Source: Oenococcus sp. UCMA 16435
GTDB taxonomy: Bacteria > Bacillota > Bacilli > Lactobacillales > Lactobacillaceae
DNA length: 64,000 nt
Reading direction: 5' to 3'
NCBI GenBank assembly: GCA_004010835.2
Contig: CP030868.2
Span: forward strand, 1,178,001 to 1,242,000
Shown: piece by piece, positions 1 to 64,000 of the stretch
Layout of the letters: each line of letters starts with the position of its first letter
Numbering within the stretch: the first letter of the stretch is position 1
Program-made: the position numbers and the translations under genes
The notes under the pieces: generated by a model
Told to the model about the DNA's origin: nothing
The model's database searches: none
Seen by the model: only the letters and a program-made list of their open reading frames with translations

Positions 1-207
1 CAAACTTACGCCAAAGATACCGCAAGAGCACTTTATCAAAATAGGCCCCAGGAAACAATTGAAGATTTTTATTATGCAGCTGCTGCATATCCTTATTTCC
101 TTAGTAAATGTCAAGATAATGAAAAAGACGATGATAAAAAAATCTCTCGCCTTAACAATTTATTTCTCAATTATCTCTTAAGCCAATCGGAATCAAGCAA
201 ATCTTGA
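1..207 (+). CDS. C-terminal end of an unidentified protein (partial)
   Basis: An open frame enters from the left edge and ends at TGA 205-207, giving the last 68 residues. The piece is charged and rich in Tyr, Asp and Lys, with a YYAAAAYPYF segment and a Ser-rich tail. I do not recognise the family from this fragment. It is followed at once by a strong hairpin with a T-run, which supports a real gene end. The start and the function lie outside the window. Confidence 0.6.
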   Translation, partial: QTYAKDTARALYQNRPQETIEDFYYAAAAYPYFLSKCQDNEKDDDKKISRLNNLFLNYLLSQSESSKS

Positions 208-217
208 TTCTTTTTTT
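190..217 (+). terminator. Rho-independent terminator of the partial gene
   Basis: A perfect 8-bp stem (GAATCAAG at 190-197 with CTTGATTC at 203-210), a 5-nt loop, then seven Ts. The stem overlaps the stop codon of the upstream gene. Confidence 0.85.
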
Positions 218-226
218 ATAAAAAAT

Positions 227-260
227 AAGCCTCTTTAGATTCATTTATCTAGAGAGACCT
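227..260 (-). terminator. Probable terminator of the minus-strand stress module
   Basis: On the minus strand a long hairpin with one or two mismatches (TCTCTCTAGAT against ATCTAAAGAGG) is followed by a T-rich run. It sits just after the stop of the 267-572 gene and probably ends the transcript that starts near AmaP. Confidence 0.55.
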
Positions 261-266
261 TAAAGA

Positions 267-572
267 TTAATCGTTTTTATTAAAGCTTTTCTTAATATCA
301 TCTACTTTATCGCTGATTTTGTATTTGGTGTTTTGAGCAACTTCTTTTGCTGTCCCAAATGATTCTTGTAGTTTGCCTTTATTTTTTTGCATTGTTTCTT
401 TATTCATTTTATTGATATATGCTTTAATGTTTTCGGGAATTTTATCTTCTAAATCATCCCCGGATTCATCTATTTTTTTTGCAGCAAATACAGTTCCGGC
501 GACAATTAAGCCACCAGTTATTAATGTACAAGCTACTGTCATCTTTAAAATATTTTTTAATGTATTTTCCAT
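267..572 (-). CDS. Small membrane-anchored protein of unknown function
   Basis: A 101-residue protein. Residues about 8-31 form one hydrophobic segment (ITGGLIVAGTVFAA core), followed by a hydrophilic, Lys/Asp/Asn-rich tail that probably forms helices. This resembles the general plan of YtxH-like small stress proteins, but I see no diagnostic motif. It is the last gene of a minus-strand run with two GlsB-type proteins and the Asp23/AmaP group, so a role in envelope stress is an inference from context. Confidence 0.6.
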   Translation of the reverse strand: MENTLKNILKMTVACTLITGGLIVAGTVFAAKKIDESGDDLEDKIPENIKAYINKMNKETMQKNKGKLQESFGTAKEVAQNTKYKISDKVDDIKKSFNKND

Positions 573-601
573 AATTACGCACCTTTTTTATTATTAAAAC
601 T

Positions 602-841
602 TTATTTTCTTAAAAAGAAGGAAATCATCAGAACCAATATTAATGCTCCGATAATAGAGGGGAAAATAGCTACGTCGTAAAATTGTGGTCCCCAGGAACC
701 AAAGAAAACTTGTCCAATCCAGGATCCAACCAAACCAGCTGCGATATCGCCAATCCATCCCATTGCTTCTTTCTTATTAATTGTTGTTCCAGCAATGGTT
801 CCAATTAGAAAACCAATTATTAGAACCAATAACCAATACAT
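602..841 (-). CDS. GlsB/YeaQ/YmgE family small membrane protein (copy 2)
   Basis: A 79-residue, very hydrophobic protein with three predicted membrane segments and the family pattern GFLIGTIAG...MGWIGDIAAGLVGSWIG. Members accompany Asp23/Gls24 stress proteins in lactic acid bacteria; the biochemical role is unknown. It is a paralogue of the protein at 947-1204, with the same glycine spacing and the GDWGP/GSWGP motif, so the pair is probably a local duplication. It lies in the minus-strand run with Asp23 and AmaP. Confidence 0.85.
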   Translation of the reverse strand: MYWLLVLIIGFLIGTIAGTTINKKEAMGWIGDIAAGLVGSWIGQVFFGSWGPQFYDVAIFPSIIGALILVLMISFFLRK

Positions 842-946
842 GCTTTCTACTCCCTTAGATTAATTTGTTTTTAAAACTAAATTATTTATAGCTAAATATT
901 CAACGAAACTTCATTAAAAGAAAGCAAGAAACAAAGGCTAATGTTT

Positions 947-1204
947 TTATTTTGCTGTTCTGTTTGACCTGGTAACAAACCAGGAAGCTATCAAAACAAT
1001 GATAACTGCACCGATAATCGAAGGAATTAGTGCCATCCCGGCAAGCTTCGGCCCCCAGTCTCCTAGCAACGATTCACCTAACCAAGAGCCGATTAAACCA
1101 GCAACGATATTGGCAATCCATCCCATGCTTTTTCCTTTGCTAGTTAAGGCACCCGCGATGGCACCAATGATTGCTCCAACAATTAACGCCCATATTAAAT
1201 GCAT
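947..1204 (-). CDS. GlsB/YeaQ/YmgE family small membrane protein (copy 1)
   Basis: An 85-residue protein with the same three-segment layout as its neighbour at 602-841 (MGWIANIVAGLIGSWLGESLLGDWGP core). It ends in a short basic tail. A purine-rich AAGGAGG-type site lies just before the ATG (complement of cctcctttt at 1211-1219). It sits between the Asp23 gene and the second copy. Family assignment is firm; function is known only as stress-associated. Confidence 0.85.
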   Translation of the reverse strand: MHLIWALIVGAIIGAIAGALTSKGKSMGWIANIVAGLIGSWLGESLLGDWGPKLAGMALIPSIIGAVIIVLIASWFVTRSNRTAK

Positions 1205-1285
1205 AATATTCCTCCTTTTTACCTATTAAATCTAAATAGAAATGATGATTAATTTAATTCCACAGTAGTATAAATTACAGGTTTA

Positions 1286-1855
1286 TCATTCAACTCTTGG
1301 TTCAGAACTATTTTCAGCGTTCTTTTTAACCTTTTCTGCTGTATTTTTCATTTTCCCCGATAACTTATTGCTCTGTTCGGAAATTGTCTTATTTGCAGTG
1401 CCTGCAGCGGATGTCGCTCTATCTTCTAGGCTGACTGCATCTTTTTCATACTGCTCTCTAGTCTTGATATCCGTGACATCAACATTGACTTCAACTACTT
1501 CTAGTTCGGTCATTTGGCTAACCTGTTTGGCTACAATTTTTTTAATTTCTTCATAAATTTCAGCTATATTTTTGCCATATTCGGCCACAATCGACAAATC
1601 GATTGCAACTTGTTTTCTACCCACCTCAACCCCGACACCGGCAGTTTCGTCGTTCGTATTTACAATTTTTTCAGCAATGTTGGAAAAGAAACCTCCATCT
1701 ACAGTCAATAAACCATCGATGCTGCCAATCGACAAACCTACGATTTTTTGAATAACCTTGTCCTCGTATGTTAGAGCTCCTCTGATATTATTGTTGTTAT
1801 TCTTTATTTCGGTTTCTGATTTAGAATTTTGTTCTTTTCTATTAGAGTTTTCCAT
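1286..1855 (-). CDS. Asp23/Gls24 family envelope stress response protein
   Basis: A 189-residue protein with the Asp23 domain at about residues 25-130 (ALTYEDKVIQKIVGLS, then GLLTVDGGF, VGVEVGRKQVAIDLSI, VNVDVTDI) and a charged Lys/Glu/Asn C-terminus. Asp23 proteins are abundant cytoplasmic proteins that are tethered to the membrane by AmaP. I chose the ATG at 1855 because GGAG lies 7 nt upstream; the longer open frame starting at 1876 has no ribosome site. It follows the DUF2273 and AmaP genes in the same direction, which is the standard order of this module. Confidence 0.9.
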   Translation of the reverse strand: MENSNRKEQNSKSETEIKNNNNNIRGALTYEDKVIQKIVGLSIGSIDGLLTVDGGFFSNIAEKIVNTNDETAGVGVEVGRKQVAIDLSIVAEYGKNIAEIYEEIKKIVAKQVSQMTELEVVEVNVDVTDIKTREQYEKDAVSLEDRATSAAGTANKTISEQSNKLSGKMKNTAEKVKKNAENSSEPRVE

Positions 1856-1882
1856 GATACTTCTCCATCCTGCCATATTTTT

Positions 1883-2056
1883 TTATTTCAATATTCCATG
1901 GGCTTGAAGATAGAAACCCAGCACACTTCCGGCGATTGTTAATATTAATATCAACATGGTCTGCAAGAAGCCTACAGTAAGGAATAAAATTGCTAGAATG
2001 AAACCAGCTGTGCCGATAAGTATCGGCCATTTGTATTGATTAAAAATCTTTTCCAT
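1883..2056 (-). CDS. DUF2273 family small membrane protein
   Basis: A 57-residue protein. It has two hydrophobic helices (WPILIGTAGFILAILFL and LILILTIAGSVLGFYL) separated by a short turn, the hallmark of DUF2273. These proteins are almost always encoded between AmaP and Asp23 and are thought to belong to the same membrane-associated assembly. It lies 27 nt before the Asp23 start and 12 nt after the AmaP stop, so the three genes read as one operon. Confidence 0.85.
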   Translation of the reverse strand: MEKIFNQYKWPILIGTAGFILAILFLTVGFLQTMLILILTIAGSVLGFYLQAHGILK

Positions 2057-2068
2057 CACCTTCCCCCC

Positions 2069-2629
2069 CTATTCCACCCGGTGGTGATTAATTTCTTCTT
2101 TATAAAGATTATTTAATTTCAGAGTAATTTTAATTTTCTCTCGAGGTGCGTTGAGAAGCTTTGTCAATTTATGTGTTAAATCTTCTTGAAACTTCTGATT
2201 TTCACTAGGTAAAACAACATTAGGATCAAAGGATCCGTTTAAATAAATTTTTAGTCTGTGCCTTGTTATTTTTATCTTTGATTTCGGATCTTTAATAAAA
2301 GAGTCTTCTTTTGCATTTTCATTTACAAAGCTTTCAATAGCTTTTTTTTGAATCTGTAATTTACCTTTACTCTTTTTGAAAATCAATTCATGTTTTAGGC
2401 TGGACCACAAAATTATTGTGATAATAAATAATATGGTTAAAACTCCTAAAACGGCGCTCAACCAAAATAAAATTTCCGGCATGTATTTGCCTATCATAGG
2501 ATAATGTTCTAACTGAGTTAATCTAAAAGGGAAAGAAACCGTTGATTGAAAACGCAACAGAAGATCCGTCAAAGGAAGCAAGAAGGCAATTGCTATAACT
2601 ACATATAATAATTTTGTTATTTTTGACAT
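2069..2629 (-). CDS. amaP: Alkaline shock response membrane anchor protein AmaP
   Basis: A 186-residue protein with two N-terminal membrane segments (about residues 5-25 and 52-76) followed by a soluble domain. The layout and the ITRHRLKIYLNGSFDP region fit AmaP, which holds Asp23 at the membrane. It is the first gene of the minus-strand stress module (AmaP, DUF2273, Asp23, two GlsB-type proteins, small anchored protein). AGGTG precedes the ATG. Confidence 0.85.
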   Translation of the reverse strand: MSKITKLLYVVIAIAFLLPLTDLLLRFQSTVSFPFRLTQLEHYPMIGKYMPEILFWLSAVLGVLTILFIITIILWSSLKHELIFKKSKGKLQIQKKAIESFVNENAKEDSFIKDPKSKIKITRHRLKIYLNGSFDPNVVLPSENQKFQEDLTHKLTKLLNAPREKIKITLKLNNLYKEEINHHRVE

Positions 2630-2982
2630 GTGACCACCTCATTTAAAATAAAATAATTGTGGAGAATGTTGCTGTAACCTTTTTACTATTGTTTATAAAT
2701 TAATCCTAACAAGCTTTAGAAATAAATACTTCTTGGTAATTTTTGAACAATATAGATTAAGTACAGATCCTTTTTTGAATTAGTATTTAAAAGATATAGT
2801 GAGGCTACGACGATACTTAACCTGATATTTTAATGTCATTAATCTATGAAGAAACAGTAAAAAGTCAGCAAGAGATCAGCTAAAATTAGAAAAATACATG
2901 GTTATGAAGATTCTTATGTAATGCAATCCAAAAAAGATATTGAATTAAGGTAAAAAAATACAAAGAAGCAGAGGAATTTATA
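2630..2982. other. Intergenic region, no gene recognised
   Basis: About 350 AT-rich bases between the divergent AmaP gene and the hydrolase at 2983. It must hold both promoters, but I could not fix a convincing pair of hexamers. No stable hairpin and no translatable remnant of a known family was found. Confidence 0.5.
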
Positions 2983-3510
2983 ATGAATGCAATCATCTTT
3001 CACGGATCGGCACCGCATGCCACGGCTAATAAGTTTTGGTATCAAAACATCGCCAACAGTCTAATTGAGCAAGGAGTAAAAACAATTATTGCTGATTTAC
3101 CAAAACTCGATCAAGAATCTTTAACTGATACGCTATCCAAGATCAAAAAAATGAATTTAGTAATTGATAAAAACACCATTTTAATTGGTCATTCAGCCGG
3201 GACGAATATTATCTTTGCTTTACTTGAAAAACTAACAATGCCAATTAAGGCTGTCTATCTAGTCGCTGGTTATAGCCAGCCGAATGGTATGAAACATACC
3301 ACTTTAAAGAGTTCTTATGACTGGGATGCTATTAAAAAGAACGCAAAAGAGTTTTATATTTTTAACTCATTCAATGACCCCTTTAACTGTAATGAAAAAC
3401 AAGGAAAGATCTTATTTGATCATTTAGGCGGAACGCTAATCTTACGAAATGATGGACATTTTACAAAACAGCAGCAACCGCTACTGCTTGCTTTATTGAA
3501 ACAATATTGA
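2983..3510 (+). CDS. RBBP9/YdeN-type serine alpha/beta hydrolase
   Basis: A 175-residue compact alpha/beta hydrolase. The nucleophile elbow is GHSAG (Ser about residue 71), the acid is probably the Asp of FNSFNDPF (about 129) and the base is the His of DGHF (about 158). This matches the small YdeN/RBBP9 group, whose natural substrates are mostly unknown. GAGGA lies 7 nt before the ATG. It stands alone between non-coding stretches. Confidence 0.8.
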   Translation: MNAIIFHGSAPHATANKFWYQNIANSLIEQGVKTIIADLPKLDQESLTDTLSKIKKMNLVIDKNTILIGHSAGTNIIFALLEKLTMPIKAVYLVAGYSQPNGMKHTTLKSSYDWDAIKKNAKEFYIFNSFNDPFNCNEKQGKILFDHLGGTLILRNDGHFTKQQQPLLLALLKQY

Positions 3511-3780
3511 TGATATTTTAATTATTTTCACAATTTTAAGACAAGTCAGCCAAACAGTTTATTCCCAGCGCTAAAGCTCTTGTATGAACACTGAGCCCTC
3601 TATTTCAGGCATTCCATTCCTTTTGATTAGTTAGGCAATTAGCTGTGAATATCGCAAGGACTAATTTAAATATTTTTTTTTGAAAAAAATAGTTGATGAT
3701 GATAATCGAATAAGTAAAAAGATAATTAAAAAACGCAGAGAAATATTATCTAAATATAATCAAAAAGAAATCCAAACTTT
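3511..3780. other. Intergenic region with possible coding debris
   Basis: About 270 AT-rich bases. The right part (from about 3680) is Lys/Asn-rich in translation and may be the decayed start of the acetyltransferase that follows, but stops interrupt every frame. Confidence 0.35.
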
Positions 3781-4247
3781 GATGCTTTTTACTCTTATTT
3801 ATTAAAAGTGTCAGACGAAACAAAAGCCTTAGTTTTGCCTCAAAAGAGGCGAAACAGTATTTCAACATTGATCGGATGAAGAAAAGGATTGGTAATAATA
3901 GTTCCAGTGCGGCATTCATTTACACTAAGGAAGAACAGATTTTGGGTTTGGCACAAGTTGATCTTCGTATAATGCCACGATATTCAAAACAAGTTTCGCT
4001 TTCTGTAACAGTTGCTAAAGATAGTTGGGGACGGGGAATAACGAGCCGATTAATTAATAAATGCATTGATTATGTTCACGCTGAGTGGAAAGCCCATGTT
4101 ATCTATCTTGATGTTTTTTCAGATAATAAGCGAGCGAGCAATCTGTATACGAAACTTGGATTTGTCGAATCAGGAGAATACCTACTATTGTTAACAATAG
4201 ATGAAAAGGATCATCTTGATTTTATGATGTATAAAAAACTCATTTAG
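3781..4247 (+). pseudogene. Frameshifted GNAT-family N-acetyltransferase
   Basis: The intact part (from ATG 3876, 123 residues) covers the acetyl-CoA site (VAKDSWGRGITSRLI, the R/Q-x-x-G-x-G/A type loop) and the NLYTKLGFVESG end of a GNAT domain. It is too short for the family (about 170 residues). The missing N-terminal part is readable in another frame just upstream, from 3781 (DAFYSYLLKVSDETKALVLP, similar to the usual YLKQV-ET-FL start). The frame change falls at about 3830-3850. A short remaining protein could be made but would lack the first strand and helix. Confidence 0.65.
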
Positions 4248-4410
4248 AAAACAAATGGTCTATAAATTAAATTGCAATGGTAATTATATTAAGAGAAAGA
4301 GGCGATGCTGGTGCAGCAAAATCAATTGACGCCGTTTATTAAAGTTTATCAGGTGCTAAAGTTTTGCTGAATCTTAAGTCATTTCATCCTCTGGAGTACC
4401 TCATAAAAAT

Positions 4411-4430
4411 TATTGACTCGCCAGTCAATA
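4411..4430. promoter_or_regulatory. Palindromic operator (TetR type)
   Basis: A perfect inverted repeat with 8-bp arms and a 4-bp centre: TATTGACT-CGCC-AGTCAATA. It covers the -35 hexamer and most of the spacer of the promoter at 4413-4441. This size and the TTGACT/AGTCAA half-sites are typical of TetR-family operators. The obvious candidate is the TetR protein encoded at the end of the same operon (7032-7670), which would give autoregulation. Confidence 0.75.
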
Positions 4431-4441
4431 GCGACTATACT
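4413..4441 (+). promoter_or_regulatory. Sigma-A-type promoter of the ABC/TetR operon
   Basis: TTGACT (4413-4418), a 17-bp spacer, TATACT (4436-4441), about 70 nt upstream of the first ATG. The operator palindrome overlaps it, so a bound repressor would block polymerase. Confidence 0.8.
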
Positions 4442-4514
4442 GCAAGTGAAAAGGTTGATTAGACACTGGTACATCAGGCGTGTCTCGGGTTTAACCCTTT
4501 AGGAGGATGATAAA

Positions 4515-5432
4515 ATGACAACAACTATCATCAAACTTGACCATCTTCAAAAAAAATTTGGCAAGTTTGCGGCATTAAAAGATGTCAGCTTTACGTTGGT
4601 GTCTGGACAGGTTCTAGGTTTTCTGGGACCCAATGGTGCCGGTAAATCAACTACCATTCGGGTTATTTTAGGCTTATTGAAAAAGAGTGGCGGGTCAGTA
4701 ACCGTCTTTGGCAAGGATGTTTGGCGGGATGATGCAGCGATTCATCCACGAATCGCGTATATTCCTGGGGACGTTTATTTGTGGCCAAATCTTTCTGGTG
4801 GTGAAATTATTGATCTATTGCTGCGCCTGAACGGTCGCGAGCATAATCAAAAAACCGATGCGTTAATTAAAGCTTTTGAATTTGATCCGAAGAAAAAGGC
4901 ACGCACCTATTCGAAGGGTAATCGTCAAAAAGTGGCATTAATTGCTGCCTTTTCGCAAGATGCTGATCTGTATATTTTCGATGAGCCTACCTCTGGACTT
5001 GATCCATTGAATGAGCAGACTTTTCAGCAAGAAGTTTTAAAGTTGAAAAAAGCCGGCAAAAGTGTGCTGTTGTCCAGCCACATTTTGTCCGAGGTCGAGC
5101 GGATGTGTGATTCAATTGTCATCATACGCGACGGCAGTGTGATTGAAAGCGGCAACCTTGACCAGTTGCGGCATTTGTCTCGGATCAAGATTGAAGTCAC
5201 GACTGCTACTCCGATGACTGATTTAGAAAAGCAAGTCGGCATTCACGGCCTAACCTACAGTAATTCCGAGCATACCAAGGTTGTTTTTACCGCTGATAGA
5301 GATGAGCTTGGCACTATCATGACAACTCTTGCTGCCAGTACTGTAGTCGACATGCAATCAACACCGCCAACGCTCGAAGATTTATTCCTGCGTTATTACG
5401 GAAAGCAGGGTGAGACACATGTGGCACAATAA
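4515..5432 (+). CDS. ABC exporter ATP-binding protein
   Basis: A 305-residue ATPase. Walker A is GPNGAGKST (about 38-46), the signature is the divergent YSKGNRQK (about 136), and Walker B is LYIFDEPTSGLDP. The C-terminal 80 residues form the extra domain of BcrA/CcmA-type drug or lipid exporters. AGGAGG precedes the ATG. It overlaps the permease gene and is first in an operon of ATPase, permease and TetR regulator. Base composition is visibly richer in G and C than the flanking genes. Confidence 0.9.
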   Translation: MTTTIIKLDHLQKKFGKFAALKDVSFTLVSGQVLGFLGPNGAGKSTTIRVILGLLKKSGGSVTVFGKDVWRDDAAIHPRIAYIPGDVYLWPNLSGGEIIDLLLRLNGREHNQKTDALIKAFEFDPKKKARTYSKGNRQKVALIAAFSQDADLYIFDEPTSGLDPLNEQTFQQEVLKLKKAGKSVLLSSHILSEVERMCDSIVIIRDGSVIESGNLDQLRHLSRIKIEVTTATPMTDLEKQVGIHGLTYSNSEHTKVVFTADRDELGTIMTTLAASTVVDMQSTPPTLEDLFLRYYGKQGETHVAQ

Positions 5433-7035
5433 TCACAACGCGGGTTATCTGTTACGCGCAAATCTCAAGCAAAATCTAAAGTTTTCACTCATCTGGCTTG
5501 TCGTTTTGGCCATGATGGTCGCTAGTGGTGCTGGGAAGTTGGAAGCAGCGTTTTCTGGTGGGGCCTCTGGCTCTAAAGAGATTGTCAAAATGTTGCAAGC
5601 CCCAGGTATGGCGGCGATGTTTGGTGCCATGCCGAAGGTGAACACTTACAACACGGCAATTGTGTTTGCTGGCGTGATGGTTGTGTTCATGATTATTTTG
5701 CAGGCTTTATGGGTGATGCCACTGATGATTCGCAATACGCGTGGCCAAGAAGAAAGCGGCTTGCTTGAAATGGTTCGTGCCCGCAACGTTGGTCGAACTG
5801 CCGCCATCACCGCTACCTTATTTGAACTCATCATCGACAGTGCCATTATGGGCATTATCTATTTTGCTTCGTTGGCCACTGTCAACATGGGAGGCACTGA
5901 CTTGTATGGAGACTTTTTGTTTTCACTAGGAATGATCATCGCCAACTTTCTGTTCGGGGCAATTGCATTACTGTTCGCACAGCTGGCCAATAACACTCGC
6001 ACGGCCAATATGTTGAGCTACATGGTGCTGACCGCCGCCTACTTGCTTCGACTGGTCACCGATATCAATCATCAAAACTTGACGTGGTTGTCACCGATTG
6101 GTTGGTTTGAAAAAGCCAACTTCTATACTGATAACAATGTCTGGGCCTTGGGCTTGGGATTGCTGGTCAGCGTTCTGCTTGCGGTCAGTGCCACCATGAT
6201 TGCTCGTAATCGCGATCTGGGTGCCGGTGTAATTTCTGAACGCACCGGTCGGGCCACGGCTGCAAGTTGGCTTCGTTCGGTCCCTGCCTTGCTGTGGCGA
6301 ACTGAACGCGGCTTATTTGCTGGTTGGTTAATCGGCGCCGTAGTATTTGATGGTGTCATGGGCAGCGTGCTCGGCGGTGTTGGCGATATTCTTAAAACTG
6401 ATCCGCTTTATCGCAAATTACTGGATGTCAGCCAAATCAATGCTGCCAATCAGACTATGGTCCTGTCATTTTTAGGTATGTATCTCGGCATTTTCGTAGC
6501 ATTAGCAGTGACTGCTGGCGTCCAAGTGGCATTCAGGCTCAAGCACGATGACAACCTTGGTTATTTGAGCGTCATTCATGCTGAAAAGCCAACGCGAATC
6601 GCGATTAGTACTAGCTACTACTGCTTTGGCCTGCTTGTTGGCACGCTCGTACTTTCCGCCGGTCTGCTGTCCCTGTTCTTCATCGGCAATATGGCACTGA
6701 GTCATCCACTACCGCTCAAGTACCTTGGCCGCCTATTTGTAGCCAGCGTTCCTGCCGTGGCATCATTTGTCACTCTCGGCATCGCACTAGTTGGTCTGTG
6801 GCCGCGCTTAAGTAGTCTGTTCTGGCTGTACATGGGTGCTGGTCTGATTGTTCAAATCTTCCGCGGTTTGTTTGATCTGCCGAAGCATTCCGGCAACTTC
6901 ACGCCTTTTGGCTGGATTGCCAATGTGCCACTTGATAACGTTGATCAGACATGGTTGATTGTGATGATTGTTTGCGCAGTGGTGCTATTTATCCTGGGCA
7001 TTGCTGGTTATCGTCATCAGGATTTGAGCCTATGA
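5419..7035 (+). CDS. ABC exporter permease (large ABC-2-like)
   Basis: About 538 residues with roughly 12 hydrophobic segments in two six-segment halves, the form of large permeases that pair with a single ATPase gene in Firmicutes and actinobacteria polyketide-type exporters. I prefer ATG 5419 with AGGGTGAG in front over the in-frame GTG at 5410. It overlaps the ATPase by 14 nt and the regulator by 4 nt (ATGA). The exported substrate cannot be told from sequence. Its GC content is near half, against well below 40% around it. Confidence 0.85.
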   Translation: MWHNNHNAGYLLRANLKQNLKFSLIWLVVLAMMVASGAGKLEAAFSGGASGSKEIVKMLQAPGMAAMFGAMPKVNTYNTAIVFAGVMVVFMIILQALWVMPLMIRNTRGQEESGLLEMVRARNVGRTAAITATLFELIIDSAIMGIIYFASLATVNMGGTDLYGDFLFSLGMIIANFLFGAIALLFAQLANNTRTANMLSYMVLTAAYLLRLVTDINHQNLTWLSPIGWFEKANFYTDNNVWALGLGLLVSVLLAVSATMIARNRDLGAGVISERTGRATAASWLRSVPALLWRTERGLFAGWLIGAVVFDGVMGSVLGGVGDILKTDPLYRKLLDVSQINAANQTMVLSFLGMYLGIFVALAVTAGVQVAFRLKHDDNLGYLSVIHAEKPTRIAISTSYYCFGLLVGTLVLSAGLLSLFFIGNMALSHPLPLKYLGRLFVASVPAVASFVTLGIALVGLWPRLSSLFWLYMGAGLIVQIFRGLFDLPKHSGNFTPFGWIANVPLDNVDQTWLIVMIVCAVVLFILGIAGYRHQDLSL

Positions 7036-7670
7036 AAAATGTTGTGACGGATCCTGAAAAGGTCACCCGGATTCTCAAAGCTGCGACGGAAATTTTTGGT
7101 CAACAAGGCTTCCATAACAGCAAAACCGACCAGATCGCTAACCAAGCACAAGTATCAAAAGGCTTGATCTTCCATTATTTCGGTAATAAACAAGCGTTGT
7201 ATCTTGATACTTTCAAATATGCCTATAACCAAATTTATGATCACATGGACCCACACAAGTGGCAGGATGCCCCTGGTCTGGCTGCCATGATGACCACTGC
7301 TGTTAAGTATGAATTGAAGCTGCAATTCCAGTTTCCGGCCGAATATCGCTTGATGATGCAAGCCTATGCCGATTTGCCGCATTTTTCCGAACCGCTGCGG
7401 CAAAAGGTGCAGCAAGAAACCACTGCCATTTCTGCCGAAGCCAATCGCATTTTCCGCGAGAAAATTGAACAACTTCCTCGCCGAAAAGGTTTGTCAGTAG
7501 ATGACGTTTTCGGTGTTGTCTCTGCCATAATCGCACAACAAACAGCTGTCACTACCCGACTTATTGCCAGTGGTCATTATCGAAAGTTCGAGGATCTGCA
7601 GTCGGTAGTTGAGACGATGGGTCGCCAGTTATTGATTGTTGAACATGGTTTTTTACCTAATGAAAGTTGA
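7032..7670 (+). CDS. TetR/AcrR family regulator
   Basis: A 212-residue protein. The N-terminal helix-turn-helix reads ATEIFGQQGFHNSKTDQIANQAQVSKGLIFHYFGNKQALY in short pieces typical of TetR, with the QVSKG turn and the FHYFGNK helix. The C-terminal ligand domain is unassigned. ATG 7032 overlaps the permease stop (ATGA), which fixes the start and shows translational coupling. It probably binds the 4411-4430 palindrome and represses its own operon. Confidence 0.9.
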   Translation: MKNVVTDPEKVTRILKAATEIFGQQGFHNSKTDQIANQAQVSKGLIFHYFGNKQALYLDTFKYAYNQIYDHMDPHKWQDAPGLAAMMTTAVKYELKLQFQFPAEYRLMMQAYADLPHFSEPLRQKVQQETTAISAEANRIFREKIEQLPRRKGLSVDDVFGVVSAIIAQQTAVTTRLIASGHYRKFEDLQSVVETMGRQLLIVEHGFLPNES

Positions 7671-7689
7671 AGCCAATCGATAGATTAAC

Positions 7690-7729
7690 AAATTCATCTG
7701 GACTGAATCAGAGCAGTCTAGATGAATTT
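7690..7729 (+). terminator. Terminator of the ABC/TetR operon
   Basis: A 16-bp stem with a single G-T mismatch (7690-7705 with 7714-7729) and an 8-nt loop; the right arm ends in Ts. It lies 20 nt after the TetR stop. Confidence 0.85.
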
Positions 7730-7928
7730 TTGCATCACTAGTATGAAACAATTTAACTTATGCGATTCTCTTACCACATGTGGACTTGAACAACCGGCCG
7801 CCATACATCCAAAGTTCAAGATTTGGATATTAGGTTGATCAGGATCGGAACCATTCAGAGCTATTTAAAGTTATTTTTTTAAGTAAAATAATATTGAATT
7901 TTATTTAGCTGGATTCGAAAGGGAAAAA

Positions 7929-8195
7929 TTGAATAGTGGAGAAAAGATTAAATTACTAATCAAGCTTATCCGTCGATTAAGAAACAAATTCAAATGGATA
8001 TCTTTTAAATGCCTAGACCGGTTGTTAACTTTCAACCAGTGCAAATTGAATAAACCTAAAGAACTGAAGAAGGTCTATCTTCAAAAAAATGTTTTGTTGA
8101 TAGGGGTTATTTATAATAAAGAAATAGTGAATTCCATAAATGTATCATCAATTGTTTGTATGTGGTTTGAAAAGGGTTTTATCTCAAAGGGGTGA
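7929..8195 (+). CDS. Doubtful small open frame
   Basis: An 88-codon frame starting with TTG behind a GAAAGGG stretch. The product would be very basic (RRLRNKFKW) with no recognisable domain. It lies at the start of the decayed zone, so it may be chance or a remnant of something larger. Confidence 0.2.
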   Translation: MNSGEKIKLLIKLIRRLRNKFKWISFKCLDRLLTFNQCKLNKPKELKKVYLQKNVLLIGVIYNKEIVNSINVSSIVCMWFEKGFISKG

Positions 8196-8213
8196 ATGAG
8201 TTCTATCTCTATA

Positions 8214-8556
8214 TTTAGTTTCTAATTAGTATTGTTATTGATTAAGTCGACAATATCTTAAAGATCATTAACGCCTAAAACTAAATGAGTATACTTTTCA
8301 TCTTTGTTTATTTTCTCTTTTAATATTGAAAAAGCTTTCTTTTCCATCCTTCTTAAAACTGCCGGCTCAATATCTTTGAAGAGATTTGCCCGGTGCCCCC
8401 TAGACCCTTGCTGTCATTTAAAATTCCTGTATCAATAGAAGCTCCAATCACGTGTTGTGTTGAAATTTCTATTTTATTTTTCAATTCAGCTATTTTTTTT
8501 ATTCCTTGTGGTACTATTGATAATTTGTGATTTTCTATTGTTACTATGTTTAACAT
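8214..8556 (-). pseudogene. Decayed gene for a conserved small protein of lactobacilli
   Basis: The first 67 residues (MLNIVTIENHKLSIVPQGIKK..., then HVIGASIDTGILNDSKGLGG) resemble a small conserved family in lactic acid bacteria with a KIEIPLxHVxGA...PKGxRGPG pattern. A frameshift at the G/C run near 8390-8400 shifts the rest to another frame (LFKDIEPAVLRRMEKKAF...YTHLVLGVND), and a stop follows before the IVDLINN end. No function is known to me for the family. Confidence 0.5.
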
Positions 8557-8756
8557 TTCGACTACCTCAATCTATTTGAGAATGATCAAAAACCTGTAAG
8601 AAATATAAAACCGTATTTAAAAGTCTCCTAATAAGGAAATAAAAAGTCCTATTCAATTCTCTATTTGTAAATGTACCTTCACAGTAAGTCGCCAAAAAAC
8701 AGTAAAGAATATGATTTAAATTAATTTTATAGAGCTGTTTTAGATCAACAGCTTTC

Positions 8757-9565
8757 TCACCTCAACAATATAAAGAATATACACGAATTGAGGTAATTGT
8801 AAATATCTTTAACATAATTAAAACTATGTGCTAATGCGTCAGCCTGTCTAATTGCCTGGTAATCAATGACATAGATTACGGCGCCAAGATTTCGTAAATT
8901 CTCGTCGATACTACAACCAATTTTTCCATAATAAATAACCAATATACATTTAACCAATAAAGTAATACTTACAGTCTGTTAAAATATTTCTGGCTTAACA
9001 ACAATTTCATGACTGACTAAATAATCTTCTTCAATTTCTAGTGCGCCTCTAGCAACAGATATTATTGGAAGAAGCTTTATATCTTGCAGTTTAAACAGTT
9101 GATCATACTTTTGATAACTGTTTTCTGTGTCTTCAGTAACTTCTAATAACTGATTAGAGAATTATTTTTTTATATTTACAATTTGTGGTGCAAAATATCA
9201 GCCAATATCTATGATGGTGAATCTATCCTAAACAACTATTTTTGAGAAAAGAAATTACTGATGTTTTCTTTAGTTCCTCTCTTGATATTTTCAGAAATAA
9301 ACATTTTTGTTCTAGTGCGGTAAGTACTTTGTCATCAATGATTTTTGATTTTGGGACTAGAAAAACTTCGCAATGGTCACAAAGATAATCAATAAAATCA
9401 GTACTATTAATAACAACATGTTCAACAATAATTATTTTTTAGGAATAACTTTAGTATTTGAAAATAAATTTGCCGTTTTTTCGAAAAATTATTTTGAATT
9501 TAAATATTGGCTATCCCTCATAATCGCGCCCACGGATTCCTTTTTAATCTCATTTAAAAAGTTAC
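8757..9565 (-). pseudogene. Decayed NAD-binding adenosylhomocysteinase-like gene
   Basis: Read in pieces on the minus strand: VEHVVINSTDFIDYL, PKSKIIDDKVLTALE, IDIGGYFAPQIV, LLEVTEDTENSYQKY, SVARGALEIEEDYLV, then the Rossmann part YYGKIGCSIDENLRNLGAVIYVID and IRQADALAHSF. Together these look like an NAD-binding protein related to adenosylhomocysteinase and D-hydroxyacid dehydrogenases (GYGKIGxSIAxNL). Several stops and frame changes break it. It diverges from the ThiF locus at 10 kb and might once have belonged to it. Confidence 0.55.
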
Positions 9566-9599
9566 GCATATAGATGATTCTGAGTTGAGCGATTTCCCT

Positions 9600-9960
9600 A
9601 CTGGCCTGGGTGTTCATTCATTCTATTTATTAATTCCAAGATATTCTCATAAAAATATTTTTCCAGTGTGTTAACCGAAATATTTGGTCAATTAATTTCA
9701 TTGCCAAGATTTTTGTTATTATTAAAAAACGTGCTAGTCCAACCGTTCCCGAGGATTCACAAACAATACGATAGCGTCCTGAACATATCGGCCCTCTCCT
9801 CTATAGAAAGTTGTGAAGCTATTTTATAATATGACATGTGCTGAATTGTATTTAAAACATTCTTTTGCTTACTTTTTAAAAGTTTTTCTTTTTCTAAAAA
9901 ATGTATGATATCCTTTACTTTTTTGGAATATCAGAAAAGATTCACGAGGGGGGAAGATTC
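9600..9960 (-). other. Unidentified coding debris
   Basis: On the minus strand a stretch translates to KVKDIIHFLEKEKLLKSKQ, then YYKIASQLSIEERADMFRTL, with stops and frame changes after it. It has the composition of coding DNA, but I cannot name a family. No intact gene is present here. Confidence 0.3.
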
Positions 9961-10039
9961 TGACACAAAATTTTGATTTAACGATTATTAATGGCAATAT
10001 TTTTTGTGATAGATGTTAGATTGTGATTAAAAAAACATA

Positions 10040-10069
10040 TTGACTTTATGAAATACTATGAGGTAATAT
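10040..10069 (+). promoter_or_regulatory. Promoter of the RiPP-like locus
   Basis: TTGACT (10040-10045), an 18-bp spacer and TAATAT (10064-10069), followed 13 nt later by a strong AAGGAGGTG ribosome site. It drives the precursor gene at 10096. Confidence 0.7.
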
Positions 10070-10095
10070 TTTATTCAAAGGAAGGAGGTGTAATT

Positions 10096-10206
10096 ATGTC
10101 GAATGAAAAAGAATTAAACGATCCTAAAGAAGATCAACAGGTTGATATTCAATTGTTGGATTTTGAAGAAGCGTATGCAGATGTCATAGCGACTGAACGG
10201 ACCTAA
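10096..10206 (+). CDS. Candidate RiPP/microcin-C-like precursor peptide
   Basis: A 36-residue, strongly acidic peptide beginning MSNEKELNDPKEDQQVDIQ and ending LLDFEEAYADVIATERT. A near-perfect AAGGAGGTG site and a clear promoter precede it, and an Rho-type hairpin separates it from the ThiF gene, as mccA is separated from mccB. The leader-like first half followed by a hydrophobic/Glu-Glu core fits a substrate for an RRE-bearing enzyme. Unlike known microcin C precursors it ends in Thr, not Asn. The FEEAY pair recalls the Glu-Glu of pantocin precursors. The assignment as precursor is inferred from position and size. Confidence 0.65.
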   Translation: MSNEKELNDPKEDQQVDIQLLDFEEAYADVIATERT

Positions 10207-10225
10207 TAATGACAAAATTGATTCG

Positions 10226-10421
10226 AATATTAGGTGCAATCTAAATTGTTAAGCATTATATTTTATAAGAAGGTTTGAGAGTATAGTATTGTCTAAAATG
10301 TTAAACGTAGGACATATTTATTTAATATTAGGTGCAATCTAAATTGTTAAGCATTATATTTTATAAGAAGGTTTGAGAGTATAGTATTGTCTAAAATGTT
10401 AAACGTAGGACATATTTATTT
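10226..10421. repeat. Two perfect tandem copies of a 98-bp unit
   Basis: Copy 1 is 10226-10323 and copy 2 is 10324-10421, identical at every base. They lie in the untranslated stretch between the precursor gene and the attenuator. Each unit contains a short frame (ATGTTAAACGTAGGACAT...) of about 14 codons that has no good ribosome site. Perfect identity points to a recent duplication or to a length-variable leader. Confidence 0.95.
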
Positions 10422-10439
10422 AATGCAACGTAACTCTCA

Positions 10440-10463
10440 GTGGGGCACAAGCCCCACCTTTTT
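10440..10463 (+). terminator. Attenuator/terminator between precursor and ThiF gene
   Basis: A perfect 7-bp GC stem (GTGGGGC, loop ACAA, GCCCCAC) followed by CTTTTTG. No promoter is obvious between it and the ThiF gene 27 nt later, so readthrough would set a high precursor-to-enzyme ratio, as described for the E. coli mcc operon. Confidence 0.85.
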
Positions 10464-10489
10464 GTTAAGATGTGCTATTAAGGTAAACG

Positions 10490-11443
10490 GTGTTAATCAT
10501 GTATAAAATTGCAGACTTCGTTAGAGTCGTTGATGTAAATGATCATTTTTTGGTTGAGTATAGGAAAATATGGAAAATTTCGAAAACTCCGGAATCAATC
10601 GATGTTATAAATGCCGTATGTTCTAGTGGACTTAAAAAAGAAGACTTACTAGCTAAGACAAAAACGTTTGCGTTTTTGAAGAAACAAAAGCTTGTTAAAA
10701 GCAATCCGCCGTTGGATACGCATATAAATCCCAGAACGTATTACTTTATCGAAGGATTGGTAGGGAATCCAGACAAGGCTTTTGTTTCTTTGGACCGTCA
10801 GCGAGTTTGTATAGTTGGATTGGGTGGAATTGGAGGATCCATTCTTCAACACCTTTGCGGAAGCCATATTTCAAGATTTTTGTTGGTAGATTTCGACCGA
10901 GTTGAGGACAACAATCTGAACAGACAGTACTTATATTCAAAAGATGACATTGGAAAATATAAGACTGATGTATGCCGTGAGTATGTAAATAAACACGCTG
11001 ACTATCCCAATAATGTCAGTGTTTTTAGGGCACGAATTGAGACTGCAACTCAACTCATCAAAATTGCCAAGAGTTTTGATCCTACTTTGATCGTTTGTGC
11101 TGCCGACAAGCCGTATAACATTTCACGTATCGTGGGAACTGCTGCCTCGACACTAAAGTCGAAAGCTATCCAGGGAGGTGTAGGACCGGATTTTGCCAGC
11201 TATTCTTTCTATGATAAACCCACAGCGGGTACATTCACTCAAGTACCACGAAAGTCTAGAAATACTACTGTTATTCATGAAAGGCAAGTATCTTATGGTT
11301 CTTTTGGGCCAACTAATTCTATTTTAGCGGCTATGATGTCAAATGACATTGTTATGAGCGTAATTAAGGGCAAGTGTTTTGGACAGGTAAGTGGAAGAAA
11401 AAATGTGCTTGATTTTAGAAGATTTTCTTTTGAAAGCATATAA
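10490..11443 (+). CDS. ThiF/MccB-like adenylating enzyme with N-terminal RRE-like domain
   Basis: A 317-residue E1-like enzyme. Residues about 1-70 look like a winged-helix peptide-binding (RRE) domain. The ATP fold follows: GLGGIGG (110-116), DFDRVEDNNLNRQ (134-146), VCAADKP (about 204). Such enzymes adenylate the C-terminal residue of a peptide (MccB) or cross-link Glu side chains (pantocin PaaA). The paired CxxC zinc motifs of MoeB/ThiF are absent. GTG 10490 has AAGG 6 nt upstream; ATG 10499 is the alternative. First enzyme gene of the cluster, just after the attenuator. Confidence 0.85.
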   Translation: MLIMYKIADFVRVVDVNDHFLVEYRKIWKISKTPESIDVINAVCSSGLKKEDLLAKTKTFAFLKKQKLVKSNPPLDTHINPRTYYFIEGLVGNPDKAFVSLDRQRVCIVGLGGIGGSILQHLCGSHISRFLLVDFDRVEDNNLNRQYLYSKDDIGKYKTDVCREYVNKHADYPNNVSVFRARIETATQLIKIAKSFDPTLIVCAADKPYNISRIVGTAASTLKSKAIQGGVGPDFASYSFYDKPTAGTFTQVPRKSRNTTVIHERQVSYGSFGPTNSILAAMMSNDIVMSVIKGKCFGQVSGRKNVLDFRRFSFESI

Positions 11444-11453
11444 GGGATAAATC

Positions 11454-12616
11454 ATGAAAATTGAAATCGATGATGTTTTGTATGCTAAACCAGTGTTGCA
11501 ATCTTCATCATATGCAGGACTGCTTGTTCGAGATTTATGTTCGCCGCATTTAGTGCCGGGAAACAACTGTGAAATTTTTGTTGCTCAAGACCACATTGAC
11601 ATTCATCTTAAGACGTATCTACAGGAGTTAATGCCGCCTATATTGATACTTAAGGCAATTCGACGGTGCATGACAGATAAACGTTTACGTCTATATTTTT
11701 ACCCCGTTCTTTCTGCGAATATTGTTAAAAAGGATGTGATTGTTTTAACTACTAGGTTTTATGCACCTATGCTAGTTGATGTATTGGGGCCCCATGGTTG
11801 CTAGAGGGGTTCGTTCAGGAAAGAATTAGGGATATAGATTTCGTTCTTGACAGCTCTGGAAAGCACCGAGAGGATAATTTGTCTGATCGTTCTCTTGATC
11901 TGACTTGGCCATCCAACGGAGATGCACGAGAGAAAGATTTGTTCTCTAAAAATATTAGAAACCATTACACATTTTCAAATACGCCTGGAAGAAATATTTT
12001 TTTCATCAAATCACCTAACCAGCGGCTTATCTCACTAATCATGTTCAACAGGCACAATATTCAGTCAACCTTTATTAGTAATTTTCCTTTACAGGTAGAT
12101 AGCTGTGATAGTTTTGTTGTCAATCAGTTGCCAAATTTGGCGGATGAAAATGAATTTACTGGGAGAACCAACTGCAACATGGAACAGAATATGAATAAAC
12201 ATTTAACGCTTGCATACTCTGATTACTTTCCGAACAAAGAGATTTGTCTAACGATTCAAACAGTCTTGGCTCCTTTCTGCTATCTGTCACTTGTATGTAC
12301 AGGTAATATAATCAACCATAACAAATTGCGATCGCTTTACGATATGAGCTTGGAGATTGGCGCGCCAACCTTTTTTTCAACACTTGCGTTGCCATTGACA
12401 CATTTTTTTGATTTGTTTGTAGGAAAAAAAATGTCAACGATAGAAGCACTCTTTAGGAATGAGCAAAGTTATGTTGCTTCACTATATACTAGAACAATTC
12501 ACAGAGTCCCCTTATTCTCTAGCAGAAATATCTATTGGAAGCGTCGCGAACTGGAGGAAATACACGTTGACGAATTTGGAAGAATTGAGCTTGGAACCAA
12601 TGGATTTCAAACGTAA
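11454..12616 (+). pseudogene. Unrecognised cluster protein, split by a frameshift
   Basis: Two frames of 116 codons (11454-11804) and about 272 codons (to 12616) join into one protein of about 388 residues if one G is restored in the GGGGCCCC run at 11786-11793. Joined, the text runs YAPMLVDVLGAPWLLEGFVQERI without a break. I cannot name the family: there is no Walker motif, no SAM motif and no PLP motif, and Cys residues are scattered. AAGGG precedes the first ATG. The second half alone would start only at a TTG with no ribosome site. Its place between ThiF and the PLP enzyme suggests a tailoring or partner protein. Confidence 0.6.
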
Positions 12617-13844
12617 TGCAGTGACTGAATTAATGTACCTGAAATCGTTAGCTCAAGAAACAAATTTAAAATTTGATGAAGTCGGGAACGTTGAATTGTT
12701 TGGAAGTTATTCAGATGAGGTCGTATTACATCGGATTGAACAAAAGCTCCGGCGGAAGATTATTCAGAAGTCACTTTCTGATTTTGGTTTTTGGAACTAT
12801 AGATCTCCAGATAAAGTCATGCTTACGTCTGATGATTCCTTTCGTGCAACCTATGATCGAGCCCTTCCACTTGTGGATATTGAACATTTCTTTGAACACC
12901 AAGACCGTGTCCAAAACTGTGTGTGCTTTAATTCAGGTAGTGCGGCGATTAATGCTGCTGTTACAATATGTCAGCGAATCATGAACGTACCTATAGTTAA
13001 TTTATGTGGATACTTTGAAACAAATACATTACTGAAATATCTAATACCAAACAATATTAAATGCAAGACTAAGAAAGAATTTTTGATGAAACTAAAGGCA
13101 TCACATTTTGGAATAGTGGAAAAACCGTGTGCGTTTATGCAAGAGACTGAAATCTCGCGACAGGACATAATCAATACCGTGGGATCTCGTCATGAAAGAG
13201 GAAGACTGACGGTTTTAATAATTGATGATACTTTGGATACACAACGTACGAGCGATATAAATAGTTTTGCAAATGTGAATTTTCCATTAATATTGCTGAA
13301 AGTAAGATCGGGAGTAAAACTTGATCAGTGTGGCCTAGAACTTTTAAATCTTGGAATAGTGGATATCATAACGAATTTAAAGATGAGCCATGCAACTTAT
13401 ATTACAGAAATGTTAAGAAGCTATAGAGCGGTTTCTGGCTTGTCCATAGATTATAATTCTTACCTTCGTTTCTCCCCTGTATTATTTGCATCTTGTCACG
13501 TAAATTCTTATAGAGAGTTGATTGGTGAGAATACTCGCAAGGTGGTAAGACTCGTTAATAGTGTGAGCCACTCTAGATTCGAAATTGGATACAACACTGG
13601 TTGGCCATTCTTCTATTTAACTCCATCCTCGGAGAATGTAGACATAAGAGGTTGGACAGAAGGACTTTTGAATCACATCAATCATTTAGGTGGTTATTTA
13701 CCATTTGGAACCAGCTTTGGCTTCAGACAGACAAGGACAGATATTATAGACAGCAAATCGCTCAGATGTATCAGAATTGCTCCGGGAGCATTTCTTGGTC
13801 GCTCTGTAAATACATTAATTGATGCCATTGCTTCTACAAACTAA
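12567..13844 (+). CDS. PLP-dependent enzyme, aspartate-aminotransferase fold (Cys/Met-metabolism-like)
   Basis: About 425 residues. FNSGSAAINAA (about 121) fits the phosphate-binding loop, LIIDDT (about 220) holds the Asp that pairs with the PLP nitrogen, and VRSGVKLDQCG (Lys about 250) fits the Schiff-base lysine of the cystathionine-synthase-like group (SGxKxD). The reaction is unknown. I prefer TTG 12567, which has GGAGG 9 nt upstream, over ATG 12600 or ATG 12459. It overlaps the previous gene by 50 nt, and the decarboxylase gene follows after 12 nt. Confidence 0.7.
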   Translation: MTNLEELSLEPMDFKRNAVTELMYLKSLAQETNLKFDEVGNVELFGSYSDEVVLHRIEQKLRRKIIQKSLSDFGFWNYRSPDKVMLTSDDSFRATYDRALPLVDIEHFFEHQDRVQNCVCFNSGSAAINAAVTICQRIMNVPIVNLCGYFETNTLLKYLIPNNIKCKTKKEFLMKLKASHFGIVEKPCAFMQETEISRQDIINTVGSRHERGRLTVLIIDDTLDTQRTSDINSFANVNFPLILLKVRSGVKLDQCGLELLNLGIVDIITNLKMSHATYITEMLRSYRAVSGLSIDYNSYLRFSPVLFASCHVNSYRELIGENTRKVVRLVNSVSHSRFEIGYNTGWPFFYLTPSSENVDIRGWTEGLLNHINHLGGYLPFGTSFGFRQTRTDIIDSKSLRCIRIAPGAFLGRSVNTLIDAIASTN

Positions 13845-13856
13845 GGAGGAAGCTTT

Positions 13857-14888
13857 TTGTCTATTCATCAAATATTTTCGGAGGAACTCAACAGAACTTC
13901 CTTTATTACAAAACTAAAAGAATATACATATCCGACGATTGTTTATAACGAAAACATACTTAGAAGAGTCGCGAACTTTTATCAAACCGAAGAGAGAAAA
14001 TTTGCAATTAAAATTCTATACTCCATCAAGGCAAATCGAAATTTAAGAATCGTACAAGAATACTCATCAATATTGGACGGAGTTGATTGCGCTTCGAGTA
14101 CTGAACTAGATATCGCATTAAAGTCCCATCCAAGGACTATTTCTATAACGGGACGCGGATTTGAAGAAACTGAAGTTCATCGGCTGGACACACAGCATAT
14201 ATTGTTTGATTGCTGCACTCAGGATCAGGTTGATTGGTTCTTAAACTATCATTTTTTAGATGACTTAGGTGTTCGCATTAAAGGACAGTACAAGATTGGG
14301 ATTTCTATACATGAATTGTCACTGAGGCCATTGGTATGCCAGCGTATTCGAAGAGTACATTTTCATGGGGATTCACTTATCGAAATGACGAGAGCACTCG
14401 CAAATCTAAAAGAGTTATTATCCGGAGAAAAAATAAAGGTCATAAATCTCGGAGGCGGAGATATAGCAAGGAAAATCCTGACACAGAATAGTGTAGATAC
14501 AAAACTTTTTTTAAATAAGGTAACTCAATGGTATCCGAAAGCTGATCTTTTTGTTGAACCAGGTCAGCTATTAGTTGCACCAGTTGGATTCTTGGAAACA
14601 CAAGCAATTGGGCAAGCTGATGGACAACTAATTCTAAATACTTCTCCATTTAATTTATCTTCTTGGTATAAACCCATCTTAATTTGGCCCATTGTGGCCA
14701 AGGGCACTGGTTCTATAGTTGGGAATACCAATATCAGCGGAGATATCTTTGCTGAGGGAGTAGACATTTCCAAATATGTATCAGGATCGAAGTTTATATT
14801 TGGGATGGCTGGAGCCTACTTCTCAAGTACACATAGAGAACTTCACGGAAATAAATTTCCGGCAGAAAACTTTTGGTCGATGTCATAG
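13857..14888 (+). CDS. PLP-dependent decarboxylase, alanine-racemase fold (LysA/MccE-like)
   Basis: A 343-residue fold-type-III decarboxylase. The PLP lysine is in YSIKANRN (Lys58), then GVDCASSTEL, RVHFHGDS, the glycine loop NLGGGD, EPGQ, and a C-terminal GAYFSS. The family decarboxylates ornithine, diaminopimelate or related amino acids. In microcin C loci the MccE domain of this family turns a 3-amino-3-carboxypropyl group into aminopropyl. TTG start with GGAGG 8-10 nt upstream. Next gene is a methyltransferase-like protein, so the D-E pair of the mcc pathway may be present. Confidence 0.85.
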   Translation: MSIHQIFSEELNRTSFITKLKEYTYPTIVYNENILRRVANFYQTEERKFAIKILYSIKANRNLRIVQEYSSILDGVDCASSTELDIALKSHPRTISITGRGFEETEVHRLDTQHILFDCCTQDQVDWFLNYHFLDDLGVRIKGQYKIGISIHELSLRPLVCQRIRRVHFHGDSLIEMTRALANLKELLSGEKIKVINLGGGDIARKILTQNSVDTKLFLNKVTQWYPKADLFVEPGQLLVAPVGFLETQAIGQADGQLILNTSPFNLSSWYKPILIWPIVAKGTGSIVGNTNISGDIFAEGVDISKYVSGSKFIFGMAGAYFSSTHRELHGNKFPAENFWSMS

Positions 14889-14978
14889 GAAGATAAAAAG
14901 AGCACTTACAAAATAACGAGCCCATATGTTTTCAGTGCGTATACGTATATAAAAAAGAAATTTGAAGGGATTAAAAGA

Positions 14979-15752
14979 ATGAGCGAGTACGAATCTAAAA
15001 CGAATTATAATCGGAATTTTGCACCTTTTTATAACTATGCTCTTACTAATCAAGCGCGGGAGTATGGAAAGTTCATTATGGAATACGCTCAGCGTAAGAA
15101 TATTGAACACTCAATTGTAGATTTCATGTGTGGAACTGGGACTCTTTTGAAGAGGTTTGAAAATGAGGGTTGGATCACTACAGGGGTCGATCTTTCTAGT
15201 AATATGCTAGAAGTTGCTAAACAACAACTTCGACATACGCCGTTATTTCAGGAAGATGTGAGTTTAGTTAAACTTAATCGGAGATTCGGTTTGGCTGTAT
15301 CAACTGCTGATGCGGTAAATCATCTATCTAATTTGAAAACCATAGGGGACTTTTTTGAAAGTGCGTACAATAGTTTATCGGATAATGGCATTTTTATTTT
15401 TGACTTAAATACTGAAAAAGCAGTTAAAAATAATTGTTCGTTCTTAGTAATAAGTAACAAAGATTATATTTCAATCCGGGAAGGATTTTATGATGACCTG
15501 CACAAGATTGGCTTTACAAGATTTCAAGGAGCCTATAGGAAACCAGGGACGGATTTATATTTACGTTTTGATTCTAAAATTATAAATTATATTTACTCAC
15601 TTGACGAAATCCGACAGCTATTACTTGATAAAGGATTTCATAAAGTGGTAATAAGGAATGGATACTCTGATGAAAGCTATGATAAAGATCGAGCAGAAAG
15701 AGTAGTTTTTATCTGTGATAAAAAGAATGCTCTTATGTCTAAACACAAGTGA
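14979..15752 (+). CDS. Class I SAM-dependent transferase
   Basis: A 257-residue Rossmann methyltransferase. Motif I is DFMCGTGTLL (48-57), the acidic loop is GVDLSSNML, and motif post-I reads AVSTADAVNHL. It could transfer a methyl, carboxymethyl or aminocarboxypropyl group (MccD role); the sequence does not decide. AAGGGATT lies in front of the ATG. About 90 nt separate it from the decarboxylase, with a possible promoter but no hairpin. Confidence 0.8.
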   Translation: MSEYESKTNYNRNFAPFYNYALTNQAREYGKFIMEYAQRKNIEHSIVDFMCGTGTLLKRFENEGWITTGVDLSSNMLEVAKQQLRHTPLFQEDVSLVKLNRRFGLAVSTADAVNHLSNLKTIGDFFESAYNSLSDNGIFIFDLNTEKAVKNNCSFLVISNKDYISIREGFYDDLHKIGFTRFQGAYRKPGTDLYLRFDSKIINYIYSLDEIRQLLLDKGFHKVVIRNGYSDESYDKDRAERVVFICDKKNALMSKHK

Positions 15753-15780
15753 TAATGAACATGGATAGGAGAATTAACTT

Positions 15781-17044
15781 ATGTTGAGAGTGAACAACAA
15801 CCTTAGCAGGATTCTTATTGCGAAATTTTTTGGAACGTTTGGCAGCGAAATGCTTTCTTTTGCAATTGGTCTTTATATCCTGCGGAGAACAGGATCTGCT
15901 TTGGGTATGGGAATCAGCTTGGTCACTGGACCAATCGTCAGCCTTTGTATTACGCCCTTTGTTGGATATGCCGTTGATACGTATAGCCATAAAAAAATTA
16001 TGATCGCCTCGCAACTTGGAACAATTGTCTCCCTATTGTTATTTGCTCTTTTTTTCATTGAGTTCCCTAGCATATATTTTGTAGAGCTGGTGGTATTGAT
16101 TACGTTGCTTGCAGTTTCTGATGGATTTTTAACCACCGCGGTACAGGCAAGTCTCGCACAACTGTTTGGTAAAGACGATCTCCAAAGGGCGAACTCGCTC
16201 AATCAATCAATTTCATCACTCGCAGAGTTTTTGGCTCCGGTTTTAGGGGCGGTCGTCTACACTTTGATTAGCCTAGACATGTTCGCATATATAGAAGTAG
16301 GTTTTGAAACAGTTGCCTTAATTGCAATCATATTTCTCAAGTTTTTGAAGAACAGCAAAATTTCAGATGCCGAGGATTTGCAAGTTGCCGACACAGAGAG
16401 TCATATTGTGTCTAATTTTATCGAAGGCCTAAGATTTTTGTGGGAAAACAAATTATACCTAGTGTTTTCGGGATCGTCTGGCGCTATCAACTTCTTCTTT
16501 GCGACAATCAATATCGGCCTGCCTTTTTTTTCTGGTCGATAAACTTCATCTAACAAACACACAATATGGTTTTACAGAGTCTGCGTTTGCGGGAGGTATG
16601 TTCCTTGGCGGTTTGGTTCTGAGTAGACTTAATTTTAAAACGCAATCATTGAAAGTGGCTTACTTTAGTTTGAGCATATTCTCATTAATTGTTTCACTGA
16701 TTGGGCTTCCGAACCTGATCGCTTTGCCAAAAGGTGCATACACCATTTTGTTTATCGCAATTAACATTGTCCTCGGATTGTTACTTGTGTTTTCAAACAC
16801 ACCGGTTGACGTTTACATGCAACAACACATCCCGGAAAAGATGCAGGGACGCGTCTTTTCGATGGATGAAACTGTAAGTTCGATTCTAATGCCTGCCGGA
16901 ACGATAGTATTTGGGATACTGTTTGACCAATTTAACACTTTTGTTGTCTTTGCATTCGGTGGTCTGGTCATGCTGGTTCTATCATGCTGGGTTCTTATTA
17001 TTGTAAACAGACGCAAAGAAGCAGTTGTCTCAATCGACGGTTAG
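15781..17044 (+). pseudogene. MFS exporter of the cluster, frameshifted
   Basis: Two frames (15781-16542 and from about 16530 to 17044) join into an MFS protein of about 420 residues with about 12 membrane segments if one T of the T8 run at 16524-16531 is changed. The text then reads NIGLPFF-LVDKLHLTNTQYGFTESAFAGG. It has the size and position of MccC-type exporters that pump the finished peptide and give self-immunity. GGAG precedes the ATG. As written the exporter is truncated after the sixth or seventh segment, so either the locus is dead or the T-run is a phase-variable or sequencing error site. Confidence 0.75.
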
Positions 17045-17229
17045 AGTTCTATTTTGGCTTTGTGTATCGGTAATTATAAAGGTTATTGTAGATATAACTA
17101 TTGCAAGGAAAATTTAATTAATAATCATAAAAGAAATTAAATATTTGTATAAATATGTGAGCTATCAATGGATTTATAATAAACATAATCAAGGAATTCA
17201 AATTTCTTATTTTGGAGAAGCCCAGAGAA

Positions 17230-18990
17230 AAGCGGATGCATAACTATTCTTTGATATCTTAAACGGTAAAAGTTCTTTTGACGTTAATGCAAGAACCCTG
17301 TACCGTTTGTTCTCTAATGAATCAAAGTTAGAATCTGATGGCATCAACCCAATGAATGAACGATTGAAGAAAATTTGATAAATGAATACTTTATCCGAGT
17401 TCTTGCATAATTGGGCTGACTAGGCAAGGTGACTTTTCCCACTACCATTTCAAGTTGAAGTTATTCGCGATTTTGAGAATAATAATTCTTATATTTTATC
17501 GTAAAACGTGATTGATAAAATTTTTGAAAGTGCATATACATATAATCGGAAAAACATACCATCAAAATCCAATAGTTCGTGGCGACATATATTATTAAAA
17601 AGGCCTTTGGTGGGGAGTGGTCTTTCTGCTTAGCAAGCGAACATATATATATATCAAAGATTCTCTATCTTTCGATAAACTAGCAGGCGAGTTCATAAAA
17701 TCGCGTGCACAGTGGAACGATATAGTAGCCGAAACAACAAAGAACCTGTTGCCAGGATTGCAAATGAAATGCATACTATTTGCTTCTTGGAAAGTATTTA
17801 CAATTTGTTAGGTAAAGTTCCGAACGTTGTTAACGTTACAGAACCAGCCTATTTCACAAATTTTGGTAGAATTTCTTGTGCAAAAACCTTTTGTCTTTAT
17901 AAACATTGGGCGTACATAAATGAAGTGATCCGTGACACAAATCTTCTTTCGGATCGTTTGCGAAGATTAGGAATACTTTGCCTTGACTTTCAAGGAAGAA
18001 AACCCTTGTTTATGCCTCAAAGTGAGTTTTCTTTAAAGGCAACTTTAAGTAATATGGTGGAGCCTCTTACAATGGAACATGTATAGAACAACCTGCCTCG
18101 TAAAACAATAATAGCTATTGAAGAAATGATCGAAGACCTACGTAGAGAAATTTATTACCAAGGTAAACAATTCCCATCTTTCTTCCGGATTCAAGGCAAT
18201 AGGAATTAACAATATTAGAAATATAAACTCTAGAGTTGGAGCTCTTTTAATGGTTAGATCATTTTATTATTATTTCTTATTCTCGGATAACTCCTCGCCT
18301 TTCACCAATGTTATAGTTTTCTCCATTAAGCAGTTCGATTACCAACTAGATCTTTTACGCCAACATTCAAAGAATCCACATACATACTGGCATACTGGTC
18401 AGTGAGCTCTCACCTAGCCACAGCTAGATATATTTTTAAAGAAAATAGTATTTTGATACCTGCAGCCATTCTTACGTTTCCCTTCTTTTCGCTCAACGGA
18501 TCAAGATTTTCCAATTATAGTTCCATTGGAACCATAATCTTACATGAAATGAGTCATGCTCTCGACTTGAACAGTAGTCAATTTGATGGCCGAGGAAACT
18601 TGTCATCTTGGAGCAATCACAACGATACTATCGTGTATGAACATATGGTACAAAGATTAATCCAACAAATTTGTCTCATAAACAAAGGTTTTGAAGATGT
18701 TCACGGACATGCAGAAATAAACGAAATTTTTACCGATACGACTGGTCTTCAAATTGCTGCTAGCGCCGCGAAGCTAACTTCTACACATACTGCAAGACAA
18801 TTCTTTTTTGCTTGGGCTAAAATCTGATGAACATCTCAGTGCGAGAAAACAAATAAAAATCAGTTTGATATTCACCCACTCCAAAGTTTCCGCACTAACT
18901 TTGCTGCATATCATGTGCTTGAATGGCATAAGTTGCTCAACAAGAATTAGTGGCAATAACAAGTTCAAGAATACTTCCTTTGTCTCTTGC
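17230..18990 (+). pseudogene. Decayed M13-family metallopeptidase (PepO-like)
   Basis: Pieces in several frames add up to most of a 630-residue M13 peptidase: ARTLYRLFSNESKLESDGI (about 17300), LPFQVEVIRDFENNN, NVTEPAYFTNFGRI, LIPAAILTFPFFSLN, the zinc site HEMSHALD with EIFTD as the second-ligand motif ExxxD, and FFFAWAKI. A last piece near 18870 reads DIHPLQSFRTNF, the usual end. Frameshifts and stops break it throughout. The two largest open pieces are 17712-18086 and 18402-18827. Confidence 0.7.
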
Positions 18991-19261
18991 TTAAATTAAA
19001 ATTGGCAGGTAACATTAGACTAATTATTTATGTTGGATATTTGGACATGGTATAGATGAATTTATTGGAACCTCAAGTAATATAAGTGGAGTTATAAAAG
19101 ATTATGCCAATTCGATTTATCTAAACCACAAAATACCAAAAGGAGACTATGTGTCTTATTACTACGGTTATAAAATTACTGTATTTTTAACTTAATATCA
19201 TTATCTACTGTAATAATAATTTTATTAGTATCAACAGTCGTAATAGTATATAGAGGAAATA

Positions 19262-19711
19262 ATGAGTCTAACTTCGCTTCTTAAAAAAGATGGATACAAA
19301 CTTTATATTGACCGGCTAGATGATCCTAATTTTGGAACCGTGTCACGCCCAAAAACATTGAAGCAATATAGAACAGAATTAATCAATGCAAGTCTTTAGC
19401 ATAATATGTACTACTAATATCAGTCATCCAAAATGGTGTCAATGGGAATTAGGGATAGGACAAGCAATGAGTGGTCGAAATAATTGTATTTTTCGAATAC
19501 TTAATGAATCTAGTAAGTTTTTAAGGGAAAAGAATATTTGGACCTATACCCATATTTGGTATACCAACCCGAAGTATTGGAAAAAGAAAAACATTTTCGT
19601 GTCGTTGACCCTCAAAATAAAAATACTTGGAACGTGCCAGATAAATGTTTCGAGTGTTGGCCGTTAATTAGGCATGATCAATGGCTAATTACTAGTCTAT
19701 ACCCAACATGA
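19262..19711 (+). pseudogene. Decayed TIR-domain protein gene
   Basis: Frame pieces give LLKKDGYKLYIDRLDDPNF, then LKQYRTELINAS, and in the next frame IICTTNISHPKWCQWELGIG QAMSGRN. This is the SxxxSxWCxWELG end of TIR domains (catalytic Glu in WELG). A third frame supplies HFRVVDPQNKNTWNVPDK. At least two frameshifts are present and the N-terminal strand with the SHSSxD loop is missing. It lies tail to tail with the intact TIR operon at 19740-21615. Confidence 0.65.
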
Positions 19712-19739
19712 TTTGATCAATAAAAAATGTGTTATTTAC

Positions 19740-20996
19740 TTATTTATTTAATTCGTTTAGTCCATCTTGTCTAAGGCTCTCAGTCGTTTGATAACTTTCT
19801 TTTTCCCAATCGTATGTTAAATGATCGAAAAACAATTGTCTATATTGGATATATTGATCATTTTGACCTTCTAACAGGCAAGAAAGAGATATAGTGGCGG
19901 ATAACCAATAATCACAATCCGAGGATTCAGATAATTGCCTTTCATATTCCCGTTCCGCAAGTTTGAGGACTTCCTTATTTACGATTTTGATTCGGTATTT
20001 TAAATAGGCCTGCTCCTCAGTGCCATTAGATTTTGATAGTTTATAAAGCAGGCAATTAACTACATTTTCCCCATTGTAATAATTTCTACTGAGTACAAAG
20101 CTTCTATTGTAGGATTTTATTGCGTTTTCCAAATAAGGCGTACTTTTGGTACAGATAAACAAACGTTTTTCAATGGCACCATAAATTCCCGTAGTTTCGG
20201 AATCAAGAGATGCAAATGGATTTAATTTTTTAATAATTTCTTCCGCTTTCGTTAAAGACGTTTTATCGGGATTGTGATTCGCATCTACCACTTTGCTTAG
20301 AAATAAGGCGCGTTGTTGTTTATAATACGGATTATTTGGATTATCTAGAGACAATGATTTATAAATATCTGATGTTTCTAAATATTTGTCCTCTTTTTTT
20401 AATTCATTAGCTTGATCCGTCAGGCTTCGAATTGTCAAAGAATCATAATGTTTAGCTCTTATCTCTTCTAATTTGGCTTGGGAAATTTTGGGTGCATTTA
20501 TATCTTTGACATATTCGTAAAATGGACTGTCGCAATTTACGTGGCCTTGATCCAAATTATAAATCGTGTTTTTCAATAATTTTCGTAAGGATCGCCGCTT
20601 CTTTTGCAAAAGTTCTTCGTTGTTTATGTCGCCCCAAGAATACCTAAAAATACGATTATGACTAAAATCAAATGGTAACTCATCTTCGTTTAGACCAAGT
20701 ATGATCGTGGAATAAGGCTTTAAGGCGTGCCTTATTCCTAGTTCGTAAATTGCATTAGGATTCAAGGTTGTGATATCTGCCACCACAATATCAGCACTGA
20801 GCAATAGTTCGAACATGTCTGTGTCGATTATTTCAGAACTGGATATTTCATCTCCACGCACGTTATCAATCTTTGAAAAACTTTTTAAACTAGATTCAAT
20901 TAATTTGGTATAAATTTTATCCAAATCTATTGACTTACCTAATTTATAATCTACTTTCTTTCCGTATCCCATCACAGTAAAACAATGGTATGTCAT
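19740..20996 (-). CDS. TRAFs-binding/TPR-like protein with deoxyribosyltransferase-like N-terminal domain
   Basis: A 418-residue protein. Residues about 1-130 form an NDT/TIR-like domain: SADIVVADITTLNPNAIYELG (Glu86 in the YELG position of the nucleoside 2-deoxyribosyltransferase family). The rest is helical and TPR-like (DUF4071, the TRAFs-binding domain). No membrane segment. AAGGAG precedes the ATG. It follows the ThsB-like gene by 22 nt, so the two are one operon. Role as effector or sensor in antiphage defence is inferred from the partner. Confidence 0.7.
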   Translation of the reverse strand: MTYHCFTVMGYGKKVDYKLGKSIDLDKIYTKLIESSLKSFSKIDNVRGDEISSSEIIDTDMFELLLSADIVVADITTLNPNAIYELGIRHALKPYSTIILGLNEDELPFDFSHNRIFRYSWGDINNEELLQKKRRSLRKLLKNTIYNLDQGHVNCDSPFYEYVKDINAPKISQAKLEEIRAKHYDSLTIRSLTDQANELKKEDKYLETSDIYKSLSLDNPNNPYYKQQRALFLSKVVDANHNPDKTSLTKAEEIIKKLNPFASLDSETTGIYGAIEKRLFICTKSTPYLENAIKSYNRSFVLSRNYYNGENVVNCLLYKLSKSNGTEEQAYLKYRIKIVNKEVLKLAEREYERQLSESSDCDYWLSATISLSCLLEGQNDQYIQYRQLFFDHLTYDWEKESYQTTESLRQDGLNELNK

Positions 20997-21018
20997 AGTT
21001 TTATTTTCTCCTTCTTAA

Positions 21019-21615
21019 TTATTTTGGATAAACTGTTATTTTATCCGCAATAGGAGACTCTCTTTTATTCCAGGCTTGTTCTATGAACTCTTTTGAATTG
21101 GAGACAAAATCTTCCCATTTTACTAATACACAATAACGTTCATCTTCTTGCCATGCACATGAATTATGATCTTTTTCAATGTAATAATTTTTGCTTAATT
21201 CTTTAATTACATTTTCGTCATCAATAGCCACATAATTATGTCTTTTTCCGCAAATGTTGCAAATGTATTGTCCCTTGTATATTTTTTCGTACATTTCAGG
21301 AAGAACTATTCCTAGTATTCCATTTCGTCCGTGATTTTGTGAATGGTACAGGGAAGCTTGTAATTCCTTTTTAATATAATACTGTTCGTTTTGGCCCAAC
21401 GATTCAGCACTATAACTACCGATTAAAAATAATGTAACACTAGAATCCTTTAAGTTTTCATCTCTAATTTTTTGCATAACATAATCAGGGTTATCGGAAT
21501 TAATGGGGATATCCAAAGATTTATCAATCATCTGTATATCTTCGATTTGCTGTATATCTTTTTTGTAACCCTCATCTTCCATTTTGAACGAAATAAAACA
21601 TTTGTGTATTGCCAT
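21019..21615 (-). CDS. ThsB-like TIR-domain protein (DUF1863 type)
   Basis: A 198-residue protein with the ThsB start KCFISFKMEDEGYKKDI, then NSDNPDYVMQKIRDENLKDSSVTLFLIG and the Cys/His group CNICGKRH ... HNSC. ThsB proteins are TIR enzymes that sense phage and make an NAD-derived signal for ThsA. Here no SIR2 or Macro ThsA gene is adjacent; the partner is the TRAFs-binding protein. GAGG lies 5 nt before the ATG. First gene of a two-gene minus-strand operon. Confidence 0.75.
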   Translation of the reverse strand: MAIHKCFISFKMEDEGYKKDIQQIEDIQMIDKSLDIPINSDNPDYVMQKIRDENLKDSSVTLFLIGSYSAESLGQNEQYYIKKELQASLYHSQNHGRNGILGIVLPEMYEKIYKGQYICNICGKRHNYVAIDDENVIKELSKNYYIEKDHNSCAWQEDERYCVLVKWEDFVSNSKEFIEQAWNKRESPIADKITVYPK

Positions 21616-21721
21616 TATGCCTCACTCTCTTTAAGCACTGCTAGTCATTTCTTTTTATTTATTATTTATATAACAAATTTATGAATAAAGCCATTTTCTC
21701 ACATTGTCTGTTATGACAAAA

Positions 21722-22060
21722 AGCTAAGAATTCTAATCCATTTTTTGGCATGAGAAAAGTAGGAATGTGATGCGACATTTTTTTAATAGTATCAGGTATT
21801 TAAAAAGCAGGATAAAATAAAATCAATTTTTGAATTGCTTCAGAATGATCGGCAACTACCAAAGCAGAGACTAATTCTCCTTGTGAGAATCCTAAAAGAA
21901 TAATAGTTTTAATTATCAAATCTGTCATCAGGAACAACGCTGTTGGTCACAATATCTGAAGCTGTTTTTTCGTTTAGCGAAAGTTTTCCACGGATCACAA
22001 AATTATCTCTCTTTATTTGAAAAATTTCAGTCTTTGTATAACAGTCTTCTTCACAAGAAC
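21722..22060 (-). pseudogene. Decayed alpha/beta hydrolase
   Basis: On the minus strand one frame gives IFQIKRDNFVIRGKLSL (usual N-terminus) and another gives IILLGFSQGELVSALVVADHSEAIQ and KLILFYPAF (nucleophile elbow GFSQG and following helix). A stop follows YPAF, then IPDTIKKM. The middle of the gene is missing. Not functional. Confidence 0.5.
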
Positions 22061-22194
22061 ATAATATTTCCGATCGTAATTGGTTAATGAAAAATCGGCA
22101 AAAAAAAGATTCAAAAATTATTTTTGACTGAAAAGCCTTTATTTGAAAAAATAAAAAAATTATTATTTTATTCAATCGGATTATATATTTATCA

Positions 22195-22637
22195 GATGAT
22201 GACTTTCTGTTGAAAAAATCCTAGGTGTCCGGGCCTTAGCTTTATCACAGAATAATATTTTAAATTAAGACAATAGTTCAATAAGGGTCTCTTTTTGTAT
22301 AAATAAGCACTTCAGTTTTTTAAAAAAGTACTTTCTCATTAAGGAGTCTTAAAGAAAACCCGTTTCATTATTTATATTAAATTTTGTTTATAATATTAAA
22401 AAGTTTTTCAATTGCTCATTATCTTTATATAACACAAGGGAAATAATTGAAACAAAGTTTTATCTTTTTTAGTACTAGGATGAAATTTTTATAAATATAA
22501 CAAACGGGAAAAATGTAGATCATGGTTCCTCTTGTAATTTTTCCGTTATCCTTTTCCCTTTCATACTAATATTTTTAATCAAAAAATATTCAGCCAAAAT
22601 CGTAAATGTTATTACTAAATAAAAGGAATTAAAGCAA
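22195..22637. other. Intergenic region, no gene recognised
   Basis: About 440 very AT-rich bases before the serine hydrolase. TATAAT at about 22390 may be a -10 element, but no matching -35 was found. No repeat or hairpin stood out. Confidence 0.4.
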
Positions 22638-23597
22638 TTGTATTTATCATCAAAAGCAGAAGTTATTATTAAAAAAATTATCGGTTTATATCCAGAAAGT
22701 ACGCTGTCAATCGGTACTTTTTATCGCGAAAAATTATCATGGCAAGTGTATGGTAAAAACGCCCACCTGAATAAGGAAAAGTTGCAAAATTATGAAATTG
22801 GTTCGCTAACGAAAGTTTTCACAGCTTTTTATTTTATTGAATTATTCAAGGAAAAAGTTGTGACAAGTCAAACCAAAATAAATGAAGTTGTTTCTGATTT
22901 ACCTACAAAAAATTATCCAACAATTGGTGAGTTACTGACGCACCAATCGGGTTATGGCTATTTAACCCCTCTAAAGCTAAGCGACTTGATTGGGATTATT
23001 AAACATAAAGGCACTCGTCGTTACAATCCTTACGAGAGCAATATGTGTGCAGATAATGTTAGAAAAATCTTGATCGAAAAGAAAATTCCCACTCATCGTA
23101 GACGCATATATTCCAATTTTGGATATGCTGTTTTAGGTCTTATCCTTTCAGAATTAGAGGCTAAAAACTATGAAGAGTGTATTAACGCATTTTCTAAGAA
23201 GAAGTTGGATTTAAACCATACTAATTTTGGCAATGCTGATTTATTACCAGGTTATTTTAGAAATAAAAATTATGGCAATTGGCAATGGCTTGATTGCGGA
23301 AATAATCTTGGTAAGGCTACTGGCGGGCTTAGATCCAACGTAGTAGATATACTGAAGTTTTCAAGTAAAATACTTGCGGAATCGACCTTTTTAAAGCGAG
23401 CAGAATCTTTTTCCTTGATGGGGATGTTTAAAAGGCAAGATGGAATTTGGATGAAAATCGGCCAGACCGGAACACAATTATCAGTCATGATGATTGATAT
23501 CGAAAACAGTTCATCTGCTGTTGTTTTAGTTAATTGTTTGAATAAATACAGTGTCTCCTTGGCCAGAGAACTACTTTTAAGAGTCTTTGAAGAGTAA
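22638..23597 (+). CDS. Beta-lactamase-family serine hydrolase
   Basis: A 319-residue class-C-like fold. The active Ser-Lys pair is GSLTK (Ser56, Lys59), the tyrosine motif is YSNFG, and the third motif is GQTGT near residue 277. The family covers D-Ala-D-Ala peptidases, esterases and similar enzymes; the substrate is unknown. No signal peptide or membrane segment is visible, so it would be cytoplasmic. The start is TTG with AAAGGA about 10 nt upstream. The segment is isolated within decayed DNA. Confidence 0.75.
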   Translation: MYLSSKAEVIIKKIIGLYPESTLSIGTFYREKLSWQVYGKNAHLNKEKLQNYEIGSLTKVFTAFYFIELFKEKVVTSQTKINEVVSDLPTKNYPTIGELLTHQSGYGYLTPLKLSDLIGIIKHKGTRRYNPYESNMCADNVRKILIEKKIPTHRRRIYSNFGYAVLGLILSELEAKNYEECINAFSKKKLDLNHTNFGNADLLPGYFRNKNYGNWQWLDCGNNLGKATGGLRSNVVDILKFSSKILAESTFLKRAESFSLMGMFKRQDGIWMKIGQTGTQLSVMMIDIENSSSAVVLVNCLNKYSVSLARELLLRVFEE

Positions 23598-23613
23598 CCT
23601 TTCCAAATTCTCG

Positions 23614-23733
23614 ATGAACTTCAATAGTATACAAATTTATAACTCGGGAGAACTGGTAATTATTTTAGGCTCCTCTGGAGCAGGGAAATCAACTTTACTA
23701 AACATTCTTGGTGGGAAAAGTTTTATGTCTTAA
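23614..23733 (+). pseudogene. Fragment of a MacB/LolD-type ABC ATPase
   Basis: A 39-codon frame that contains GELVIILGSSGAGKSTLLNI, the Walker A start of antimicrobial-peptide-type ABC ATPases, then stops. The signature and Walker B parts are missing. A remnant. Confidence 0.7.
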
Positions 23734-23960
23734 CTTAACATTAATTGCTTAAACTATTGTAATGAAACTAATGACCACGCTTTTTAGATCACTGGATAAA
23801 GTCTAGGAGCTTTCAACATATACAATTGGTTTAGGTTTATCAGTTACTAAATCACTAATAACATTGCAGAATGTTTGACAATTAACAGGAATAGCAAAAT
23901 CAATATCATGTAATAAGAATGTTGTTGAGACACACAGGATGGAAAGGTGGGAAAAACGCA

Positions 23961-26129
23961 ATGACAACAGTTATTTTGGCCGAGAAGCCTAGTCAAGCCC
24001 GATCATATGTGGAAGCATTTAAGAACAGCACGAAAAAAGAGGGTTACTTTTCAGTCAGCGACCCTGTTTTAGCCAATGAGACCTTTATAACCTATGGTTT
24101 TGGTCATTTAGTAGAATTGGCAACGCCGGAAAAATACGATCAAAAGTACAAACGATGGTCCTTATCTAATTTGCCGATTTTCCCAGATAAGTACAAATTT
24201 ATAGTACCCAGGGACAAGAGAATCCAGTTTAAAATTGTCAAAGATTTGCTGATGAAAGCCGATACGATTATTATTGCGACCGATAGCGATCGCGAAGGTG
24301 AAAATATTGCTTGGTCGATCATGAATCAAGCAAAAATCAATTTAAAAAGTAAAACGATCAAACGCTTATGGATCAACTCGCTTGAAAAAGACGCTATCCT
24401 AAACGGTTTTAAAAACTTAAAAGACGGTTGGACGTATTATCCAGCTTATAAAGAAGCTCAAACCAGACAAATTAGCGATTGGCTGGTTGGAATGAACGGA
24501 AGTCCACTATATACATTGCTATTAAGACAAAGCGGAGTTCGTGGTGTCTATTCAATTGGCCGGGTCCAGACGCCAACGCTTTATATGGTCTACCAAAGAG
24601 ATCAGGAAATTAAAAACTTCAAGCCGGAGCCTTATTTTGAAATAAGCGCCGAAATTGAAGCTAATCGGCAAAAATTCGTTGCCAAATTAGATCCTTATCA
24701 ACGCTTTAAAGAAGAAGGAAGTCTGACTGCATTTATGGGGGCTAAAAACCTTCGGACCGGTTTCCAAGAGGCCTTAATCAAAGATGTTTTACAAGAGACG
24801 AAAAAAACAGCTAGTCCGCGCTTATTCTCTCTTTCCAGTCTGCAAAGTGCGATTAACAAACGCTATCATGCTAGTGCCAGCGATGTTTTAAAAGCTGTTC
24901 AAGCGCTATATGAGTCTAAGCTGCTTACTTACCCAAGAACCGATTGCAACTATATTACCGATCAAGAATTCAATTATTTGCTTTCAAACCTAACGGGATA
25001 TTTGAGTTTGGTGTCTAGCCAAGTCTCTTTAGATAATACTGAAGCGAATAAACGTTATGTAAACGGTAAAAAAGTCCAGGAACATCATGCTATTATTATG
25101 ACTAAGACTATTCCAAATAAAGCGAAATTGGCAGCATTACCTAAGTTGCAACAACAGGTTTACGACTTAGTTTTGAGAACAACGCTAGCTATGTTTGCTG
25201 ATCCATATGAATACGAGCAAACAATAATTATTACTGAAGTTGGCAAAGCCAATTTTAAGGCAACCGGAAATGTGCCAACCAAACAAGGCTGGAAATTGCT
25301 ATTTTCAGACGATAAAGACAAAAATGATGAAACGGTTGTAACGCTGCCCAAGGTGACAAAAGGCCAGAAAGTTCAAGCCGACTTGAAAACACCGCAAAAG
25401 GAAACTACCCCACCTGTACCCTTTACCGAAGGTACATTAATCACGGCTATGAAAACTGCCGGTAGAACTCTCGATGATGAAGAAGCCCAATCAATCTTAA
25501 AAGATGTTGAAGGGATCGGCACCGAAGCAACCAGAGCCAACGTTCTTGAGGTCTTAAAAAAACGCGGGTATTTGCTTTCTAAAAAGAATCAGCTGCATGT
25601 TAGTGAACAAGGAATTACTTTATGTACGGCTGTTGAGCTTGAACCATTACTCACCAGTCCGGAAATGACGGCCAAATGGGAACTGGCTTTAAAAGAAATA
25701 AGCCAAAAGAAACGCAGCCAGGAGAGCTTCTTAATTCAAATTAAAAAGTTTGTATCAAAATTGGTCGACGAAGTGCCGACACAAATGAAACAAAGTGAAG
25801 GTTTATCCGAGCAAGTTAAAAACCAAAAAATTGTTGAAATCCAAGACCGGCAACAAGAAGCAATTGGTAAATGTCCTCTTTGCAAAGAAGGAATGATTGT
25901 TGATAAAGGGAAATTCTACGGTTGCACAAATTATAAGGCCGCTGTTCCGTGTCGTTTCACTCTACCGAAAAAATGGAGCGAAAAGACAATTGGTAAAACA
26001 GCTATCAAAGCCTTAATTACAAAGGGTGAAAGCAACAGGCTAAAAGGATTCAAGAGTAAGAAAAGCGGTAAGAAATTCGATGCCAAGTTGAAATTGGAGG
26101 GCAGTAAATTAAGCTTTGATTTTAGTTAA
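23961..26129 (+). CDS. topB: DNA topoisomerase III
   Basis: A 722-residue type IA topoisomerase. The TOPRIM domain starts VILAEKPSQA and holds DSDREGENI; the active-site Tyr is in LLTYPRTDCNYI (about residue 323); the C-terminus carries a zinc finger (CPLCKEG ... CTNYKAAVPC). It relaxes and decatenates DNA. ATG 23961 is chosen because AGGTGG precedes it and the family begins at MTTVILAEKPSQA. TopB genes of this form are common on plasmids and integrative elements of Firmicutes, which fits an accessory zone. Confidence 0.92.
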   Translation: MTTVILAEKPSQARSYVEAFKNSTKKEGYFSVSDPVLANETFITYGFGHLVELATPEKYDQKYKRWSLSNLPIFPDKYKFIVPRDKRIQFKIVKDLLMKADTIIIATDSDREGENIAWSIMNQAKINLKSKTIKRLWINSLEKDAILNGFKNLKDGWTYYPAYKEAQTRQISDWLVGMNGSPLYTLLLRQSGVRGVYSIGRVQTPTLYMVYQRDQEIKNFKPEPYFEISAEIEANRQKFVAKLDPYQRFKEEGSLTAFMGAKNLRTGFQEALIKDVLQETKKTASPRLFSLSSLQSAINKRYHASASDVLKAVQALYESKLLTYPRTDCNYITDQEFNYLLSNLTGYLSLVSSQVSLDNTEANKRYVNGKKVQEHHAIIMTKTIPNKAKLAALPKLQQQVYDLVLRTTLAMFADPYEYEQTIIITEVGKANFKATGNVPTKQGWKLLFSDDKDKNDETVVTLPKVTKGQKVQADLKTPQKETTPPVPFTEGTLITAMKTAGRTLDDEEAQSILKDVEGIGTEATRANVLEVLKKRGYLLSKKNQLHVSEQGITLCTAVELEPLLTSPEMTAKWELALKEISQKKRSQESFLIQIKKFVSKLVDEVPTQMKQSEGLSEQVKNQKIVEIQDRQQEAIGKCPLCKEGMIVDKGKFYGCTNYKAAVPCRFTLPKKWSEKTIGKTAIKALITKGESNRLKGFKSKKSGKKFDAKLKLEGSKLSFDFS

Positions 26130-26192
26130 TCTATCGTTTTCACAACATTCTACTTTTTTAAAATTTGTATTCTATCCTTTTATTTCTTTTCT

Positions 26193-26645
26193 ATGCTGAT
26201 TAAGAATATGCCGGATGTCCCGAATGACTTTGACGTTATTACTAACAGCCACGATGGCTTGAATTTTGACGGTATCACACGTTGTTTCAAGAATGGCGGT
26301 TTATTCATTACTGAACAGGTTGGTGCAACCAACAATTACAGTCTTTCCAGCTTTTTAACAGATAATTATATTCCTGCCCATCCTGAAAACGTAATGGTTA
26401 ATGTTATTTCCAAGCTGGTAGAACGTGGCTTTCAAATTCTTAAAAGCAATTCTTTTTATCCTAAAATTTGGTTCTATGATGTTGGCGCATTTGTTTATTA
26501 TGCCAAGATAATCAGTTGGGAATTTCCTGATTTTTCAGTGTTGAAATATCAGTCCTAATTGATGCGCTTGCAACGAATTATTGAGCAAACAGGTTTTATT
26601 GAAAGCAATGGGGACCGTTTTCTTCTAGTAGCAAAAAAACAATAA
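26193..26645 (+). pseudogene. Truncated SAM-dependent methyltransferase
   Basis: The frame gives the C-terminal half of a class I methyltransferase (FDVITNSHDGLNFDGITRCFK, GGLFITEQVGATN, then WFYDVGAFVYYAKIISWEFP). The N-terminal half with the SAM motif is missing. A TAA at 26556-26558 cuts it, but the same frame goes on to a typical end (QTGFIESNGDRFLLVAKKQ), so this is a broken gene with one premature stop. Confidence 0.7.
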
Positions 26646-26655
26646 GATAACCAGT

Positions 26656-26677
26656 AGTAGCCTGAGGGCTGCTTTTT
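26656..26677 (+). terminator. Terminator after the broken methyltransferase
   Basis: A 7-bp stem (AGTAGCC / GGCTGCT, one G-T pair) with loop TGAG and four to five Ts. Confidence 0.7.
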
Positions 26678-26992
26678 ATTTCACCGAAAGTAGATTAATG
26701 TCATTTAAATATTTTTAATTTAAGTAAGAATTTTCGCTGTCTTTTCTCTAAAACAATCAAATTGAGATCTGGTTCGGATCATGTTCAGTTCAAATACTTC
26801 TTATATCGATATGTTCGAAAAAGTAAAGATATTATCATAAGGATTATTAGCTCAAAAGAACCTGGTTTGTATATTTTTGATAATTATTAAAAATATTACA
26901 TAAATTTTATTTTTTTAAATAGTATGACTTACTAATTTAAAGATTACCCGTTAGCATGTGAAATAACAAAAGGATTTAGGGGGGCGATTTAT

Positions 26993-27223
26993 TTGTTAGT
27001 AAAAGTCTATACAGATCAAAGTATTCAATCAGTGGCAACAAAAAAATGTTTGAGTAACCATCACGTAGATTTTAAAGAAATTAAAGCGATCGGCAATAAA
27101 AAGGTCTTTGATTATTTAAGAAAAGTAAAGGCCAAGATGCTTCCTTATGTCGAAACAGAAAATGATTCCTGGTCGGGATACCGCCCTGATAGATTAAGAA
27201 AAATGATAGAAAACAAATATTGA
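26993..27223 (+). CDS. NrdH-redoxin-like protein lacking the CxxC motif
   Basis: A 76-residue thioredoxin-fold protein. It aligns with NrdH at 63242 (VYTKNNCVQCKMTKKFL; DSFSGFRPDAL), but the active CVQC is replaced by SIQSV, with only one later Cys (Cys22). The C-terminal SGYRPDRLRKMI is kept. TTG start with a long GGGGGG site upstream. It cannot act as a dithiol redoxin; it may be dead or have another use. Confidence 0.65.
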   Translation: MLVKVYTDQSIQSVATKKCLSNHHVDFKEIKAIGNKKVFDYLRKVKAKMLPYVETENDSWSGYRPDRLRKMIENKY

Positions 27224-27443
27224 TTAGAAAGCCAAGCCATTAAAAGATCAAGACCCAAGCTACGCCAAGATAGCTAAAAAATTAAATAAAGAGTTCAATA
27301 TCTCAGTTTCGGCCAGTTCAGTCAATTGCGCATTGCTTGATTATTAAAGAGGCAAGTATCGTTTCAGTAACAAACAGCAAAATGGCAAATAACTTAAAAG
27401 AAAAATCAGAATTAACGAGGTCAGTAGTGAAGAGTTGACGATC
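27224..27443 (+). other. Short coding-like remnant, unidentified
   Basis: One frame reads DPSYAKIAKKLNKEFNISVS and then stops after ASSVNCALLDY. It looks like part of a helical protein but I cannot name it. No intact gene. Confidence 0.25.
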
Positions 27444-28074
27444 TCAATCAGGTTTCTTTGCAATCACGTGATTGAAAAAGGAGACTTGCTTAGCAATTGG
27501 ATCATCAGCGAGTTTCAATTCCAACTTGAACATATCGTTTTGCCAAGATGCTTCTTCTTTAATCTGATTATTGTTGGATAAACCAAAAACTGTCCGGATG
27601 CCTTTAATTGATTCAATTGATAAGCCATTCTTTTTAAGAATAGCTATTAATTGTTGATTGGAATATACATTGATTGAACCAAAATTTTTCGATTTAGCCA
27701 CCGCTCTTTGATATTCAAGCAAGGATGAAACAGTCTTTTCTACATCGGGAACATATTCAAGGACATTATGTATCAGGATCAGACTGAACTTTTTATTCTT
27801 AACTTGATTAATGAATGTTGTGAAGTCACCGCTGAGTTGTTGGTAATTAGCAGAATGATATCTAATTTTCAGCATTTCTTGATCAGGCTCATAAGCAGTG
27901 ACATCGGCTACCTGAGCCAGATGATCAGCCGTTTTACCAAAACCGCTGCCAAAATCTAAAATTGTATTTCCTTGATGAACATAAGGATTCAGCTGCTGCC
28001 AGAGTAACTTATAAAAGAGGGTTTCCCCAAGGCGTCTGGTCTACTTCTTTGAAATAATCTAAATTGTTCTTCAT
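27444..28074 (-). pseudogene. Frameshifted class I SAM methyltransferase
   Basis: From ATG 28074 the first 17 residues (MKNNLDYFKEVDQTPWG) are in one frame; after the GGGG run near 28025-28030 the frame shifts and continues LFYKLLWQQLNPYVHQGNT, the SAM motif DFGSGFGKTADHL, and the AYEPDQEMLKI acidic loop. The rest is the 143-codon frame 27444-27875 (LILIHNVLEYVPDVEKTV). A single-base change would restore a protein of about 210 residues. Confidence 0.7.
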
Positions 28075-28178
28075 AAAATTATGTCAACCTCTAATTTTGC
28101 ATTATATACAGTCTATGACAAGGATTACGATACGATAAAAACTTGCAGTTGAGGCTAGATAAAGGAGCTTTCTTTTAT

Positions 28179-28382
28179 TTAAAACAATTCTGACGCTAGC
28201 CTGCTGATCATACTGATTGTTAAAGGAAGGCTGTTTTCTTTTGAATAGTCTTTTACTTCATTCCAATTTTTATCACTTGTTATCGAATCAACAAGCTTAT
28301 GACCAACTAGAGTAATGCCTTTAATTAAAAAATTATGGGCATCTGTTCGCATAGACCATTCTAGCCCAGCGAAAAGTGTTGG
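28179..28382 (-). pseudogene. C-terminal fragment of a conserved protein of unknown function
   Basis: On the minus strand a frame reads TLFAGLEWSMRTDAHNFLIK, GITLVGHKLVDSITS, then LPLTISMISRLASELF and a stop. It has the look of a real protein end, but no start or upstream part is present. I do not recognise the family. Confidence 0.4.
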
Positions 28383-28854
28383 TATATCTATAAATATTAA
28401 AGTGAAGAGATAGTTATAAGAACACTGGCGTGAGCAATTTTTAGTGAGTATTTTTTATATAGTCTTCTAGAAATACTTTAAATTTTATAAGTAATAAGAC
28501 TATTGCTTGTTTATGGAAAAAATCAATAAAGCAAAAGGTTGCTTAAAAAAGTTTTTTTAACAAAAAAGCAAAAAAGATTGTTTATCTGTCTGTTTTTTTA
28601 TTGGTTATTCATCTTCATTTTTTGGAGATGTAGATTCCTCGTTTCTTTTATCGATCAATGAAATATTATTAGCGATTCTATTGCCACTTATTTTCTTTTT
28701 GTTGAGCCCAAGTGACAGCCACCCGGTAACTCTCTCTTTTTGATCGAAAAGCGATCTTTGAAATAATAGTTGATGCTAGATCCATTTTTCTTTCATTAAA
28801 TAAATCATAAAAATTTTCTTTACAAACAATTTTTTATATGGCAAGCATAAAGAC
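28383..28854. other. Intergenic region before the ABC/MFS operon
   Basis: About 470 AT-rich bases. Near 28620-28720 a frame encodes hydrophobic residues, possibly a membrane-protein remnant, but stops break it. Runs of A and T near 28540 could form weak hairpins. Nothing firm. Confidence 0.35.
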
Positions 28855-28905
28855 TAACGTTATGGTACTATGGTACCTATTAGGTACCATAGTACCATAA
28901 CGTTA
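28855..28905. promoter_or_regulatory. 51-bp perfect palindrome, operator of the ABC/MFS/TetR operon
   Basis: Two perfect 23-bp arms (28855-28877 and 28883-28905) around a 5-bp centre (TATTA). Inside each arm an 8-bp direct repeat (TATGGTAC twice, GTACCATA twice) gives four related half-sites. An extended -10 (TGGTACTAT, 28863-28871) lies within the left arm, and the ATG follows 17 nt after the right arm. The TetR protein at 32539-33144 is the probable ligand. The RNA would also form a very stable hairpin just before the ribosome site. Confidence 0.85.
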
Positions 28906-28922
28906 AAGGAGCATAGTTAATA

Positions 28923-29864
28923 ATGAATGCCATCGTATCTGAGAATCTTAGTAAAAATTATAGAGCTTTCAAGGCGGTTGATAATGTTAATTTGAACATC
29001 AAGCAAGGTGAAATATATGGTTTTTTGGGCTTAAATGGTGCCGGAAAGACAACAACCATGAGGATGCTACTCAATATGACTAAACCTTCAGCGGGAAAGG
29101 CTTATATTTTCGGACAAGAAGTTTCCCATGTGAAGGCTGGTTTTTGGAACAAAGTGGGCTATTTAATTGAAACACCAAAATCTTATTTAAATTTAACCGT
29201 ATTGGAGAATCTAAAATTATATGCAAAAATGCGACTGCTTGATCCAGTGCAGTCAACTAAGAGAATTAACTATTTAATGTCCGAATTTATGTTGGACCCA
29301 TATCGCAACAAAAAAGTTAGAGATTTATCATTGGGAAATAATCAAAAACTTGGAATTATCAAGGCTGTTATTCATGAACCACGAATATTAATTTTAGATG
29401 AGCCAACAAATGGATTGGATCCAAAAGGAATTAATGTGGTTAGAAACTATTTTAAAAGAATATCAAAAGAAAATGGCGTAACGATTTTAATATCAAGCCA
29501 CTTAATTGCTGAGATGGAGAAAATGTTTACTTCATTTGGCATTATTGATAACGGCATTATATTAGAACAATTAAGTCGAACCACCTATATGAAACAAGCA
29601 AAAAAATATATTGTTGCGGATTTTAATAGCCAATCGGAACTTTACAAAGCTGTCAATATCTTGCAGGAACAAGGATTCTCAAATTGTTTTTTTATTAAGG
29701 CAAAACAGTTGTTTGTTGTTCAACCGAAAAAAAATAAAATAATTTTATCATTATTAATTAATAAACATATTATTCCTATTTCCTGGTACATAAAAACAGA
29801 AATGTTAGAAGATTATTTCCTTAAAAGGATTAATGCTAATGCTGAAAAGGATCGACATGAATAA
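28923..29864 (+). CDS. BcrA/YxlF-type ABC ATPase
   Basis: A 313-residue ATPase. Walker A GLNGAGKTT (about 38-46), a Q-loop region YLIETPKSY, signature LSLGNNQKLG, and Walker B ILILDEPTNGLDP. The C-terminal part matches drug/lantibiotic exporters of the BcrA group. GGAG lies before the ATG. It is the first gene of an operon with a permease, an MFS drug transporter, a DUF4811 protein and a TetR regulator. Confidence 0.9.
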   Translation: MNAIVSENLSKNYRAFKAVDNVNLNIKQGEIYGFLGLNGAGKTTTMRMLLNMTKPSAGKAYIFGQEVSHVKAGFWNKVGYLIETPKSYLNLTVLENLKLYAKMRLLDPVQSTKRINYLMSEFMLDPYRNKKVRDLSLGNNQKLGIIKAVIHEPRILILDEPTNGLDPKGINVVRNYFKRISKENGVTILISSHLIAEMEKMFTSFGIIDNGIILEQLSRTTYMKQAKKYIVADFNSQSELYKAVNILQEQGFSNCFFIKAKQLFVVQPKKNKIILSLLINKHIIPISWYIKTEMLEDYFLKRINANAEKDRHE

Positions 29865-30567
29865 TGGAAATTTTTATTGTACCTGGATTGCAATAAAAAT
29901 TGAATTTTTAAAAATAATAAAATCCTATTTGATAGAAGCTATAGTCGCTGCTTATATGTTCTTGATCACTATCAAAGGAGGAAATAATTGGAGTCAATTC
30001 AGTGCTAATTCGATATTACTAATTTCGTCTGTAATTGGTTTAACTGGTTTTGGCATTCTCAGTAGTTGGGTGTTCGCAAGAGAATATATTGAGGGTACGT
30101 TCAAGGATTTGTTAGCATTACCGATTTCCAGAACTGCCATTATTATTGGCAAATATATAGCAATTGAATTTTCTGAATTTATTATTCTACTATCTACAAT
30201 AATAATTTCCTTATTAGTGGGGATTGCAAAATTTAATTTAATACCTAATCCTCATTTTTTAAGTTTATTTTTCGGAAAAATTCTTTTGGCGTATAGCTGT
30301 AATGCATGTCTATCGTTTTTGTGGCCATTAATTGTATCGAAGTGCAAAAGTTTATTATTACCAATTTCACTTTCACTGATTGCTTTGATTGTTGATGTTA
30401 TTTTTGCTTCTAGAATGGTTGGCCAATTCATTCCTTGGTCAATTCCTGGATATTTATTAGCTCACTATGGCTCTACATTACTAATTAGTCACTTAATTAT
30501 CGCCCTAGTTACAATCGTTGGAATTGATGGGACGATTATTGTTTGGAACAAGACAGATCAAAAATAA
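29857..30567 (+). CDS. ABC-2-type permease
   Basis: About 236 residues with six hydrophobic segments (about 20-40, 55-75, 100-122, 135-155, 165-185, 205-228), the ABC-2 permease form that pairs with BcrA-type ATPases. ATG 29857 has AAAGG 7 nt upstream and overlaps the ATPase stop by 8 nt (ATGAATAA); the longer frame from 29833 would lack a ribosome site. Confidence 0.8.
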   Translation: MNNGNFYCTWIAIKIEFLKIIKSYLIEAIVAAYMFLITIKGGNNWSQFSANSILLISSVIGLTGFGILSSWVFAREYIEGTFKDLLALPISRTAIIIGKYIAIEFSEFIILLSTIIISLLVGIAKFNLIPNPHFLSLFFGKILLAYSCNACLSFLWPLIVSKCKSLLLPISLSLIALIVDVIFASRMVGQFIPWSIPGYLLAHYGSTLLISHLIIALVTIVGIDGTIIVWNKTDQK

Positions 30568-30589
30568 TTTTTTAAAAGGAAACGTAATT

Positions 30590-31990
30590 ATGAAAAATAG
30601 AAAACAAGTTATAGTTATTGCTCTCATACTCGTTCTTGGAGCTTTAGCACCAATGCTTGATACTACAATGACTAATATTGCAATTAATAAGATGATTAAT
30701 GCTCTAAATACGACTGTGAACGTTATGCAGTGGGTAACCACAATAGACATTTTGGCAATTGGAATTTTTGTTCCAATCACCGGTTGGTTGATTGACCAAG
30801 TAAATGGGAAATGGTTGTATTTAACTGGAATTTTGATTTTTGGAATTGGTTCCTTTGTTTCTGCTACATCATCTTCAGTTGGCTTATTAATCATTGGCAG
30901 ATTGATTCAAGGAATTGCAACTGGAATAATTGTGCCTGTATTAAGTATTTTGCTTGTTCGTGCTTCAAAGGGCATCGCCCTGGGTAGTTTGATGTCAATT
31001 ATTGGGTTACCAGTAGTTTTGGCCCCAATTTTAGGACCCACTTTCGGTGGCTTGATTTTGCACTACCTTAATTGGCGATGGATTTTCTTTGCTAATATAC
31101 CGATCGTTATTTTGTCGTTAACAGTTGTCTGCTTTTTTTTACCAAATTTTAAGCCATTAGGTATAAAAAGTAAATTCGATTTAGCAGGTTTTTTGTTACT
31201 ATCAGGAATGTTTATATTCTTAATTATTGGAATCACTAATTTCAGTAATTTACCAAAAGAATCAGTCATTTCTCAAATTATTATCAATTTATTCGTGGGA
31301 ATTGATTTATTGATTGCTTACTTATACCATGCCAATAATCTCGGTAAAACGGCAATCGTTCCTTTGTCTTTATTTAAATTAAAAAATTATTCTGCCTCCA
31401 CAATTTTATTATTCATGTCAGGAATAACAGTCAACGGAGCTATGTTTTTATTACCACTATACCTACAAAATGTTCGTGGCCTTTCAACGATAATGACTGG
31501 TATTTATTTAATTCCTCAAGGGGTAGGGCTGTTACTTGCTCGTTCTCAAATTGGGAAATTAACTGATCGTTTTGGAGCCAAATGGCCAACAGTTATTTCA
31601 ATTATTATTTCTGTAATAAGCACTCTGCCGTTTGCAGTTGTTACTAAACAAACTAGTCCAATGCTGATCTGCTCACTACTTTTAATTAGAGGAGCCGCAG
31701 AAGGAGGGCTAACAATTCCTGTCATGGCTGATTCTTATCAAGGGATTGGGGAAGAATTTGTAGCGTCGGCGACCACAGGGGTCCGAATTGTGCAAAATGT
31801 TGGTGGGGCATTTGGCACAGCTCTTCTAGCAACAATCATTCAAATTCAGTTGAATGGTAATTTTCCAACAATATCAATTTTGACTCCAATTTATCAGGTC
31901 GCTTTTATAGGCACAGTTATCGGAACAATTTTAGCCTTAATTCCGGCATTATTTTTAAGTAATTATCGATCAGGAGGAAAAGATAAATAA
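30590..31990 (+). CDS. MFS multidrug transporter, DHA2 (14-segment) type
   Basis: A 466-residue transporter with 14 predicted segments. It has the DHA2 marks: ALAPMLDTTMTNIAI in helix 1, WVTTIDILAIGIFVPITGWL, and the helix-5 motif GLPVVLAPILGPTFGG. Typical substrates are lipophilic cations and dyes. ATG 30590 has AAAAGGAA in front; the longer frame from 30518 overlaps the permease and lacks a site. It is joined to the next gene by TAATG. Confidence 0.9.
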   Translation: MKNRKQVIVIALILVLGALAPMLDTTMTNIAINKMINALNTTVNVMQWVTTIDILAIGIFVPITGWLIDQVNGKWLYLTGILIFGIGSFVSATSSSVGLLIIGRLIQGIATGIIVPVLSILLVRASKGIALGSLMSIIGLPVVLAPILGPTFGGLILHYLNWRWIFFANIPIVILSLTVVCFFLPNFKPLGIKSKFDLAGFLLLSGMFIFLIIGITNFSNLPKESVISQIIINLFVGIDLLIAYLYHANNLGKTAIVPLSLFKLKNYSASTILLFMSGITVNGAMFLLPLYLQNVRGLSTIMTGIYLIPQGVGLLLARSQIGKLTDRFGAKWPTVISIIISVISTLPFAVVTKQTSPMLICSLLLIRGAAEGGLTIPVMADSYQGIGEEFVASATTGVRIVQNVGGAFGTALLATIIQIQLNGNFPTISILTPIYQVAFIGTVIGTILALIPALFLSNYRSGGKDK

Positions 31991-32514
31991 TGTTAATTTT
32001 AATATTAATAATCCTAATTATCGTGGCCGTATTACAAATAGTTAAAAAAAATAGACATCTAATCAATATCATTATACTAAGCTTCATAATTCTCATTACT
32101 CAATTTTTGATGGTTAATGATAGTTACCAACATTATGGAACGGAAATAAAAAAGATTAAACAAGTTAAAAAAATCCACTCACTAATTAGTACACAAAGAG
32201 GAGGAATTATTCTCAAAAAAATTATCGGCAAGGACAAAGAAAGACACTATGTTTTGATTTATCGAAAAAACAATAAAAAGCGCGCATATTTATATTCCGA
32301 AAACAATCATGTTAAAATTAATAAAAGTAATTCCGCATCTAGTCCAATAATAATTATTTATGAAAATAAGCGCCGATATAAAAACGAAATTTCTAAGTTG
32401 ATTTTTACCGGAATTACAGATGAAAATCAATTCATTAGCCGTAAAACAATCGTTGAAATTCCAAGTAATTGGTTTTTAGGTACAAGTAAAGAACTCAACA
32501 AAATGCAAAAATAA
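31990..32514 (+). CDS. DUF4811 family membrane protein
   Basis: A 174-residue protein with two N-terminal membrane segments (about 1-18 and 25-45) and a basic soluble domain. DUF4811 proteins lie directly after DHA2 transporters in lactobacilli; their role is not known. The start overlaps the transporter stop (TAATG), showing translational coupling. The next gene is the TetR regulator. Confidence 0.75.
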   Translation: MLILILIILIIVAVLQIVKKNRHLINIIILSFIILITQFLMVNDSYQHYGTEIKKIKQVKKIHSLISTQRGGIILKKIIGKDKERHYVLIYRKNNKKRAYLYSENNHVKINKSNSASSPIIIIYENKRRYKNEISKLIFTGITDENQFISRKTIVEIPSNWFLGTSKELNKMQK

Positions 32515-32538
32515 AGGAGTGAAAGGAGAACTTTCTAA

Positions 32539-33144
32539 ATGGTCAATCGAAGGTGGGGAAAAGAATTAGACCAAGTCATATTGAAAGTTACTTGGGAACA
32601 ACTTAATAGCGTTGGGTATGAGCATCTAACAATCAGTGATGTTGCTAAAATAGCAAAGACTAATAAAAATGCAATTTATAGACGCTGGCGTAATAAACCA
32701 GAGTTAGTTTTTACAACAATTAAAAATTATGCACCAAATATAGACACAAAAACGCCCGACGAAGGTAGCCTTTTTCTTGATTTAAAATGTTTATTTCTAA
32801 AATTTAAACCAGTTTTTGATACTCCACCTAAGGAAACTTGGGGGAAATTATTGGCAGAGACTTTCCTTACCTCTACATCGGAACCATTTGTAAAAAGGTT
32901 TATTACTGTGATTAATAGCGACAATAACTATGTCAACCAACAAGTCAAGTTAATTTTAATAAATGCTCGAAAAAGAAATGAACCAATCAGGAGTGACATT
33001 ACTTCTAATGAGCTTAATCTACCGGCACTTTTGTTAATTAATCAAATTCTTCTTCATGAAACAGTAACGGAAAATCAAGTAGATAAGATTGTAAAAGGTA
33101 TTCTAATGCCAATATATTCGCTTGATAAAGAATTCCATAGTTAA
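32539..33144 (+). CDS. TetR/AcrR family regulator of the drug-efflux operon
   Basis: A 201-residue protein. The helix-turn-helix is EHLTISDVAKIAKTNKNAIYRRWRNKPEL (shown here in its first 29 positions as domain: TISDVAKIA, then KNAIYRRWRNK). The C-terminal ligand domain is of the broad drug-sensing type. AAAGGAG is present 10 nt before the ATG. As the last gene of the operon it probably senses the exported drug and frees the 28855-28905 palindrome. Confidence 0.85.
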   Translation: MVNRRWGKELDQVILKVTWEQLNSVGYEHLTISDVAKIAKTNKNAIYRRWRNKPELVFTTIKNYAPNIDTKTPDEGSLFLDLKCLFLKFKPVFDTPPKETWGKLLAETFLTSTSEPFVKRFITVINSDNNYVNQQVKLILINARKRNEPIRSDITSNELNLPALLLINQILLHETVTENQVDKIVKGILMPIYSLDKEFHS

Positions 33145-33389
33145 TTTAACCGTATATTCAGTTAATCAAAGATAACTAAGATGATAATAAATGCCATTAT
33201 AAGCATTTTTGGTTATCTTATGTAACAATTAGCAGTAGCTATAATAGGGTTAGCTTTCTAGCGGTTGTTTAAGTATCAACGTATTGGCTTTGTTGTTTAT
33301 TAATATGCAGAAAAGTAGTTAAGTAGTTAATTGCATTTCATTGATTTAAGAAGTTAATTATATATAGTTTCATATTCTTGTTATTCATA
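33145..33389. other. Intergenic region, no gene recognised
   Basis: About 245 AT-rich bases after the TetR gene. No open frame of note and no repeat. Confidence 0.4.
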
Positions 33390-33420
33390 AAAAACGTCTT
33401 TACTTTAATAGACGTTTTTT
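33390..33420. terminator. Bidirectional terminator hairpin
   Basis: AAAAACGTCT (33390-33399) pairs with AGACGTTTTTT (33410-33420) around a 10-nt loop. Runs of A and T on both sides allow termination in either direction. It probably ends the drug-efflux operon. Confidence 0.75.
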
Positions 33421-33741
33421 ATTTTGCACATATTTAAATTAAATCTTACGAAAGCTATTTATTGTATTAATGCAGGATAGTTCCTGACTGTGCAATTATT
33501 CTTCCAATTTATTTGCAGATTTCGATTTATCACTTTACAACAGGAAACCAGATTTCTTCCTTTATTTTATTAGCTAAAAGGGATTGATTGTATTTGCTGG
33601 CCATCTTTATCTCACTTTCAATATAAAATATGGTTGCTTTTTTGGGTACTTTTGTAAGTAACCAAGGAACATATTAGAGTCCCATGAGAAAATAAAAAAG
33701 GCTCAACCATGCGGTTAAAGCGCCTTGTCAACATATAGTTA
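33421..33741. other. Intergenic region around the tRNA 3' side
   Basis: About 320 bases with no open frame of note. An imperfect hairpin with a T-run near 33685-33720 on the minus strand may end the tRNA transcript. Confidence 0.4.
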
Positions 33742-33814
33742 TGGATGCTCAGGGGATCGAACCCTGGACCCACGGATTAAGAGTCCGTTGCTCTGCCAGC
33801 TGAGCTAAGCATCC
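33742..33814 (-). tRNA. tRNA-Lys(CTT)
   Basis: A 73-nt cloverleaf on the minus strand: acceptor stem GGATGCT with AGCATCC, D-loop TAGCTCAGCTGGCAGAGC, anticodon loop CTCTTAA (anticodon CTT), and T-arm GGTTCGATCC. The terminal CCA is not encoded. Its 3' end faces left, toward the accessory zone. Confidence 0.95.
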
Positions 33815-33894
33815 AAACAAGTTCATATTTTATCACGATTCTTCACGTATGAGCAAGATCGTTTATCACTTTCGTTAATTATTTTTATGGCTGT

Positions 33895-33900
33895 TATAAT
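33895..33900 (+). promoter_or_regulatory. Extended -10 of walR, 7 nt before ATG
   Basis: TGTTATAAT (extended -10, TATAAT at 33895-33900). Transcription would start at or next to ATG 33908, so the walR message is probably leaderless. No ribosome site precedes this ATG. Confidence 0.65.
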
Positions 33901-33907
33901 ATTATGT

Positions 33908-34621
33908 ATGAGTAAAATTCTTGTTGTTGATGATGAGAAGCCAATTTCAGACGTTATCAAATTTAATTTACAAAAAGAAGGTTACGACGTTGTGACAGCT
34001 TTTGATGGACGGGAGGCTTTGGAAGTTTTTGCTTCTGAGAATCCAGATCTTGTTTTGTTGGATCAAATGCTCCCGGAAATTGAAGGAACAGAGGTTCTTC
34101 GTCAAATTCGTTCTAAGTCCTCGACACCGGTGATTATTGTTACGGCAAAAGACAGTGAGATCGATAAAGTTGTCGGTCTTGAAATGGGAGCCGACGATTA
34201 TGTAACCAAGCCTTTTTCAAATCGCGAATTAGTTGCTCGTGTTAAGGCGAATTTGCGCCGTCAGGATGCAACCTTACCTGGAGTCGATGCTTCTGCTGAT
34301 CATTCGCAAAAGGAAATCAAAGTTGCTGATTTAGTTATTCGGCCGGATGCCTACACGGTTACCAAAAACGGAATTGATCTCGATTTGACTCACCGCGAGT
34401 TTGATCTTCTTCATTATCTGGCTCGTCGTCCAGGACAAGTGCTGACTCGTGAAGCTCTTCTAACTGAGGTATGGGGATTTGATTACTTTGGTGATGTTCG
34501 GACTGTTGACGTGACTGTTCGTCGTTTACGCGAAAAAGTAGAGGATTCACCAAGCCGTCCTGAAATTTTGATGACCAAACGCGGTGTTGGCTATTTCATT
34601 AAACCAGATAGTGTTCACTAA
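33908..34621 (+). CDS. walR: Cell-wall response regulator WalR (YycF)
   Basis: A 237-residue OmpR-type regulator. Receiver with VVDDE and the phosphoacceptor Asp52 (LLDQMLPE), and a C-terminal winged helix with [22 protein letters not shown] in short form and [16 protein letters not shown]. It controls wall hydrolases in Firmicutes. ATG 33908 is chosen because the family starts MSKILVVDD and the -10 overlaps the longer frame. walK follows at once. Confidence 0.92.
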
Positions 34622-34643
34622 TTAAGAAATAAAACTACGAATA

Positions 34644-36545
34644 ATGAATAACCTCTCCAATTTTATTTCCAGATTTTTTCGATCAGTGCATTTCAAAATT
34701 GCGCTGATTTTTACAGTGATCACTTTAATAACACTTGGTTTGGTTGGAGCCTTTTTTGTCAATCAATATTCTTCGCAACTAATCCAATCTTTTGATGATC
34801 GTGTCACGGTTCCAAACACAATTAAAAGCCAATTGATTTCAGATTTACAAATTTCTAATCAAAAAACAGCTAATCAGGATATTAACCAAGCTCTTTCAAC
34901 TTTGGGTGGCTCTACTGAGCAGGACTATGTTTATGTCGTTGATAAAAAAGGTGTCATTCGCGGGAGCCTGACAGTTGAAATGAAACAGTTGGTTGGCCAG
35001 GAAATTAGTTCTTCGGTCAGTGGGAAACAGGTTAAAAATAATATTTATCATGCTCTGTCGAGCGGTAAAAGCTACGTTCGCCGTTTTAGAAGCAAATTAT
35101 TGGGACGCCGTTATGAAACCTTAACGATTCCACTCGAGGCTAAACCCGGCGATCGAAGTTCAACGGTCGGTGTTTTTGTGTATACAGCCAGTATGGAATC
35201 GATTTACGAATCAATTTCCAACATCACCAATATGTTTGTCGGTGCTTTATTTATTCCTTTATTGATGGCAATTATGATTGGTTTTTTGATGGTTCATTTA
35301 TTAACACGGCCAATTACCGAATTAGCCGAGCAGACCGAACAAATCACCAAGGGAAATTACTCGATTAAAAATGCGATTAAATCAAAAGATGAAATCGGCA
35401 TTTTGGCAACTCAAATTAATGACCTTTCTGATACGATTGCTTCGGAAACGGCAACTTCCAATATGGAAAGCGATCGATTAAATTCGTTGCTTTCCAACAT
35501 GACTGACGGAGTTTTGGCTATCACGCGCGATGGAACAATTACGGTTATTAACCAAGCCGCTCTGGATCTTTTGCATATTCCACGTACCGACAAAGCAGTT
35601 GGAAAAAATATTTCAGATTTGCTCAAATTGGTTGATAAAAAAATTACTTTACGAAAACTTTTTCAATCAATTCGCGGTTTTGTTGTTGAACCCGACGGAC
35701 CAAACGGAGTTACATTAAATGTTGTTGCCAGTTTGGTTCGCCGCCAATCAGGATTTATTTCTGGGGCCGTTGTCGTTTTACGTGATGTCACCCGGCAATT
35801 AAAATTGGAAAACGATCAGAAGAACTTTGTTTCCAATGTTAGCCATGAATTGAGAACCCCGTTAACTTCCGTTAATTCTTATATTGAAACTTTACAAGAA
35901 GGCGCCTTAACTCAAAGAAAAATTGCTCGTGAATTTTTAGGTGTCGCTCATGACGAAACACAGAGAATGATTCACATGATTAACGATTTGCTTGAATTGT
36001 CGAGAATGGATCAAGGCAGAACCAAAATGGAAACCGAAGCTGTCAATTTCACCAAGTTTATAAATTATGTTATTGATCGTTTTGACGTTATGTTCAAACA
36101 GGGATATTCAATGCATTCCAATAATCACTACAAAATTATTAGGAATTATGATCAAGAGAGAGCCTGCTATGTTGAAATTGATTCTGATAAATTTATGCAG
36201 GTTGTTGATAATGTTATTAACAATGCAATCAATTATTCTCCTGATGGAGGTAATATCGAGATTGGTATTGACGAAACTGCTGATTCGATAATTTTAAGCA
36301 TTAAAGATCACGGATTAGGAATTCCAAATAAAGATTTGGAAAATGTTTTCACCCGCTTTTATCGTGTTGATAAATCGCGAGCTAGAAAACAAGGTGGAAC
36401 TGGTCTGGGTTTGGCAATTTCAAAAGAAGTCGTTGAAGCTTTGCACGGAAAAATTCGTGTAGAATCAACGGTTAATGTTGGAACGACTTTCTTTATCAGT
36501 TTGCCGAAGGTTGATACGAGTTCTTCAAGGTTTGATTTTAGTTAG
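34644..36545 (+). CDS. walK: Sensor histidine kinase WalK (YycG)
   Basis: A 633-residue kinase. Two membrane helices (about 17-40 and 197-220) enclose an outer domain, then HAMP, a PAS domain (LLSNMTDGVLAITRDG, about 280), HisKA with the H-box VSHELRTPLTSV (His about 400), and HATPase with GLGLAISKE. It phosphorylates WalR. The usual walH and walI genes that follow in many Firmicutes are missing; htrA comes next after 64 nt. Confidence 0.92.
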   Translation: MNNLSNFISRFFRSVHFKIALIFTVITLITLGLVGAFFVNQYSSQLIQSFDDRVTVPNTIKSQLISDLQISNQKTANQDINQALSTLGGSTEQDYVYVVDKKGVIRGSLTVEMKQLVGQEISSSVSGKQVKNNIYHALSSGKSYVRRFRSKLLGRRYETLTIPLEAKPGDRSSTVGVFVYTASMESIYESISNITNMFVGALFIPLLMAIMIGFLMVHLLTRPITELAEQTEQITKGNYSIKNAIKSKDEIGILATQINDLSDTIASETATSNMESDRLNSLLSNMTDGVLAITRDGTITVINQAALDLLHIPRTDKAVGKNISDLLKLVDKKITLRKLFQSIRGFVVEPDGPNGVTLNVVASLVRRQSGFISGAVVVLRDVTRQLKLENDQKNFVSNVSHELRTPLTSVNSYIETLQEGALTQRKIAREFLGVAHDETQRMIHMINDLLELSRMDQGRTKMETEAVNFTKFINYVIDRFDVMFKQGYSMHSNNHYKIIRNYDQERACYVEIDSDKFMQVVDNVINNAINYSPDGGNIEIGIDETADSIILSIKDHGLGIPNKDLENVFTRFYRVDKSRARKQGGTGLGLAISKEVVEALHGKIRVESTVNVGTTFFISLPKVDTSSSRFDFS

Positions 36546-36609
36546 TAGTTCCTTTTTGATTAATTTTACTTTAATCTTATCTTGATAATATTTACGGAGG
36601 TATTTTGCA

Positions 36610-37887
36610 GTGACTGAAGAACAAGACCAAGGAAAAACGCAAAAAGATATCCAAACAAAAAAGCCGAAAAAAGAGCGTCCTATTGGTCGGATTGTTGCAA
36701 CTGCTCTTCTAGCCGGACTTCTCGGTGGCGGTGTTGCTGTTGGAGCGGGTTATATTTATACACAGACAACCGATTTCATTGGAAAATCAACCGGTGTTTT
36801 AAGCAACGGCAAAACAACTATTCAGGCACCAACAATTTCTGGTAAATCAAATGCTACTAAGGTTTATAACAATTTAAAAGGAGCGGTTGTTTCTGTTTTA
36901 AACCAGCAGGAAACCAGCAGCAGCTCGACAACTGAAGGTGAGAGTTCCAAAAAATCTTCATCAAGCAGCAGTTCTTCGGCTACACTTCAAACAGCCTCCG
37001 AGGGCTCTGGTGTTATTTATAAAGATGCGGATGGATATGCTTACATAGTTACTAATTATCATGTAATTTCCGGCGCCAAGAGAATTCAAGTTGTTCTTTA
37101 CGATGGTACAAAAATAGTGGCTAAAAAAGTCGGTTCCGATTCGATGACAGATTTAGCCGTTTTAAAAATCTCTGGCAGCGATGTTAAAACGGTCGCTCAA
37201 TTTGGAAATTCTAATCAAATTAAAGCCGGCCAAACGGTTCTAGCAATTGGTTCACCACTCGGAACCGACTATGCTTCCTCTGTTACAGAAGGAATTATTT
37301 CAGCTCCCAAACGTCTTGTTTCCAATACGTCAGAAAGTGGCAAAACGAATTATGGCGATTCAATTGCTATTCAGACTGATGCGGCAATTAATCCCGGTAA
37401 TTCCGGCGGTCCGCTTGTTAATACATCCGGCCAGGTTGTCGGTATTAATTCCCAAAAATTGACTGAAACCGATGAGGGTGAATCTGTTGAAGGGATGGGC
37501 TTTGCAATTCCTTCAAATACGGTTGTTTCAATTATCAATAAATTGGTTAAATATGGGAAAGTCGTTCGTCCGGCTTTGGGAGTCGAAGTTGTCGACCTCA
37601 GTGAAGTATCAAGTGATGATGTGAAGCAGACACTTAAATTACCAAGCAAAGTTAAAAGCGGCATTGTTATTGCTGGCTTTTCAAATGATAAGTCACCTGC
37701 TAAAAAAGCTGGTATGAAAAAATATGATGTTATTGTTGCCGTGAACGGAGAGAAAGTTTCTAACCTAGCCGATATGCGTGATATTATTTATAAACTTAAA
37801 GTTGGTGACTCGGTTAAAATAACTTATTATCGAGCTTCAACTAAGAAAACAGTCAAAGTTAAGATGACCGAGACCTTGAAACAATAA
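36610..37887 (+). CDS. htrA: Membrane-anchored serine protease HtrA (DegP/S)
   Basis: A 425-residue protein. A basic start and one membrane helix (about 28-51) lead to a Ser-rich linker, then a trypsin-like domain with the triad His about 150 (NYHVIS), Asp about 180 (TDLAVLK) and Ser about 265 (GNSGGPL), and a C-terminal PDZ domain. It degrades misfolded exported proteins. GTG start with GGAGG in front. In Firmicutes it often sits just behind walRK. Confidence 0.93.
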   Translation: MTEEQDQGKTQKDIQTKKPKKERPIGRIVATALLAGLLGGGVAVGAGYIYTQTTDFIGKSTGVLSNGKTTIQAPTISGKSNATKVYNNLKGAVVSVLNQQETSSSSTTEGESSKKSSSSSSSSATLQTASEGSGVIYKDADGYAYIVTNYHVISGAKRIQVVLYDGTKIVAKKVGSDSMTDLAVLKISGSDVKTVAQFGNSNQIKAGQTVLAIGSPLGTDYASSVTEGIISAPKRLVSNTSESGKTNYGDSIAIQTDAAINPGNSGGPLVNTSGQVVGINSQKLTETDEGESVEGMGFAIPSNTVVSIINKLVKYGKVVRPALGVEVVDLSEVSSDDVKQTLKLPSKVKSGIVIAGFSNDKSPAKKAGMKKYDVIVAVNGEKVSNLADMRDIIYKLKVGDSVKITYYRASTKKTVKVKMTETLKQ

Positions 37888-38005
37888 CTTTCCACAAATT
37901 ATTAAAAAAAGATAAATATTGTGGATAACTTTGAATACGAACACGATTTAAGCCCAGAAATGGGCTTTTTGTATTATCGAAAATTTTTTTTGTTCGTGTG
38001 GAAAA
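37888..38005. promoter_or_regulatory. Cluster of DnaA-box-like sequences
   Basis: One perfect reverse box TGTGGATAA (37920-37928, complement of TTATCCACA) plus two near matches: CTTTCCACA (37888-37896) and TGTGGAAAA (37997-38005, one mismatch). They lie in the 150-bp gap between htrA and rlmH. May be a secondary DnaA-binding site; chance cannot be excluded. Confidence 0.4.
37950..37972 (+). terminator. Terminator of htrA
   Basis: A 6-bp stem AAGCCC / GGGCTT with a 6-nt loop and a following TTT-rich stretch. Confidence 0.7.
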
Positions 38006-38025
38006 GTCTTAAATAATCCGAACAG

Positions 38026-38031
38026 TATAAT
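38026..38031 (+). promoter_or_regulatory. -10 element of rlmH, 7 nt before ATG
   Basis: TATAAT (38026-38031) followed by 7 nt and the ATG of rlmH at 38039. No ribosome site. Same leaderless arrangement as walR. Confidence 0.65.
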
Positions 38032-38038
38032 TATATAC

Positions 38039-38521
38039 ATGCTAAATATCCGGATATTGGTAGTTGGAAAGATTAAAGAGAAATATTTTAGAGAAGCGTT
38101 GGATGAATATTTAAAACGGCTTTCTCGTTTTGCAAAGACAGAAATTATCGAGGTTAAAGACGAACCGACTCCTGAAAAAGCCAGTAACTCCGAGAATCTG
38201 GAAATCCTTCAGATTGAAGGAAAAAGGTTGCTCGATAAAATTAACAATCGAGATTTTGTTTTGGTCCTCGCAATTGAAGGAAAACTAATTTCTTCTCCAG
38301 ATTTGGCCCGCATAATAAGAAAAATTCCTCTAGATGGTTATTCGACAATTGATTTTGTGATTGGTGGTTCACTTGGATTATCATCTGAAATTAAGAATAG
38401 AGCTAATTCAAAGATATCTTTTGGCAGAATTACACTTCCTCACCAATTAGCGCGTGTTCTTTTGACTGAGCAAATATATCGATCTTTTATGATCAACGAA
38501 GGAAGCCCTTACCACAAATAA
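38039..38521 (+). CDS. rlmH: 23S rRNA (pseudouridine1915-N3)-methyltransferase RlmH
   Basis: A 160-residue SPOUT methyltransferase. It has the family start MNIRILVVGKIKEKY, the VIGGSLGLS loop of the trefoil knot, and the end LPHQLARVLLTEQIYRSFMINEGSPYHK in short pieces. It methylates pseudouridine 1915 of 23S rRNA. The length is standard. The message is probably leaderless. A bidirectional hairpin follows. Confidence 0.95.
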   Translation: MLNIRILVVGKIKEKYFREALDEYLKRLSRFAKTEIIEVKDEPTPEKASNSENLEILQIEGKRLLDKINNRDFVLVLAIEGKLISSPDLARIIRKIPLDGYSTIDFVIGGSLGLSSEIKNRANSKISFGRITLPHQLARVLLTEQIYRSFMINEGSPYHK

Positions 38522-38542
38522 ATAAATGAATTATTTATTAAA

Positions 38543-38570
38543 AAAACAAGTCATTAATTTGACTTGTTTT
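38543..38570. terminator. Bidirectional terminator between rlmH and the SHOCT gene
   Basis: An 11-bp perfect stem (AAAACAAGTCA / TGACTTGTTTT) with a 6-nt loop. The stop codon of the minus-strand gene lies in the loop. Confidence 0.85.
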
Positions 38571-38934
38571 TATCTTCGTTTCTGGTTCTTCTTGTTGGCC
38601 GGCTACTTTTTTCTTCGCTTTTTTTAGCATTTTCGATATCAGAATCACTGATTTCCGATGCTTTCAAATTCAAAGCTCTTTTTCTTTTTAAATATTCTAA
38701 TTCTGAGATTTCGGCGCGTGCGAATTTATCATCCAGAATTTCTTGTGCATGGTTCGTATTAAGCGAGCTACCCAGATTTTTTAAGTTGATCTTACCGTTT
38801 TTTTGATATTTTTTCCAAATATTAACAATAATCAAAATGATAAATATTATTACTGCAATTTGAATTATAAAAGCAAGCAATGCCCAGACCCAACTCAAAG
38901 GGTTCATCATATTCCAACTATATTCGTTCATCAT
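38554..38934 (-). CDS. SHOCT-domain membrane protein
   Basis: A 126-residue protein. One strong membrane helix (about residues 14-40, FIIQIAVIIFIILIIV core), then a linker, then a SHOCT motif (LDDKFARAEISELEYLKRK). The tail is basic and Ser-rich. SHOCT is a short domain of unknown biochemical role. The start could be either of two adjacent Met codons at 38934 or 38931. Confidence 0.75.
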   Translation of the reverse strand: MMNEYSWNMMNPLSWVWALLAFIIQIAVIIFIILIIVNIWKKYQKNGKINLKNLGSSLNTNHAQEILDDKFARAEISELEYLKRKRALNLKASEISDSDIENAKKSEEKSSRPTRRTRNEDKNKSN

Positions 38935-38972
38935 TATAATAAAAACCTCACTTTTGAATGCTAATTTATAAA

Positions 38973-38998
38973 AAAACTCGCTTTAAATTGCGAGTTTT
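38973..38998. terminator. Bidirectional terminator hairpin
   Basis: A 9-bp perfect stem AAAACTCGC / GCGAGTTTT with an 8-nt loop, between two minus-strand genes; it most likely ends the 39001-39177 gene. Confidence 0.8.
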
Positions 38999-39000
38999 AA

Positions 39001-39177
39001 TCATTTTCCGTTAATTTTAACAGCTTTAGGCAATTCAACACCCTCAACGCCTTTTGCCCATTGTTGCAATTGGGCTGTGCGTTGGAGTTGATTTTTCTTT
39101 TGCTGATTATGAGCAACTGGTCGTGGTCCGGCAAATGAATTGTATGGCGACTTACCAGTTAGATTTTTATTAGACAT
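39001..39177 (-). CDS. Small conserved hypothetical protein
   Basis: A 58-residue basic protein (MSNKNLTGKSPYNSFAGPRP start, Gln-rich middle). AGAGGTG lies 5 nt before ATG 39177, which I prefer to the longer frame from 39249. No domain is recognised. It may be a small lactic-acid-bacteria-specific protein. Confidence 0.6.
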   Translation of the reverse strand: MSNKNLTGKSPYNSFAGPRPVAHNQQKKNQLQRTAQLQQWAKGVEGVELPKAVKINGK

Positions 39178-39259
39178 AACTACACCTCTGAAATATTTTA
39201 AGCAATTGTTTATTTTACGTGCTTTCCAGTTAAAAATCAAGGTTGGCAATAATCTTAGC

Positions 39260-39265
39260 TATAAT
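39260..39265 (+). promoter_or_regulatory. -10 element 7 nt before the AI-2E transporter ATG
   Basis: TATAAT (39260-39265), 7 nt, ATG 39273, with no ribosome site. Leaderless arrangement again. Confidence 0.6.
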
Positions 39266-39272
39266 TTAATTA

Positions 39273-40457
39273 ATGGAATTCTTCAAAAAGAACCGACTCC
39301 TTTATTGGACAATTGAATTTTTACTACTGGCAATGTTGATTTTCGTCCTTTCAACACTTAGTTTCATTTTCGAACCAATTGGTATTTTTATTAGGACGAT
39401 TTTTCTTCCACTGATTGTTGCCGGTTTTTTGTATTATTTATTGCATCCGGTCGTTATCTTCTTGGAAAAACATTTTCATTTCAAACACCTGCTGGCGGTT
39501 GCTTTAACTTTCTTTATTTTTATTGTTATTCTGGTTTCCGTTTTTGTTATCTTTGTTCCCCAATTAATTGCTCAGATTAGCAATATGCTTGGATCGCTGC
39601 CCAAGTTTGTTGATGATATGAAAAATATGACCGACAGTTGGGTTAAGTCGGATTGGTTTAAACAAATTAATCAAGACGTTAAGATCAGCAATATTCAAAA
39701 GCAGATCAGTAAATATTCTTCGACCTTTTTGAAAATTTCTTTGAGTGGTTTGGGCAACCTCGCTTCTTTTCTTACGACTTTTACAATTAATATTATTACG
39801 ATCCCGATAATGCTCTTTTATATGTTGGCCGATGGAGACAAATTTATTCCTTTCATAAATCGTTTTATTTTTCCTAGCCGTTCCAAAGAAGTTAATGATT
39901 TAGCTGCTCGAATGAATAACACAATTAGCAGATATATAGATGGCCAATTTATCGAAGGAATATTTGTTATGTTTTTTATTACCAGTGGATATTTGATTAT
40001 TCGCCAGCCCTTCGCTCCTTTATTGGGTGTCTTTGCTGGTCTTTGTGTTTTGATTCCTTATCTTGGCCCCTTTATTGCTATTATTCCAAGTATATTAATT
40101 GCTTTTACGGTTAGTGCACAACAAATTTTGGCAGTATTGGTGGTTGTTTTGATTGTCAGCCAGCTTGATGGTAATTTAATTTATCCAAATGTAATTGGTC
40201 GTAATTTGAAAATTCACCCATTAACGATCATTGTCATTCTGCTTTCTGCTGGAAACATATGGGGTTTTGTAGGAATTATCTTGGGCGTACCGATTTATGC
40301 GATTCTTCGGACTTTATGCATTTTCTTTTATAATCTTTATCAATTGAGAAAAGGAGAGGATCTTTCCATAGAGCACCTGCTCGTTGAAGAAAGAAATAAT
40401 AGTAAGGAAAAGAGAGACAATCTATCAAAAGACAAAAAGGAAGGAAAAAATAAATGA
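39273..40457 (+). CDS. AI-2E family transporter
   Basis: A 394-residue protein with about eight membrane segments and a middle hydrophilic part. It fits the AI-2E/PerM family through IGRNLKIHPLTIIVILLSAG and the ILGVPIYAILR end. Members move small molecules, or Na+/H+ in some cases; the substrate here is open. The C-terminal 35 residues are highly charged. It overlaps rsmG by 4 nt (ATGA). Confidence 0.85.
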   Translation: MEFFKKNRLLYWTIEFLLLAMLIFVLSTLSFIFEPIGIFIRTIFLPLIVAGFLYYLLHPVVIFLEKHFHFKHLLAVALTFFIFIVILVSVFVIFVPQLIAQISNMLGSLPKFVDDMKNMTDSWVKSDWFKQINQDVKISNIQKQISKYSSTFLKISLSGLGNLASFLTTFTINIITIPIMLFYMLADGDKFIPFINRFIFPSRSKEVNDLAARMNNTISRYIDGQFIEGIFVMFFITSGYLIIRQPFAPLLGVFAGLCVLIPYLGPFIAIIPSILIAFTVSAQQILAVLVVVLIVSQLDGNLIYPNVIGRNLKIHPLTIIVILLSAGNIWGFVGIILGVPIYAILRTLCIFFYNLYQLRKGEDLSIEHLLVEERNNSKEKRDNLSKDKKEGKNK

Positions 40458-41182
40458 CTCCAAATGAGTTTGTGACAACTTTAGATAACCAAGGCCTTCC
40501 AATTTCTAATAGAAAAATGGATCTTTTCCAAACCTATCTCGAGTTTTTATTGGAATACAATAAAAAAGTTAATTTGACTGCTATTAATAATCCGAAAGAT
40601 GTTTGGCTAAAACATTTTTACGATTCACTCACGCCTTTGCTGTATTTGCCGGATATGAATAAGAAAGTTTCTTTGATTGATATTGGTTCGGGGGCTGGAT
40701 TTCCGGGAATTCCGCTTAAAATCGTTAATCAAAAATTTCAATTGACTTTGTTGGATTCTTTGCAAAAAAGAATTACATTTTTAGATCAATTGATTAGCAA
40801 ACTAAACTTGAAAAATGTCGAAACAGTTCATGGACGGGCGGAAGACTTTGGTAATAATCCGAATTATCGGGAAAAATATGATTTTGCAATCGCCCGAGCT
40901 GTCTCGAATACCAATACTCTTTTAGAATTATTGCTACCCTTTGTTAAAGTTGGCGGCAAGATTATTTTGATGAAAACTGTTCATGTTGAAAATGAAATTT
41001 ACGAAGCGAACAAGGCGTTGGAAGAATTGGGCGGTCGGGTATCTCAATCTTTTTCCTTTGAATTACCGAATGATGATTCTCGTGTTCTGATTACAGTTGA
41101 TAAAATCAAGCCAACAAAGAAACGCTATCCAAGAAGAGCGGGTGTCCCTGAAAAATCTCCAATTGGAGGTAAACATGACTAA
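40454..41182 (+). CDS. rsmG: 16S rRNA (guanine527-N7)-methyltransferase RsmG
   Basis: A 242-residue methyltransferase with motif I LIDIGSGAGFPGIPLK and DSLQKRITFL, standard for RsmG (GidB). It methylates G527 of 16S rRNA; loss gives low-level streptomycin resistance in other species. ATG overlaps the preceding gene by 4 nt; its end overlaps parA. The rsmG-parA-parB order is typical of the region near oriC. Confidence 0.95.
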   Translation: MTPNEFVTTLDNQGLPISNRKMDLFQTYLEFLLEYNKKVNLTAINNPKDVWLKHFYDSLTPLLYLPDMNKKVSLIDIGSGAGFPGIPLKIVNQKFQLTLLDSLQKRITFLDQLISKLNLKNVETVHGRAEDFGNNPNYREKYDFAIARAVSNTNTLLELLLPFVKVGGKIILMKTVHVENEIYEANKALEELGGRVSQSFSFELPNDDSRVLITVDKIKPTKKRYPRRAGVPEKSPIGGKHD

Positions 41183-41939
41183 AGTTATTGCTCTAGCTAA
41201 CCAAAAAGGCGGTGTTGGCAAAACAACGACAGCTTTAAATTTGGCTGCCGGGCTTTTGAAACATGATCAAAAAGTTTTGCTAATTGATCTTGATCCGCAG
41301 TCTAATGCGACTTCTGGTGCCGGTATCGATAAAGAAGAAATTGTTTTTAATTCTTATGATGTTTTGATTTCGAATCGTGCTGTTAAATCTGCAATTATTC
41401 ATCGTGCTGACAACTTTGATATTCTTCCCTCTTCAACTGAATTAGCTGGAGCCGAAATCGAGTTGACTAAGAAAAGGGATCGCCAAAAGATTTTAAAAAA
41501 GAAAATTGCCAAAGAGAAAGAAAAATATGATTTTGTTCTGATTGATAACCCACCTGCTCTTGGCTTGCTATCTTTGAATTCTCTGATGGCAGCTGATTCG
41601 GTTTTAATTCCGGTTCAGGCTGAATACTTTGCCCTGGAAGGTTTAGCCCAATTGATGAAAACAATTAATCTGGTGAAAGAACATGGCAATCCAGGCTTGA
41701 CGATTGAAGGCATTTTGATGACAATGACTACACACACGAAAATTAGCCGGCAGGTTGTTTCCGAGGTTGAAAAACATTTTTCTGAAAATACCTATCGTGT
41801 TACGATTCCGAGAAACGTCCGCTTGACTGAAGCGCCAAGTTTTGGACAGTCAATTTTCGATTTTGCCGGGTTTTCATCGGGTGCGCGCGCATACAATAAA
41901 TTGGTAAAGGAAATTATTAACGAAAATGGCGAAGAATAA
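41175..41939 (+). CDS. parA: Chromosome-partition ATPase ParA/Soj
   Basis: A 254-residue ParA. The deviant Walker A is QKGGVGKTT (10-18), Walker A' LLIDLDPQSNAT, and Walker B LIDNPPALG. ATG 41175 has GGAGG in front and overlaps the rsmG stop by 8 nt; the longer frame from 41097 lies within rsmG. It works with ParB at parS sites to separate origins. Confidence 0.93.
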   Translation: MTKVIALANQKGGVGKTTTALNLAAGLLKHDQKVLLIDLDPQSNATSGAGIDKEEIVFNSYDVLISNRAVKSAIIHRADNFDILPSSTELAGAEIELTKKRDRQKILKKKIAKEKEKYDFVLIDNPPALGLLSLNSLMAADSVLIPVQAEYFALEGLAQLMKTINLVKEHGNPGLTIEGILMTMTTHTKISRQVVSEVEKHFSENTYRVTIPRNVRLTEAPSFGQSIFDFAGFSSGARAYNKLVKEIINENGEE

Positions 41940-42132
41940 AATTAATCAAATCGAGATTATTCATACAGCCGGTGATTATCATTTGCACGAACAGAAGGTA
42001 AATGATTATTTGAAGTATTCTAATGGACATGTGGTCACCTCGTTTGTCGGAACGCCGAATGCGACTCACTACCATGAACCAGGCCACTTCTACACGGTAA
42101 TTGAGTATGAGGTAGTTGCAGATGGCGAATAA
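41926..42132 (+). CDS. Small His-rich protein between parA and parB
   Basis: A 68-residue protein that overlaps parA by 14 nt and parB by 11 nt, so it is part of the operon. It has several His residues (IIHTAGDYHLHEQ, ATHYHEPGHFY) and no domain I recognise. The standard soj-spo0J pair has no gene in between, so this is an extra. Function unknown. Confidence 0.65.
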   Translation: MAKNKINQIEIIHTAGDYHLHEQKVNDYLKYSNGHVVTSFVGTPNATHYHEPGHFYTVIEYEVVADGE

Positions 42133-43009
42133 ACGTGGCTTAGGTCGCGGTATTGATGCTTTATTTTCTGATGAAGAAGATAAAAAAGTGGCTCAGGTAG
42201 TGGAAAAAGTTGCCAAAAAACAGGATGATGGAAATTCTGTTTCGACAATTTCGCTTTCTTCGTTGAAGGCCAATCCTTATCAACCGCGAAAGACTTTCGA
42301 TGAAGCGTCTCTTTCTGAATTGGCCGAGTCCTTAAAGCAAAGTGGTGTAATTCAACCGTTAATAGTTCGAACTCACGGAAAGAGTTACCAAATTGTTGCT
42401 GGTGAGCGTCGTTTTCGTGCAGCTAAATTAGCTAATTTAACCGAAGTTCCGGTAATTGTAAAAGACCTGTCTGATAGCGCAATGATGGAACTGGCGATTA
42501 TCGAAAATCTTCAGCGTGAGGACTTAAATCCAATTGAAGAAGCCCAAGGGATTAGTTCTTATATGAAAGAATTGGCTTTGACGCAGGTCCAGGTGGCTGA
42601 AAAACTTGGAAAATCACGGGCGGCTGTTGCTAACACCTTACGATTACTGAATTTGCCGGCAGAGGTTCAGCAATTAATAGTTGATGGGAAACTATCAATG
42701 GGTCACGCCAGAACTTTGTTGGGCTTGGATTCCCAACCGGATATGCTGCTGCTTGCCCAACGGATTGTTAAAGAAGGCCTTTCTGTTCGCCAGGTTGAAG
42801 AATTAGTTCGCAAGTCTGCAAATCCCGAAAAGAAAAGTTCGAATCAAAGCAAACAAGTGACAAATATTTATGCCGAAGAGGTTGAACATCAACTGGAGGA
42901 CAAATTCTCCACGAAGGTTTCCTTGTCAAAAAAGAAAATTGAAATTAATTTTGCCAATGAAGATGAATTGGACAGAATTTTAACTTTGCTTGGAGTGAGT
43001 CTTGACTAA
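42122..43009 (+). CDS. parB: Chromosome-partition protein ParB/Spo0J
   Basis: A 295-residue ParB. GLGRGIDALFSDE start, NPYQPRKTF box, GERRFRAAKLA (CTPase motif), and the HTH region TQVQVAEKLGKSRAAVANTLR. It binds parS and loads with CTP. ATG 42122 has GAGGT 8 nt upstream. The next gene overlaps the stop (TAATG). Confidence 0.93.
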   Translation: MANKRGLGRGIDALFSDEEDKKVAQVVEKVAKKQDDGNSVSTISLSSLKANPYQPRKTFDEASLSELAESLKQSGVIQPLIVRTHGKSYQIVAGERRFRAAKLANLTEVPVIVKDLSDSAMMELAIIENLQREDLNPIEEAQGISSYMKELALTQVQVAEKLGKSRAAVANTLRLLNLPAEVQQLIVDGKLSMGHARTLLGLDSQPDMLLLAQRIVKEGLSVRQVEELVRKSANPEKKSSNQSKQVTNIYAEEVEHQLEDKFSTKVSLSKKKIEINFANEDELDRILTLLGVSLD

Positions 43010-43188
43010 TGGATTATCAATTAAATACAATTGTTGAAATGAAAAAGCCCCATGCTTGTGGTAATAATGCTTGGAAAATAGTCCGTATGGGTGCAGATAT
43101 CAAAATAGAGTGCAGCAATTGTCATCGAATAATCATGATGACGCGGCATGATTTTGAAAAACATCTTAATAAAATTATTAAGGCCTAG
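43009..43188 (+). CDS. DUF951 protein (YyzM-like)
   Basis: A 59-residue protein: MDYQLNTIVEMKKPHACGNN, GADIKIECSNCHRIIMMTR. The CGxN...CSNCH cysteines look like a small zinc ribbon. DUF951 proteins occur next to parB/ychF in Firmicutes. Start overlaps the parB stop (TAATG). Confidence 0.85.
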   Translation: MDYQLNTIVEMKKPHACGNNAWKIVRMGADIKIECSNCHRIIMMTRHDFEKHLNKIIKA

Positions 43189-43204
43189 AAAAATGGCCTT
43201 TTTG
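43180..43204 (+). terminator. Terminator of the rsmG-parA-parB operon
   Basis: A 6-bp stem AAGGCC / GGCCTT with a 9-nt loop and a T-run. It starts within the DUF951 stop. Confidence 0.8.
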
Positions 43205-43251
43205 TTTACCTTAAATTAAATAGTAGAATTAATAAGGAATTAGGAGTAAAT

Positions 43252-44355
43252 ATGTCATTAACTGCAGGAATTGTCGGCTTACCAAACGTCGGCAAATCAA
43301 CATTATTCAATGCAATCACAAGAGCTGGAGCCGAAATGGCCAATTATCCATTTGCAACGATTGAGCCAAATGTCGGTGTTGTTGAAGTACCAGATTCCAG
43401 ACTTGCAAGAATTCAGGAAATAGAACCGGCCGATAAAGTTGTTCCGACTACTTTTGAGTTTACGGATATTGCCGGGATTGTTAAAGGTGCTTCCAAAGGC
43501 GAAGGTTTAGGGAATAAGTTTCTGGAAAACATTCGTCAAACCGATGCAATTATTGAGGTTGTTCGAGCTTTTGAAGATTCGGAAATTACTCATGTTACTG
43601 GAAAAGTTGATCCAATTGCTGATATTGAGACGATCAATACAGAATTAATTATTGCTGATATGGAACAGATTGATAAGCGTTATGCAAAAATCGAAAAGGC
43701 CGCTGTCAATTCTAAAGATAAGAGCGCAATTGTCGAATACAATGTTTTGAAAAAAATAAAGCCTGTTTTGGAAGCTGGAAAGCCGGTTAGAAGTTTGCAG
43801 TTTGATGAAGAAGAAAAAAAGATTGTTCATAATCTTTTCTTTTTAACCGACAAACCAATGCTATATGTTGCCAACATTTCCGAAGGCGACATGGCTGATC
43901 CGGATTCATCGCAGTTTTATCAAACGATTGCCGATTATGCATCTAAAGATGGTGCCGAAGTGATTGGCCTGGCTGCTAAAACAGAAGAAGAAATTTCAGA
44001 AATGGGCAAGGATGATAAAACTGATTTCTTGGAAATGGCAGGTGTAAGCGAACCCGGCTTGAATAAACTAATTCGTGCAGCCTACCACTTGCTTGGCCTG
44101 AGAACATTTTTTACTGCTGGTGGAAAAGAAACACGGGCTTGGACTTTTAAAAGTGGTATGAAGGCGCCACAAGTTGCCGGAATTATCCATTCTGATTTTG
44201 AACGTGGTTTTATTCGTGCCGAAACAATTAGTTTTCCTGATTTGGATAAATTAGGCTCGGTTGCAGCGGTCAAAGCTGCTGGTAAGCTTCGTTCGGAAGG
44301 CAAAGAGTATCTTGTCCAGGATGGCGATATTATCAATTTTCGTTTCAATGTTTAA
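43252..44355 (+). CDS. ychF: Ribosome-binding ATPase YchF (OLA1)
   Basis: A 367-residue Obg-like protein. G1 GLPNVGKST (8-16), switch [17 protein letters not shown], a coiled middle, and the C-terminal TGS-like domain ([15 protein letters not shown]). It binds ATP rather than GTP. AGGAG precedes the ATG. Usual Firmicute neighbour of the parB/DUF951 genes. Confidence 0.95.
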
Positions 44356-44427
44356 TTGTTTTTGATATTGATCTATCAATCTTAAGAATTTGTTCGCCTT
44401 TTTAGTATAATTTTACACGGAGGCTTA

Positions 44428-45231
44428 ATGACAAATTCCGAACTTTCTAAGCGAAATCAGGAATTTCTTTTTCATTTAACGAAACTTTTGAATAATTCAA
44501 AAAGTTTCGATGATGAAAAAACAAATTCAACTTTAATTGCTGTCAGAGAAAAACTTTTATCTGGGCAAAAGACTGGGAAAACAGCCCGGCAGCTTTTTGG
44601 TACACCAAGTGAATATTATCAGGATTTGGTTGATCCAAAAGGAGCAGCTAATAGAAGAAAGAAATTGGCTCAACAGGGCCATAAGGTAAACAGCCCGGAA
44701 AGTACTGCTCCACGTCCAAGAATTACTCAACAACTATTTGATTATGGTTTCGGCATTGAATTCGTCGACACGACTTGGACTTTATTGATTATGTTCTCGG
44801 CTTTATATGCAATTACGGGAGCAGTGGGCAGTAGTAAACAGTCACAGGGTGTCGGTTTGATTACGATTTTGCTCTTTTCTTTCATATCAGGTGCCGCTTA
44901 TGTTTTTGCTTTACGAATTTTAACACCTGATCCAAGCAAAAAAGAACGGCTTCCGATTTGGCAGCGTTTATTGTATTCACTGCTTATATTGGCTAGTTGG
45001 TTGATTCTCTTTACCGGCGTTACCTGGCTGATCCCAGTTAAATTTAATCCAGTTTTGAATTCGCTTTGGTTATTTGCGATTGCAATTGTAGCGGGTGTTT
45101 CATATTATTTTTGGAATAAAAGCTCTGCCTTGCCAAGAGGAATTTTGATCATTGGGAGTTTGGCAACTAATTCCAGTGTTCAATATCGTCAAAAATATCC
45201 AAAGATTAAGAAAGCGAAGGTTAAAAGATAA
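44428..45231 (+). CDS. DUF1129 family membrane protein
   Basis: A 267-residue protein. The soluble N-terminus has QKTGKTARQLFGTPSEYY (DUF1129 signature), then about five membrane segments from residue 112. GGAGG precedes the ATG. It overlaps the response-regulator ATG by 1-4 nt (TAATGA), so it belongs to the two-component/DacA operon; its role is unknown. Confidence 0.8.
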   Translation: MTNSELSKRNQEFLFHLTKLLNNSKSFDDEKTNSTLIAVREKLLSGQKTGKTARQLFGTPSEYYQDLVDPKGAANRRKKLAQQGHKVNSPESTAPRPRITQQLFDYGFGIEFVDTTWTLLIMFSALYAITGAVGSSKQSQGVGLITILLFSFISGAAYVFALRILTPDPSKKERLPIWQRLLYSLLILASWLILFTGVTWLIPVKFNPVLNSLWLFAIAIVAGVSYYFWNKSSALPRGILIIGSLATNSSVQYRQKYPKIKKAKVKR

Positions 45232-45923
45232 TGACGAAAATTCTTGTTGTTGACGATGACAAAGAAATCGCTGAATTACTAGAGATTTATATTCGTAACG
45301 AAGGAAACGAACCTATTTTGGCCTATTCCGGTGAAGAGGCTCTTTCTAAATTAAACACAAATCCCGATATTGCTTTAATGATCCTTGACGTAATGATGCC
45401 AGGAATGAATGGTTTTGATGTTGTTAAGGCTGTTCGCAAAGACACAAACATCCCAATTCTGATTGTTTCAGCTAAAACTGGCGATATGGATAAAATACAA
45501 GGATTGATTACCGGAGCCGATGATTACGTGACGAAGCCTTTCAATCCTTTGGAAGTCATGGCTCGAGTTCGTTCATTGCTTCGCCGCTCTTCAAATGAAG
45601 TTAAAGATGAAATACCAGAGGTTATTGATGCCGGTGCCCTGACTATTAATAAAGATTCTCATGAAGTTAAAACATCCGACGGTGAAATTGTTCAATTAAC
45701 CGCTCTGGAGTTTGGAATTTTGTATTTGTTGGCCAGCCATCCTAATCGTGTTTTTTCAGCCGACGAAATTTTTGAAAGAGTTTGGCAAACAGAGTCGGTT
45801 GTTTCGGCTAAGACGGTTATGGTTCATGTTTCTCATCTCCGTGACAAAATAAAAGAAGCTACCAATGGCGATGAAGTTATTCAAACTGTTTGGGGCGTTG
45901 GCTATAAAGTGGAAATTAACTAG
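45231..45923 (+). CDS. OmpR-type response regulator
   Basis: A 230-residue regulator with VVDDD, phosphoacceptor Asp in LMILDVMMPG, and a C-terminal winged helix (KTVMVHVSHLRDKI). It pairs with the kinase at 45923, whose start overlaps its stop. The pair precedes a D,D-carboxypeptidase gene, so a wall-stress role is likely but inferred. Confidence 0.9.
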   Translation: MTKILVVDDDKEIAELLEIYIRNEGNEPILAYSGEEALSKLNTNPDIALMILDVMMPGMNGFDVVKAVRKDTNIPILIVSAKTGDMDKIQGLITGADDYVTKPFNPLEVMARVRSLLRRSSNEVKDEIPEVIDAGALTINKDSHEVKTSDGEIVQLTALEFGILYLLASHPNRVFSADEIFERVWQTESVVSAKTVMVHVSHLRDKIKEATNGDEVIQTVWGVGYKVEIN

Positions 45924-47071
45924 TGAAGTTAACAGCAAAAGAAATTCGACATCTTAGTTTTTATGGAGCAGCCGCGGCAATCGTGCTGCTTTTTTTGGAC
46001 TGGTCGGTTTTCTCGTTTTTTGCAGCCATTCTATCCGGAAATTTTCGAATTGATCGTAGTAATTTTTATTCCTTGGCTCGGATTACTTTTAATAGCCACA
46101 ATTTTACTTTTAAAAACCAACAATGGTGGGGCTTTGTCGCAATTCTTTTGGTAGGAATTATTTTATGGATTTTCCTTTTGCTGCGCGAGTATCAGCAGTT
46201 GCAGTTAAAACGGCTATCTGACGAAATTACGAGAATTAATAATACGAATGATAATGATCAAATAAAAATGACTTCAATCGATCCAATGGTGACGAATCTT
46301 GTTTCACAAATTAACCAAATGACGCAAGCAAAACAGGAAATATTAAACACCGAACTAGACAATGAAAAAAGACAACAGGAATTAGTCACAAATGTTTCCC
46401 ATGATTTAAGAACGCCTTTGACGTCGATCATCGGTTATTTAGGTTTGATCGAAGCCAACCCCAAATTGCCGGAAGAACAAATGAGAAAGCATGTTTCAAC
46501 GGCTTATGCAAAAGCTCAACAATTGGTATCAATGGTAGAAGACCTCTTTTCTTATTCACAGACACAAACAAATGGGGAAAATATGAATTTTCAACCAATG
46601 GAGATTTCTGAATTCTTTGATCAATTGATAGTTCAATTTAGTCTTGATGCTCAAAAACACAATATTACGATGTCTAGTCTAACCAATCCCAATCAAATAA
46701 AAATTGTTGCCGATCCGGAAAAGCTGGCCCGTTTATTTATGAACCTGATTAACAATGCTTTTAAATATGGCAAGTCGGCTATGACTTTTATCAAATTGAC
46801 GGCCGTCAAAAAAGACGATCTAGTTGAAATTAGGGTGCAAAATGATGGAGAACAGATTCCAAAGGCTAGTCTGAACAAATTATTTGATCGTTTCTACCGT
46901 GTAGATCAATCCGGAAATAAAGATATTTCAGGGACCGGCCTTGGGCTGGCAATTTCTCAAGGGATTGTTAAGCAGCACCACGGAGCTATTCGAGTTGAAT
47001 CAAGTACTCAACTCACAAGTTTTGTGATCGAGTTGCCGCTGGACGCCTCATTGGGGATATCGCATGATTAA
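45923..47071 (+). CDS. Sensor histidine kinase
   Basis: A 382-residue kinase with two membrane helices (about 12-35 and 66-88), a coiled linker, HisKA with VSHDLRTPLTSIIGYL, and HATPase with GTGLGLAIS. The outside loop is short (about 30 residues), as in VanS-like or VncS-like kinases. GTG start. It overlaps dacA by 8 nt. Confidence 0.9.
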   Translation: MKLTAKEIRHLSFYGAAAAIVLLFLDWSVFSFFAAILSGNFRIDRSNFYSLARITFNSHNFTFKNQQWWGFVAILLVGIILWIFLLLREYQQLQLKRLSDEITRINNTNDNDQIKMTSIDPMVTNLVSQINQMTQAKQEILNTELDNEKRQQELVTNVSHDLRTPLTSIIGYLGLIEANPKLPEEQMRKHVSTAYAKAQQLVSMVEDLFSYSQTQTNGENMNFQPMEISEFFDQLIVQFSLDAQKHNITMSSLTNPNQIKIVADPEKLARLFMNLINNAFKYGKSAMTFIKLTAVKKDDLVEIRVQNDGEQIPKASLNKLFDRFYRVDQSGNKDISGTGLGLAISQGIVKQHHGAIRVESSTQLTSFVIELPLDASLGISHD

Positions 47072-48386
47072 AAAACAATTTCGTTATTTCCGTTTTTTGT
47101 TAATCTTTGTGTTACTTTTTTTGTTCGTTTCTTTTTTAATTGCCATTTTCATAAACTACAAAGCTACGCGAATTAAATTACCGACCGTTAACGGAGAACC
47201 TATTCAGTTAAAAACGAAAGCCGCTTCTGCGTTAGTTGTTAACTTTAAGACCGGCCAGATTGTTGCTGAAAAAAATCCGAATAAAAAACTGGCAATTGCT
47301 TCGACGAGCAAGCTTTTAACCGCTTATTTGGTTTTAAAAGCAATTCACGAAGGTAAGTTGTCTTGGAATCAAAAAATCAAAGCAGACCAGGAAATTTATC
47401 AGCTCTCAAAAAATCCTGATTTAATGAATGTTACTTTATATAAAAATGATTCTTATACAGTAAGGCAGTTAATGAATTCAACTTTACTGGTTTCTACCAA
47501 TGCAACCGGTGTGTTGCTTGGGGATGCGGTCTCTGGAAATCAGACAAAATTTGCCGCATTAATGAATAAAACAGCCGCTTCTTTTGGTATTTCTAAATCT
47601 GAATTTAAATTTTACAACGCTGTTGGCATTTCCAATTCATATTTGGGCAGCGGAAAACTTAAAGGGGTTTCTGATGGAGCTGAGAACCTTGCTTCTTCAA
47701 AAGCTTTGGCGACAATTGCCTACCGATTATTTACCGATTACCCCGAGGTTATAAAAATTATTCAGCAACCAGAATTAAATTTTTATGATTCGGGTAAAAA
47801 AACTTCTTTTAAGTCTACTGCCACTTTGAATACTTTTAATAGTGCAATTAGCAAAACAAAAATAAAGTTTATTGCTGCTAAAAATGGAGCATCTAAAAAA
47901 GCTGGATCGGTTATGCTCGGTTTAACGAATAAATTGAATAATAATCAACAGTACTTATCAATTGTCATGAATGGATCTAGTTACGAGGATCCTTTGCCTA
48001 CTTGGAATCTGACGGCCAAAATAGTTCAAGATGCAGTTGCAAAAGGCAAAAATGTAGTCGTCAAGAAAGGAAGCTCAATTAGCGGCGCTGATAAGCTTAC
48101 TTTACAAAAAACAAGATTATACCAAGTTCCGCTGAAAACGGCATCAAAGCTGGATTTTTGGCTTCAAAAAGGATCTAAACGTGTATCAGCTGATCCGTTG
48201 CCTTACAACAGAAAAGCATCGGAGATTAAAAAAGGACAACTTTTTTTCAGCAAAATCAATAATTTTAAAAATTTTAATTATTTATATGGCGTCAAACAAC
48301 CTGGAAAAATAAAATTTCAAGCAATTAAATCAACGAAAGTTACCAATAATCTGATTGCCAGATACTGGCGTTGGCTGATTCATTAG
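47064..48386 (+). CDS. D-alanyl-D-alanine carboxypeptidase (DacA/PBP5-like)
   Basis: A 440-residue penicillin-binding protein. Signal-anchor helix (about 8-31), active STSK (IASTSKLLTAYL), STN (VSTNATG), and a third motif AKNGAS in place of the usual KTG. It trims the terminal D-Ala of peptidoglycan. The C-terminal domain is present. The ATG lies inside the kinase gene end, so it belongs to the operon. Confidence 0.88.
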   Translation: MIKKQFRYFRFLLIFVLLFLFVSFLIAIFINYKATRIKLPTVNGEPIQLKTKAASALVVNFKTGQIVAEKNPNKKLAIASTSKLLTAYLVLKAIHEGKLSWNQKIKADQEIYQLSKNPDLMNVTLYKNDSYTVRQLMNSTLLVSTNATGVLLGDAVSGNQTKFAALMNKTAASFGISKSEFKFYNAVGISNSYLGSGKLKGVSDGAENLASSKALATIAYRLFTDYPEVIKIIQQPELNFYDSGKKTSFKSTATLNTFNSAISKTKIKFIAAKNGASKKAGSVMLGLTNKLNNNQQYLSIVMNGSSYEDPLPTWNLTAKIVQDAVAKGKNVVVKKGSSISGADKLTLQKTRLYQVPLKTASKLDFWLQKGSKRVSADPLPYNRKASEIKKGQLFFSKINNFKNFNYLYGVKQPGKIKFQAIKSTKVTNNLIARYWRWLIH

Positions 48387-48442
48387 TCTGGTGAAATAGT
48401 TGTTATTTGCGATATGATAATTAAGGAATCTTGGAGGAAAAA

Positions 48443-49156
48443 ATGGCTAAATTAGTATTTATTCGTCACGGCCAATCTGAATGGAACGCTTTGAATCTAT
48501 TCAACGGCTGGGTTGACACAAAATTATCTGAAGAAGGGATCCGCCAGGCAAAAGAAGCCGGCGAATTGCTTGCTGAGAAAGGAATTCAATTCGATCAGGC
48601 TTATACTTCGGTTTTAACACGAGCAATTCAGACTCTGCATATTGCTCTTGAAGAAATCGATCAGCTTTGGATTCCGGAAGAAAAATCCTGGAGATTAAAC
48701 GAACGTCATTACGGAGCCTTACAAGGATTGAATAAAAAAGCTTCTGCTGAGAAGTGGGGCGATGAGCAGGTTCATATCTGGCGTCGTTCTTATGATACTT
48801 TGCCTCCCTTGCAAGATGAAATTCAAAAATCGATCACTGTTGATGGCAGAACTTATCCGGCTTTGGATCGTCGCTATGCTGAACTTGATCCAAAGACTTT
48901 GCCGCTTGGCGAGAATTTGAAAGTTACTTTGGAACGGGTTATGCCATTCTGGGAGGACAAAATTGCTCCAGATCTCCGTGCTGGCAAAAACGTAATTATT
49001 GCTGCCCATGGAAATTCGCTTCGTGCTCTTTCCAAGTATATTGAAAACATTTCCGATGCTGACATTATGGGTCTTGAAATTGCTAATGGCCAACCGATTA
49101 TTTACGATTTTGATGAGAATTTGAAATTCACGAACAAAGAATTGCTTTCTAAGTAA
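48443..49156 (+). CDS. gpmA: 2,3-bisphosphoglycerate-dependent phosphoglycerate mutase
   Basis: A 237-residue glycolytic enzyme. RHGQSEWN (8-15) and AAHGNSLRA carry the catalytic histidines. GGAGG lies in front of ATG 48443; a longer frame from 48431 is less likely. It converts 3- and 2-phosphoglycerate. Own transcript, with a strong hairpin after it. Confidence 0.95.
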
Positions 49157-49159
49157 TTC

Positions 49160-49208
49160 AAACAAAAAGCTCGTTAAGTATTTAATACCTAATGAGCTTT
49201 TTTTGTTT
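49160..49208. terminator. Bidirectional terminator between gpmA and the repeat protein
   Basis: A 17-bp stem (49160-49176 with 49190-49208, one mismatch) made of A-rich and T-rich ends around AGCTCGTTA / TAATGAGCT. It serves both convergent genes. Confidence 0.8.
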
Positions 49209-49212
49209 GAGT

Positions 49213-50442
49213 TTACTTAATATTTGTAGCAAAAATGTCAATAATAGAATTGCTAATTTGTTGAATTGATTTTGGATCATCAATTGAATTAATCACCCTA
49301 AGTCTGACTTCATCAAATTTTTCATCTGTTCCGGGGGCCTGCTTCTCTCTATTTTCAGTTTGTTCGGCATAAAGGCTTTCATTTGCCTGTAACGAAGCAT
49401 TCTGACTGGCAAAACGAGCAAACATTTTTGCGACTGAATCCGGTAATTGCTTTTTTATTTTAATTGGTTCCGTATCAGGATTTTCAATTAAATTATCATC
49501 GGTGAGTATCTCAGGGATCTGGGAAGTGCGAGTTGAATCATTGCTGGACTTTGTTTCACTGGATTGATTTGGAGGAGTCGCGCTCTTTACAAAAAAGGAT
49601 TGTTTGCCGACTTTAGGTGAAGGAGCGACAGAAGATACTGCAACAGATGAAGCGGTTGCAAACGATGGTGCCGCTGATGAAGGAGCCGAAGACGATACCG
49701 GTATTGACGAAGGGGTTTTAGAAAAAGGCAGTTCAAAAGAAGTATTCTCCGATGAAATTTGTTCGGAAGAGGATTTTTCAAAAGGAGGAATTTCAGAAAA
49801 GATTTCTTCTGAAGAAATTGATTCGGAAGACAAAACTTCGGAATCAACAACGGCCGAATTGTTTAATCTATTAGCTAAACTTTCGACCATTTTTTTTTGA
49901 TTCGGATCTAGGCTAGAAAACTGTTTAGCTAATTTAGATAAAGATCCCGGAACCTCAGAAACATTTTCGTTGTTATTAATTTCTTTAAATTTATCCGGTG
50001 AAACGGTTTTTTTATCAGGCGGAAAGTTATCCTCGGCTTGTTGAGCTTGTTGAGCTTGTTGAGCTTGTTGAGCTTGTTGAGCTTGTTGAGCTTGTTGAGC
50101 TTGTTGAGCTTGTTGAGCTTGTTGAGCTTGTTGAGCTTGTTGAGCTTGTTGAGCTTGTTGAGCTTGTTGAGCTTGTTGAGCTTGTTGAGCTTGTTGAGCT
50201 TGTTGAGCTTGTTGAGCTTGTTGAGCTTGTTGAGCTTGTTGAGCAGTTTGACCAAATGTGAAACTATCAATTGCTTTTTCGTCATTGTCTACATGATTAA
50301 TTGATATTGGTGAACTTTCTTTTTCGTCAACAACTGGTTTTTTTATTTCTTCATGAGGACTTTTTTTTGTTTCAGGATTATTTGTTTCGCCAACTTCTTT
50401 TTTTCCAATGATAATCCTATGTAAAGCAGCTGTAAATTTCAT
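49213..50442 (-). CDS. Low-complexity protein with a long QQA repeat
   Basis: A 409-residue protein of no known domain. A short basic start (MKFTAALHRIIIGKK) is followed by an acidic linker, then 23 perfect Ala-Gln-Gln units, a Ser/Pro/Glu-rich stretch (SSxPSS), and a C-terminal helical part. No signal peptide or membrane anchor is visible. GAGG-type purines lie before the ATG weakly. Function unknown; the repeat suggests a stalk or linker. Confidence 0.6.
   Translation of the reverse strand: MKFTAALHRIIIGKKEVGETNNPETKKSPHEEIKKPVVDEKESSPISINHVDNDEKAIDSFTFGQTAQQAQQAQQAQQAQQAQQAQQAQQAQQAQQAQQAQQAQQAQQAQQAQQAQQAQQAQQAQQAQQAQQAQQAEDNFPPDKKTVSPDKFKEINNNENVSEVPGSLSKLAKQFSSLDPNQKKMVESLANRLNNSAVVDSEVLSSESISSEEIFSEIPPFEKSSSEQISSENTSFELPFSKTPSSIPVSSSAPSSAAPSFATASSVAVSSVAPSPKVGKQSFFVKSATPPNQSSETKSSNDSTRTSQIPEILTDDNLIENPDTEPIKIKKQLPDSVAKMFARFASQNASLQANESLYAEQTENREKQAPGTDEKFDEVRLRVINSIDDPKSIQQISNSIIDIFATNIK
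50036..50244. repeat. 23 copies of a 9-bp tandem repeat
   Basis: The unit GCTTGTTGA (plus strand) repeats with no base change. On the minus strand it encodes Ala-Gln-Gln in the frame of the 49213-50442 protein. A length that is a multiple of 3 means copy-number change keeps the frame. All six frames are open across it, which makes spurious Leu-Leu-Ser and Glu-Leu-Val frames. Confidence 0.97.
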
Positions 50443-50457
50443 ATTCTAATTATCCTA

Positions 50458-50979
50458 TCATTTTGTTAAATTAATAGTTTTGGAAACAGCATAGATAACA
50501 ATTGAGCCAACGATCATTGAAGCTAATTCACTAATGAAAAGCATACCGTAAGTTAACCAGAAACTCCCATCGGCAAATTTAGGGAAGAAAATGACTAATT
50601 CGGCAGCAATCCAGAACATGAACAAACTAACGATTAAAGTTGAAGCAACGAATTTTAGTGGTACATTTTTTATTTTTTGAGTGACTGTATAAACAACCCA
50701 GGTCATAACTAATGTTTGCAAACCTCCCACGATTGCATCGATAATCCCAAGACCGAAAAACAGGTTAAAAACAAATACACCAATTGTTTGTGCAATAATG
50801 TATCGTTTATTAAAAATAGCGAGATTGTTAAAGCCTTCTCCGGGACGAATTTGAATAGCTCCGCCGCGTAAATTAAAAGGGGGAACCATACCGATTAATA
50901 TATATAATGCCGCTACGACCCCAATCAATGTAATATTTCTTGCTTGACTCTTCTTATGATTACCCATATTTAACATCAT
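50458..50979 (-). CDS. QueT-family ECF transporter substrate-binding subunit
   Basis: A 173-residue protein with five or six membrane segments. RGGAIQIRPGEGFNNLAI fits QueT (queuosine precursor) S components. It needs the shared EcfAA'T module encoded elsewhere. The ATG at 50979 has no clear ribosome site; ATG 50967 is an alternative. I looked for a preQ1 riboswitch upstream and did not find one. Confidence 0.7.
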   Translation of the reverse strand: MMLNMGNHKKSQARNITLIGVVAALYILIGMVPPFNLRGGAIQIRPGEGFNNLAIFNKRYIIAQTIGVFVFNLFFGLGIIDAIVGGLQTLVMTWVVYTVTQKIKNVPLKFVASTLIVSLFMFWIAAELVIFFPKFADGSFWLTYGMLFISELASMIVGSIVIYAVSKTINLTK

Positions 50980-51301
50980 ATAAAAAAAGCAAGCGAGTTT
51001 CTGCTACTTATAGATATAAATTGAATCAATATCTTTTCTTATCAATTCTTTTAACCTAAAAGCTATCAGTTGATTGTCTTACTGAAAATAATCATTGGGC
51101 TTCCTTTTTTTAAATACCTATCTGAAAATTGCGTGAAAAAATATAAAAGCGCAGATCTCATTAATCAATGAAAATTTTGTATCTATTTTCTTATGTTTTT
51201 TGCTTAATTAAGACATAAGAAATTATCTCCTTTATTAAAAAATTACTTTAAACTTAAAATGTTAGTACATGTAATGATTGGATAAATATGAGTGGCCAGA
51301 T
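50980..51301. other. Divergent intergenic region
   Basis: About 320 AT-rich bases between the QueT-like and LacI-type genes. It must hold two promoters. No strong hairpin and no riboswitch core found. Confidence 0.4.
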
Positions 51302-52294
51302 ATGAGCGATCAAATAACAATTCATGATGTAGCGAAAATGGCGGGAGTTTCAATTGCAACTGTCTCTCGCTTTTTGAATGGACAATTAAATCGAATGTCT
51401 AAAAAAACAGCGGATCGAATTGCAAAGATTATTCAAGAAACAAATTACGTTTCAAACGCTTCGGCTCGTCAATTAGTAACAAGAAACAGTGGAATTGTTG
51501 CGGTTGTCGCAGCAGATATTGATGACTACTTTTCTACCGAATTTTTTAAAGGGGCCAGTTCGGTTTTAGAACAGCATCATTTAAATGCAGTTCTTTTTGA
51601 TTCGAATTCCAGATTAAACCGAGAAAAACAAAATTTAAAATTTATTAATCAACAAACTTTTGATGGCATGATTCTTCAACCGTTAACAGATAAATCTCAA
51701 TTTGTTAAGGAATTGGTTAGGCGACCAATAAAAATGGTTATTTTGGATCGAGATCTTCACGACGATAGTTGGGATTCTGTTCAGACTAATAATTTTCAGG
51801 CGGCCAAAGAAGCGAGCCTTTATTTTCATAAAAATAATTTTACGAAAATAATTGTAATTTCCGAACCTGTTGCTGGAATTTCAACTCGTCAAGAGCGCCT
51901 AAAGGGGATTCAAGCTGTGTATTCGAATGTCCAATTAATTGAAATTGATAATGATCGTCCTTTTTTAAAGAAAAACTATCAGAAAATTTCAGATTCGCTG
52001 AAGAAAAATCAAGCCAAAGGGGAGAAAACACTTTTTTTCTTTCTAAAAGAGCGTCTATTATTGAATTTTTTTTCGTTCTTTTTGCAGGAGGGCCTTTTAA
52101 AAAATAAAAATCTTTCAATTACAGCTTTCTCGGATACTCAAATTGTTAAAGGACTGTTACCGAGTTTTAAAATGATTAAACAAGATCCATTTTTATTAGG
52201 TGCTACTGCAGCTGAGATTATTGCTAATCAAATATCTGACAAGGTTACATCCCATCAAGGGGAAAAATTTATTGTCCCAGCTAATTTTGGGTAA
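51302..52294 (+). CDS. LacI/GalR family regulator
   Basis: About 330 residues. The N-terminal helix-turn-helix and hinge read ITIHDVAKMAGVSIATVSRF and NASARQLVTRN. The rest is a periplasmic-binding-protein-like sugar domain. ATG 51302 (MSDQITIHD) is the family start; there is no good ribosome site. It probably represses the next operon through the two palindromes at 52289-52304 and 52345-52358. Confidence 0.9.
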   Translation: MSDQITIHDVAKMAGVSIATVSRFLNGQLNRMSKKTADRIAKIIQETNYVSNASARQLVTRNSGIVAVVAADIDDYFSTEFFKGASSVLEQHHLNAVLFDSNSRLNREKQNLKFINQQTFDGMILQPLTDKSQFVKELVRRPIKMVILDRDLHDDSWDSVQTNNFQAAKEASLYFHKNNFTKIIVISEPVAGISTRQERLKGIQAVYSNVQLIEIDNDRPFLKKNYQKISDSLKKNQAKGEKTLFFFLKERLLLNFFSFFLQEGLLKNKNLSITAFSDTQIVKGLLPSFKMIKQDPFLLGATAAEIIANQISDKVTSHQGEKFIVPANFG

Positions 52295-52304
52295 ACGATT
52301 TCCC
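52289..52304. promoter_or_regulatory. LacI-type operator 1
   Basis: GGGTAAACGATTTCCC, an imperfect palindrome with central CG. It overlaps the end of the regulator gene and lies just upstream of the extended -10 at 52323-52328. Confidence 0.65.
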
Positions 52305-52322
52305 AAATTGTTGAATAAGTGA

Positions 52323-52328
52323 TAGAAT
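52323..52328 (+). promoter_or_regulatory. Extended -10 of the sugar-acid operon
   Basis: TGATAGAAT (TG, 1 nt, TAGAAT). It lies between the two operators. Confidence 0.55.
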
Positions 52329-52344
52329 TATTTTTTGGGAAATA

Positions 52345-52358
52345 GGTAAGCGTTTACC
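52345..52358. promoter_or_regulatory. LacI-type operator 2
   Basis: GGTAAGCGTTTACC, near-perfect palindrome with central CG. Its centre is 55 bp from that of operator 1, so a tetramer could loop across the promoter. Confidence 0.75.
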
Positions 52359-52412
52359 CATAAAAAAGTTAGCGAAGAGGGATTCGCTAAATTCCTAGAT
52401 TGAGGTGTAAAA

Positions 52413-52670
52413 ATGACGGAAAGAACCTTTATCGATCCAGAGAGATTTGCCTTGAATTTTAGTAAAACAGTTGCCGAAGAAAATGTTCCGGTAAGCGAGT
52501 ACGTTGATAAAGCCAAAGAACAAATGCTGGCTTATTTGACAGCTTATTATTTGGTTCAAGACTTTGATAAGAATGAATCGAAGAATTTTGGCAACAAAGA
52601 AGATAAAAAATTCTCGGATCTTAGTTTTAATGAATTATTAACAAGAATAGCTCAGTTAAATAAATATTAA
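52413..52670 (+). CDS. Small protein of unknown function in the sugar-acid operon
   Basis: An 85-residue, charged protein (MTERTFIDPERFALNFS start, KEDKKFSDLSFNELL end). No domain is recognised. Starts 7-8 nt after TGAGGTG. It is the first gene behind the operators. Confidence 0.6.
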   Translation: MTERTFIDPERFALNFSKTVAEENVPVSEYVDKAKEQMLAYLTAYYLVQDFDKNESKNFGNKEDKKFSDLSFNELLTRIAQLNKY

Positions 52671-52680
52671 GGAGAAAATA

Positions 52681-53424
52681 ATGGCTATTTTTTTGAATAC
52701 GCTAATTTTCGTCGATCGTGTTAAACGCGGCGAAAAACAGCTTGATTTGCTCAGAGACATTAAAAGGGCTGGTGCTGACGGAGTTGAAGTCAGGTATGAA
52801 TACTTTAAAGATTTCGATTCAGAAGCACCCTTGCTTAAGGAAAAAGCAAAAAAATTGAATCTGCAGGTTAGTTTGAGTATCCCAGACGAATTGTTTGAAG
52901 AAAACGGCGAACCAAACGAAAAGCTTCCTGAATATTATCGGCAGAGTCTGCTGGTTGGTTCCAAGCGAGTTAAGCTCAATACTGGTAATTTCTCTGCCTT
53001 CAGCGGAGATTTAAAAGAAGTTTTTACAAATATTCCGGAAAATCTTCAAGTAGATGTTGAAAACGATCAAACGGAATTATCTGGCCATGTTGAAAATATT
53101 TTGCCCTTTTTAAAATCAGCCAGATTGGCGGGATTGAATATAGGTTATGTTTACGATCTTGGTAATTGGGCTTATACAAAAGGCAATGCCATTGATAATG
53201 CAAAAAAACTAACCCCTTATACAGAATATATCCACTTCAAAAACGTAAAAGAGAAGGACGATAAATTAGTTACAACCGAAGATCTAAATGACGGTCGTTT
53301 CGATTGGAAGAAGATCGCCGATATTTTGCCAAAGGATGTTGATCGAGCGATCGAGTTTCCAATTGATTCTAATGAAAAAATCGTTTCCCAAGTAAAAGTT
53401 TTGAAGGGCAAGTTATCGAAATGA
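52681..53424 (+). CDS. Sugar-phosphate isomerase/epimerase family protein
   Basis: A 247-residue TIM-barrel protein of the xylose-isomerase-like group. The metal-binding carboxylates are probably Glu in GADGVEVRYEYF, Glu in DVENDQTEL, and Glu in AIEFPID. It may interconvert a keto acid or its phosphate. AAGGAG precedes the ATG. It overlaps the permease gene by 4 nt (ATGA). Confidence 0.75.
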   Translation: MAIFLNTLIFVDRVKRGEKQLDLLRDIKRAGADGVEVRYEYFKDFDSEAPLLKEKAKKLNLQVSLSIPDELFEENGEPNEKLPEYYRQSLLVGSKRVKLNTGNFSAFSGDLKEVFTNIPENLQVDVENDQTELSGHVENILPFLKSARLAGLNIGYVYDLGNWAYTKGNAIDNAKKLTPYTEYIHFKNVKEKDDKLVTTEDLNDGRFDWKKIADILPKDVDRAIEFPIDSNEKIVSQVKVLKGKLSK

Positions 53425-54710
53425 ATACATTGATTGTTTGTTTGCTTTTAATTACTTTTGTTGGTTTCATCTTTTATATTTTTAAAGGCGGAAACCTAAT
53501 GCTCGGATTTTTCATTATGGCTTTGTTATGGACTGTGATTGGTGGAATATCTTATCAAAAAGCAATTCTGGATGTTTTTGCCACACCGGTAGCCGGCTAT
53601 GGATCAACAATTGTTTATATAATCTTCGGTTCCTGTTTTGGACAGGTTTTGGTTGATTCCGGTATTGCCCCGGCAATTTCTCATCAGACCGGTAAATTGG
53701 GTAAAAAAAGCCCTTTGTTAACTGCTATTTTGGTTGTTTTGGTTACCGCTTTAATTTTCAGTAGTGCTTATGGAGTTGGTTCGGTAATTGCAATTGGTGT
53801 TATTTTATTGCCGATACTTCTTTCGGTAGGAATTCCACGTCCGATTGCTTTAACGGCATTTTCGTTAGCGGTTGGCGCCCCAATGTATATCAACGTTGTT
53901 CTTTACAACCAAATGAAAGCTTTCTTCCCAAAGGCTGTTTATGGTGGAAAATATTTAATTTTTGGTATTTGTGCTGCTCTGGTTCAACTGTTAGCAGTGA
54001 TCATCTTTTTAGCTATTCATGCTCATAAATTTGATCCTAAACAGGCTCAAAAGAATTTAACCGAAATCGAAGCTACAAATCAGGATAAAGAGGTACCTAA
54101 AGTTCCTGTGATTTCCTATATTATTCCGGTTGTTCCAGTGGCAATGAATATTATTTTCAAATGGGATGCGATTCCTTCTTTGGTTTTAGCCTCAATTTTG
54201 GCAATGCTTTTAACTGGAAAAATGTCTGGATATAAAAAAATGATGTCATTTATCAATGAAACGATTCAAAAAGGTATCAGTAATATTGCCGGCTTGATTA
54301 TGTTTTTACTGATTTTAATGATGTTTTCCGGAGCGGCCAGTTTGAATGCTAAAAGATTCGAACCTATTTTTAAAGCGATTCTACCGCACAGTACTCTTGC
54401 CATTTGTATTTTGATCGGTATCATTGCCCCGTTGTCTTTGTTTCGCGGTCCTTTGCAGGTTTGGGGAGCCGGAGCAGCAACAGCAGCAGTCTTGTCGGGT
54501 ATGCATTTATTCCCGGATAGTTTTTTGCTTCCATTACTTTATACGGCAACTTTGTTTGCTGTTTCCACTGATATCACACAGTCTTGGAACGTGTGGGGGC
54601 TTGGTTATATGAAAGTCCAATCAAAAGAGTTGCTAAAATACGGAATTCCGGTGATGTGGATTGTTTCAATTATTAATGAATTTCTAGTTTATGTATTTCT
54701 TGGAAGGTGA
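53421..54710 (+). CDS. Gluconate-type (GntP-like) permease
   Basis: A 429-residue protein with about 12 segments, of the ion-transporter superfamily. IFSSAYGVGSVIAIGVILLP and LFRGPLQVWGAGAA look like the two substrate loops of GntP/CitM-type permeases. It probably imports a sugar acid. Start overlaps the epimerase end. Confidence 0.7.
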   Translation: MNTLIVCLLLITFVGFIFYIFKGGNLMLGFFIMALLWTVIGGISYQKAILDVFATPVAGYGSTIVYIIFGSCFGQVLVDSGIAPAISHQTGKLGKKSPLLTAILVVLVTALIFSSAYGVGSVIAIGVILLPILLSVGIPRPIALTAFSLAVGAPMYINVVLYNQMKAFFPKAVYGGKYLIFGICAALVQLLAVIIFLAIHAHKFDPKQAQKNLTEIEATNQDKEVPKVPVISYIIPVVPVAMNIIFKWDAIPSLVLASILAMLLTGKMSGYKKMMSFINETIQKGISNIAGLIMFLLILMMFSGAASLNAKRFEPIFKAILPHSTLAICILIGIIAPLSLFRGPLQVWGAGAATAAVLSGMHLFPDSFLLPLLYTATLFAVSTDITQSWNVWGLGYMKVQSKELLKYGIPVMWIVSIINEFLVYVFLGR

Positions 54711-54714
54711 AAAA

Positions 54715-55677
54715 ATGAGTGAATTTATTACAATAGGTGAACCTATCGTTACTTTTGCGTCTACTGATGCCGATGCCGATCTTGTCCATGCAGAAAATTT
54801 TAAAAAAATTGTTGGCGGAGCCGAATTGAACGTTGCAATTGGCGTTTCTCGTCTTGGCCATTCGACGGAATATATTACTAGAGTTGGTAACGATCCTCTT
54901 GGTTCATTTGTTAAAAACGAGATTAAAGCTAATCAAGTTGGTGCTGATTATGTTTCTTTTGATGACGATAATTGGACAGCTTTTCAATTAAAAGAAAAAG
55001 TAACTGTCGGTGATCCTTTAACCTTTAATTTTCGGCGTAATTCAGCAGCTGCGCATTTGTCTAAGGATATAATCGAAAAAGTCGATTTAAGTGATGTAAA
55101 AATTGCTCATATGTCAGGAATTTTTCCGGCAATTTCAACAATGGCCCAAACTTCTTTTCGCCGGTTGTTCGAACGATTAAATCAAAAAAATGTCTTTACG
55201 ACTTTTGACCCTAATTTGCGTCCATCACTTTGGCCAAATGAAAAAATAATGATTAAAACAATCAATGAATTGGCTGCTTTTGCCGATGTTGTTTTGCCTG
55301 GAACTAATGAAGGAAAAATCTTAATGGGTTCCAGCGACCCTGAAACAATCGCCGATTATTATTTGCAATCCGATAAAACAAAAACCGTAATTGTTAAAGT
55401 TGGGCCCCAAGGCGCTTATGTCAAAAACGAAGGACAGGCGGGTTATTATGTAAATGGATTTAAGGTTAAGAATGTTGTTGATACCGTTGGAGCCGGAGAT
55501 GGTTTTGCTCTCGGCTACATTACGGCTACTTTAGAGGGCAAATCGCAAAAATCAGCTGTTATGCGCGGTAATGCCGTTGGTGCTTTGCAAGTTCAAACAC
55601 CGGGAGATAATGATGGTTATCCAACAGCCGAAAAGTTGACAGATTTTTATGGAAAGGAAGGAGTTAGTGAAAATTAA
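54715..55677 (+). CDS. PfkB-family sugar-acid kinase (KDG-kinase-like)
   Basis: A 320-residue ribokinase-fold enzyme. Sugar loop GGAELNVAIGVSRLG and the catalytic DTVGAGDGFA. Closest in style to 2-keto-3-deoxygluconate kinases. GGAAGGTG precedes ATG 54715. It would phosphorylate the imported acid or the product of the epimerase. Confidence 0.82.
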   Translation: MSEFITIGEPIVTFASTDADADLVHAENFKKIVGGAELNVAIGVSRLGHSTEYITRVGNDPLGSFVKNEIKANQVGADYVSFDDDNWTAFQLKEKVTVGDPLTFNFRRNSAAAHLSKDIIEKVDLSDVKIAHMSGIFPAISTMAQTSFRRLFERLNQKNVFTTFDPNLRPSLWPNEKIMIKTINELAAFADVVLPGTNEGKILMGSSDPETIADYYLQSDKTKTVIVKVGPQGAYVKNEGQAGYYVNGFKVKNVVDTVGAGDGFALGYITATLEGKSQKSAVMRGNAVGALQVQTPGDNDGYPTAEKLTDFYGKEGVSEN

Positions 55678-56300
55678 TGAAATTACAAGTTGCAATTGAT
55701 CGAAAAAATCTTCAAGAAACCATTGATTTGGCAAAGGAATTAGATCCTATTGTCGATATTGTTGAGATTGGTACTTCAGCAATCAAAGATTTTGGTTTTA
55801 TCGCCTTAAAGAATCTGAAATCAGAGTTTCACCATGCTGAACTATTATTTGATATCAAAACTAATGATGAAGGTGATTATGAATTTAAATCAGGCTACAA
55901 AGCCGGAGCTGATATTTTGACGGTCATGGGAGCAATGGATTTATCGACATTGGAGAAGACCTATCAGCTTTCTCAAGATTTTCAACGTGATATGTTCATT
56001 GACCTGATGGCGATGAAAGACCAACAAATCGCTCCTTTAACGAAATTTAATCAAGCTATCTTTGGCCTCCATCATTCACATGATTCTAATGAAAACTTTG
56101 ATGCCACGGATTCAGTTGCGAAATTTCATTCGCTTTATCCTTCTGTTACGAGAATTGCGGTTGCCGGTGGAATCAATTTAGAATCGGCAGCAGCTCTATA
56201 TCAACAAAATTTGACAGAAATTATTATCGTTGGGGGCGCAATTGCCGGATCAGATAATCCGGTTCAATCAGCAAAAAAGTTTATGGAGGTTATTAAATGA
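55677..56300 (+). CDS. Hexulose-6-phosphate synthase/3-keto-gulonate-6-phosphate decarboxylase family
   Basis: A 207-residue TIM-barrel enzyme. The family carboxylates are present: Asp8, Glu30, then DIKTNDEG (Asp59, Lys61, Asp64), a His-rich GLHHSHDS, and VAGGINLES / IIVGGAIAGSDNP for the phosphate. Either HPS (formaldehyde fixing) or KGPDC (decarboxylase) activity is possible. TAATG links it to the kinase. Confidence 0.8.
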   Translation: MKLQVAIDRKNLQETIDLAKELDPIVDIVEIGTSAIKDFGFIALKNLKSEFHHAELLFDIKTNDEGDYEFKSGYKAGADILTVMGAMDLSTLEKTYQLSQDFQRDMFIDLMAMKDQQIAPLTKFNQAIFGLHHSHDSNENFDATDSVAKFHSLYPSVTRIAVAGGINLESAAALYQQNLTEIIIVGGAIAGSDNPVQSAKKFMEVIK

Positions 56301-56839
56301 CATTAGTTAATCAAGTTTTACGAGAAATAACGACAGTAATGAATGACGTTAATGAAAAGCAGCTTCAAGCAGTTGAGAAAATCATTACTAAAGACAAACG
56401 CATATTTGTGTTAGGAGCCGGCCGTTCAGGTTTGATGGCCAAGGGATTTGCCATGCGCTTAATGCATATTGGCTATACAGTTTACGTGATCGGCGAGACG
56501 ATTACTCCTTCGATCGCTGCTGGAGATGTTTTAGTCAGTGTTTCTGGTTCTGGTACAACCGGAAGCGTCCTTGAACCAACCGAAAAAGCTCATAAAAATG
56601 GTGTTGAGGTTATCGCTGTCACCAGCAACTCTCAATCTCCTTTAGCTAAAAATTCTGATGTCGCTTTAATTGTTCCTGGAGCAACAAAATCCGGCGATGG
56701 GGTTAAATCAATCCAATTGTTGAGTACGCTTTTCGATCAGACAACTCACATCACACTTGATATTTTGACCTTAATGCTTAGTCGTCGGGATAATACAAGT
56801 AATGATGCTGCCAAAGCAGCTCACAGTAATATGGAATAA
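56297..56839 (+). CDS. SIS-domain 6-phospho-3-hexuloisomerase-like protein
   Basis: A 180-residue SIS protein with VLGAGRSGLMAKGFAMRLMH and SVSGSGTTGSV. In the RuMP pathway HxlB (PHI) converts hexulose-6-phosphate to fructose-6-phosphate and is encoded next to HxlA. ATGA overlap with the synthase gene. Last gene of the operon; a terminator follows. Confidence 0.85.
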   Translation: MTLVNQVLREITTVMNDVNEKQLQAVEKIITKDKRIFVLGAGRSGLMAKGFAMRLMHIGYTVYVIGETITPSIAAGDVLVSVSGSGTTGSVLEPTEKAHKNGVEVIAVTSNSQSPLAKNSDVALIVPGATKSGDGVKSIQLLSTLFDQTTHITLDILTLMLSRRDNTSNDAAKAAHSNME

Positions 56840-56863
56840 AATAATTGGTTAAAAAAGTTAATT

Positions 56864-58099
56864 TTAAGAATGCTCAGGTATTCTTTTTTTATTTGCAATG
56901 AAAAAGAAACGCACTACTGCGATTGAACAGGCAATTATTAAAAAGAGCCAACCGAAATAGTGAAAAATTGATGATAAATTGCTTCTAATACCAAAAAATT
57001 TGTCAACGATTATAAATAAATATGGTTCGACAAAAACACCCACATTAAAACCAATTAAAATAACTGAAGTTACAAAAGTTTGTTTGTTGCTTGGCGCCAA
57101 TTTCGGCAATAAATGAAAGGCTAGAGGAGAGATTAATTGTAGGGGAAAGCCTATTAAAATAAATCCGAAGATAAGAACTGATAAATTATTGTGTGAATTG
57201 GCCACTATAAAATTTGAAATCGCAAATAAAATTAAAGAAAAATAAATTAACTTAAATTTCATTAATTGATAAAAACGGCCGAAAAGAATTCCACCAATCA
57301 TTGCGATAATCAGCATTATTGACATAAATGGAGATGCATTATAATCTTTGCCGATAATATTTGTTGCTATTTGGGCGAAACGAACCTGCATGCCAATATA
57401 GTCGGCAACTAAGACGGCCATTAAAATAGCCAAAAGCCAAACTATCGGACTTATTTTAGAATTTTCTCTTTGATTCGAGAGCTGATTGGAATTATTTTCT
57501 GTCTCGGTTTTGTCGTCTCCAACTTTTTTATGTTCTTTTGGTACGAATAAATTGAATAACAATAAAATCGGAATTGTAATTAAATAAACCAAAAAAGGTG
57601 CCTGCCAAGAAATGTTCATTAACAAACCCGCAATGAAAGTTAGAAATGCTTGACCCACCTGTTCAATACTGGCTCTAAAACTCAGCAAAGTTGCAGCGGT
57701 TTTTTCTTTAAAATAGCTGGCAATTAGAGAAACCGCTAATGAATTAATCATGCCAATGCCGGCACCTAAAAACACACGCGAAACTAGAATTAATGGATAA
57801 TTTTCCGTTAAAAAAGGAATAATTCCTGTAATACCGATGATTCCGACGCCGATATTAACTGTCAGTCTCTCACCGATTTGTTTGGAAATTAAGCTGGAGA
57901 ATAAGACCAAAAAAGCCAAAGCAAAGCTCGGAACAGTTACAAGAGTCTCAACCTGTTCTTGCGTCAGGTTTAGTTCGCTGCGAATCATTGGCAACGTTCC
58001 GTTAATTGCATAAGTACTTGTTGTAATTAAAGAAATTGATAAAATGCCAATAGCTGTTAATGAGTTCTTTGAGTTTGAGATTTTTTTCATTTGTTCCAT
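56864..58099 (-). CDS. MFS transporter
   Basis: A 411-residue 12-segment transporter. The NGTLPMIRSELNLTQEQV first loop fits drug or solute exporters of the Cyn/YycB or Bcr style. A central soluble loop is Asn/Glu-rich. The ATG comes a few bases after the zwf terminator, so it must have its own start signal or depend on readthrough. Substrate unknown. Confidence 0.8.
   Translation of the reverse strand: MEQMKKISNSKNSLTAIGILSISLITTSTYAINGTLPMIRSELNLTQEQVETLVTVPSFALAFLVLFSSLISKQIGERLTVNIGVGIIGITGIIPFLTENYPLILVSRVFLGAGIGMINSLAVSLIASYFKEKTAATLLSFRASIEQVGQAFLTFIAGLLMNISWQAPFLVYLITIPILLLFNLFVPKEHKKVGDDKTETENNSNQLSNQRENSKISPIVWLLAILMAVLVADYIGMQVRFAQIATNIIGKDYNASPFMSIMLIIAMIGGILFGRFYQLMKFKLIYFSLILFAISNFIVANSHNNLSVLIFGFILIGFPLQLISPLAFHLLPKLAPSNKQTFVTSVILIGFNVGVFVEPYLFIIVDKFFGIRSNLSSIFHYFGWLFLIIACSIAVVRFFFIANKKRIPEHS
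56866..56890 (+). terminator. Terminator of the sugar-acid operon
   Basis: AAGAAT / ATTCTT with an 8-nt loop and T-run. It is inside the 3' end of the convergent MFS gene. Confidence 0.65.
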
Positions 58100-58105
58100 T
58101 TTAAC

Positions 58106-58135
58106 TTATAAAAAAACTCACAAGGAATGTGAGTT
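58106..58135 (-). terminator. Terminator of zwf
   Basis: On the minus strand ACTCACA / TGTGAGT with a 5-nt loop and seven Ts. Confidence 0.8.
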
Positions 58136-58158
58136 GAAAATAATCTTAATTTTTTTAA

Positions 58159-59631
58159 TTATCCGCGATAAATCCAACGATCTCCAGTCTCCGCTAACAA
58201 GCGATCACTAGCAACCGGCCCCATCGTGGCAGATTCGTAAATTTCCAAAGGAGCCTTGTCCTCACCCCAGACTTTAGCAATTTGGTCAACAAACTTCCAA
58301 GAAATAGAAACGCCGTTCCAATCAGCAAAGTTGGATCCATCACCATTCATAGCGTCGTGAAGCATTCTTTCATATGGATCTGGTGTTTCAGCCTTATCCT
58401 GATCGGAAATCGACCATTTTAATAAGTCGGAACGTGTTTGAAACTCAGTTGTAACGTTTTTACCATTCAAAGAAAAATTAATTCCTCCAACTGGATCAAT
58501 CAAGATACTTAAAACCGGCTCGGTTAATTTATCTTCGTTGAATTTTCCAAAATTAAATGAAGATTTCTTATAAACAATGTCGACTCGTGTCTGTTTGGCA
58601 GCTAATCGTTTTCCGGTTCTGATGTAAAAAGGAACACCGGCCCAGCGATCATTTTCGAATTGAAGACGTCCGGCAACATAAGTATCATTTTTAGAATCAG
58701 CCGGCACATCGGGTTCCTCGGTATATGATTTTTGCCAGACTTCTCTTCCGCGACCATACTGTCCACGAACGAAGTTTGCCACTACTTCTCGTTCGTCATA
58801 CATTTTTAACTTCGAGAAAACGGTATTTTTGGCTGCCCGAATATCTGTATCAGCAAATGAATTTGGTTTTTCCATTGCCAACCAACCAACAATCTGAAAA
58901 GCATGGTTTTGGATCATATCAAGCAGAGCTCCAGCTGTATTGTAGTATCCGGCACGCTCTTCAACTCCGAGTTGTTCAGCTAAGGTAACTTGGACGCTTT
59001 TAATATAATTCTTATTCCAAGTTGCGTCCAAGATTGGGTTTCCAAAACGAATAGCCGGAATGTTTTGAACCATTTCTTTACCGAGATAATGATCAATTCG
59101 GAAAATTTGATCATCGGAAAAACCTGATTCAAGTTGATTTTGCAGTTCTTCGGCCGTCTTGTAGCTCGTTCCAAATGGTTTTTCAACCATTAGCCGGTTA
59201 TAACCGGCTTTCGACATCAAACCCTCGGATTTAATGGCTTGAGCAATTTGGCCAAAGAAACGAGGAGCAACAGACATATAAAAGATACGGTTGCTGCCAG
59301 CACTAAACTCTTCATCGAGCTTATTCAACATATCTTTTAATTTACCGTAGTCTTTTAAATCAGTAACATCGTGGCTGCTGTAGCGAAAGTGGGCTGCAAA
59401 CTCCTTAACTTGTCCCTCGGTTCCATTCTTAGCAATTGATTGGCGTACAACTTCCTGGAATTTTTCATCATCCAATGGATGACGGGCAGTTCCAATTACA
59501 GCAAAATGTTTTTGTAGATAACCTTTTTTAAATAAATTAAATAATGAGGGGTACAACTTGCGTTTTGCAAGATCCCCTGTGCCACCAAAAAGCAGCAGAA
59601 CTAATGGTAATTCAGTAGGTTTATTATCCAT
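58159..59631 (-). CDS. zwf: Glucose-6-phosphate 1-dehydrogenase
   Basis: A 490-residue dehydrogenase. The nucleotide loop GGTGDLAKRKLYPSL and the active site RIDHYLGKEM are present. It feeds the phosphoketolase pathway in heterofermenters; the Leuconostoc enzyme uses NAD+ or NADP+. ATG 59631 has GGAG 5 nt in front; the longer frame from 59652 lacks a site. Divergent from the MFS gene at 59708. Confidence 0.95.
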   Translation of the reverse strand: MDNKPTELPLVLLLFGGTGDLAKRKLYPSLFNLFKKGYLQKHFAVIGTARHPLDDEKFQEVVRQSIAKNGTEGQVKEFAAHFRYSSHDVTDLKDYGKLKDMLNKLDEEFSAGSNRIFYMSVAPRFFGQIAQAIKSEGLMSKAGYNRLMVEKPFGTSYKTAEELQNQLESGFSDDQIFRIDHYLGKEMVQNIPAIRFGNPILDATWNKNYIKSVQVTLAEQLGVEERAGYYNTAGALLDMIQNHAFQIVGWLAMEKPNSFADTDIRAAKNTVFSKLKMYDEREVVANFVRGQYGRGREVWQKSYTEEPDVPADSKNDTYVAGRLQFENDRWAGVPFYIRTGKRLAAKQTRVDIVYKKSSFNFGKFNEDKLTEPVLSILIDPVGGINFSLNGKNVTTEFQTRSDLLKWSISDQDKAETPDPYERMLHDAMNGDGSNFADWNGVSISWKFVDQIAKVWGEDKAPLEIYESATMGPVASDRLLAETGDRWIYRG

Positions 59632-59695
59632 ATTTACTCCAAATCTTAACAACTAAAATTATAACCTAAGAATTTATCCGATTTTGTGAAAATGT

Positions 59696-59701
59696 TATAT
59701 T
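59696..59701 (+). promoter_or_regulatory. Extended -10, 6 nt before the MFS ATG
   Basis: TGTTATATT (TG, 1 nt, TATATT), then 6 nt, ATG 59708. No ribosome site: leaderless again. Confidence 0.6.
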
Positions 59702-59707
59702 TTATAT

Positions 59708-60913
59708 ATGGATACATCACTAGAGGATACAAAACCTGCTCGAAGATCGCCTCTTTTTCCTAAACCAAAAAAATTAAAGGCTTTTTATATTTATCTTGAA
59801 TACTTGATCGGGAATGCAGCCTCTGCAATGACCTGGCCGGTTACTTCCTTGTATTTACATGATTATCTTCATCAATCTTTTTTTGTGACGGGCATTGTTT
59901 TGATGTTTGGCTCGATTGTATCTATGATTGCTTCTTGGGTTGCCGGTCTGATGTTTGATCATTGGCGTCCGTATCATAGCTTTCTTATTTCTTTATTTTT
60001 GGCTTTATTTGGATCTTTAATGATGTTTTTTTTCCATGGTTGGCCGGTTTACGCGATTTGGTTAATGCTTTTAAATTTTGGAATTGGAATGTTTCAAACT
60101 TTAATTAACTCCTATGGCAGCCATATTGCTGCCGCTAATCCAAAAAAATTTTTTTCAAACATGGCAATTATGTTAAATATTGGAACCGTTATAGGAACTT
60201 TTTTTGGTACCTGGATTTTTGATAAATTAAATATTCAAGGAATGATGTTTCTTGGAATTATTTTTTATCTACTTATGCTGGTGATTGCAATCATTTTTTT
60301 TCGAATTAAGATCCGCCCAATCGCTGAAATACCAAAGGACAAACAGGGACTGCATTTACATTATTCGCATTTGTTGTTAGCGATCGGTGCTTTAACAATG
60401 ATGACTTATTTAACCTACCAATTTTGGGAAACAGTCATGAGTCCTCATATGGTTAGTCTTGGAATGACAATCGAGCAATATGGCTATTTATGGACAATCA
60501 ACGGAATTGTGATTATTGTTTTTCAAAATTGGGTAACGAAGGTCACTAGAAACTGGTCTTTAAGAAAATCTGTCGTTATCGGTACGATGATATTTGCGGT
60601 TACTTTTCCACCACTTATTTGGGCTGATCAATTTTGGGAAATGGTTATTATCACAATAGTTCTTGTCGCTGGTGAGATGCTTTTTTCGCCCGGCACAACG
60701 ACTTGGGTTTCTAAAATTGTTCCAGAACAGTTTCAAGGACAAGGGATGGCATTTGTAAGTGCTGCAATTAGTCTTGGCAGATCGATCGGTCCTTTATATG
60801 CCGGTATTTTTATGGACCGTGGTTGGATTTTCGCCTTATTTATGAGTAGTTTTGCTGCTTTGATTTTTTTGGACGGTTTGGTGTTTGTTTTAGGTAAAAA
60901 ACAAAAGAGTTAA
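59708..60913 (+). CDS. MFS transporter (MdtG/YttB-like)
   Basis: A 401-residue 12-segment transporter with the cytoplasmic motif AGLMFDHWRPYHS between segments 2 and 3. Such proteins export drugs or sugars. The message is probably leaderless. Convergent with the CNNM gene; a shared hairpin lies between. Confidence 0.85.
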   Translation: MDTSLEDTKPARRSPLFPKPKKLKAFYIYLEYLIGNAASAMTWPVTSLYLHDYLHQSFFVTGIVLMFGSIVSMIASWVAGLMFDHWRPYHSFLISLFLALFGSLMMFFFHGWPVYAIWLMLLNFGIGMFQTLINSYGSHIAAANPKKFFSNMAIMLNIGTVIGTFFGTWIFDKLNIQGMMFLGIIFYLLMLVIAIIFFRIKIRPIAEIPKDKQGLHLHYSHLLLAIGALTMMTYLTYQFWETVMSPHMVSLGMTIEQYGYLWTINGIVIIVFQNWVTKVTRNWSLRKSVVIGTMIFAVTFPPLIWADQFWEMVIITIVLVAGEMLFSPGTTTWVSKIVPEQFQGQGMAFVSAAISLGRSIGPLYAGIFMDRGWIFALFMSSFAALIFLDGLVFVLGKKQKS

Positions 60914-60926
60914 ATAATTATATTAA

Positions 60927-60958
60927 AAAAAGCATTCTAATAATTTAGAATGCTTTTT
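60927..60958. terminator. Bidirectional terminator
   Basis: A 14-bp perfect stem (60927-60940 with 60945-60958) and a 4-nt loop TAAT. A and T runs on both sides. Confidence 0.9.
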
Positions 60959-60969
60959 AATTGGAAAAT

Positions 60970-62358
60970 TTATTCCCCGTTTTCCTTCTTTTCTTCAAAA
61001 TCACCATTAAGCCTGTATTCTTTTTCTATTTTTTTGACTGTAAAAAAGTTGATGTAAGCATCTTCATAATCATTAGCGGTAATTTCGAACTTATAGTCAT
61101 CATTTTCAACCGTAATTGTGTCGTTTTTTCTCATTTCTGGATAATTGTTTTGGATAAAGCCAGTCAAAGTAACGGCATCGTCCTCATCGAATTGGGAAAT
61201 TTTAGTATTGAAAAAATCTTCCAAGTCATATAGTGAAATCTTCCCAACAATCTGATAAGCGTCGTCGCCGAGTTTTTTTATCATTTCATCATCTTCATCA
61301 TCTTGTTCGTCTTTTAGATTTCCGAACAGCTCTTCATAAACATCTTTATCTGTAATTATTCCTGATGTTCCCCCGTACTCATCAATCACAATTGCCATTG
61401 GGACACGGTGAGCACTCATCTCTTCCATTACATCCGGAACTTTCATATTTTCCGGAACGGAGACGATATCCCTCATAATTGTTGAAATTTTTGCTTTATC
61501 ATCGATTCTTGCTTGACGAACAATATCGTAATTGTAAGCATAACCAATGATTTTATCTTTATCGTTGTCCGCAGTTACGGGAAAACGCGAATATTGTTCT
61601 TCTAAATAAAGCAGGAGAGCATCGGCAATGGTTTCATCGACATCAACAACACTCATTGATGTTCGATCAACCATAACGTCGCTAGCAACTTTATCATTCA
61701 TTTCAAAAGCCCTTTGCATAAAATTAGCATCTTCTTCATCGACTTCTGAATCTGTTGCCTGAGCAGAAGTTTTTGTTAGGCTGATAATTTCATTTGGCGA
61801 GTATATATCTTCATCGGTGGCTGTCTTAAATCCAAGTAAATTTGAGATAGCGGCCGCGGTTCGGTCGAATAACCAAATCAGTGGGAAGAAAAGAATGTGG
61901 AAAAAACTTACCGGGCGAGCAATATTCAAAAGCACTTTAACTGGTTCATCGATGGCAATATTTTTTGGTACTAAATCCGTAAAGACAGCATGAACAAAAG
62001 TGAAGACAAGGATGCCAACAATCGAAGCGACAACATCCTCTGTCTGTGCACCAAGAAATGAAAAAATTCCTGAATTTTCTAAAAATTTTGAAGCAGAATC
62101 TTCACCTAACCAACCAATAATCAACGAGGTCAGAGTAATTCCTGTCTGAGCGGTCGAAAGATATTCGTTGAGGTGCTTAGTCATGTGCAAGGCCAAATCA
62201 ACTTTTTTGCTTGGTTTTTTTTGATCTTTTTGAATTGCTCTTAAGGCAGATTGGCGTGAACGAATCAGCGAGTATTCTGTCAAAGTGAACATAACGGCTA
62301 GCAAAAGAGAAACTAATAAAACAATTACTGAAACTAGTATTGAGGGGTCGGAGTCCAT
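60970..62358 (-). CDS. CNNM/CorC-type transporter (hemolysin family)
   Basis: A 462-residue protein. The DUF21 membrane domain (four segments, about 7-180) is followed by two CBS domains (DVMVDRTSMSVVDVDE at about 215, then IMRDIVSVPENMKVPDVM) and a CorC_HlyC C-terminal domain. The family moves Mg2+ or other divalent ions. TATAAT lies 42-47 nt before the ATG. No ribosome site close by. Confidence 0.9.
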   Translation of the reverse strand: MDSDPSILVSVIVLLVSLLLAVMFTLTEYSLIRSRQSALRAIQKDQKKPSKKVDLALHMTKHLNEYLSTAQTGITLTSLIIGWLGEDSASKFLENSGIFSFLGAQTEDVVASIVGILVFTFVHAVFTDLVPKNIAIDEPVKVLLNIARPVSFFHILFFPLIWLFDRTAAAISNLLGFKTATDEDIYSPNEIISLTKTSAQATDSEVDEEDANFMQRAFEMNDKVASDVMVDRTSMSVVDVDETIADALLLYLEEQYSRFPVTADNDKDKIIGYAYNYDIVRQARIDDKAKISTIMRDIVSVPENMKVPDVMEEMSAHRVPMAIVIDEYGGTSGIITDKDVYEELFGNLKDEQDDEDDEMIKKLGDDAYQIVGKISLYDLEDFFNTKISQFDEDDAVTLTGFIQNNYPEMRKNDTITVENDDYKFEITANDYEDAYINFFTVKKIEKEYRLNGDFEEKKENGE

Positions 62359-62431
62359 TATTGGTGTTTGATATCTACTTTCTTAAATAATCTAAACGCT
62401 ATTATATCAAGGTTCCAGTGCATATATCAAA

Positions 62432-62899
62432 TCATTTGGAATCTTTAGGCAAATTAACAACTATTTTTTTATAAAAATTCTCAATATCTTTTTCAATTCC
62501 TGATAATTCATAGGTATAAAGCAGTGGTTTGTTATACTTTGATGCGTATCTTTTTGCTGTTAAAACGAATTGGACGTTAAAATTTCTATTCCCGGAACCA
62601 AAAATACCAATCAATTTTTTAAAGTTTTCATGATAATCTAAATAATCGCCAAGGGAATTTGTGAAAATTTCATGAATTTCCGGACCGATTCCAGTTCCGC
62701 CCTCCAAATAAGTTGGAACATTTATAAAGAATGGCTTTTTTTCTTCAACTAAATCAGTTGAATCACTAACTTCAACTGCTTCAATCTCGATATCGTTCGT
62801 GTTTTGCTCTTTTTTTTGTTTTGAATACTTTTCGACTCTTTCCATGAAATTACGTGAATTTCCTTCGATTGAAATATATAAAACACGAACTTTTTCCAT
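62432..62899 (-). CDS. nrdI: Flavodoxin-like ribonucleotide reductase activator NrdI
   Basis: A 155-residue protein with the phosphate loop SIEGNSRNF and FGSGNRNFN. NrdI gives the oxidant for the NrdF cofactor. It is on the minus strand, divergent from nrdH-nrdE, unlike the usual nrdHIEF order. GAGGT precedes the ATG. Confidence 0.92.
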   Translation of the reverse strand: MEKVRVLYISIEGNSRNFMERVEKYSKQKKEQNTNDIEIEAVEVSDSTDLVEEKKPFFINVPTYLEGGTGIGPEIHEIFTNSLGDYLDYHENFKKLIGIFGSGNRNFNVQFVLTAKRYASKYNKPLLYTYELSGIEKDIENFYKKIVVNLPKDSK

Positions 62900-63039
62900 G
62901 AAGAGTACCTCTTTTAAAGGAAATAACGTTCTGTGGTTTTTGAATAAATCATAAACTCGCTTATTTCCTAACTTTATTCTTTCTTAATATTTAGGTTGAG
63001 CCAGAAACGCCGATTTAAAGGCATTTACATGCTATATAG

Positions 63040-63067
63040 CTTGCAACATTTTTATATTTTTTGCAAG
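63040..63067. promoter_or_regulatory. Inverted repeat 1 in nrd region
   Basis: CTTGCAA (63040-63046) and TTGCAAG (63061-63067), 14 bp apart. Its half-sites are similar to those of the second repeat. Confidence 0.5.
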
Positions 63068-63141
63068 TTAGTAAAGATAACAAATTGTAATATTTCTTCT
63101 CGATCCGCGTCCTTTCTGGATTTCACAAGCAAACAATTGTC

Positions 63142-63169
63142 AACTTACAAAAAATACCCCTTGTAAGTT
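63142..63169. promoter_or_regulatory. Inverted repeat 2 overlapping the nrdH promoter
   Basis: AACTTACAA and TTGTAAGTT (9-bp perfect arms, 10-bp centre). The right arm contains the -35 hexamer TTGTAA. Confidence 0.7.
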
Positions 63170-63189
63170 TATTTGAAGGCGTTTATATT
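63161..63189 (+). promoter_or_regulatory. Promoter of nrdH
   Basis: TTGTAA, 17 bp, TATATT (63184-63189). Start about 50 nt before nrdH. Confidence 0.65.
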
Positions 63190-63241
63190 AATAACATCAA
63201 CGGAAAAAGGTCACTAAAATACAAACATTAAAGGAGGAATG

Positions 63242-63487
63242 ATGGCTGATATTACGGTTTATACAAAAAATAATTGCGTGCAATGTAAAATGACCAAGAA
63301 GTTTCTCACATCAATGGGCATTGATTTTAAAGAGATTAATATTGATGAACATCCAGAATTAGTTAATGAGCTGAAAGCTGAAGGTCACCGCCAAACGCCT
63401 GTTGTTAAGATTTCTGGTTTTGATAGTTTTTCCGGATTTCGCCCCGATGCTTTGAAAAAAGTAGTTGCCGCTAAAGCTGCTGCTTAA
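63242..63487 (+). CDS. nrdH: Glutaredoxin-like NrdH redoxin
   Basis: An 81-residue protein with CVQC and SGFRPD. It reduces NrdE. AAAGGAGGA is 4-9 nt before ATG 63242, the preferred start over 63239. nrdE follows after an attenuator. Confidence 0.94.
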   Translation: MADITVYTKNNCVQCKMTKKFLTSMGIDFKEINIDEHPELVNELKAEGHRQTPVVKISGFDSFSGFRPDALKKVVAAKAAA

Positions 63488-63508
63488 AATAATATTCGTG
63501 GAAAATTG

Positions 63509-63535
63509 GCACCGGATTTTATTCTGGTGCTTTTT
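63509..63535 (+). terminator. Hairpin between nrdH and nrdE
   Basis: GCACCGGA / TCTGGTGC (one G-T pair) then TTTTT. Attenuator of nrdE. Confidence 0.7.
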
Positions 63536-63559
63536 AATCAAATTGATTAGGAGTTTTTA

Positions 63560-64000
63560 ATGCCATTAAAAGAAATTGATCTCGAAAAAGTTCATTATTA
63601 TGATCTAAATAACGAAGTTAATATCCCCAAACAAAATACGATTCAGGTTGAAAAAGATAAGGAAGCTCGCGACGCATTTTTAAAAGAAAATGTCGAACCG
63701 AACCGTTTGCGTTTTTCTTCTTTAAAGGAACGTTTCGATTGGTTGATTAAGAATAATTTTGTTGAGAGCCAACTGGTCAAGAAATATGATTTTGTGTTTA
63801 TTGAAAAATTATATGATTTCTTGGATGCAGTCCACTTTCAATTTCAAAGCTTTATGGCGGCCTACAAATTTTATACCCAGTATGCAATTAAGACCGATGA
63901 CGGGAATTATTATGTCGAGTCCTACGAAGACCGAATCGCAGTGAACGCTTTATATTATGCAGATGGCGACCAAAAATTAGCAATGAGAATTGCCGATGAA
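63560..64000 (+). CDS. nrdE: Ribonucleoside-diphosphate reductase alpha subunit NrdE (partial)
   Basis: The first 147 codons of a class Ib large subunit: FSSLKERFDWLIKNNFVE, YDFVFIEKLYDFLDAVHFQF, and SYEDRIAVNALYYADGD. GGAG precedes the ATG. Runs off the right edge. Confidence 0.92.
   Translation, partial: MPLKEIDLEKVHYYDLNNEVNIPKQNTIQVEKDKEARDAFLKENVEPNRLRFSSLKERFDWLIKNNFVESQLVKKYDFVFIEKLYDFLDAVHFQFQSFMAAYKFYTQYAIKTDDGNYYVESYEDRIAVNALYYADGDQKLAMRIADE

Follow-up and report, generated by a model that had tools for sequence, protein, structure and literature searches.

A gene cluster in Oenococcus sp. UCMA 16435 is read here as a ThiF-type RiPP locus in decay, one of an 'Arg-Thr-tail' (RT) kind, in which a ThiF enzyme would activate the tail of a precursor peptide and a pair of PLP enzymes would decorate it. 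Working from sequence, we give this reading, with its predicted product, a probability of about 50%. The case for a RiPP locus as such, as proposed in the initial annotation, is strong, in that seven further loci encode a related ThiF enzyme downstream of a conserved mini-ORF. This makes for a ThiF-RiPP group now defined in sequence by an R-T/R-S tail, a hairpin, ThiF, a signal-less OppA-like protein and a PepF-like protein without HExxH. We found no description of this kind: titles and abstract openings of open-licence papers mentioned neither the R-T-tail group nor the PLP pair, although the group may be in print.

Layout and state of the locus

Within the window (the whole 64,000-nt stretch of DNA analysed), positions 10040–17044 carry, all on the + strand, a precursor gene, a terminator-like hairpin, ThiF, the 388-residue protein X, two PLP enzymes, a methyltransferase and an MFS exporter (Table 1), just as the initial annotation had listed them. 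X and the exporter are each cut into two open frames; that annotation had hinted at breaks by seeking intact frames elsewhere, and these can now be placed in the two genes. Several other genes of the window, 418–736 aa in size, have open frames (positions 1–40000 examined), and frame breaks are therefore not general here. With X and the exporter broken, export, and probably production, would be lost in this strain, and the copy is probably not functional.

The exact tandem between precursor and hairpin is, by its sequence, a recent duplication. A pattern scan returned six promoter-like sites in the region vs. 4.1 expected, so that the site ahead of the precursor gene is no evidence by itself. 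Rfam gave no match in window positions 8000–20000. A start at 12459 for the fold-type-I PLP enzyme (PLP-I) was rejected, as the ATG at 12600 is likelier and gives 414 aa as in relatives.

Table 1. Features of the Oenococcus locus, in window coordinates
Feature	Position	Strand	Basis
Promoter-like site TTGACT-18-TAATAT	10040..10069	+	Pattern scan; ahead of precursor gene
Precursor peptide gene (ATG to stop), 36 aa, ends ...VIATERT	10096..10206	+	R[T/S] tail in relatives
98-base stretch, exact tandem, two copies, between precursor and hairpin	10226..10421	+	
Terminator-like hairpin between precursor and thiF	10440..10457	+	Folding and pattern scan; hairpin likewise placed in relatives
ThiF/MccB-like adenylating enzyme, 314 aa	10499..11443	+	Pfam ThiF, solved relatives, alignment of five
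OppA-like protein X, first piece, 116 aa, frame break after	11454..11804	+	Open frames in relatives
OppA-like protein X, second piece, 272 aa	11798..12616	+	tblastn to E. faecalis X; profile link to SBP_bac_5-like relatives
PLP fold-type-I enzyme, Cys/Met (transsulfuration) family, 414 aa	12600..13844	+	Pfam in relatives, profile comparison
PLP fold-type-III decarboxylase-like enzyme (LysA/ODC kind), 343 aa, TTG start	13857..14888	+	Motifs kept
SAM-dependent methyltransferase, 257 aa	14979..15752	+	Methyltransferase matches; L. plantarum relative
MFS exporter, first piece, 253 aa	15781..16542	+	Family match
MFS exporter, second piece, 181 aa, other frame	16499..17044	+	Family match

Precursor peptides and the ThiF enzyme

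The 36-codon precursor gene has AGGAAGGAGGTG ahead of its ATG. The hairpin downstream (GTGGGGC-ACAA-GCCCCAC, followed by CTTTTTG; folding z –2.56) is the sole terminator-like site that a pattern scan found in positions 9900–10520, where 0.3 were expected, and relatives have a hairpin at the corresponding place (partly judged by eye). A mini-ORF preceded by a Shine-Dalgarno (SD) sequence, a hairpin and then thiF is an order common to eight RT-type loci (window, L015, L016, L077, L078, L105, L106 and L110), drawn from the window, E. faecalis, L. lactis, L. garvieae, L. plantarum, S. aureus and two genomes of the window's order. L111 carries a copy identical to that of L110.

Precursors of these loci comprise 15–36 residues, with the tails ERT (window), ERT (L015), VRT (L016), RRTLF (L077), RRT (L078), RRTVL (L105), ERS (L106) and KRT (L110), i.e. 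Arg-Thr in five, Arg-Ser in one and Arg-Thr plus two hydrophobic residues in two cases. A beta-hydroxy residue (Thr or Ser) is thus present in every tail and is the last residue in six, and inspection by eye revealed no conserved Trp, Cys or Lys. The lack of a terminal Asn, previously remarked for the window's precursor, extends to all eight; the aromatic-Ile type of tail (WWIVI, NWYFI) is absent from them as well. Among 117 SD-preceded ORFs of 10–40 aa in the eight loci, only six ended in R[T/S], each being the ORF just ahead of thiF, and this confinement is therefore more than chance. Further SD-preceded small ORFs lie upstream in L105 and L106, where the precursor was chosen by likeness to L077 and L078. 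A point against our reading is that a Thr/Ser tail is incompatible with the Asn-succinimide path of MccB.

The ThiF enzyme, with ~90 residues ahead of its ThiF domain (Pfam ThiF, 99.4 bits), has MccB (6om4, 3h5n, 3h5a; E about 2e-16) and PaaA (8e-10) as its best solved relatives. GxGGxG, D131, NxNRQ, K155 and D203 are invariant among five aligned enzymes, i.e. the ATP-site residues are kept. Seven RT-type ThiFs form one group in a 19-row tree (87/88; a 14-row tree gave 93/93); in the 19-row tree, the window enzyme groups with those of L015 (96/93) and L016 (87/89), the three being the loci with the PLP pair.

The locus is almost certainly not a ThiF/MoeB locus of thiamine or molybdopterin metabolism taken for a RiPP one. 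ThiF/MoeB models do match the enzyme, but with scores far below the curated cut-offs (67.1 vs. 159 at best), and the RT-type ThiF profile, searched at 1e-5, hits no other gene of the genome. Moreover, ThiF relatives are not restricted to molybdopterin or thiamine loci, and the 36-codon frame is conserved, the two points on which the initial annotation had let its RiPP reading depend.

Partner proteins

Protein X, left unrecognised in the initial annotation, can be recognised from its relatives as an OppA/SBP_bac_5-like protein lacking a signal. The SBP_bac_5 Pfam model matched X of three of the seven relatives, namely L110 (38.6 bits, over the cut-off of 32.4), L106 (E 8e-7) and L078 (E 7.6e-6), the latter two below the cut-off; it matched neither X of L015, L077 and L105, nor the L016 pieces, nor the window pieces alone, the first of which had no family match of its own. 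By tblastn, the second piece matched E. faecalis X at 33.5%. In profile comparisons, X of L077, L078, L105 and L106 matched 20 SBP_bac_5 proteins at 96.2% (E 2.5e-9, 414 columns), X of the window, L015 and L016 matched this four-member profile at 96.2% (E 2.2e-9, 129 columns), and all X pooled matched SBP at 79.2% (E 1.6e-5); the window-type set tested directly against SBP_bac_5 gave nothing (0.2%), and the first piece reached 0.3% against the other X set. The SBP identity was first suspected by eye, met a negative direct profile test and was accepted only via L078, L106 and L110. X aligns across most of the SBP_bac_5 length, but its start has by eye neither signal peptide nor lipobox. The AlphaFold model of the second piece was unusable (pLDDT 33). 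In 395 genomes of the order, only one match to the X profile was convincing (G000), with two more at E 0.002 and 0.006, and no phages carrying X were found.

A PepF-like protein accompanies six of the eight RT-type loci. Those of L110, L106, L105, L077 and L015 match TIGR00181 with E of 1e-49 to 2.8e-15, all far under its cut-off, and that of L078/L109 was matched by tblastn. While these proteins align to PepF (M3), HExxH is missing in all five checked.

For PLP-I, Pfam Cys_Met_Meta_PP matched two of seven proteins at E≤0.01 (L015, 2.9e-6, and L076, 8.3e-6, which miss the cut-off by 0.5 and 2 bits) and none over the cut-off; those of the window (0.067), L046, L051, L052 and L012 did not reach 0.01, and L052 matched a cystathionine gamma-synthase-like model at 3.1e-4. 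PLP-I and Cys/Met profiles matched at 96.6% (E 6.7e-10), a comparison not fully independent, as ten rows of our own PLP-I search made up its Cys/Met reference; Pfam is independent. Like cystathionine gamma-synthase and other Cys/Met PLP enzymes (PF01053), PLP-I is of fold type I with catalytic residues in register (Y-x-R, SGxAAI, YxET, D209, SxxK240 and the C-terminal Arg), but it is only 12–13% identical to them in the profile alignment, has a longer stretch before the Lys and sits in peptide loci. Its AlphaFold model was weak (46), and Foldseek gave a mixed set of matches in which fold-type-I PLP enzymes predominated, at TM values under 0.35. The window's fold-III enzyme keeps Lys, GGG, EPG and GAY, with Asn in place of the usual active-site Cys (Asn in L016, Ser in L015, Met in L046), and may therefore not be a plain decarboxylase.

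The pair of Cys/Met-type and LysA-like fold-III enzymes is found in three of the eight RT loci and is missing in five. It also occurs in loci without ThiF, beside arginase or flavoprotein, and is thus common to different small-peptide loci; in a tblastn search given 21 loci, 11 of 13 with a PLP-I match had a fold-III match. An arginase-family gene adjoins the pair in L046, L052 and L076, and arginase-type loci contain small ORFs with R/K-rich GGSR tails. L048 has an open AAC(3)-like gene (Pfam 3.4e-68) beside a PLP-I remnant. Scanning GTDB with a three-row PLP-I profile yielded 79 stretches with three relatives, and viral contigs 38 stretches with none; no plasmids close to the window DNA were found. 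In the 395 genomes of the order, the PLP-I profile returned 29 rows at 1e-3, among them the kin G000, G298, G574, G390 (fragment) and G470 (remnant) and a possible further remnant in G311 (C-terminal part, two stops); the remaining rows were taken as ordinary Cys/Met enzymes by length and position.

The window's SAM enzyme matches methyltransferases (MccD was outside the comparison) and has a 45% match in that of the L. plantarum locus. Methyl- or acetyltransferases are present in seven of the eight RT-type loci, including four without the PLP pair (L077, L105, L106, L110); in L. garvieae no transferase is annotated beside the exporter.

Predicted pathway and alternatives

We propose that ThiF, like other ThiF-RiPP enzymes, would activate the precursor's C-terminal carboxylate as acyl-AMP. 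By analogy with MccD plus MccE-N, the Cys/Met-type enzyme could then add a 3-amino-3-carboxypropyl group, with SAM or O-acylhomoserine as putative donor, and the fold-III enzyme could trim the carboxylate of the added group to leave an amine. Such aminopropylation predicts mass shifts of +101.05, then +57.06 Da (hand-calculated). Methyl- or acetyltransferases may cap an amine, for tailoring or self-immunity, and the MFS exporter would carry the peptide out. X and the PepF-like protein might be duplicates of proteins for peptide uptake and peptide digestion that were retained to hold the peptide without moving or cutting it.

The initial annotation called the locus microcin-C-like, which is apt for the gene roles: as in microcin C (mccABCDEF), a tiny precursor gene is followed by an MccB-type enzyme, an MFS exporter, a SAM enzyme and a fold-III PLP enzyme, and acetyltransferases in relatives of the locus are a further likeness. 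It does not extend to membership, as RT-type tails read R-T/R-S instead of Asn and the locus adds a Cys/Met-type PLP enzyme, X and (in relatives) a PepF-like protein; the locus is not a microcin C member. That PLP-I and the 388-residue protein fall outside the mcc set had been remarked before and agrees with the set as summarised in PMC12250964. Microcin C proper, i.e. a peptide adenylylated via an N-P bond that poisons an aminoacyl-tRNA synthetase, is hence highly unlikely as the product, even though MccB is the best solved relative of ThiF and, judged by PMC12250964, the exporter, SAM enzyme, fold-III enzyme and acetyltransferases parallel MccC, MccD and MccE; the absence of Asn tails, the two proteins X and PepF-like outside the described set and the methyltransferase matches of the SAM enzyme all speak against it. 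Enterofaecin (EnfA/EnfB) and Ind (IndA/IndF), of lactic acid bacteria and streptococci, share a ThiF-like enzyme on a short ribosomal peptide, but according to PMC12250964 and PMC12150305 their precursors end in WWIVI and NWYFI and have other partner genes. GRC is marked by a thiolactone at a C-terminal Cys and by radical SAM partners, whereas the RT tails do not end in Cys and the nine proteins scanned gave no radical SAM match. Daptides share with the window locus a C-terminal Thr and a methyltransferase (the model matched weakly, with 34.7 bits where 175 is the cut-off); the daptide gene set is not known to include ThiF, X or this PLP pair.

EnfB, GrcB and IndF are cyclising ThiF-RiPP enzymes (PMC12250964 and PMC12150305), and the RT-type ThiF might likewise form an intramolecular tail ring (a Thr/Ser ester or imide), with the PLP pair making a separate building block. 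In line with this are the Thr/Ser kept in all tails and the four loci that have a transferase without the PLP pair; however, where Thr/Ser is terminal, closing a ring through its own hydroxyl would yield a beta-lactone, and by eye the tails conserve none of Trp, Cys and Lys. We consider this reading rather unlikely. It is unlikely that the PLP pair acts directly on amines of side chains, be it Lys or the Orn that a peptide arginase would make from Arg, and in RT loci on an amine attached after ThiF activation. Such an action would fit the arginase-family genes beside the pair and the R/K near the tails of neighbouring small ORFs in L005, L046, L051, L052, L076 and L012, but the best solved relatives of the arginase are guanidinobutyrase and agmatinase, and it could work on free arginine or agmatine. 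Furthermore, the C-terminal Arg of the Cys/Met-type PLP family binds the alpha-carboxylate, and its retention in PLP-I (as Lys in non-RT members) suggests an alpha-amino acid substrate.

A bolder and quite unlikely scenario would have the transsulfuration-type and fold-III enzymes as a portable module that puts aminopropyl-type amines on ribosomal peptides of RiPP kinds unrelated to each other: ThiF with an Arg-Thr tail, arginase with a GGSR tail and flavoprotein with a VDKxY tail. The ThiF kind would then comprise Trojan-horse peptides with a payload that imitates threonine or serine towards the corresponding tRNA synthetase, while OppA- and PepF-like decoys in the cytoplasm would protect the producing cell.

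Other bacteria have unbroken relatives of the locus, both plasmid-borne and in their genomes; among these, L077 on pLL441-1 comes from L. plantarum, a food bacterium.

The window locus and its RT-type relatives

The precursor gene, enzymes, exporter and terminator-like hairpin named in the initial annotation are all present on one strand (table), in a genome of 2.03 Mb in two contigs (window, C1:1178001-1242000) that, judging by the related loci, probably belongs to a lactic acid bacterium. At the level of gene content, conservation and family membership, the locus is, on sequence grounds, a real, new version of ThiF-type RiPP loci and not microcin C. Of the earlier "microcin-C-like/ThiF RiPP" label, the ThiF part holds, and the resemblance to microcin C is one of gene roles only. 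MccB is the closest solved kin of the window ThiF, with PaaA more distant. As far as PMC12250964 summarises Wang 2024, the neighbours of Enterococcus and Streptococcus TLAT (ThiF) genes include PLP-dependent enzymes, decarboxylases, methyltransferases and N-acetyltransferases; the general combination is therefore already on record.

Window features and gene content of related loci with an R-T or R-S precursor tail (RT-type). X, OppA/SBP_bac_5-like protein; PLP-I, Cys/Met-type fold-I PLP enzyme; fold-III, LysA-like PLP enzyme; PepF-like, protein aligning to PepF (M3) peptidase.
Feature or locus	Position or source	Strand or placement	Content or state
Locus span	10040-17044	+	36-codon precursor gene, hairpin, ThiF, X, PLP-I, fold-III, SAM methyltransferase, MFS
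X of window locus	within 10040-17044	+	two pieces
MFS exporter of window locus	within 10040-17044	+	two pieces
Exact tandem duplication	10226-10421	between precursor and hairpin	98 bases x2, identical
M13 (PepO-type) peptidase remnant	18402-18827	downstream of exporter	Pfam 7.6e-25
L015	E. faecalis plasmid LR962333.1		ThiF, X (392 aa, open), PLP-I, MFS, PepF-like, fold-III, GNAT
L016	L. lactis p001F		ThiF, X (two frames), fold-III (two frames), PLP-I, MFS (two frames), AAC(3)-type acetyltransferase
L077	L. plantarum pLL441-1		ThiF, X, PepF-like, MFS, methyltransferase
L078/L109	L. garvieae plasmid		ThiF, X, PepF-like, MFS
L105			same as L077: ThiF, X, PepF-like, MFS, methyltransferase
L106			ThiF, X, ABC-ATPase-like protein, PepF-like, MFS, GNAT
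L110	S. aureus plasmid pC314_1	MFS gene on opposite strand	ThiF, X, PepF-like, GNAT, MFS

An R-T/R-S mini-ORF precedes thiF in the related loci, in line with the RiPP proposal. For the first five loci compared, the 500 bases 5' of thiF contain 33 ORFs of 10-80 aa; each locus has the R-T tail on an ORF that starts with ATG behind a strong Shine-Dalgarno (SD) sequence, the tail being terminal in four cases and followed by LF in one; L078 has one extra SD-preceded ORF, with a TTG start. With the SD pattern and length range fixed only after the first loci had been inspected, 6 of 117 SD-preceded ORFs of 10-40 aa from eight loci end in R[T/S], all six immediately preceding thiF. RT-ending ORFs numbered 17 of 5393 in the whole locus set used with the first five. 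The later precursors are MIVEEKETRESTRRTVL (L105, with an additional 45-aa SD-preceded ORF upstream), MEIEREDVREMIERS (L106, with two additional SD-preceded small ORFs) and MKVTKKTSREMVKRT (L110 and, identically, L111). By eye, a hairpin separates precursor and thiF in 8/8 RT-type loci. Folding z-scores against shuffled sequence were -2.56 (window), -5.68 (L015), -9.26 (L016), -2.24 (L077), -4.15 (L078), -2.58 (L105) and -13.46 (L110); for L106 the measure is the folding energy of its 96-base gap, -27.2 kcal/mol.

An RT-type ThiF profile matched 25 of 395 genomes of the order at 1e-25; after genome G000, E values run 1e-75 and 2e-64 (L105 and L106, both RT-type), then drop to 1e-38 and weaker. 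The two weaker-scoring loci examined, L107 and L108, hold another ThiF type (~320 aa) and, by eye, an MFS-like gene; neither has an X match. In a 19-row ThiF tree, from which L110 and 12 of 23 other rows (frame not recovered) were excluded, the seven RT-type rows cluster (support 87/88), as do the three PLP-bearing rows (87/89).

Enzymes, binding proteins and a putative route

X and an MFS gene occur in all eight RT-type loci, a methyl- or acetyltransferase in seven (exception L078), a PepF-like protein in six (none seen in the window or L016) and the pair of PLP-I and fold-III in three. X recurs with an open frame in L015, and the 388-residue protein previously called unrecognised proves SBP_bac_5-like through its relatives. 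No signal peptide was seen by eye at the starts of the compared X proteins, and HExxH was found in none of five PepF-like proteins checked. Because of their families and these missing export or catalytic features, both may act as peptide holders, possibly for self-protection.

In a profile alignment with ten Cys/Met enzymes, PLP-I shows in register the PLP phosphate Tyr/Arg, SGxAAI loop, stacking Tyr, Asp, Lys of S-x-x-K and C-terminal Arg. The window fold-III keeps the PLP Lys, GGG, EPG and GAY; its catalytic Cys site reads N, as in L016, and S in L015, and elsewhere C (L005, L051, L012, L052b), M (L046) or L (L052a). The hallmark of the Cys/Met family is transfer of a 3-amino-3-carboxypropyl unit. 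Since PLP-I has this background and its partner a decarboxylase fold, the two could form a second route to the kind of amine made by MccD and MccE-N, with methyl- or acetyltransferases then capping an amine. In passages of PMC12250964 and PMC12150305, ThiF-RiPP enzymes adenylate a carboxylate that a nucleophile attacks next, MccD and MccE-N add the microcin C aminopropyl group, and the MccE GNAT domain gives immunity.

PLP-pair loci without ThiF

Of the 13 loci that match PLP-I, 11 also have fold-III; L013 has PLP-I without it. In L004, L005, L014 and L051, the pair lies with a thioredoxin-reductase-like flavoprotein and an MFS gene (by eye only, except in L005). Beside it, L005 (10609-10755) and L051 (5033-5176) have ORFs of 47-48 aa with LSM.NMEI.L and a VDK.Y tail (VDKPY, VDKVY) in common, possibly a second RiPP kind; no comparable small ORF was found in L004 or L014.

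L046, L052 and L076 combine the pair with an arginase-family gene and an ABC transporter, and look like a separate RiPP kind; L052 and L076 each have two fold-III matches and a GNAT (in L052 by eye). In their small ORFs, GGSR is followed by a short C-terminal stretch rich in Arg/Lys (tails GGSRLRQRMS, GGSRIDKDRL and GGSRPRLK). These loci fit an amine nucleophile (Orn), the alternative being use of free arginine or agmatine. In L012 (5081-7156), from a Pseudomonadales MAG, the pair has as neighbours an asparagine-synthase gene and an ORF of 46 aa that contains GGSNDKK... and, by eye, a lasso-like leader; a Shine-Dalgarno sequence was looked for before this ORF and none was found.

Decay and surroundings

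X and MFS have lost their open frames in the window, where the tandem duplication is likely of recent origin. Frames are also broken in L016, whose second MFS piece gave no Pfam match, and in L111, which looks like a broken-up copy of the L110 locus. In L048, an AAC(3)-like acetyltransferase gene (7439-8260) is still open beside a PLP-I remnant; the locus is decayed and may retain its immunity gene. Together, the broken frames and this open gene fit turnover of such loci. A short frame beside the AAC(3)-like gene resembles an MFS start by eye. L106 and L047 lie on one contig of genome G390, >1 Mb apart; L047 consists of a fragment of PLP-I accompanied by an MFS-like gene.

Pieces upstream of the M13 remnant in the window gave no match. 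Further on, the minus strand (19740-21615) encodes two adjacent proteins, one TIR-like and bearing a TPR-S domain, the other a ThsB-like TIR protein; they are a possible Thoeris-like defence pair.
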